From: a virus
IMG/VR virus record: IMGVR_UViG_3300025767_000110
Location: 1 to 25,924 of that record
Direction: 5' to 3' (one strand)
Length of the DNA: 25,924 nucleotides
A program made the position numbers and the translations under genes. The notes below the pieces were generated by a model. That model saw only the letters and a program-made list of their open reading frames with translations, searched no databases and was not told the origin of the DNA. Shown here piece by piece: positions 1 through 25,924 of the stretch. Every line of letters begins with the position of its first letter. Within the stretch, counting starts at the first letter, position 1.

Positions 1-181
1 CCCGTCGTCGCCTGTTAAAATATCCAAATGCACAAATCGACCATCACCGCTTTGACTAACACCAAGCCCGGTGAAACCCATGTTTGTTGCGTGCTTTATT
101 AATGTGTAGGCATTACCACCCCGAACAGATATATCAGCTGCCATGCCGGTTGTGTGTGCCGATAGCCGACCGACTTCCGCT
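1..181. repeat. Left copy of the contig-end repeat
   Basis: These 181 bases recur at 25744-25924 with a constant offset of 25743. I see three substitutions: position 11 (C here, G there), 25 (C, T) and 55 (A, G). All lie in the endolysin frame: position 11 changes Gly119 to Ala, the other two are synonymous. The repeat therefore marks assembly closure of a circular or terminally redundant genome sampled from a mixed population, not a functional repeat inside the gene. Confidence 0.95.
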
Positions 182-366
182 TTTGATTTTTCAATAGGAT
201 GTTCCGGGCAGCGATAACCAGATGTGATTTTAAAACCAAAATTGCATCGGTCGCGCAAGTCTTGGAGCTTTTCAATAAACGTTTCGTCCATCTCGGTTGC
301 GCCGCAACCACATCTACAAGTGAACTCACTCTCACTGAAGCTAGGAATGTCTGACCAATCTACCAT
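1..366 (-). CDS. Endolysin, M15 (D-Ala-D-Ala carboxypeptidase-like) peptidase, 5' part; runs off the contig
   Basis: This gene codes for a zinc peptidase that would cut the peptide bridges of host peptidoglycan at lysis. The ATG at 366 opens 122 codons to the contig edge; the last nine codons are read from the right-end copy, giving about 131 aa, a normal length for a compact M15_3 domain. Visible zinc-site motifs are SAHTTGMAADI (His71 and Asp78 as ligands) and VHLDI (His113), plus an N-terminal CRCGCG and an ITSGYRCP stretch typical of the family. There is no signal peptide, so it needs the holin encoded just downstream. AGAGG lies upstream of the ATG, and the start overlaps the 3' end of the preceding nuclease gene by 7 bases. 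Confidence 0.9.
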   Translation of the reverse strand, partial: MVDWSDIPSFSESEFTCRCGCGATEMDETFIEKLQDLRDRCNFGFKITSGYRCPEHPIEKSKAEVGRLSAHTTGMAADISVRGGNAYTLIKHATNMGFTGLGVSQSGDGRFVHLDILTGDDG

Positions 367-821
367 TTCAACCTCTTGTCTATTCGCGCCAACGCTTCGT
401 CTAGCTGACGCTTCTCATCATTAGCCTCAACAACATCAGCCCTGATATGTTTACGAACTATACCATGTTCGAAAGTAGGAATAAACCAACAACGTCTAAT
501 ATCCAGAGCCACCAATATCAAAAGGTCAACTGCACTTTCCTTGAGCTTTACCTTTGAGGCGCAACCCGTAGCAGTCGTCCAACTGTATCTAAGTATCTTT
601 GATGTTTTACGATTGCTATCTGTTACCGCGACCGAACGTGTTTTTATTTCGCAACGATAATGACGTTCATCGTCACGCATCAACAGCATATCAAAACCAG
701 CTTGTTGACATAGAACTGAGCGATAACCTAACGCCTCAACTATACCCGCCGCGATTAACTCACCAGCGCGACCAGTCTTAACTTCTCCGCGCTTTACTTG
801 GTGGCTTCCCAAATTATCCAA
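360..821 (-). CDS. PD-(D/E)XK-type endonuclease, Holliday-junction-resolvase or restriction-like
   Basis: The 153-aa product has the layout of the PD-(D/E)XK nuclease fold: Glu21 in GRAGELIAA, Asp44 in the GFDMLL strand, and Glu58-Ile-Lys60 in YRCEIKTR. This is the N-terminal helix, Asp, ExK order seen in archaeal-type resolvases and intron-type nucleases. Substrate unknown; trimming of replication intermediates or host DNA breakdown are both possible. The frame has no ATG before residue 45. A TTG at 821 (overlapping the previous gene by 28 bases) or at 812 must serve as start, and neither has a textbook ribosome-binding site. Its place between membrane and lysis genes, far from the replication block, is unusual. 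Confidence 0.65.
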   Translation of the reverse strand: MDNLGSHQVKRGEVKTGRAGELIAAGIVEALGYRSVLCQQAGFDMLLMRDDERHYRCEIKTRSVAVTDSNRKTSKILRYSWTTATGCASKVKLKESAVDLLILVALDIRRCWFIPTFEHGIVRKHIRADVVEANDEKRQLDEALARIDKRLKW

Positions 822-1255
822 CCCGCCAGACCAAGTATAACCAGTGAACCAAATGTAATTGCACCAACCATAAGAATATCCATAAACTGTTTCATTTGTT
901 GCGCTTTAACTTTACGCAACTCAGCCTGGCGTTCTTCTTCAGCCTCGATGCGCGCAGCTCGCTCTCGGATTATAGACGCATAAAAGTCACTGCCAAAGCG
1001 TAAATTTAACAGCTTCTTAATTTCGTAAAGTTCTTCTTGCTGTTGTTTGTACTCAATCATGTCTCCAGCAACGTCACCAAAGCCCAGTTTAGGCGCGAAG
1101 CGTTCTTTGTTAAACTCATCGTGACCAATCAGGATAGATGATAGCTGTTGACCGATGGCCTTCGCATCGTTCGCGCTGTCAAGGTTTTCCTTGATAAAGG
1201 CGATGCCCTGACGTGCCAGAGCCAATCCAGTTAAAATGGTGCTGACAGGTTCGAT
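794..1255 (-). CDS. Tail-anchored coiled-coil protein, apparently with an AUC start
   Basis: The product has about 153 aa: a helical N-terminus beginning IEPVSTILTGLAL, a charged middle (EAEEERQAELRKVKAQQ) likely to form a coiled coil, and one C-terminal membrane span around residues 125-150. From memory, similar proteins in aquatic phages begin with the same EPVSTILTG segment; function unknown, perhaps lysis or virion-related. There is no ATG or GTG near the 5' end of the frame. The sequence AAGGA sits 8 bases before an ATC at 1255, four bases after the preceding stop, which fits an AUC start. The alternative is TTG at 1225 (143 aa), which would drop the segment and lacks a Shine-Dalgarno match. 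Confidence 0.6.
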   Translation of the reverse strand: MEPVSTILTGLALARQGIAFIKENLDSANDAKAIGQQLSSILIGHDEFNKERFAPKLGFGDVAGDMIEYKQQQEELYEIKKLLNLRFGSDFYASIIRERAARIEAEEERQAELRKVKAQQMKQFMDILMVGAITFGSLVILGLAGWIIWEATK

Positions 1256-1259
1256 GGCT

Positions 1260-1424
1260 TTAATCCTTGTTGATTAGATTTTGGATTGTCTCTGTTTCAT
1301 AAATGCGTATAAGAACCCAAACAAGTGATGCCAGCGCAGTAGCTTCTGGCAAGAAATCAAAAACCGCGCCGATAGTTACGCCGCCAGCAGTAAAGTCTAC
1401 AACAGTCTTGACTTCGTCATCCAT
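1260..1424 (-). CDS. Small hydrophobic protein (54 aa), candidate accessory holin
   Basis: ATG at 1424, TAA at 1262-1260. After a short acidic start (MDDEVKTVVDF) the protein is hydrophobic over about residues 8-40 (AGGVTIGAVFDFLPEATALA, then SLVWVLIRIYE) and ends in a polar tail. One or two membrane passes are possible, in the size range of small phage holins or antiholins. It sits three bases after the 81-aa gene and four bases before the putative AUC start of the tail-anchored protein, so the three are surely cotranscribed. No named family is recognised; the membrane role is inferred from composition and position. Confidence 0.6.
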   Translation of the reverse strand: MDDEVKTVVDFTAGGVTIGAVFDFLPEATALASLVWVLIRIYETETIQNLINKD

Positions 1425-1427
1425 CGT

Positions 1428-1673
1428 TTATGCTTTACTAACAAATGCGGAATATGCGTCTTTAACAGCTTGCGTATGCACTGCATTGCACACCGCTTGA
1501 ACTTCAGCATCTTCGCCTTTAATATTTGCGTTGGGCGCTATAACGTGACGATGAAATGAGTGTGAAAGCTCCACACCATCTTCATTTATCATTGTTGATG
1601 TTCGAACGTGTACCATCTTGTGTTCACCCACGACCTCAATCTTGTCGATAACTGTTGTTTTGGTTAATGCCAT
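1428..1673 (-). CDS. Hypothetical protein (81 aa), tail/lysis junction
   Basis: An 81-aa soluble protein with an N-terminal half that looks beta-rich (TVIDKIEVVGEHKMVHVRTS) and an alpha-helical C-terminal half (AEVQAVCNAVHTQAVKDAYS). The ATG at 1673 is preceded by GGAGACCAGAG, a good ribosome-binding site. It follows the tail fibre gene by 13 bases. Small proteins of this look often stand between fibre and lysis genes in aquatic phages and might be virion decoration or fibre-assembly factors, but I recognise no family and assign no function. Confidence 0.6.
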   Translation of the reverse strand: MALTKTTVIDKIEVVGEHKMVHVRTSTMINEDGVELSHSFHRHVIAPNANIKGEDAEVQAVCNAVHTQAVKDAYSAFVSKA

Positions 1674-1686
1674 CTCTGGTCTCCGT

Positions 1687-2478
1687 TTATGTAGCGGTTA
1701 AATATGTAATTGTAGCCATCATGTCATTAGCATTAGCACCTGTGCCTAAATCCGCTATTGTTAAACTGGTTGGGTCTGCATTGATAGCTGAAACATAACT
1801 TAGTAAGACTGTAGAAGTGTTGTCTACCACATATCCAGATGTAGGATAGTTTACACCAAAAGTATTAGCCTGATGAACCACAATTCCACCAGCCGCACCA
1901 TCAAAACCTGCCGCTAAATTTCTTACAGAAAATGGCAAACCTGCCAATCGAAGGTTGCCAGTCATTCCACTAAGCGCATCAGTTCTAATTCTAAGCGTAG
2001 CAGTAACAAGATTTCCTATCTTAGTGTAATACCCTAGCTGTTTATCATAGGTGTTTGACCCTGCGTCTGAAGTGCCTTCAAAAACAGGTGTCCACGTTCC
2101 TTCCTCATAGTCGTCGAGCAGATTGCTGTTTGCAGTTCCAGAGCCACCAGCATCACCAAAATCAATGCCGTTTGATGTTCCCAAAACTATGTCACCAGTG
2201 ACGTCAATACCTGTGCTAGTTAAAGTAATAACACCACCAATCGAAGCAATTTTGTCATTGACCTGGTCTAATGTAAAAATTTCAATCCATGCGTCGTTGT
2301 CTTCGTTTCGCAACCATAGCTTGTTTGTGTCTGTTTCCATCCAAAACATATTTGCAAAAGTTGTCGCTGGCGCACTGTTGCCAGACTGCAAACCACCCAG
2401 AGCAACTAATGCGTTGTTCAAATCTGTGCGAAATGCTGAAAAACCCTGGTTTGCAATGTTTAAATCATGTTGGCTCAT
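1687..2478 (-). CDS. Tail fibre protein
   Basis: A 263-aa fibre-like protein. Residues 1-70 (ANQGFSAFRTDLNNALVALG, then FWMETDTNKLWLRNEDN) form the attachment segment shared by many phage fibres. Residues 85-115 are Gly/Thr/Asp-rich beta repeats. From about 122 the DDYEEGTWTPVFEG...GYYTKIGNLVTATLRI segment matches a beta-sandwich tip domain common in aquatic phage fibres. The start overlaps the stop of the gpJ-like gene by four bases (ATGA), so it is translationally coupled to the tail tip it presumably decorates. It likely binds host surface glycans; the receptor cannot be read from the sequence. Confidence 0.75.
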   Translation of the reverse strand: MSQHDLNIANQGFSAFRTDLNNALVALGGLQSGNSAPATTFANMFWMETDTNKLWLRNEDNDAWIEIFTLDQVNDKIASIGGVITLTSTGIDVTGDIVLGTSNGIDFGDAGGSGTANSNLLDDYEEGTWTPVFEGTSDAGSNTYDKQLGYYTKIGNLVTATLRIRTDALSGMTGNLRLAGLPFSVRNLAAGFDGAAGGIVVHQANTFGVNYPTSGYVVDNTSTVLLSYVSAINADPTSLTIADLGTGANANDMMATITYLTAT

Positions 2479-5400
2479 GTTGAGATTTCTCCATATCCTT
2501 TTGCGACGTAATCAAATGTCTTGTCTGTTACACTCGTACCATGACCATGATAAAATGTAATTGTGAACCCTGTCGCCGATTTCGATGTTATCACATAATG
2601 CTCATTAGTGTCTAGGTTTTCGGCAGTAACAGACAAACCTTGCAAAGCCTTGAATGCTGGGCTAAATGTCACGACTTTTGAGCCTGTGCCAGAGCTTATG
2701 TTGTTCTCAGCAATAACCCGGTCAGGCATATCGACTGTCACCGAAAGCCCGGTGATTGCTGGAGTTGAATTGTCGTTTTCTGCAAACAATATTGCTTTAA
2801 ACTCAAACGCTCGAGCTGTGTAATCGCCAACAGTAAACACGCGCCAATCTGACCAAACTGGCGAACCAGATGGGTCTCCGCTGGTCGTTCTGACATAAAG
2901 CTCAACATTTGTGTCGTCATATGTATCCGGGTCACCATCAAACAAACCGTTGGCAGCATCAAAATTGCCTAGTTTGCTGTCAAACAAATCGACATAATCA
3001 ATTCGCGTGCTGTCAATTGCAGCCGTAACGCGACTTGTGTAAACGCCACCTGTGTCAATATAATTGTCAAACAGATATGTGCCTGTGTCAGATATACCAC
3101 CACCGGCGTCAAACAATCCAACTTCGTCGTCAAAAAGCCCGGCATGACTATCGAAAAAGGTTGCGGAACCTAATTTGATAGCCGGAACGTCTAGTGTGTC
3201 AGGGTCAAGAACAACGTTTGTTTTTGCACCCGAAAAACCTGGGTCTTGAGTTGATGTTGCGACAAGATTTAAACCCGAAAAACTTTGAATGCTAACGCCG
3301 GTGCTTGCTGGTATTAAAGACGCATTGCCGGTAGTGTCATACGCTCGGACAAAATAAGTTCCACTCTGTGCCGGCACAATCACATTGGTTGCCTTTACTT
3401 TGGCAACGACTGTCACCGAATTTGAATAAGTTTGCGAGCTAGTTTTTGGCGTAAACCTGATTTGATAATAATCAACATCGACATCCGCAATTGCATCCCA
3501 TGTTAAATGCGCTTCTGACCCAACCACATTAACACTGAAATTTGCAACATTTGCCGGTGGAGCTGATTTGCCAATTGTTTGATGCGAAACGTGTGAATAG
3601 TTTATGCTGTGGACGCCAATGTTGTTGATAGCTTTTGCGCGAACAAGATAAGAAGTTTTATCTTCAACGTTTGACATTTCAAAGATTTGGCTGCTGCCCT
3701 GACCCATATTGCGCCAACCTGTAACCGGGTCATCTCCAGCTTTTAAAACTTCAACCAAATAATTTGACGCAAATGTTCCGCCACCTGTTACTGTTGCAAT
3801 TAATACGGTTGCAGCAGTCCCATTAATTAATCGAACCTCGTCCGAAACCGTTAAACCAACATCGCCAACAGTAAACGCCGACGGCAAATTTGTGTTTGGT
3901 GCTGGGTCAACTGCAATTTGCTCGTTTGCCGACCATGTATAAACTGCCGCTGCTGTTTCTCTCAAAACTAAATTTACACCAAAAGTGGGAGCGCCTGATA
4001 AATCTGTATCAGTCACGAGCTTCCATTCAACAACTTCAAATGGCTTTTGAGAAAATCCGAAACGAGTGTTGTTAATCAAAACCGTATCGCCAGTTCGAAC
4101 TTTGAACGCGGTTAATTTTGCGGGATAAACCAAAGAAATTTGCTGACGTTGTTTTTCAAGATGTATTTTTGCAAGTCTCTGCGCCGTTGACATGCTGCTT
4201 GTAAACGGCAAATTTAATTGGCTAACAACTTCTTCACCATCTTCGGCTATATAAGTTGCGTTGGTAATGCTTGGATAATCTGTTAATTGATAATCGCCAT
4301 CGGGGTCAATAATAACACCGCGAACCGTGTTAAAACTGTCACGTCGGCTGATTTTGGTTGTTAGCTGTATCCCAGAACGCAAATCATCCTCGTCTAGCGT
4401 AATGGTTGGCGTTTGATATGCCCCGGCATTTAATACCCACTTGCCATTCACTCGGATTAATGTGCCTTGAAAGGTTGTAAGCAATTCGCCTAGTATTTCA
4501 CCACGCGAACGAGCTGTGTCAATTACACCATTGCAGGTGTATCTTTTTTCGGTTGTTCCATCAACAAGCGTCACATCTTCATCACAAACATTTGCCGCCG
4601 CAATAAATGATGCGCTGTCCAATTCACTATCGGCTGCGCTCCAACCATAAACGCTTTTGATGTAGTCTCTGATAATTAGAGCCGGATTTGTGCTATAATT
4701 TGTGCTGCTGTCACGCGGGTCAAAAATCTTTTTGCCCTCGATTTCAACAGATATGTTTGGAATACCGTTGGCGAACGCATCCACATCATATTCAAACCGA
4801 GCGTAAATATATGGTGTGTTGTTTAAAACGCTTGTGTTTTTCCAATCTGGAAATGCTTCGACCAAGTCAGCGTCAGCTAAAGTTTGTGTGCCATCATAAA
4901 ATTTCATTCTCAAAAGAGAACTAGGGCTTTTCCAAAATTTATAACCCTCAAGTTGACCAGATAGTGTCGGGTCATAATTATAATAACCATAATTATATTC
5001 ACTATCAAAATCACCGACAAAGCCATACCCCGAGCTTGTTTGTATCCAACGCTTAACTCCATTAGCGTCCAAACCTTCTGCGCCTGACACATTAACCAAA
5101 TAAAGCTCACTGTCATTCAACCAAACTTTGTTTTTGGCTGCTCCATATTGGTCGTCGTCGCCAACCGACGCAACAGGATGCCCCGCAATAGCAACCACAA
5201 CGTGCAAATATTTTTCGTTGTCGGTTGTTCCCATAAATAAAACCGGGCCGGATGTTTTAACTTGTCCATAAATAATTTTTCGCGAAGCTGTCGGTTGTCG
5301 AACCATAACATTCCGACCCTGCGCCTCCTGGCTAAAACTGGCCGCTTGAGGCAAACTTGGAACGTCTATTAAAGCAGCTGAAACACTAATGGCGCCAGCT

Positions 5401-5513
5401 GTCCACGCAGCTGCGGCAAAGCCACCACCGGGTATAAAAAACGCAGCTGCAATGGCAATAATTGCTTCCGGGCTTGTTAGTGCCTTAAAAATCTTTTTTA
5501 TGGTTTTGCCCAT
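2475..5513 (-). CDS. Tail tip / host-specificity protein, lambda gpJ-like
   Basis: At 1012 aa this is the longest product. A hydrophobic Gly/Ala-rich N-terminus (residues 15-50) leads to a tail-tip hub region. The segment DTARSRGEILGELLTTFQGT near residue 335 and the NGKWVLNAGAY strand are typical of the phage-tail_3/gpJ family. Two fibronectin-III-like modules lie at about 540-650 and 651-742, followed by LFDxxxG repeats (about 787-865) and a C-terminal beta domain. It closes the tail tube and carries host recognition. Its place after the hub and NlpC-like genes matches the order of lambda (L-K-I-J) and of gene transfer agents. The ATG overlaps the preceding stop by one base (TAATG). Confidence 0.85.
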   Translation of the reverse strand: MGKTIKKIFKALTSPEAIIAIAAAFFIPGGGFAAAAWTAGAISVSAALIDVPSLPQAASFSQEAQGRNVMVRQPTASRKIIYGQVKTSGPVLFMGTTDNEKYLHVVVAIAGHPVASVGDDDQYGAAKNKVWLNDSELYLVNVSGAEGLDANGVKRWIQTSSGYGFVGDFDSEYNYGYYNYDPTLSGQLEGYKFWKSPSSLLRMKFYDGTQTLADADLVEAFPDWKNTSVLNNTPYIYARFEYDVDAFANGIPNISVEIEGKKIFDPRDSSTNYSTNPALIIRDYIKSVYGWSAADSELDSASFIAAANVCDEDVTLVDGTTEKRYTCNGVIDTARSRGEILGELLTTFQGTLIRVNGKWVLNAGAYQTPTITLDEDDLRSGIQLTTKISRRDSFNTVRGVIIDPDGDYQLTDYPSITNATYIAEDGEEVVSQLNLPFTSSMSTAQRLAKIHLEKQRQQISLVYPAKLTAFKVRTGDTVLINNTRFGFSQKPFEVVEWKLVTDTDLSGAPTFGVNLVLRETAAAVYTWSANEQIAVDPAPNTNLPSAFTVGDVGLTVSDEVRLINGTAATVLIATVTGGGTFASNYLVEVLKAGDDPVTGWRNMGQGSSQIFEMSNVEDKTSYLVRAKAINNIGVHSINYSHVSHQTIGKSAPPANVANFSVNVVGSEAHLTWDAIADVDVDYYQIRFTPKTSSQTYSNSVTVVAKVKATNVIVPAQSGTYFVRAYDTTGNASLIPASTGVSIQSFSGLNLVATSTQDPGFSGAKTNVVLDPDTLDVPAIKLGSATFFDSHAGLFDDEVGLFDAGGGISDTGTYLFDNYIDTGGVYTSRVTAAIDSTRIDYVDLFDSKLGNFDAANGLFDGDPDTYDDTNVELYVRTTSGDPSGSPVWSDWRVFTVGDYTARAFEFKAILFAENDNSTPAITGLSVTVDMPDRVIAENNISSGTGSKVVTFSPAFKALQGLSVTAENLDTNEHYVITSKSATGFTITFYHGHGTSVTDKTFDYVAKGYGEIST

Positions 5514-5947
5514 TATTCAATCCGCCAGCTTACTAATTCCATGTCTTCATTTTCAAGACAATTAAAAAGGTCTAAAGCCTCAATTTTTCCGCTTTCACCG
5601 AAGCAAATAACTTGCCGGCCTAGAACAACACCCAGAGATGGTATCATATTTTGATTTTGTATTATACCCACGACATCACCACGCTGCGCAAATCTTACAT
5701 CAATTCTTTTTCCAAAGTTTTTATCACACCAGTCAAATGCGTCGTTGGCAGTTTTTCGCAATGCCTTCCATGCGCTAATTTCGCTGTTATAAGTTCCGCG
5801 CCATTGTTTTACCGGGTCGCGGCCAGTCATTGCTTCAATTACATCTGAAACCAAACAAAAGCAGTCTGACACTCCCCATTTAAATTCTGCTGTTTTTGAG
5901 CGTTTGATTGCTTTATCCATTTGAATATCCCAATCATTAACCCGCAT
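5513..5947 (-). CDS. NlpC/P60-like tail peptidase-fold protein (DUF6950-type)
   Basis: Counted from the ATG at 5947 the protein has 144 aa. Residues 24-29 read WGVSDC, the Cys-containing signature of NlpC/P60-like tail proteins, and GDVVGIIQNQN near the middle fits the following beta strand. In active enzymes a His normally starts the next catalytic strand; here the matching segment reads IPSLGVVLGRQVICF without His, so activity is doubtful. In lambda and GTAs the equivalent gene sits between hub and tip genes, as here. I prefer 5947 to the upstream GTG at 5974 because AGGTGG lies 11 bases before it and the overlap with the previous gene shrinks to 11 bases. Confidence 0.75.
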   Translation of the reverse strand: MRVNDWDIQMDKAIKRSKTAEFKWGVSDCFCLVSDVIEAMTGRDPVKQWRGTYNSEISAWKALRKTANDAFDWCDKNFGKRIDVRFAQRGDVVGIIQNQNMIPSLGVVLGRQVICFGESGKIEALDLFNCLENEDMELVSWRIE

Positions 5948-6527
5948 TTGAAGTGTTACCACCTGCGTTTTCACCTCGACCCCAAGAAACTGTCAATTCT
6001 TGAACCGATGGCACAAAATCAAACCCAGTGTCATTCGGGTAATCAATTTTTTGGTCTTGCGGTGTATACCTTCGAACACCAGAACGCTCCAAGTCAATTA
6101 ACTGAGCTTCTGCGCTTAACGATATACTTGACGTCTGACCGCCATCCGACAATGACATGACATCCATTCGACCTTCAAAAACCATGTATGGGTCTGCAAC
6201 AACTGCGCCAGAACTATCTAAAACGCCAAAATAAACCTGCGCTGCATTCCCCTGGTAATCCTCGTTCAGTGACAAAGAAACAAACTCAGACGATATTCCG
6301 CTTAATGATAAGTCAACCCCGGACGCTTTTAACTCTGTTGTTTCAGAACCAATACTAACCCCCAAAAAGTTTCCCATTCCTAAATATGTTTTGCCGCCAA
6401 ATGTTATTTCACCATAGCCTGTCCACATATTAACTTCGTCGCTGAATGCTAAATGAACCGCTATAAATGGCGACAACACATTTGCATCAACCTCATTAGT
6501 AAACGCTGTTGTTATATTTCTAGCCAT
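5937..6527 (-). CDS. Tail hub / baseplate protein (DUF2163-like)
   Basis: A 196-aa beta-rich protein starting MARNITTAFTNEVDANVLSP. The pattern WTGYGEITFGGKTYLGMGNF, followed by a long run of alternating strands and the C-terminal RSGVRRYTPQDQKIDYPNDTG, resembles the DUF2163-like hub proteins encoded just before the NlpC-like gene in gene transfer agents and many siphophages. It likely forms part of the hub that links the distal tail ring to the gpJ-like tip. ATG overlaps the preceding stop by one base (TAATG), and its 3' end overlaps the NlpC-like gene by 11 bases. Confidence 0.7.
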   Translation of the reverse strand: MARNITTAFTNEVDANVLSPFIAVHLAFSDEVNMWTGYGEITFGGKTYLGMGNFLGVSIGSETTELKASGVDLSLSGISSEFVSLSLNEDYQGNAAQVYFGVLDSSGAVVADPYMVFEGRMDVMSLSDGGQTSSISLSAEAQLIDLERSGVRRYTPQDQKIDYPNDTGFDFVPSVQELTVSWGRGENAGGNTSNAG

Positions 6528-7159
6528 TAATTTACAACCTCCACCGCCCCAAATGTTATGCCATATTTCGTGAATTCAGTGATTGTGAAAGCTGTTTCAT
6601 TGCTTGACAATCTAAATGCGCCTTTTGCATTTGAAACAATTACTGTGCTTCCGTCTTGTGGCGAGTTTCGTAAATTTGGCCAGATGTCCAAAGTTGCTTG
6701 ACCGCTTGCGTTGCTGTCAACGTCGTTCAAAACTTTATAAAGTTGCAAAGCTGTCCCAGACCCAAGCTGAATATAATCGCCAGCCTTTAAGTAACCTGTT
6801 GCGCTTGTTGGCAATCCATCAATGGATAATTCACCACCAGTTTGCCCAGAACCATTAACAACCGGAGTTCCAGGTGTTGAGGCCGCGCTTCCTCTCGGTG
6901 TTGCGCCATTTGGGTCGCCCAAAAGAAACGTGCCATATTGGCCATTTAATTTTAATAAAAATGAAATCCATTCTTCGGCATCAGCTCGAGACATTGGTGG
7001 CAACCTGACATCTGCCTCCCAACGTTGGCCTTGATGTTTATAAACTTGCTGTTTGTAAGTGAATGGGCTTTCACTAACACCGACTGTTGACTGGGCATAT
7101 AGTGTTATTGAGTGAATGCCTTTAGACGTTGGCAGGTTTAGCGGGAAAGTTATTGCCAT
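6527..7159 (-). CDS. Distal tail protein (DUF2460- or Dit-like)
   Basis: A 210-aa protein beginning MAITFPLNLPTSKGIHSITL. It has the QRWEADVRLPPMSRADAEEW segment, a Gly/Ser/Thr-rich loop (residues about 88-112) and a C-terminal half of beta strands. Position right after the tape measure and before the hub indicates a distal tail ring or minor tail protein (lambda gpM/gpL region; GTA gene 12 position). AAGGTAG lies before the ATG, which follows the tape-measure stop by seven bases. The exact family name is less certain than the role. Confidence 0.65.
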   Translation of the reverse strand: MAITFPLNLPTSKGIHSITLYAQSTVGVSESPFTYKQQVYKHQGQRWEADVRLPPMSRADAEEWISFLLKLNGQYGTFLLGDPNGATPRGSAASTPGTPVVNGSGQTGGELSIDGLPTSATGYLKAGDYIQLGSGTALQLYKVLNDVDSNASGQATLDIWPNLRNSPQDGSTVIVSNAKGAFRLSSNETAFTITEFTKYGITFGAVEVVN

Positions 7160-7166
7160 GATTTTT

Positions 7167-8876
7167 CTACCTTAATGCCTTACTAAATGAACCGCCCCGG
7201 CGTTTAGCATCCACAACGGCCATTTTAGCGGCATCTTGAATTTGTGGCAGCATACTGGCAATTTCTGCTCGAACCGTCTGTGAGACGCCTGTGGAGACGT
7301 TTATGGTCTGGTTTATGGTTACACCATCGCCGCTTTGTCCGCCAAGCGCATGGTTTGGAACGATGCCGCCTTGAGCTGATGGAATAAATAACTCCGGCCC
7401 ACGTTCTCCAACAAGAGTAGCCCGGCCCCTTTGAACAGAACCACCGATAGCATTGCCGCTTGATGCGGTTATTGGTGCGCCACCAGATGAGCCACCGCCG
7501 CCAAATCCAGAAAACAAGCCTGAAAGCGCCCCAGTGATTTGTCTTTGTATAGCTATTTTGATTAAATCGCGAACAATAGACGCAGCCATTGACTTAAATG
7601 CTTCTTTAGCGCTTTTGGCGCCCATAATCACATCAGTCAAACCATCTTCAAGACCTTTGACGCCGTTAAGCGCCGCGCTTTGCAAATTGCCCTCAACGTC
7701 TTGTGCGCTGGCTGCGTAATTTTTTAATGCTTTTTGACCTTCTGTCAAAGCTGTATTAGTTGCGCCGGTGTTGCCAATAATGTTCTTCATTTGCTCATCT
7801 AGCTGCGCAATACTTGCGGCTGCACCGCCAGTTTCCAGGCCGGCTGCAATAGCCATGCTCCGTGAACTTTCAGCCAACTCAGCCATGTCAAAAATTAATT
7901 CACCCAAATCAATGGATTGCAAACCGGCGCCAAATACATTTAAAAACCCTGTGATACCATCACTAGCTTTTTGCAATGACATTAAAACAGACATAATGCT
8001 TTCGGCCATCGAGGCTGACAATTGAAAGGCAAATTGTTTTATGCCACCTTCGCCTGTTTTCATTTTTGCGGTCAAAGATGATATTGCTTCACCCAATACT
8101 GCGCCGATAGATGTGGCAAGCTCTGGAGCGCTTCTTAATAAATCTGAAAAACCTTTTGATAAATCGCTGACCGCTTGATTTAAACCGCCCTTGCCAATTT
8201 GAACTTGAAAGCCATCAACCGCGTCGCCAAGATTAGAAAATGCGCCTCGCAATGTGTTTGCTTGTTCTGCGGTTGCACCGGCAAATTTTGTTTTACCAAG
8301 ATTTTGCAAATAAGTCTGAATGCTTGCGGCATCTTTTCTGATTGATGTTTCTACGCCATTGAACGTGAATGTTACCTTGTCACCTTCAGACCGGGCTTTT
8401 ATGCCAAATTCTTTCAGCCGTTCAAATTCGCCAACAGCCGCATCGGCTGCCGCTTCAATAAACTGCTCTAAAGATTTGCCGGTTCCGCTTGCAATGTTGC
8501 CAAAATCTTCAAGCGCTGAGACTGTAGGGTTTAGACCTAAAGCAATCATTTTGTTAAAGCTGGTCACAACTTCATCAACACTAAATGGCGTTTGTGCTGC
8601 AAACTCTTGCAATACTTTAAACGCTTGGGACGCCTTGGCGGTTGTACCCAGGAAAGTTTTTAACGTCGCTTCCAATGATTGAAATTTTGCGTTTGTCTCA
8701 ACGGTCGATTTAAGTAAAAGACCAAAACCACCAACCCCAGCCAAGCCAATAATGCCGGTTTTTACGTTTAACATAGTTTTTCGGACGGTGTTTAGCCGTC
8801 TGGTTAAAGCATTAAAAATGCCTTTTGTTTTATCAAAAGCCTGAATGATAAAATTAAGTTTTTCGTTCACGGCCAT
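7167..8876 (-). CDS. Tail tape measure protein
   Basis: Starting at ATG 8876 (GGAG seven bases upstream) the protein has 569 aa. It begins with a basic amphipathic stretch, then a phage tape-measure domain at about 60-240 (FQSLEATLKTFLGTT, AAQTPFSVDEVVTSFNKMIA). Next come a helical core with hydrophobic segments and a C-terminal region with Gly-rich linkers and GRATLVGERGPELFIPSAQG, typical of lambda-family tape measures. It sets tail length; at about 0.15 nm per residue the tail would be near 85 nm. The start overlaps the frameshifted chaperone frame by 23 bases, as in lambda G/T-H. Confidence 0.88.
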   Translation of the reverse strand: MAVNEKLNFIIQAFDKTKGIFNALTRRLNTVRKTMLNVKTGIIGLAGVGGFGLLLKSTVETNAKFQSLEATLKTFLGTTAKASQAFKVLQEFAAQTPFSVDEVVTSFNKMIALGLNPTVSALEDFGNIASGTGKSLEQFIEAAADAAVGEFERLKEFGIKARSEGDKVTFTFNGVETSIRKDAASIQTYLQNLGKTKFAGATAEQANTLRGAFSNLGDAVDGFQVQIGKGGLNQAVSDLSKGFSDLLRSAPELATSIGAVLGEAISSLTAKMKTGEGGIKQFAFQLSASMAESIMSVLMSLQKASDGITGFLNVFGAGLQSIDLGELIFDMAELAESSRSMAIAAGLETGGAAASIAQLDEQMKNIIGNTGATNTALTEGQKALKNYAASAQDVEGNLQSAALNGVKGLEDGLTDVIMGAKSAKEAFKSMAASIVRDLIKIAIQRQITGALSGLFSGFGGGGSSGGAPITASSGNAIGGSVQRGRATLVGERGPELFIPSAQGGIVPNHALGGQSGDGVTINQTINVSTGVSQTVRAEIASMLPQIQDAAKMAVVDAKRRGGSFSKALR

Positions 8877-8996
8877 TAATAATCTCCAAGTAAGCAACCC
8901 ATTCAATTAGTTCATTGTAGGGCATTTGCTCAATTTCGGCGACTGTTTTATTTAAGCGGTCTGCAATTCCAAACATTATGAAACGCTCGCCGCCAA
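8854..8996 (-). CDS. gpT-like extension of the tail chaperone, read by -1 frameshift
   Basis: After the slippery site at 9000-9006 the -1 frame is open for 48 codons, starting CTA at 9000 and ending TAA at 8856-8854. The encoded stretch contains MFGIADRLNKTVAEIEQMPY and LIEWVAYLEI. The pattern of a short helix, E-x-M-x-x-x-E-h-x-E-W-h-x-Y resembles the second chaperone segment of lambda (gpT) and of GTA tails. An independent start at ATG 8976 is possible, but I see no clear ribosome-binding site before it. The fused G-T product would recruit the tape measure and tail-tube subunits. Confidence 0.78.
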
Positions 8997-9344
8997 TTAG
9001 TTTTTTTCAGCATCCTCAACCGAAGCAATTTCGCCCATCAATTGATTTGATACACTTGTAACAATTGAGACCGGCTGTCGCATTAAAATTTGCTTGTCTT
9101 CAATGTCAAAGCATTTTTCGCCAGCTGCATCACAAGCTTTCAAAATAATTAAATCAACAAGAGCCTCAATCGTCATGTTGTTTAAAAAATCTGGATGCTT
9201 TCTTTGTATGCGGTTAAATTCACCGCAAAGCAGCGGTGTTGAGTATAATACCAAAGCAACCCCATCCTGACCCCATTCGGGCACTTCTGCCTTCAACATG
9301 AGTTCAGGTTGGTTCGCTTTGATTTGTTGTCCTAGTTTCGACAT
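8997..9344 (-). CDS. Tail assembly chaperone (gpG-like)
   Basis: A 115-aa acidic protein between the tail tube and tape-measure genes, exactly where lambda-type phages encode the chaperone that coats the tape measure before tube polymerisation. It starts MSKLGQQIKANQPELMLKAE and ends EDAEKN. The last codons are GAA AAA AAC TAA, so a slippery heptamer lies directly before the stop. The stop ends the short form; a -1 slip gives a longer form of about 163 aa. Confidence 0.8.
   Translation of the reverse strand: MSKLGQQIKANQPELMLKAEVPEWGQDGVALVLYSTPLLCGEFNRIQRKHPDFLNNMTIEALVDLIILKACDAAGEKCFDIEDKQILMRQPVSIVTSVSNQLMGEIASVEDAEKN
9000..9006 (-). promoter_or_regulatory. Programmed -1 ribosomal frameshift site, A AAA AAC
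   Basis: In the chaperone frame the bases read as the canonical X XXY YYZ heptamer A AAA AAC immediately before the stop TAA. After the slip both tRNAs can pair with AAA codons, and the new frame continues for 48 codons into a gpT-like domain. I see no clear downstream stem that would stimulate slippage. Confidence 0.82.
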
Positions 9345-9369
9345 AGTGCCACCCCTCGTCGTTATAGAT

Positions 9370-9759
9370 TTAAACTGTCGTGATTGTTAATGCGCCAGTA
9401 CCTTGGAAAGTAATTGAACGCTCAACCTGACCGTCATAACTTGCGCCAACGGTTATGCCGGTCACAATGATTGACCCGGTATAATAAGTATCGCCAGCTT
9501 GGTCGGATTCAGGATAAACGCTGATTGTTGCGGATGAACCAATTGCCAAAGCAACCTGACCGTTTGCATCAGTCTCATCCCAAAAACATTCCATGCTGCC
9601 GGAAAAAGTTCTTAAGCCTGGGTCATACGTTCGAAATGTGTCGCCCATGCTTGTGCTTTCAATTACTTCAGCAGCTTCTTCAATGCTATAGCTGCGAATT
9701 TCTGCGATAGCTGCGGTTCCGACCTTTACGATGCCAGAACTTCCTGTGTGTGTAGCCAT
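9370..9759 (-). CDS. Major tail tube protein
   Basis: A 129-aa all-beta protein starting MATHTGSSGIVKVGTAAIAE. It has the hallmarks of siphophage tail tube proteins: an N-terminal strand pair, a loop SIEEAAEVIESTSMGDTFRT, the FSGSMECFWDETD strand, and a C-terminal strand pair ending GTGALTITTV. It polymerises into hexameric rings around the tape measure. The order gpU-like, small gene, tube, chaperone, tape measure supports the call. The start follows the preceding stop by four bases and is preceded by AAAGAGGAC. Confidence 0.82.
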   Translation of the reverse strand: MATHTGSSGIVKVGTAAIAEIRSYSIEEAAEVIESTSMGDTFRTYDPGLRTFSGSMECFWDETDANGQVALAIGSSATISVYPESDQAGDTYYTGSIIVTGITVGASYDGQVERSITFQGTGALTITTV

Positions 9760-9763
9760 GATT

Positions 9764-9931
9764 TTAGTCCTCTTTGGTTAAAGTTTGGGCCGGTTTAGTT
9801 TCTGATTTTTTAGTCTTTGATTGACTTTTGGGCGCATCTTCCGACCAACCCAAACTCTTTAATCTCACGGCGCTATCTGCATAGCAGTTAATAATATCGC
9901 CTTGCGGATTATATAACGTAACTCTTTTCAT
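9764..9931 (-). CDS. Small hypothetical protein (55 aa), tail module
   Basis: ATG at 9931 is preceded by AAAGGTAGTGCA; a longer frame reading further upstream merely overlaps the gpU-like gene. The product starts MKRVTLYNPQGDIINCYADS, a compact strand-turn-strand with an AVRLKSLGW helix, followed by a Lys/Ser/Thr-rich disordered tail of about 25 residues. Small proteins of this form are seen next to head-tail and tube genes in other phages, but I do not recognise a family and assign no function. Confidence 0.6.
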   Translation of the reverse strand: MKRVTLYNPQGDIINCYADSAVRLKSLGWSEDAPKSQSKTKKSETKPAQTLTKED

Positions 9932-9941
9932 TGCACTACCT

Positions 9942-10385
9942 TTATTTCGGGGTTTCAATGTCATTTTCAAGCGTAACATAAACGACTTGAACTGTGAACC
10001 TAGCAATTCCAACAGACTGTTCGCCGTCTGGGCTGTAATCAATTTCAACGCCGGTGATTAATGTATCTTTAGCGTTTCCGCCTCGCGTTAAGTCTGTCGC
10101 CAACGCTTCTTCAACTTCAACCGCAATGGTGTCTATTGAATTATCAAGTAATGATGTACCTTTTACATAAGCCTCAACTGCAATTTCAAGTGTGCGATAT
10201 TGTGTGCGCGGTGGCGTCATGCTTGAGTAATCTGTAACTTCTGTCTTGGTATATATGCACAACGCCGGCATATTACCTTCTTCAATTGGAAATAACCGGG
10301 TCTGAAATACGTTTGAGCCGGTCGTTGTTAAGCCGGTTAATACGGTTTTAATATTGTCTCGAATTAATTTGCGAACGTGTGCCAT
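9942..10385 (-). CDS. Tail terminator, lambda gpU-like
   Basis: A 147-aa protein: an N-terminal helix (AHVRKLIRDNIKTVLTGL), the FQTRLFPIEEGNMPALCIYT strand-loop with conserved Pro, and a strand-rich C-terminal half ending ARFTVQVVYVTLEND. This matches the minor tail protein U fold, which caps the tube and joins it to the head. Its place between the head-tail joining protein and the tail tube gene is as expected. ATG lies one base after the stop of the previous gene. Confidence 0.75.
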   Translation of the reverse strand: MAHVRKLIRDNIKTVLTGLTTTGSNVFQTRLFPIEEGNMPALCIYTKTEVTDYSSMTPPRTQYRTLEIAVEAYVKGTSLLDNSIDTIAVEVEEALATDLTRGGNAKDTLITGVEIDYSPDGEQSVGIARFTVQVVYVTLENDIETPK

Positions 10386-10386
10386 T

Positions 10387-10698
10387 CTAGCTTTCTTCCA
10401 AGACTAAAGTAGTTGTGCCAGTGCCATCACGCTTGGCAATGCGGATAATATAAGAAACAGAATTATAAGATAATCCGTCTCCGTTAGCAGCGCTCGGAAC
10501 ATCTGAAGTTTTGCAAAGAAATTGCGGTTGCTGCACTGCAACTGTAACCATGCCACCTGCATCAGCTTCGAAAAACTCATCGTCAAAAATCCCATTGATG
10601 ATACTAGATGACCCGCCCACTGGCGTATAAGTTGCCGGTTCAGCAAAATCATTAGAACTAAAAAAAATTGCCCGGTCTGCTGCTGTTTCTACTGTCAT
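10387..10698 (-). CDS. Head-tail joining protein (lambda gpFII-like)
   Basis: A 103-aa protein with IINGIFDDEFFEADAGGMVT followed by AVQQPQFLCKTSDV. The pattern G-I-F-D-x-E-F...D-x-G-G, then strand-Pro-x-F-x-C, is typical of the lambda FII/Phage_attach family that forms the joint to which the finished tail docks. The C-terminal YIIRIAKRDGTGTTTLVLEE strands fit the small beta-barrel. ATG overlaps the preceding TAA by one base. Confidence 0.75.
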   Translation of the reverse strand: MTVETAADRAIFFSSNDFAEPATYTPVGGSSSIINGIFDDEFFEADAGGMVTVAVQQPQFLCKTSDVPSAANGDGLSYNSVSYIIRIAKRDGTGTTTLVLEES

Positions 10699-10925
10699 TA
10701 TTTTTTAAACTTGCTGGTTGTTCGCTTGACCAATGATGGCGCGTCTTCGGTATTTAAACCAACTGAACGGTCAACTTTTGGAGCTTCGTAACCTTTAACT
10801 TTACGCATTGCGATAAGTTGCAAAGCGTCTCTCTGAGAAACCTCGACCACATCGCCTTTTTGATAGGCAACGCCCTTAATTCCAACGCCTGAAATTACTT
10901 CAACTTTTACGTTTTGTTCGGCCAT
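10698..10925 (-). CDS. Small head protein (75 aa), function unknown
   Basis: Start chosen at ATG 10925, preceded by AAGGAGAAAACA; the upstream extension to 10970 would run through the terminator hairpin. The product begins MAEQNVKVEVISGVGIKGVA, then YQKGDVVEVSQRDALQLIAM and a Lys-rich tail. The strand-G-x-x-Y-x-x-G-D-x-V-x-V-x-x-x-D-A-x-x-L pattern recalls small proteins coded after capsid genes in other phages, possibly capsid stabilisers or connector adaptors. This is resemblance only. Confidence 0.65.
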   Translation of the reverse strand: MAEQNVKVEVISGVGIKGVAYQKGDVVEVSQRDALQLIAMRKVKGYEAPKVDRSVGLNTEDAPSLVKRTTSKFKK

Positions 10926-10941
10926 TGTTTTCTCCTTAATT

Positions 10942-10976
10942 AAAATAAATGAGGGGCAGGAATATCCCACCCCTCA
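10942..10976 (-). terminator. Rho-independent terminator after the capsid gene
   Basis: On the minus strand, beginning seven bases after the capsid stop, TGAGGGG (10976-10970) pairs with CCCCTCA (10956-10950). Inside it GGGATATTCC can extend the stem. It is followed by TTTATTTT (10949-10942). Placed between the capsid and the next head gene, it would lower downstream transcription and so raise capsid output relative to tail genes, an arrangement common in phages. Confidence 0.75.
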
Positions 10977-10982
10977 CCAAAA

Positions 10983-13310
10983 TTAGGCATCGATGTCAGT
11001 AATGGCAGCAAACGACTGAGCGTTTCTAATGCCCAAGTCCATTTCTTGCATTACCCGGACACGAACCGCGCCTGTTGCGCTGTTTGTGTATGGGTCAACA
11101 AGAACATCTGCACTCGAGAACATACCAATGATTAACTGGCTGAAATCGCCCATAATCAAAGCCGACAAGTCACTCCCAGAACCTTTAGTTAGATTTGATG
11201 GAACGTTGTTGGTCACGGCCATGTTGTAACCGTATAGGCTCGACCACGGGTCATTCAAGATTTGGACGCTGTCTGTTGAGCTGACTTTGGCAGTCTGAGC
11301 CAAGTGAGATTTCACTTTGCTGTTTGTTAGATATGCCATTGAGCCAGCGTTTAGAGCAGCATTGTCAGCTTCAACTTCTTTGACCAAGTCAACAACAGAC
11401 GCCCATGTGGCTGCGCCACCGTTGGTTCCGATTGCAACTGAGCCAATGCCGGTTGTTTCAAGAATACCCGTTGGCTCATTAGTTGCGCCGCCTTTGATTG
11501 CAACTTGCTCGATTTTCTGAGCAATGGCATTCAATAGGTCATCACGAATGATAGCCTCAACAGATGGGTCTGACTGTATCATTAGCAATCGAGACATATC
11601 TGTAAACGCGCCAAGCGATTTCGGGGAAAGTGTCAATTGACCAAAAGTCTGGTTCTGTTCGGCAACTGCGTTGTTTTCCGCGACAAAAGCAGCTGTTGCT
11701 GCGGCTGTCATTTTTGGAATAGCAACGTCACCTTTAAGGCCAGACAAGAAACGAGTACCAAGGTCAGAGAACACTAAACGTGCGCGAAGTGCTTCAATGA
11801 ACTGGTCGCCACGGTGGTCTGTACCAACAAGAAAACCGCCGTCGGCGCCTGTGCCGGCGATTAGGTCACGACGTCCACCCCAAAAAGTATCTGGAGCATA
11901 AAACCCGCGTGCTTCTTTGCCAGAACGTCTAGCAATCTCGTCGGAAACTTCAAGTTCTAAACCGTTTAAGCCAGAACCATTCACCAAACCGCGAACAGCT
12001 TTCATAAAGCTATAGTTGCGAACTTCTTTTTTACTCATGTCAACTGCGCCAGCGTTTTGCTCAAGAGCAACACCAACTGGCAAGGCATCCAAAAGAACGC
12101 TGCGGAACTGGTCAATGTTCATGCCGGAAGCAATCGCTTGGTCAGCTAAGTCGCGTTTGTTGTGTTTTACTGCAAGAGCTGTAATCTCTTGAGCGTTTTT
12201 TTGAAATTCACGTTTTGCGGCTTCTGCGGCTTCTACGCGGATTTCGTCTTTAGTTACTTCAGTCATTTCAATATCCTTTTTGACGTTAGTAGTTTCAACA
12301 AAATTAGCACTGCGGTTCACGCCAACGCCGGCGTCAGCCGGAACCGATACAATGCTGGCCTCATATGGCTGCCACGAATTAACCAAAACCGTCCCGTTTC
12401 CGTCATTCTTTGCGTCCATGTTGCGGACAATATAACCGATGCTGACATTGCTTCGAATACCATCCTTGACGTCGTCATAAACTTCTCTAGCAAGTGCGCT
12501 TTTTCCAAAACGCACAACAGCTCGCAACTTGCGGTCTGCTTTATCAAGATAAGCTGTTTCAACAACACCAATCTGTTTGGTCATGTCATGGTCGAGCAAA
12601 AGCGGTGTGCTTCCACTAGCCATCCGTGACAAATCCATTGCTTTTTCGCTATGCTCTAAAACTTCCATGCCAAATGAACGCTCAACCGGCGTTTCACTTG
12701 ACAAGCTCATCCGAACTCTACGGCTATTATCATCAGAACCTTCAACAACTGCGGCTCGATAGTTTAAAGTTGACCGGTCAAATCGGTCAACTGGTTCAAT
12801 AATTTCGTCGGCAGCTTCTTCAGGTGCTTCGTCGTGATGTTTTGCAAAAGTTACTGTGACGACCTCGTCTGTTTCGTCAACAGCAACAATATGACGCTCT
12901 TGCGCCTCAATCACTTTTTCATTTTTCGTTTCAATTTCTTCAGTCATAATAACCTCATCGCTTTTGATTATTTTAATCATACGCTCATCATCTTCTTTTT
13001 TCAAGCGGTCAACAATAGCGCGTGACCAACTGAAACCACTGTTTCCACCCCACAAAGCCCATGCAACCCTTCCTGCACTTGGATAGCCTTTTTCTCCTTG
13101 GTTGAAGCCTTCAGCTTTCTTGTCTACTTCGTGACGAGCGAAGAATGAGAACATACGCTTGACAGTTTCTTCAGATAGGTTCTTGCCGTTGCTAATATCT
13201 CTAGCTCTTGCAACACCAACCTCTGTGCCGCCACGACCGAACTCACGTCTCCACTCAAGACCGCGCTCGGCTTCTTCAATCATTCCGCCATTTGGTTTGT
13301 AACTAGCCAT
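10983..13310 (-). CDS. Prohead protease-major capsid fusion (S78 protease + HK97 fold) with extra N-terminal domain
   Basis: One 775-aa polypeptide. Residues 1-105 form a separate domain (GMIEEAERGLEWRREFGRGG, ARARDISNGKNLS, GYPSAGRVAWALWGG) that I have seen attached to phage proheads and XkdF-like proteins; its role is unknown. Residues about 175-340 are an S78 prohead protease: His241 in LLLDHDMTKQ, Ser290 in RSNVSIGYIV, and a PYEASIVSVPAD strand after it. Residues about 345-430 are helical, as in a scaffold or delta domain. From about 430 onward lies an HK97-type capsid protein (GADGGFLVGT, TFGQLTLSPKSLGAFTDMSR, a GATNEPTGIL loop). Protease, scaffold and shell are thus made as one chain and must be cleaved at maturation. 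ATG overlaps the portal stop by eight bases. Confidence 0.88.
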   Translation of the reverse strand: MASYKPNGGMIEEAERGLEWRREFGRGGTEVGVARARDISNGKNLSEETVKRMFSFFARHEVDKKAEGFNQGEKGYPSAGRVAWALWGGNSGFSWSRAIVDRLKKEDDERMIKIIKSDEVIMTEEIETKNEKVIEAQERHIVAVDETDEVVTVTFAKHHDEAPEEAADEIIEPVDRFDRSTLNYRAAVVEGSDDNSRRVRMSLSSETPVERSFGMEVLEHSEKAMDLSRMASGSTPLLLDHDMTKQIGVVETAYLDKADRKLRAVVRFGKSALAREVYDDVKDGIRSNVSIGYIVRNMDAKNDGNGTVLVNSWQPYEASIVSVPADAGVGVNRSANFVETTNVKKDIEMTEVTKDEIRVEAAEAAKREFQKNAQEITALAVKHNKRDLADQAIASGMNIDQFRSVLLDALPVGVALEQNAGAVDMSKKEVRNYSFMKAVRGLVNGSGLNGLELEVSDEIARRSGKEARGFYAPDTFWGGRRDLIAGTGADGGFLVGTDHRGDQFIEALRARLVFSDLGTRFLSGLKGDVAIPKMTAAATAAFVAENNAVAEQNQTFGQLTLSPKSLGAFTDMSRLLMIQSDPSVEAIIRDDLLNAIAQKIEQVAIKGGATNEPTGILETTGIGSVAIGTNGGAATWASVVDLVKEVEADNAALNAGSMAYLTNSKVKSHLAQTAKVSSTDSVQILNDPWSSLYGYNMAVTNNVPSNLTKGSGSDLSALIMGDFSQLIIGMFSSADVLVDPYTNSATGAVRVRVMQEMDLGIRNAQSFAAITDIDA

Positions 13311-14778
13311 CTTCGCCGCCCTCTACCATTGCTGGAACTGGGGCTTTGTTGCCAAATGGCTCAAAAGCGGTTTCAATATTATAACGAGCAGCCAATTCTT
13401 TTTCGCGGCTAATCGCTTCAAATACTTCCTCAGTATCTTTACCATATTGCGAGTGTATATCTTGCAATGAAACAATGCCATTGCTGACAGCTGCGATATT
13501 TGCATTTATTTCTTTTTGCGGGTCAACCCAACTAAAGCCGCGTGCGCGATATGTGACTTGGTCGGCAAAAATATCATATTTTGTAATTGGCAAGTTGACT
13601 GCGCCATAAGTCATCGCCTGTTCGAGCCATGCGCGATAAACTTCATCAATAAAATATTCAATCATAAATTGCTGTAACATTTTAAAATGGTCACGGTCTT
13701 CGAGCGTGCCTTGTCTAATTGAAGAATAGCTGACGCCTTCCAAATTGTTTGACAAACTGACATAAGAAATGCCCAAGCCAGAAGATATTCCACGCAAAAT
13801 AGCTTTTTCAAAGTCACCAAAAGCCGTAGTTGGATGCTGCGGGTCAAAAGTCTGAAAACTCATACCATCCGGCAGCTGCGTAAATGTTCCCGGTTCTGCT
13901 TCCATAATTGGGCTGTTTTGCTGGTAATCGTCGCCAACGTACTCGTCTCCGGTCGGGCTTGTAAAGAAACCCATCTTGCTTGCGCCAATGCGGCTGGCAA
14001 CCAATTCAGCTTCTTCGTACCCATCGAGCATTTTTAACCTGGCCAACACGTTTGACATCATTGGAACGCCGCGAGTTTGCCCGGGACGGTCTTGAATATA
14101 TGCGTGAATAACTTCCTCAGCTGGCACGCGAATATGTTCGCGAGTGTTTCTTTGACCATAACCTTGAGTGTTATGCGGATGGCTTTTAAATAGATAATAA
14201 GCAATTGGCTTGCCAGCTTTGTCTATTTCAACACCCATCCTGATTTCGTTTCCGTCTTTGCTGATGTTGTCATATTCTTCGTCGAGATAATCAGCCTCAA
14301 GAAACTGCAAAGAAAAACCAAATGGGTTGCCCCTTGGGTTTCTTATCTTGCGAACCAAAACTTCGCCATCTCGCGTCAATGTTTCCATAAACAAACGCTG
14401 CGCTTGATGCCAAGTTAATTTGCCATCAACTGTGCAAATTCCTTTTCGTCCCCATTTCAACCAAGCGTCTTCAATTAACCGGTTGCCAACTGTATCAAGC
14501 GACCCATCAGGGTTGCGCTTGCGAACTTGTAACCGAACGCCAGTAGAGCCAACAACGTTCGTTGTTATGATTTGCAAATAGCGTTTAGTGTATGGATGGT
14601 TTCTTGCGCTTTCGCGGCAGCGGTCACGCAGTATTCGCAAAGATGGACGCAATTCACTATCTGGGGAAAGCGATGATGTTATAAAGTCAGCAAATAAACG
14701 CCCGGTGTTTGCGCCATAAAAAGACCGCTTGCCAGTTTTTTTTGCTGGTTTTGCTTTAAAATAATCAAGAATTGACAT
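13303..14778 (-). CDS. Portal protein, lambda gpB family
   Basis: A 491-aa portal. It has the lambda gpB/Phage_portal_2 motifs: SSLSPDSELRPSLRILRDRC with RESARNHPYTKRYLQ near the N-terminus, EVIHAYIQDRPGQTRGVPMM in the centre and GLGISYVSLSNNLEGVSYSS at about 345. It forms the dodecameric channel at one vertex through which DNA is packed by the terminase. The length is close to lambda gpB. It pairs here with an HK97-type protease-capsid, unlike lambda's own gpC/gpE, so the head is a mosaic. The ATG overlaps the previous stop by one base. Confidence 0.9.
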   Translation of the reverse strand: MSILDYFKAKPAKKTGKRSFYGANTGRLFADFITSSLSPDSELRPSLRILRDRCRESARNHPYTKRYLQIITTNVVGSTGVRLQVRKRNPDGSLDTVGNRLIEDAWLKWGRKGICTVDGKLTWHQAQRLFMETLTRDGEVLVRKIRNPRGNPFGFSLQFLEADYLDEEYDNISKDGNEIRMGVEIDKAGKPIAYYLFKSHPHNTQGYGQRNTREHIRVPAEEVIHAYIQDRPGQTRGVPMMSNVLARLKMLDGYEEAELVASRIGASKMGFFTSPTGDEYVGDDYQQNSPIMEAEPGTFTQLPDGMSFQTFDPQHPTTAFGDFEKAILRGISSGLGISYVSLSNNLEGVSYSSIRQGTLEDRDHFKMLQQFMIEYFIDEVYRAWLEQAMTYGAVNLPITKYDIFADQVTYRARGFSWVDPQKEINANIAAVSNGIVSLQDIHSQYGKDTEEVFEAISREKELAARYNIETAFEPFGNKAPVPAMVEGGEDG

Positions 14779-15362
14779 TAAAACCTCGCCAGAATTGTTG
14801 TGCTCGTTGTGAGACCTTTTTCGACATTGTCTCTATTTTTTTCTCGACTAACTTCGCGACTGTAAAAATTACGAGCCTCAATTAATTCTTGAAAGCTGAA
14901 TTTGCTTAAACTTCTATTATTGATGCTGTAGCTGCTAACATCGCTATCAGCTTTTCCAGATAAAATGCTGTCAATTTTGTCGAGCATTATTTTTGCATTG
15001 CTGCGAATATCTGCATTGTTTACATCTAAATCTTCAACAATTGAAAAAGTGCCGTCATTCACAACAATCCGGTTGCCAGATGCTGTTTCAGTAATTTCAA
15101 GTTGCCAATAATAAGCGCCGGCAACGTAGCTTGCCGATGTTGAGCTTGGAACTGTAAAAAGATAATAACTTGCGTTTTCGGTGGCGGTTATTTTAATTTC
15201 GCTAGCGCCGCCAGCTGTTATCCTGGCAACCAATTCAGCTGAATGAGTTGCAACTGGGTAATCGTCTACAAGATTGCTAAGTTTAAATTGAACATAATCA
15301 CCGACTACTAATTTGCTTGGAACGCCCTCCGGAGCATTTGCAACTTCAAATTTATTTGCCAC
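14778..15362 (-). CDS. Hypothetical head-module protein (194 aa)
   Basis: Start chosen at GTG 15362, because AAGGAG lies six bases upstream and the overlap with the small basic gene is 11 bases. The N-terminal 125 residues are beta-rich (VGDYVQFKLSNLVDDYPVAT, YYLFTVPSSTSASYVAGAYY, GTFSIVEDLDV), like an immunoglobulin-type sandwich. The rest is helical and charged (MLDKIDSILSGKADSDV, FQELIEARNFYSREVSREKN). It lies between terminase and portal, where lambda encodes gpW; this protein is three times longer and unlike gpW in sequence. It may be a head-completion or decoration protein; I do not recognise the family. Confidence 0.7.
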   Translation of the reverse strand: MANKFEVANAPEGVPSKLVVGDYVQFKLSNLVDDYPVATHSAELVARITAGGASEIKITATENASYYLFTVPSSTSASYVAGAYYWQLEITETASGNRIVVNDGTFSIVEDLDVNNADIRSNAKIMLDKIDSILSGKADSDVSSYSINNRSLSKFSFQELIEARNFYSREVSREKNRDNVEKGLTTSTTILARF

Positions 15363-15486
15363 GACTAGCTCCTTGGGTAAAGAAAGTCTGTTTCTTGTCA
15401 CGCGCTTTGATACGCTTCGAATGCCGACCGGGCCGACGTATTTTCATCTTAACGACCTTCGCCGTTGTGTTGAACTTACTTGCCAT
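15352..15486 (-). CDS. Small basic protein (44 aa)
   Basis: ATG 15486 to TAA 15354-15352. The product is very basic: KVVKMKIRRPGRHSKRIKAR followed by DKKQTFFTQGASRGK. It sits seven bases after the large terminase stop, and its 3' end carries the ribosome-binding site of the next gene. Small Lys/Arg-rich proteins with a RxPGRHSKR-type core appear beside terminase genes in other aquatic phages by my recollection. A nucleic-acid-binding role in packaging is plausible but unproven. Confidence 0.7.
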   Translation of the reverse strand: MASKFNTTAKVVKMKIRRPGRHSKRIKARDKKQTFFTQGASRGK

Positions 15487-15492
15487 AATATA

Positions 15493-17283
15493 CTATCTCC
15501 ACGAATTAGCAAAGCCCTTGTTTTTTGGCCTTCGATGCAAAACTTTATGCTCTTTCTTAAATTCTTCTTTTGGTTCTGGCTTAGCTTTTAAATGTTCAGT
15601 TTGTCGGGAAGCCATCACGTTTATGTTTGTGTTTAAAATTGCGGATGCTGCCAAAGCGTAAACCCTGCAATCAAGCGCCTCGTTCCTTGCCCTAGTTTTG
15701 CGCCATTCGCGTTTTTTAAAACCTTTATGATACCGAGTGACAATTTGCTCAGCTGTCAACATCATAAAATATTCGTCGTCGCGGTCAAATGGGAAGTGAC
15801 AATAACCCGGCCCCTCTTCCTGAATTCGCAAACGAGAATAAACTATTTCTTTAGCAGTATCAACGCCGACCGGGAATAACTTGCATTTTGCAATATTGTT
15901 GGTGCTTGGCCGACCAACCATCGGTCTGCCCTCGCCTCCGACACCTTTGATGGCAAAAACCCTGCGACCAAACCTCGGCTTGCAAAAATTGTAAACTGCT
16001 TGAGTGTGATGGCCACCACTATCAATGCAAACAGATTGAATTGACAATTCCAAACCATCTTCGCGCTCATATGTTGCAGCCATAGCTTCTTCCAGGTCAG
16101 CCCAAAGTTGCGGCCCGGATGGGTCGCCATAGATTTCTTGATATTTTAATGACCACGTTTCTTGGTCGCGTCCTATCCCGAGCGTTTCAATAGCAATCCT
16201 ATCATCTTGCAAATCGACGCCCATGGTAATCATTACAACGCCATCTGGCGTTTTATCGCCCCAATCTTCTTTTCTGCCAGCAATGTCGTCTTCGCTAATT
16301 TTTTCACCTTGCTCAATAAAAGTTTCCCCTAAATAAGTATTAACCCAAACGCGCAGCGTCTCCGGCAGCTTCTTTGCTTCCAAAAAATCACGAACTGCGC
16401 TTTCTAGCGGTGTCCATGGTGAACATAAACCTGATAGCCGGAACCCCGCCTTCCCGGCGAATGGTTCGGTGGCTAACCATTCTCCCCTGCGTATTGCTCG
16501 ATAACGAGCCGCATCATCCCATAATGTCCCGCATTCTTCGCACGCATAGTGAGCTGTTTCAGGTTTATCTGGCTCCCAATGCACATTTGACCACCGCATA
16601 ATTTGACCATGCGAACAATCAGGACATGGCACATGATACTCTCTTTTGTCTGTAGTTTCAAACAATGCTTCAATTCTGCTTGAACCTGTAATTGTTGGAG
16701 TGCTGACCATTACAAACTTGCGGTTCCAAAATGTTGACGCGCGTTTTTTTGCCAAATCAATTGGGTCGCCCTCGGAAGTGACTTGATAGCGGTCAACCTC
16801 ATCAAACAGAACTAAACGAATTGGCCGGCTTGCAAGCCCAGCAGAACTATTTGAACCAACTAGCGTCAAATGACCACCGTCAAATGCCTTGTGGTATGTT
16901 GTGTTGTTAGCGTCTCGGCTGCGGGCATCTTTAACTTTGTTTTTTAAATTTGGCGTATCGCGCAACATTGGCGCAATTCTGTCTTTGCTAAAGGTTGCAG
17001 CCATATCAAGTGTCGGCTGCACGCACAAAATGGGAGCCGGGTCTAAATCAATATGATAACCAATTAAATTCAACAGGATTTCGGTCTTGCCAACCTGTGC
17101 CGACGACATAACGACAACTGTATCAGTCTTTTCGTCTGACAACGCATCCATGATGCCGCGTTGGTACTCGGCTCGTTCTGTTGACCATTGGCCAGCTTCG
17201 GCGCTTGCTTCCGGTGAAAGACGTCTTTCGGCGTCAGCCCAATCACTAACCTTTAGATTTGGCGGTGGTGCTAATAACTTCAT
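15493..17283 (-). CDS. terL: Terminase large subunit, GpA family
   Basis: A 596-aa packaging motor. The N-terminal ATPase has a Walker A-like MSSAQVGKTE (Lys66), QPTLDMAATFSKDRI, and Walker B RLVLFDEVD (Asp160-Glu161). A zinc-ribbon insert follows (CPDCSHGQ, CEECG). The C-terminal nuclease carries TMGVDLQDDRI and a late Asp in EALDCRVYALAA. This is the lambda gpA lineage, associated with cos packaging, though a cos site cannot be identified here. Start: ATG at 17283, with GGTGG ten bases before; it overlaps the small subunit by 38 bases. Longer starts at 17301 and 17370 remain possible. Confidence 0.92.
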   Translation of the reverse strand: MKLLAPPPNLKVSDWADAERRLSPEASAEAGQWSTERAEYQRGIMDALSDEKTDTVVVMSSAQVGKTEILLNLIGYHIDLDPAPILCVQPTLDMAATFSKDRIAPMLRDTPNLKNKVKDARSRDANNTTYHKAFDGGHLTLVGSNSSAGLASRPIRLVLFDEVDRYQVTSEGDPIDLAKKRASTFWNRKFVMVSTPTITGSSRIEALFETTDKREYHVPCPDCSHGQIMRWSNVHWEPDKPETAHYACEECGTLWDDAARYRAIRRGEWLATEPFAGKAGFRLSGLCSPWTPLESAVRDFLEAKKLPETLRVWVNTYLGETFIEQGEKISEDDIAGRKEDWGDKTPDGVVMITMGVDLQDDRIAIETLGIGRDQETWSLKYQEIYGDPSGPQLWADLEEAMAATYEREDGLELSIQSVCIDSGGHHTQAVYNFCKPRFGRRVFAIKGVGGEGRPMVGRPSTNNIAKCKLFPVGVDTAKEIVYSRLRIQEEGPGYCHFPFDRDDEYFMMLTAEQIVTRYHKGFKKREWRKTRARNEALDCRVYALAASAILNTNINVMASRQTEHLKAKPEPKEEFKKEHKVLHRRPKNKGFANSWR

Positions 17284-17887
17284 TGTTTGCTGAGCCACCA
17301 TCGTCAACGCTTGACCGGACAGGATTAGCGGTTTTGACTTCAATTGCTGCAAGTTCTGAAAGCCCTTCATTAATTTGCTCCTTCAAGATGTTTTTGGCGT
17401 CAGCGACGTCATTTGCTGCAAAAACCGACGCTGCCACCTTTGTCGGTATTGATAGCATTTTTGCACGCATATTAGAAACCATAGCTTCCCAAGCGTCTGC
17501 GACATCATTTGCCGGAATTAGCACATTTGCCATTTGGTCTTTTTCCATTTCGGCCATGTCAGCTTTGGCTTTTGTCAGCCTAGTTCGCTGCACCGCATAG
17601 TCGTCCGCACCGACGTCGCTGTTGACTGCTTTTTCGCGTAAAAATTTAACATACGCCTGGATGGTCGGGATTAATTCATAGCGGCCACGCTCGCTTTTTT
17701 GCAATGTGCCGTCTGCTACTAGCTGATTTATTCGGCGCTCAGTTAAATCGAGCGCTTTGGCTATAGTTTTGGCAGGAACGACTGTATTTGCTTCAATTGT
17801 CATTTGGTAAGGAAATCCTTTTAAAAAATTTTCTGTCGCTAGTTTTTTATCGCGCTGGGGAGTTACCCGCAATAATAAGGCTGTCAT
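17246..17887 (-). CDS. terS: Terminase small subunit, Nu1-like
   Basis: A 213-aa protein with a winged-helix module VVPAKTIAKALDLTERRINQ followed by LVADGTLQKSERGRYELIPT, the DNA-binding region of Nu1-type small terminases. A long helical region (TRLTKAKADMAEMEKDQMAN) follows, for assembly and contact with the large subunit. It would recognise the packaging site. Two starts compete: ATG 17887, with AAAGG five bases upstream and 12 bases after the previous stop, and ATG 17803, which begins MTIEANTVVPAK as homologs do and has AAGGA 12 bases before. The extra 28 residues look unlike a conserved domain, so the shorter form may be real. Confidence 0.85.
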   Translation of the reverse strand: MTALLLRVTPQRDKKLATENFLKGFPYQMTIEANTVVPAKTIAKALDLTERRINQLVADGTLQKSERGRYELIPTIQAYVKFLREKAVNSDVGADDYAVQRTRLTKAKADMAEMEKDQMANVLIPANDVADAWEAMVSNMRAKMLSIPTKVAASVFAANDVADAKNILKEQINEGLSELAAIEVKTANPVRSSVDDGGSANNEVISTTAKSKG

Positions 17888-17899
17888 AGTACCTTTTGT

Positions 17900-18508
17900 T
17901 TACTTGGCGGTCATTTTAGCTAATTTAAAATACTTTTTAAAATTAATATTGAACATTTTTTGCGCAACTTTCCGCCCATCTTCATAGAATGGGAATGTTG
18001 GCTTGATTTTTACGCTTGGTTCAAACAGATATAAAACCTTTAGCGGGTAACGTTTCTTTGTTCGCCGTTGCAATATGACGTCCTGCCCGTTGGGCAGGGT
18101 TTGTCTAAACGATTTATTGCCTGGATTAATTAAAGCCTTTGGCCTTTTGCCTTTAGGTATGCCCCTTGCGCCCCTCTTAATTTGGTCGGTCGGAATAGCC
18201 AGGTTGTTACCTTTGGGCTTCTTAGTGCCACCGCTTTCTTGCATTGCCATGTAATCACGGCCAAGGCTGTCATAAACACGAGCCACGAGCTTTCGCTTGG
18301 TAGACCTGTCAACTTTAAACATAAGCTTTGCAAACTTTTTGTTTCTTACTGTAAACGAACGCGGATAAGTTCCCGTCAAAATCTGTTCACGAACGTCCTT
18401 TGCTGTTTCGTTCAAAGCCCTAGATGTTGCATATGGTATTTGGCTTTTGCCAATTAAGTCTATGGCCTTGGTGAATTTGCTTATGTTTGTTTTCATTGAA
18501 ATCTGCAT
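17900..18508 (-). CDS. Tail-completion / minor tail protein Z-like protein
   Basis: About 202 aa from ATG 18508, which overlaps the preceding TGA by one base (TGATG). It is basic, with the N-terminal pattern SQIPYATSRALNETAKDVRE and TGTYPRSFTVRNKKFAK, then a Gly/Lys-rich middle (QIKRGARGIPKGKRPKALIN) and PFYEDGRKVAQKMFN near the end. This architecture resembles the phage gpZ/virion-morphogenesis proteins that finish the tail at the head-proximal end. It lies upstream of the terminase rather than in the tail block, which is unusual. Assignment rests on motif look and size. Confidence 0.55.
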   Translation of the reverse strand: MQISMKTNISKFTKAIDLIGKSQIPYATSRALNETAKDVREQILTGTYPRSFTVRNKKFAKLMFKVDRSTKRKLVARVYDSLGRDYMAMQESGGTKKPKGNNLAIPTDQIKRGARGIPKGKRPKALINPGNKSFRQTLPNGQDVILQRRTKKRYPLKVLYLFEPSVKIKPTFPFYEDGRKVAQKMFNINFKKYFKLAKMTAK

Positions 18509-18717
18509 CACACATCCTCATCCGGTCTAAATACAATCATAAAGTCATCTTCTTCGTCTTTAAATTCAAACAATACCGAGTTGCACGACCCGCAAACAAT
18601 CTCCTGACTGTCTTCATAAACCCGGCCTTTAGTGTGCTGACCGCAAAAGTCACACTCAATAAAATCTTTATAAAACCGTACAAACTTCATGCTTGGAAAA
18701 TTAACTAAATCACCCAT
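18508..18717 (-). CDS. Zinc-ribbon protein (69 aa)
   Basis: A short protein with two CxxC knuckles, Cys22/Cys25 (ECDFCGQ) and Cys42/Cys45 (VCGSCNS), spaced for one zinc ion. An acidic tail FKDEEDDFMIVFRPDEDV follows. AAAGGAGATTGTT precedes the ATG, an excellent ribosome-binding site. It sits between replication and packaging genes. Such proteins may bind nucleic acid or host RNA polymerase; a role in switching to late genes is conceivable but not shown by the sequence. Confidence 0.7.
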   Translation of the reverse strand: MGDLVNFPSMKFVRFYKDFIECDFCGQHTKGRVYEDSQEIVCGSCNSVLFEFKDEEDDFMIVFRPDEDV

Positions 18718-18728
18718 AACAATCTCCT

Positions 18729-19310
18729 TTAAAATGGAACGCTGTCGTCAAACATATCATCGCCTTCGAGCCTGATAATCTCTGCACCAGGGAACAACTT
18801 CTTTGCCTCTTGTGCATCAAAACTTTGACGCCAACTGCGAACAATGCGTGCAATCTCTGTGACAGTATACACGGGCAAATCTGTTTCTGCCAATGTGGCA
18901 TCAATATTATCTTTGCATATTACAATGTTAAACTCTTTCAGACCCTGTTCAGCTGGAGCATTGGCGTGCCATATCTCTGATGGGGTTGGTTTATGACCTA
19001 AAGACTGAGCTTCATTTTGCAGCGCTCTCCATCCACGCTCCATAGTTTCAGCTCGTTTAATAACCAATTGCACATTCTGGTCGTGAATTGCCACATCAAG
19101 TTTTGCACGCGCTGCTTCAAACTTTGCGCCGGTCGATGGGCTTACCAATGTCTCAAGTTTTCCTTTTCCCCATCGCAATTCCATGTCGCTGGCAATAGCA
19201 TCAAGACGCTTCAACGCACCATTTATCTGGTCGTATTCATAAGATGCCAGCGGCACATAATCTTTTTTAGTCATATAATCTAAATCATATCTGCTTTTTC
19301 TTTCAGTCAT
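18729..19310 (-). CDS. Conserved phage protein with SSB-like acidic C-terminal tip (193 aa)
   Basis: A largely helical protein (ASYEYDQINGALKRLDAIAS, FEAARAKLDVAIHDQNVQLV) whose last residues are DDMFDDSVPF. This matches the acidic, Pro-Phe-ended tip of bacterial SSB proteins that docks replication and repair enzymes. I see no OB-fold pattern, so it is probably not itself an SSB. It might be a replication accessory that uses the same docking sites. It follows the nuclease gene and precedes the zinc-ribbon gene. Confidence 0.6.
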   Translation of the reverse strand: MTERKSRYDLDYMTKKDYVPLASYEYDQINGALKRLDAIASDMELRWGKGKLETLVSPSTGAKFEAARAKLDVAIHDQNVQLVIKRAETMERGWRALQNEAQSLGHKPTPSEIWHANAPAEQGLKEFNIVICKDNIDATLAETDLPVYTVTEIARIVRSWRQSFDAQEAKKLFPGAEIIRLEGDDMFDDSVPF

Positions 19311-19328
19311 CGTCTGCTCCTATAAACT

Positions 19329-19712
19329 TTATATGTTTTGCTCCAAAAACTTGTCACACGCTTGCTTTACTGTCATTCCAATCAAATTCTTGTCCGTTGC
19401 ACCAACAACTATAGCATTGCCAGCATCAATATCTTGGTCGGTTGGTGCTTCGTGTTCCGCCACAATTATTACCACCTTTTTGCCAGCTGCTGTCAGCCCT
19501 TCATATATTGCCTTTAAAAAACGTCTTTGACCCTCTGGCATCGGGACGCCCTTAAACTTTAATTCGCCAAATATAAACAACTGACCTTTTACGTCATAAG
19601 CAAAGTCAATATCGGTCGGCGTATAACCATTCAATTGCAGGTTAGTGAAATCCTTTACCTGTTCCATGCGCTTGCGATATTTAATTGCGCCATTTAAATT
19701 CAATATACTCAC
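19329..19712 (-). CDS. PD-(D/E)XK-like nuclease (127 aa)
   Basis: Short nuclease-like protein. Asp34/Asp36 in YTPTDIDFAYD, then the strand FIFGELKFKG with Glu50-Leu-Lys52 (ExK), and a helix EGQRRFLKAIYEGL: the core of a PD-(D/E)XK domain. KKVVIIVAEHEAPT gives the next strand. It could process branched or damaged DNA during replication; the partner is unknown. The only start near the 5' end is GTG at 19712, inside the inverted-repeat cluster and with weak ribosome-binding potential, so its translation may be tied to whatever binds there. An internal ATG at residue 16 is an alternative. Confidence 0.65.
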   Translation of the reverse strand: MSILNLNGAIKYRKRMEQVKDFTNLQLNGYTPTDIDFAYDVKGQLFIFGELKFKGVPMPEGQRRFLKAIYEGLTAAGKKVVIIVAEHEAPTDQDIDAGNAIVVGATDKNLIGMTVKQACDKFLEQNI

Positions 19713-19826
19713 ATCACACCCGCATCATCACATCACAACCCCTATTATATAGGGGGTTGTGATGTTTGTGATGTTTTGCCATTTGTTGTGATTTCTTTGT
19801 GATTTCTTGTGACTTGTTGTGATTTT
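19713..19826. repeat. Intergenic iteron cluster with GC-rich dyad, candidate replication origin
   Basis: On the plus strand TTGTGAT begins at 19757, 19766, 19786 and 19797, then TTGTGAC at 19807 and TTGTGAT at 19817, i.e. near one helical turn apart with one position missing near 19776. To the left, inverted copies occur at 19713 (ATCACAC), 19727 (ATCACAT) and 19732 (ATCACAA). Between the two orientations a dyad ATCACAACCCC-TATTATATA-GGGGGTTGTGAT (19732-19763, one bulged G) encloses an AT-rich centre. Three more copies lie inside the helicase gene at 19895, 19904 and 19930. Phased direct repeats next to a primase-helicase gene are the usual form of an initiator-bound origin; an operator is the alternative. 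Confidence 0.65.
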
Positions 19827-21689
19827 TTACCATCGTTCATTCACCAACCCATTGTTATAAGTAAACAAAGCGCCTTCTCCTGTTGACCAATCTTTTGTGA
19901 CCCTTGTGACCTGCGTCCCGTGAAGCGGCTTGTGATTTTGCTCTTGATATTTGGCCTTCAAAACAGCTTTAAAAACGTCCTCCGGAACACCAAAATCGTC
20001 GCCTTTGGTCTCTGTCAAATTGGTGTCTTTTAAGCATTCGCGCAACACTTCTAACGCAAATAATTTAACTTCGCTTTGCACGCCTTTGCCACGCGGTTGC
20101 GCTCGGTCTGTAACATCGAGCACGATACTTGTGCGCTCCGAGCCTATTACGCCGCTAACAAATGACACCTCACGAGCTTGCAAATATATCGGCTCGCACT
20201 CTTCGACGTCTTTTTGCTTGTCTACGCGGACGCATACTTGATTTGTGCCAGTCTCGCGTTTTATAGAAATAGCCGTATCAACTGCACCCATTAAAGCGCT
20301 AGAACCGCGAATGTCGCCGCTTTTTCCAGTATGGTGTACGACAACAACGGTGCAATCATATCGCTCCCGGATAAGGTCTAGGTTCCTGATAAATGTACCC
20401 ATGTCGGTTGCGCTGTTTTCATCTGCACCACCGGCAAAGCTCCTGGCCAATGTGTCAACGATAATTAGACTTGGCGCCTCTCCCATCGCGTCAATTGCCT
20501 CAACCAGCAAACGAATATCGTCAGATTGGTCAAGTGCCATGCTTAATGGCTGTGTAACCGTGTAAAATGGCGCATCTGCGTCAGATAAAACCCTGTCTTT
20601 ATGCCACGCAGCCGCCCGAACTGATATGCCTGATTGACCTTCCATGGCCAAATATAAACAACGCCCGGCAACTGTCGGCCGTCCATTCCAATCGCTGCCA
20701 TGCGCAACTGATAAAGCCCAATCCAAAACCAGAAACGACTTATAAGACGCGGGAGCGCCAAAGACTACCGCCAGAGACTTATCAATGATATAATCGCCAA
20801 CCAAAAAACTTGGTGGTGGTGTTTTTCTTAACTCATCAAGCGTTTTGATTTTGATTTGACGGTCAAAACTACTAGCGGATTTTGGTTCAATGGCCTCTTT
20901 AGGTGGCGGTGTGTTAAGCCCGGCTCCGCTTTCTTTTCGTGCCTTATTTAACGTGCTTGTAACCTTTTTCTTAAACTCATCAATTCCACGTCCCTCTGCG
21001 TTTAAATCGTCGCCTCGGCTTCTTACCTTTTTCTCATAAACCGGGTAAACATTAACAACCATCCACTCCAGCGTCGGATATGTGCCATTATCGCGGTAAT
21101 AATTGGCAATCGCAGCATAAACCATTCGAGCCATAAATTTTTCACGGCCATCAACAATGTTGCCCCACATATCCAAATCAGAACCATCATTAGGACTAGA
21201 TATGCTGCTGACCATATGACCAACGGCCGAACCCAATGCGTCAGGAAATGTGCCAAAATCTTCATCATTAACCCACCTATAACCAATGCTTTCCGGCCAT
21301 ATTACATAACCACCATCACCTCGGACATCGACACAACCGTCAATGCCAGCACGATTTCGGATACCATCAACGTGCTGATAGTAATAATGCCAGCCGCCAG
21401 ACTGTGTCTCGGCGACCTTAGTGACGCCCAAAAGTTCTTTGTTTGCATCGACCCATTCCTTGCCCTTTTTGCCATCGCGCACATCTATATCAATAACCGA
21501 CAAGCCTGACAATTCACCCGTCGGCACGCCGATTAAAGCTGCACCATGTACGCTAAAAAGCCGTTCAATTTCTGCCGGGTCTTGTGTCGCCGCTTTAAAG
21601 CCGCCAGAACAAACCGGGCGCTTGCGGACGTCGCATGGAAACACCGGATATTCTTCGGCGACTTCCAATGCTTTATTTAATAAATCCAT
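19827..21689 (-). CDS. Primase-polymerase / RepA-like helicase, bifunctional
   Basis: A 620-aa fusion of two replication enzymes. Residues 1-155 form a bifunctional primase/polymerase domain: GLSVIDIDVRDGKKG holds the catalytic Asp67/Asp69, and QSGGWHYYY (His101) is the second motif. After a linker with a PPP stretch, residues about 280-500 form a RecA-fold helicase: Walker A GAPASYKS (Lys317), Walker B SLIIVDTLAR (Asp412) and VVVVHHTGKSGDIRGSSAL. It would prime and unwind the phage genome. Start at ATG 21689: GGGAG seven bases upstream and the N-terminus MDLLNKALEVAEEYPVFPCD fits the family; the frame open to 21764 has no such support. The repeat cluster starts right after its stop. Confidence 0.88.
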   Translation of the reverse strand: MDLLNKALEVAEEYPVFPCDVRKRPVCSGGFKAATQDPAEIERLFSVHGAALIGVPTGELSGLSVIDIDVRDGKKGKEWVDANKELLGVTKVAETQSGGWHYYYQHVDGIRNRAGIDGCVDVRGDGGYVIWPESIGYRWVNDEDFGTFPDALGSAVGHMVSSISSPNDGSDLDMWGNIVDGREKFMARMVYAAIANYYRDNGTYPTLEWMVVNVYPVYEKKVRSRGDDLNAEGRGIDEFKKKVTSTLNKARKESGAGLNTPPPKEAIEPKSASSFDRQIKIKTLDELRKTPPPSFLVGDYIIDKSLAVVFGAPASYKSFLVLDWALSVAHGSDWNGRPTVAGRCLYLAMEGQSGISVRAAAWHKDRVLSDADAPFYTVTQPLSMALDQSDDIRLLVEAIDAMGEAPSLIIVDTLARSFAGGADENSATDMGTFIRNLDLIRERYDCTVVVVHHTGKSGDIRGSSALMGAVDTAISIKRETGTNQVCVRVDKQKDVEECEPIYLQAREVSFVSGVIGSERTSIVLDVTDRAQPRGKGVQSEVKLFALEVLRECLKDTNLTETKGDDFGVPEDVFKAVLKAKYQEQNHKPLHGTQVTRVTKDWSTGEGALFTYNNGLVNERW

Positions 21690-21775
21690 AAAAATGCTCC
21701 CACATTTTTCTCCCTCATAAAAGTTGTGTCGGCGGGACTGAGGGAGCATAACCCGCCGACACATTCTTTAGCTGT

Positions 21776-22354
21776 TTAGATGGGGAATTCGTCATCCTCA
21801 ACAGCATCAGAAACTGGCGTTGCTAAATCGGAGGAAGTTGCAAGGCCATTGCCCTGATATTCTACCAATTCAGCCGGTGCGTCAATCATTTTGACAATTC
21901 TGAAGTTCGGCACGTTTGAGCTGCCGGCTCCCATTTTTGTTGGTGTCGCGCCTGTAAATTCTACAACTGCAACTTGACCAGGTGCTTTTTCTACGCGCTC
22001 ATATTCAGCCCATAGAGCTTCCAAGCCAACACGCTCACCAGCTCCGCAACCCGAATATTCCACCATTGGGGTTTCTTCGCCAAATGTTTTCGGGCTATAC
22101 AAAACGACTTTAAAGCCGCGTTTGTGGTCGTCTGATGGCTTTGTTGCCATTTGACCTAGCTCAACATCCATTTGCCAATCCGGTGCAACGCCACGCTCTA
22201 GCTTTGCCCAACCAGTTTTAATATTAGCCAAATCCCAAATCGCTTGCTTCAGCTCGACATCGTTTTCTTTCGTTGCCCAACGTCCTAAGCTAGCCTTATA
22301 AGCCAGATAAGGTAAATAATCTTTGTTTGCATTCGTGTTCGATAAATTTAACAT
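21776..22354 (-). CDS. Putative single-strand DNA-binding protein with SSB-like tail (192 aa)
   Basis: A 192-aa protein: an N-terminal half with Trp/Tyr-rich strands (NIKTGWAKLERGVAPDWQMD, GFKVVLYSPKTFGEETPMVE), a GQVAVVEFTGATPTKMG strand-turn-strand and a disordered linker ending VEDDEFPI. The acidic hydrophobic-ended tip mimics the SSB C-terminal docking motif. Being placed between a recombination-type nuclease and the primase-helicase, it is a fair candidate for the phage's ssDNA-binding or annealing protein. No strict OB-fold signature is visible. AGGAAA precedes the ATG. Confidence 0.65.
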   Translation of the reverse strand: MLNLSNTNANKDYLPYLAYKASLGRWATKENDVELKQAIWDLANIKTGWAKLERGVAPDWQMDVELGQMATKPSDDHKRGFKVVLYSPKTFGEETPMVEYSGCGAGERVGLEALWAEYERVEKAPGQVAVVEFTGATPTKMGAGSSNVPNFRIVKMIDAPAELVEYQGNGLATSSDLATPVSDAVEDDEFPI

Positions 22355-22387
22355 TTTAACATTTTCCTATTTTAAAAAGGCCACCAT

Positions 22388-23155
22388 TTAAACCCCGAAA
22401 ATGCGCTTGGCCTCGGCACGCATAATCGGGTCACTCCAGTAAAAACTGGAATAGCTTGGCGCAAAGATGTCGGCAAGCTCCTTGCTATCGTTAGTCAACG
22501 ACAACAAGCGCTCCATTTTCTTTGCGGAAATTCTAAAGTCTTCGACCAGCTCAATGCTTTCGACCGGGTCGATTTCGTATGCCGCCCACTTTTTTGGAGT
22601 GACATAACAAAACATGATTTTGTGATTTGGCCTCATAGCCTGATATAAAGCACCTTGGCGCTTGTGATTGTCGCTGATTTTACTTGGCAACTTTATTGTT
22701 GTCTTTAAATCCACCGACAACATCGGGTCGCCTTGAAATTCAAAATCATCATATCCAACAATCTCAACCGGCACATCTTCTAAATTTAATGTCAGTTTAT
22801 TTTGGCTCGATACGCATTTGCCAAACCCCGCAAAAGCATCAATGGCTTGCTCCATCCAACCTGGAATCGCCTTCAACGCGGCTTCTCTGGCGTCGGTCTT
22901 TGGCATCAGGGCAGTCTCACGCATAAAATGCTTTTCTGCTGCCTCTGTGGCTTCTGCAAGACCCATAACGCCAAATTCGTCCAACAAATACTGCTCCAAA
23001 CCATGCTCAACTGCGTTTCCGCGTGCCATGTTTGGGTTGCTGCCGCCTTTGTATTTTAGCGGGTAACGCATTAACCACGCAGCTGGGTCTGTCCTGAACA
23101 TATCCATGTGTGAATATGAAAGCCGATAAATACCATGTCTGTTAAATGCGTTCAT
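22388..23155 (-). CDS. RecB/Cas4-like exonuclease, PD-(D/E)XK superfamily
   Basis: A 255-aa nuclease with the RecB-type motif order: ARGNAVEHGLE (His51), GYDDFEF (Asp136/137), SVDLKTT (Asp149-x-Lys151) and NHKRQGALYQ (Gln167/Tyr171). The enzyme would resect double-stranded ends to single strands for recombination or repair. Next to the SSB-like gene and the RusA gene, it completes a small recombination set. No accompanying helicase domain. The start at 23155 follows GAGGGACACAAA. Confidence 0.82.
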   Translation of the reverse strand: MNAFNRHGIYRLSYSHMDMFRTDPAAWLMRYPLKYKGGSNPNMARGNAVEHGLEQYLLDEFGVMGLAEATEAAEKHFMRETALMPKTDAREAALKAIPGWMEQAIDAFAGFGKCVSSQNKLTLNLEDVPVEIVGYDDFEFQGDPMLSVDLKTTIKLPSKISDNHKRQGALYQAMRPNHKIMFCYVTPKKWAAYEIDPVESIELVEDFRISAKKMERLLSLTNDSKELADIFAPSYSSFYWSDPIMRAEAKRIFGV

Positions 23156-23176
23156 TTTGTGTCCCTCAAAATTATG

Positions 23177-23539
23177 TTAGTGCGCTGCTGACCCTGAAAT
23201 CGTTATTTTGCAATCGGTAATGTCGTTCGACCACATCATTGTCACCCTATTTGCTAGACAATCGTCGGTGATAATTTCCAAATGCTGTAACACATCCATA
23301 ATGGCTTTGCCCCGGTTGTCAATATCCATGCGACGCTTGGATGGTCTACCAACTATGATTTCAACGTCAAAATTGTAATCAATTGCTGGCTTTTGCTGAC
23401 CTTCCAAAGCCTTTTCACAATCCACAATAAATTGCATATATTTCTTTGACCGATACATTCTGCGACCTGTGATGCGCCATAACGAGTTGACTGATGGCGG
23501 TATAGGCAAGCGGTAAACAAATATTTTATTAGTAGAAAT
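23177..23539 (-). CDS. rusA: Holliday junction resolvase, RusA family
   Basis: A 120-aa RusA-like resolvase. RMDIDNRGKAIMDVLQHLEI followed by ITDDCL provides the catalytic Asp73, Asp75 and Asp93/94 with Lys79, matching the DxD-x-K-x-D order of RusA. IPPSVNSLWR at the N-terminus is the conserved start of the fold. It would resolve junctions left by recombination-dependent replication before packaging. I choose ATG 23539 (11-base overlap with the HTH gene); longer starts at 23560 and 23572 exist and no ribosome-binding site decides clearly. Confidence 0.88.
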   Translation of the reverse strand: MSTNKIFVYRLPIPPSVNSLWRITGRRMYRSKKYMQFIVDCEKALEGQQKPAIDYNFDVEIIVGRPSKRRMDIDNRGKAIMDVLQHLEIITDDCLANRVTMMWSNDITDCKITISGSAAH

Positions 23540-23711
23540 CATTTGGCTGCACTTTTCCATCGCTGACATCACGAATTTTTTTCATAATTTCTTTTCTTGG
23601 TATGCGCTGACCGACCTTATACATATAGACCGCAATTCGGGTCACTCCGATTTTCTCTGCCATCTTTTCATCAGTCATCTGATGTGATTGCATAAAATTC
23701 AATAGTTTCAT
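23529..23711 (-). CDS. Cro/CI-like helix-turn-helix protein (60 aa)
   Basis: MTDEKMAEKIGVTRIAVYMY (residues about 12-31) forms a helix-turn-helix of the lambda-repressor type, with VGQRIPRKEIMKKIRDVSDG after it. There is no dimerisation or cleavage domain, so it resembles a Cro-sized regulator. It may control the early promoter or act as a small modulator. With no integrase in the genome, it is not by itself evidence of lysogeny. AAAGAAAA sits before the ATG. Confidence 0.82.
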   Translation of the reverse strand: MKLLNFMQSHQMTDEKMAEKIGVTRIAVYMYKVGQRIPRKEIMKKIRDVSDGKVQPNDFY

Positions 23712-23844
23712 TGTATTTTCTTTCGCTTAAAAATTTGACGCACAACACACCGTCTGGCGCATACATTGTCGATAACAATTCATGACGTTTTTGAAACCGC
23801 ATACATTTTAATTTCGCCCAACAACGTTTGTTATTACAACCCAT
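23671..23844 (-). CDS. Cys-rich small protein (57 aa), tentative
   Basis: From ATG 23844 the frame gives MGCNNKRCWAKLKCMRFQKR and continues to ITSDD. It fills the space between the 61-aa gene (11-base overlap, the overlap size used repeatedly here) and the HTH gene (41-base overlap). Without it 122 bases would be noncoding in an otherwise packed region. Three Cys and many Lys/Arg in the first 20 residues hint at metal or nucleic acid binding. No family recognised. Confidence 0.5.
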   Translation of the reverse strand: MGCNNKRCWAKLKCMRFQKRHELLSTMYAPDGVLCVKFLSERKYNETIEFYAITSDD

Positions 23845-24019
23845 TGTCATCAGGAACAATCCCGGTCAACGTTTCCATCTTCCACATAACACTGTCCATC
23901 AAATCCTCAATAGGCATCGAGCCTCGATGCTTATGAATAAACTTGGTGATGGCGACCGTATCGTTAAAGATTTCGATGAACGCCTCTTTGTCGCTTAGAC
24001 CTACCCATTTACTCGTCAT
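23834..24019 (-). CDS. Hypothetical protein (61 aa), early region
   Basis: Helical small protein (DKEAFIEIFNDTVAITKFIH, then MPIEDLMDSVMWKMETLTGI). GGAGG precedes the ATG by seven bases within the end of the preceding gene, with an 11-base overlap. No family recognised; composition and place suit one of the many small host-interaction or regulatory proteins that phages make early. Confidence 0.65.
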   Translation of the reverse strand: MTSKWVGLSDKEAFIEIFNDTVAITKFIHKHRGSMPIEDLMDSVMWKMETLTGIVPDDNGL

Positions 24020-24251
24020 TGTTTTCCTCCAAATGTTTCATGTCTGCCGCACGTTCAACACGCGATTCCTCCGCTTCAAATGCGCGGAGCAAATCTGCGG
24101 ACGCACTAATCAAGTTTATTAGTGCATTTTTACTGACCAAAGTGACTTGATAAATATTATCGTCGCCACGGGTGCAAATTTCACAAGGCCAGCCATCAAC
24201 AGGTGTATGCCTGACATACACCATTGGATGTTGTTTTAATTCATTATCCAT
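24009..24251 (-). CDS. Hypothetical protein (80 aa), early region
   Basis: Two ATGs lie six bases apart; the second (24251) is chosen because AGGAG ends exactly six bases before it, while it abuts the first. The N-terminal half is strand-rich with a pair of Cys (WPCEICTRGDDNIYQVTLVS); the rest is a charged helix (SADLLRAFEAEESRVERAAD). Function unknown. Confidence 0.65.
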   Translation of the reverse strand: MDNELKQHPMVYVRHTPVDGWPCEICTRGDDNIYQVTLVSKNALINLISASADLLRAFEAEESRVERAADMKHLEENNDE

Positions 24252-24260
24252 CTCCATCTC

Positions 24261-24425
24261 CTACAAAACAAAAAAGCCGAAAAACATGACCATCATCAGC
24301 AATCCCATCAGCAAACAATACTGCAAAGCGTAAACCAGTAAATTCCAAATGGTTATCTCAATCGGCTTCACAACCTTAAATCGTTTAGCGTCACTAGCCT
24401 TCAAATAAATTTTTACATCATCCAT
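24261..24425 (-). CDS. Small membrane protein (54 aa), early region
   Basis: ATG 24425 to TAG 24263-24261; GGGAG lies before the start. About 26 polar residues (MDDVKIYLKASDAKRFKVVK, PIEITI) precede one strongly hydrophobic segment, WNLLVYALQYCLLMGLLMMV followed by MFFGFFVL, that runs to the C-terminus. It is thus a tail-anchored inner-membrane protein. Its stop overlaps the ribosome-binding site of the next gene. Made early and in the membrane, it may act on host envelope functions or exclusion of other phages; this is guesswork from topology. Confidence 0.7.
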   Translation of the reverse strand: MDDVKIYLKASDAKRFKVVKPIEITIWNLLVYALQYCLLMGLLMMVMFFGFFVL

Positions 24426-24438
24426 AATAAATCTCCCG

Positions 24439-24633
24439 TTACAATTTGTAATATCGTTTTAAGTCACAAGTCAACCCTGTTTGGTTCTGCGGAAAGCCGC
24501 AGTCGTAATATTTATAACGATGTTGATAATCAGTTATGCCGCTTTGCAAACCGCTTGGCGTTTCGCCAACAACATGAGCTATCACCCAGTAACCTTCGCG
24601 ACGCTCAAAAATTTGATAATCTTTAGTTTTCAT
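24439..24633 (-). CDS. Hypothetical protein (64 aa), early region
   Basis: A Tyr-rich soluble protein: MKTKDYQIFERREGYWVIAH, then YQHRYKYYDCGFPQNQTGLT. AAGGAGG precedes the ATG at good distance, and the start shares ATGA with the stop of the previous gene. Two Cys flank the Asn/Gln segment. No family recognised. Confidence 0.65.
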   Translation of the reverse strand: MKTKDYQIFERREGYWVIAHVVGETPSGLQSGITDYQHRYKYYDCGFPQNQTGLTCDLKRYYKL

Positions 24634-24848
24634 GTGCTCTCCCTCCTTGGCAAAAAATAATCTTTTTGTTGATGGTTGCCGACCTTTTTTGCGGCAGTGA
24701 TAAAACCTTTGCTCTGCTCTTTGAAAGCTCCAGATTCCAAAGCATCGGTAAAGTTTAGTTGACCCGAACTGTAGATGGTTTCCAAAACATCAAGCTCATG
24801 CTGAGACATTGTGAGCGTGTAACCTTTAGTGGTTCTTGACAGCTTCAT
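24630..24848 (-). CDS. Hypothetical protein (72 aa), early region
   Basis: The true start is ATG 24848 (GGGAG nine bases upstream); the longer frame above it only mirrors the DnaA-like gene. The product starts MKLSRTTKGYTLTMSQHELD, followed by VLETIYSSGQLNFTDALESG; the helix-rich central part could be a small winged-helix or helical bundle. It overlaps the DnaA-like gene by 23 bases and may be coupled to it. Function unknown. Confidence 0.65.
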   Translation of the reverse strand: MKLSRTTKGYTLTMSQHELDVLETIYSSGQLNFTDALESGAFKEQSKGFITAAKKVGNHQQKDYFLPRREST

Positions 24849-25167
24849 ATTTTTTAACTCCCTCAATAATGTTTGTGCTATAATTTTTGGCCTCAATTTT
24901 TGCCAAATCAATAATATAATCTTGATTATCAACCCATCCACGTTTGAACGCTTTATTTGAGCCGCTGATGACTGTGGTATGGTCACGACCACCCAAAAAC
25001 CTTGCTGTGTGACAATAGCTATAACCAAGCCCTTGGGTTGCAATGTGATAAAAAACAAACCTTGGTTTTACAAATTCACGCTTCCGACAACCGCCAAAAA
25101 AGTCATCTTTGCTGACATTGTGTTGTCGGCAAATAACCTTTGCCAAGTGTTGCAGTTTTATTTTCAT
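24826..25167 (-). CDS. Stand-alone DnaA domain IV (DNA-binding) protein, 113 aa
   Basis: The protein consists of little more than the C-terminal DNA-binding domain of the replication initiator DnaA. VSKDDFFGGCRKREFVKPRF lies near residues 18-37, followed by FVFYHIATQGLGYSYCHTAR and the signature GRDHTTV at residues 60-66, which in DnaA contacts the major groove of DnaA boxes. The AAA+ ATPase domain is absent. It could mark phage origin DNA, compete with host DnaA or act as a regulator. It is the first gene after the main leader region, so likely made early. ATG 25167 is preferred over 25173 because AGGAG stands six bases before it. Confidence 0.85.
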   Translation of the reverse strand: MKIKLQHLAKVICRQHNVSKDDFFGGCRKREFVKPRFVFYHIATQGLGYSYCHTARFLGGRDHTTVISGSNKAFKRGWVDNQDYIIDLAKIEAKNYSTNIIEGVKKYEAVKNH

Positions 25168-25173
25168 TCCCAT

Positions 25174-25262
25174 CTCCTTTTTAATTAACTTAACCCCACA
25201 TTAACGAATTGTTAAAACATGTCTACAAATAATTCACTATTTTTAAAATTAATTTTAAATGA
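25174..25262 (-). promoter_or_regulatory. Early leader: promoter and operator candidate
   Basis: This 89-base AT-rich gap is the main noncoding leader upstream of the early genes. A minus-strand promoter is possible: TTGTAG (25228-25223), an 18-base spacer and TTAATG (25204-25199). A perfect inverted repeat TTAAC-GAATT-GTTAA (25201-25215) overlaps the -10 region and could be an operator. Further upstream is an 18-base perfect palindrome TTTAAAATTAATTTTAAA (25242-25259). AAAAAGGAG stands next to the gene start. The promoter match is weak. Confidence 0.4.
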
Positions 25263-25712
25263 TTATTTTTTTGGCTGATTTCCGGTCATTTTACCCATGG
25301 CGCTGCCGACAATTTTATCCAAATGCGGAGCTGCAAAGTAAAATCCGACCACCAATAAGAACACACCATTGACCTGTTCGCCACCAGAACGAATGCTGTC
25401 AGCTGTGGCACTAAGCCGAGCAGCCTCAGATGGTAGCCATAAGGCAACCGCCTCGACCACCATTGCAACCACATATTGCAATGCCCAAATGATTGTGACC
25501 ATCAACGCAATAAAGCGCCGGGCTAAATTTTGACCTTGCGTTGCTTGCATCCATCCGACCACCATCGAACGTGCTTCAGAGCGCTCTTTAGCCGCGTCTG
25601 TGGCTTTTTCTTCGTCAGTATACACTAGCGCATCTAAACCATTTTTTACTGCGTCTATGGCGCTTCCAAGAGCTTTTTCAGAACCCATCATTTTGCTAAA
25701 TAAACCCATCAT
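25263..25712 (-). CDS. Holin, 3TM gene-transfer-agent type
   Basis: A 149-aa membrane protein: a charged cytoplasmic N-terminus (EEKATDAAKERSEARSMVVG), hydrophobic segments at about 67-93 (RRFIALMVTIIWALQYVVAM onward) and 114-130 (VNGVFLLVVGFYFAAPH), and a basic tail. This layout matches the GTA holin family, which opens the inner membrane so that the signal-less endolysin can reach the wall. It begins one base after the endolysin stop; two ATGs in tandem (25712, 25709) can serve as start. It is the last gene of the late block before the early leader. Confidence 0.82.
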   Translation of the reverse strand: MMGLFSKMMGSEKALGSAIDAVKNGLDALVYTDEEKATDAAKERSEARSMVVGWMQATQGQNLARRFIALMVTIIWALQYVVAMVVEAVALWLPSEAARLSATADSIRSGGEQVNGVFLLVVGFYFAAPHLDKIVGSAMGKMTGNQPKK

Positions 25713-25713
25713 T

Positions 25714-25924
25714 TTAATAACTCCAAATCCATGGTCTTGGGAACCCGTCGTCGGCTGTTAAAATATCTAAATGCACAAATCGACCATCACCGCTTTGGCT
25801 AACACCAAGCCCGGTGAAACCCATGTTTGTTGCGTGCTTTATTAATGTGTAGGCATTACCACCCCGAACAGATATATCAGCTGCCATGCCGGTTGTGTGT
25901 GCCGATAGCCGACCGACTTCCGCT
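25714..25924 (-). CDS. Endolysin, M15 peptidase, 3' part (continuation of the gene at 1-366)
   Basis: In the same frame as the left-end fragment, this copy encodes residues from about 63 onward: the SAHTTGMAADI and VHLDI zinc motifs and a tail FPRPWIWSY before TAA at 25716-25714. It carries Ala where the left copy has Gly119. The stop is separated from the holin ATG by one base, so endolysin and holin form a tight lysis pair. The missing 5' end is a contig-boundary artefact, not gene decay. Confidence 0.88.
   Translation of the reverse strand, partial: AEVGRLSAHTTGMAADISVRGGNAYTLIKHATNMGFTGLGVSQSGDGRFVHLDILTADDGFPRPWIWSY
25744..25924. repeat. Right copy of the contig-end repeat
   Basis: This is the partner of 1-181, identical except at 25754, 25768 and 25798. 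The endolysin frame runs through both copies, and joining the contig at the repeat restores one uninterrupted 131-codon gene. That is the strongest sign that the ends belong together. Confidence 0.95.

Follow-up and report, generated by a model that had tools for sequence, protein, structure and literature searches.

What is the role of a tight cluster of short repeated words that surrounds a palindrome directly behind the primase-helicase gene of a marine phage? The locus lies in a stretch of viral DNA of 25,924 nucleotides (the window; IMG/VR record IMGVR_UViG_3300025767_000110), a 25.9-kb virus record that is probably incomplete. A first-pass annotation of these letters had proposed a plasmid-like iteron origin. 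We conclude that the array is very probably the replication origin of the phage, read by its own primase-helicase, and the best explanation of the sequence comparisons is a self-encoded iteron origin that the winged helix predicted at the C-terminus of an RSF1010-RepA-type helicase would recognize.

Words and palindrome behind the primase-helicase gene

The nine direct copies of TTGTGA(T/C) read earlier between 19757 and 19930 are all present (Table 1). The helicase gene is read from the minus strand and has its end at 19827; the array thus stands directly behind it, with three copies in its last codons; the earlier observation that these three belong to the reading frame (19827-21764) was borne out. 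Inverted copies had also been announced to the left of 19739. One of them is a full word, but the others are three weaker TCACA matches (19709, 19714 and 19728), one of which is overlapped by the GTG start codon (19712) of the next ORF, as the annotation said. TCACAA or TTGTGA occurs 10 times in 230 bp; when this stretch was shuffled 2,000 times with its dinucleotides preserved, the maximum was 5, and nowhere does the rest of the window approach this density. Of the 26 copies of TTGTGA in the window, 10 fall within 240 bp here, against 0.24 expected. The words had been described as phased by one helical turn. Spacings of 11, 10 and 10 bp are indeed found from 19786 to 19817, but the longer spacings have no helical phase, so "closely packed" describes the words better than "phased". 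In 20 relatives, neighbouring words were mostly 8-13 bp apart, with a mode of 9-10.

The dyad with an AT-rich centre is there as well, although over these arms it is not bulged as first described: it is a perfect 13-bp inverted repeat around a 10-nt AT-rich centre. The window holds two more inverted repeats whose arms reach 9 or more, both of them far off; of the three, this palindrome has the longest arms. Folded as DNA, the hairpin reaches -17.3 kcal/mol (z about -7 against shuffles).

Table 1. Features of the locus and their positions in the window
Feature	Position	Strand	Remarks
Small PD-(D/E)XK-like ORF (next gene), DIDF...GELK motif	19329..19712	-	Outside the element; other genes in relatives
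Intergenic array, proposed origin core	19713..19826	.	Extends into the helicase gene to 19936
Palindrome ACATCACAACCCC-TATTATATAG-GGGGTTGTGATGT	19730..19765	.	A C4/AT/G4 core flanked by inverted words, one on each side
Inverted full word copy, left palindrome arm	19732..19738	-	
Main word group	19757..19823	+	TTGTGAT at 19757, 19766, 19786, 19797, 19817; TTGTGAC at 19807
Primase-helicase gene, 645 aa	19827..21764	-	Homologues start at an ATG near 21689
Helicase C-terminal domain, predicted winged helix	19836..20078	-	Varies together with the repeat word
Codons of the predicted recognition helix (third helix)	19881..19919	-	AF2 helix 82-94 of the 111-aa model; two in-frame word copies
Three further word copies within the helicase CDS	19895..19936	+	Starts 19895, 19904, 19930
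AAA_25 (RSF1010 RepA-type) helicase domain	~20313-20831	-	Pfam PF13481, E 2e-39
Prim-Pol domain	~21240-21671	-	Pfam PF09250, E 3.9e-24
Stand-alone DnaA domain IV gene (Bac_DnaA_C)	24826-25173		E 2.4e-13

The same layout with other words in relatives

Relatives were collected by helicase protein similarity alone, which yielded about 100 loci. All close Prim-Pol relatives carry a word cluster and one palindrome directly after the helicase stop codon. Repeats at the same place in related phages, which the first-pass annotation had regarded as a check on its proposal, were found, and their words are lineage-specific: TCACAA in the window, TATCACA in L004, TCACAC in L016, CATGAA in L003, L006 and L014, ATCCATA in L008-L012, CGTCAAC in L015, L017, L020 and L025, GGTAAGAAA in L018, and CTGAAC in L019 and L026. 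Of 48 non-redundant flanks, 30 contained the core palindrome, compared with 21 of 929 control segments from the same loci. A 6-mer present at least seven times was seen in 23 of these flanks and in 12 of the control segments; these flank criteria were fixed after examples had been seen, and the same rule was applied to the controls. The palindrome core is common to 32 aligned relatives and reads C(C)CTATA(TA)GG in most. Among relatives it takes the form C(C)CTATAGG or CCCTTTAGGG, the centre being far more constant than the words, while the arms show paired changes across lineages.

The same layout is present behind the Toprim-RepA helicases of isolated phages (Idiomarinaceae 1N2-2, Alteromonas PB15 and Salicola CGphi29) and in the Rhizobium phages 16-3 and RHph_X2_25. 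Since the array also stands behind Toprim-RepA helicases, it appears to belong to the helicase and its winged helix rather than to one primase type. A circular Caenibius plasmid has the same layout behind a RepA-type helicase, as would be expected if the element were an origin. Loss of the repeats with the genes retained, an outcome held in advance to speak against an origin, was not seen in close relatives; the element is missing only behind certain remote AAA_25 helicases (Caulobacter GB2A, Gordonia Widow, Mycobacterium Dove and ct76p945; loci L110-L112 and L114). Rfam gave no match to the element, and in the openly licensed literature we found no description of it in phages with RepA-type helicases, which does not prove novelty.

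The primase-helicase and its C-terminal domain

Pfam recognized only AAA_25 and Prim-Pol in the primase-helicase. A sequence profile of 13 homologues matched RSF1010 RepA in the PDB (1g8y, E 7.6e-8). With the full-length AF2 model, Foldseek found RepA (1nlf/1g8y) and the pRN1 prim-pol (3m1m/9aam). The last 111 residues were modelled with a pLDDT of about 80-87 across most of the fold, in the order helix, two strands, helix, helix and beta-hairpin wing. Foldseek matches of this C-terminal model were weak, none of them below E 0.1, and mainly winged-helix domains, including those of ORC2 and Cdc6. From this moderate AF2 model, the C-terminal domain is predicted to be a winged helix.

The word changes together with the C-terminal domain

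Words were counted within the intergenic part alone, and their similarity was compared with that of the proteins by Mantel tests, which do not fully take out relatedness. Word similarity followed the helicase C-terminal domain with a Mantel r of 0.85, and of 0.75 when the helicase core was removed. Once the C-terminus was known, no signal was added by the upstream HTH gene, ORF192 or the downstream ORF193; for the HTH protein given the C-terminus, r was 0.07 (n = 8). A separate set of Toprim-type helicases (n = 17) pointed in the same direction, with r 0.49 and a partial r of 0.39. In that set, we also considered a residue-by-base code relating the recognition helix to the varying base of the ATCnCA words, for which the independent cases were too few.

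Natural exchanges could be seen as well: in several pairs, DNA that is otherwise homologous differs just in the C-terminal domain and the words. Between the loci L014 and L008, which have different words, homology extends to 271 bp before the stop codon, gives way to unrelated sequence across the C-terminal codons and the array, and resumes at +91, within the next gene. In contrast, homology is continuous between L014 and L006, which share one word.

To cultured phages the window is linked by its terminase, the only match of its DNA to phage records, which leads to the Roseobacter phages CRP-811, CRP-821, CRP-823, CRP-831 and CRP-406. These have circular genomes of 29-33 kb in which a RepA-family helicase is followed by the same element. 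The word CTACAAA has 11 of its 11 genome copies within the array in CRP-811 and 11 of 13 in CRP-823; GTATAAA has 10 of 12 there in CRP-821 and 10 of 11 in CRP-831; the word of CRP-406 is CTGGAAA. Over most of residues 240-640, the helicases of CRP-811 and CRP-821 share 95-100% identity; over the last ~105 residues the value drops to 55-78%, and positions around the predicted recognition helix differ. From one phage to the other the word switches from CTACAAA to GTATAAA while the palindrome core is kept. The C-terminal domain adjoins the array, so linkage accounts for part of the covariation. However, the last 13 residues, which are the closest to the array, differ between the two phages at the final residue only, which speaks against simple linkage as a full explanation. 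As far as the sequences go, the word tracks the C-terminal domain of the helicase, and neither the rest of the helicase nor the neighbouring genes.

Neighbouring genes, DnaA and GC skew

The next gene had been suggested to be autoregulated through the inverted copies. A Pfam search of this gene gave no match, and D..ELK is invariant in four homologues. In relatives, the place is taken by two unrelated types of gene or by none while the array stays, and the type is independent of the word: L008 has the type of L003 and L006, and L009 has that of the window. Because the next gene is not conserved, its autoregulation is unlikely.

The DnaA-type domain encoded in the window had been put forward as a partner of the origin. 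This did not hold up: among 18 virus records of array-keeping relatives, several of them longer than 28 kb, none showed a DnaA-like gene, and with one mismatch allowed there is no DnaA box in 19700-19940. Across the window, DnaA-box-like sites are fewer than chance.

A GC-skew signature at the array, proposed as a further sign of an origin, was not clear. The skew of the window is steadily negative, and several complete relatives give no clear origin signal. The skew minimum is 1-2.5 kb from the element in PB15, CGphi29 and 1N2-2, where it coincides with divergent genes, and 1.6-5.9 kb from it in the CRP phages. As an origin signal, the skew is confounded by gene orientation.

Other readings of the element

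The element might control transcription, with the centre of the palindrome as a -10 box and the words as operator or activator sites, a reading that we regard as unlikely, as we do its supposed targets, whether the next genes or a switch from replication to packaging genes. It draws on a sigma-70 match of 10/12 on the transcribed strand across the palindrome (ATCACA, 17 nt, TATAAT) and on the position of the element in the window, with replication genes to one side and packaging genes to the other. Nevertheless, promoter-like matches are no commoner than chance (3 against 2.3), and inspection of the relatives showed no -35-like hexamer at the corresponding distance. Moreover, the next gene varies among relatives, no packaging gene is found there in 1N2-2, ct3Oc712 or 16-3, and word similarity shows no dependence on the HTH regulator after the helicase C-terminus is considered.

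It is very unlikely that the words are sites of another phage protein, a Cro/XRE-type HTH protein or the DnaA-like domain, that would recruit the helicase. An HTH gene does lie upstream in the window and in most close relatives, but its similarity adds nothing to that of the words given the C-terminus; the TTATCACA of L004 resembles a shortened DnaA box, but the DnaA domain is missing from the 18 relatives' records. Hardly any credit can be given to the idea that the element is an intrinsic terminator, or a hairpin in the mRNA, at the end of the helicase gene and that its words are incidental. This would suit the stable stem and its paired arm changes, but the scan detected neither a T run after the stem nor a terminator-like site, Rfam gave no match, and the ten words, their confinement to the array and the covariation with the helicase would be left unexplained.

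A self-encoded origin and its likeness to known replicons

The earlier proposal of an iteron origin beside a prim-pol helicase is supported by the position of the array, by words that follow the C-terminus, by the cultured phages and by one plasmid, but not by DnaA, autoregulation or skew. In an origin read by its own helicase, the winged helix would bind the words and several helicase subunits would line up on them. The palindrome would then open or extrude, two helicase rings would load, and the fused primase would begin synthesis on the exposed strands. The reading of the words appears to be a better supported step than the role of the palindrome, which may be a priming hairpin, a loading site or a dimer site. 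That it serves opening or priming is a tentative suggestion. As the same hairpin forms on both strands, the palindrome could serve both directions. Since the array is kept when the primase switches from Prim-Pol to Toprim, the constant centre is probably for the helicase or DNA opening and not for one primase active site. A GTG priming motif as in RSF1010 was considered and discarded: on inspection it is not conserved, because several words have no GTG or CAC.

The closest precedent in its working is that of the staphylococcal islands. In SaPI Rep/ori and SCCmec Cch2/ori, the C-terminal domain of a self-loading helicase recognizes iterons directly downstream of its own gene; inverted repeats are likewise present in the SCCmec ori, which is a priming site (PMC7581432). 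Short iterons directly downstream of an initiator-helicase gene are found here too, and recognition by the C-terminus is suggested by the covariation and the predicted winged helix. In contrast, the SaPI and SCCmec helicases are of the DUF927 or D5/Primase_Cterm type, whereas here the helicase is RecA-fold and RSF1010-RepA-type, the hosts of the element are tailed phages of marine proteobacteria, and a palindrome core is conserved. In pRN1, a stem-loop downstream of the prim-pol helicase gene (ORF904) is required for replication (PMC4234260). The likeness extends to an N-terminal Prim-Pol, a helicase, a C-terminal winged helix (predicted here) and a stem-loop origin (proposed here) directly behind the gene, but the pRN-family helicase is SF3, not AAA_25/RepA-type, and its stem-loop has no iterons, whereas here palindrome and iterons occur together. 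The oriV of the IncQ plasmid RSF1010 resembles our element in its homologous hexameric RepA helicase, archaeo-eukaryotic-type primase, iterons and hairpin sites. However, RSF1010 uses three proteins (RepA, RepB' and RepC) and two separate ssi hairpins (ssiA and ssiB), one per strand, while here there are one fused protein, words of ~7 bp and one palindrome. No gene resembling RepC, the separate iteron-binding protein of IncQ, was noticed beside the helicase. Because the helicase family, the iterons or the number of hairpins differ each time, the element is a member of none of these groups. In phage P4, as cited in PMC4234260, one protein (alpha) binds origin repeats by a winged helix, unwinds and primes. 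Unlike here, alpha combines a Toprim primase with another helicase family. P4 replication also requires a second distant site. As for DnaA-dependent origins, neither DnaA boxes in the array nor a DnaA-type protein retained with it in relatives was found.

The element could represent an undescribed, widespread class of phage origin with two modules, a constant palindromic centre and exchangeable words with their cognate winged helix, although we put this forward as a possibility short of probable. Within such a class, it is conceivable, with similar reserve, that the centre C(C)CTATAGG or CCCTTTAGGG is used by the RepA-type helicase whatever primase is fused to it. Perhaps, and again not with confidence, phages exchange the words and the winged helix together, as a single cassette, so that the origin of each lineage is private and mutually compatible. 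For many phages known from metagenomes only, the element gives a sequence rule: likely origins would be marked by words clustered around a C-TATA-G palindrome immediately after the gene of a RepA-type primase-helicase. It also links phage origins to the IncQ, pRN and SaPI replicons. The natural swaps, foremost that between CRP-811 and CRP-821, make initiator-origin specificity directly testable. They also raise the question of why the origin words keep changing, perhaps against cross-initiation or hijack by co-infecting phages or satellites.

Other repeats at these loci

In the TCACA class (window, L004 and L016), copies of the word lie within the codons of the predicted recognition helix (19881-19919 in the window, ~2485-2515 in L004 and near the gene end in L016), meaning that the predicted DNA-reading helix is encoded by copies of its own presumed target. 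Behind the RepA-type helicase of the E. coli O145 plasmid p1RM9154-C1 (L206), AAAGTGAGG repeats were seen at ~2446-2745 with no evident palindrome; this may be an enterobacterial element that is organized in the same way. Tandem GGTCTATGGCAATGCTA-like repeats at ~3340-3560 of L045 lie inside an ORF behind a RepA-type helicase and were rejected as an origin element, being a coding repeat. Finally, a second and unrelated array of direct repeats was observed between the replication and packaging genes of three relatives, of the TATTTCCACTGGAGGT type in L008 (~+1661 to +1943 behind the helicase stop) and L009 (~+1774 to +1945) and with the word GGTAGTACGTTTCCCC in L017 (~+1619 to +1768). The window has none at the corresponding place. 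This second array is possibly a packaging (cos/pac) site.
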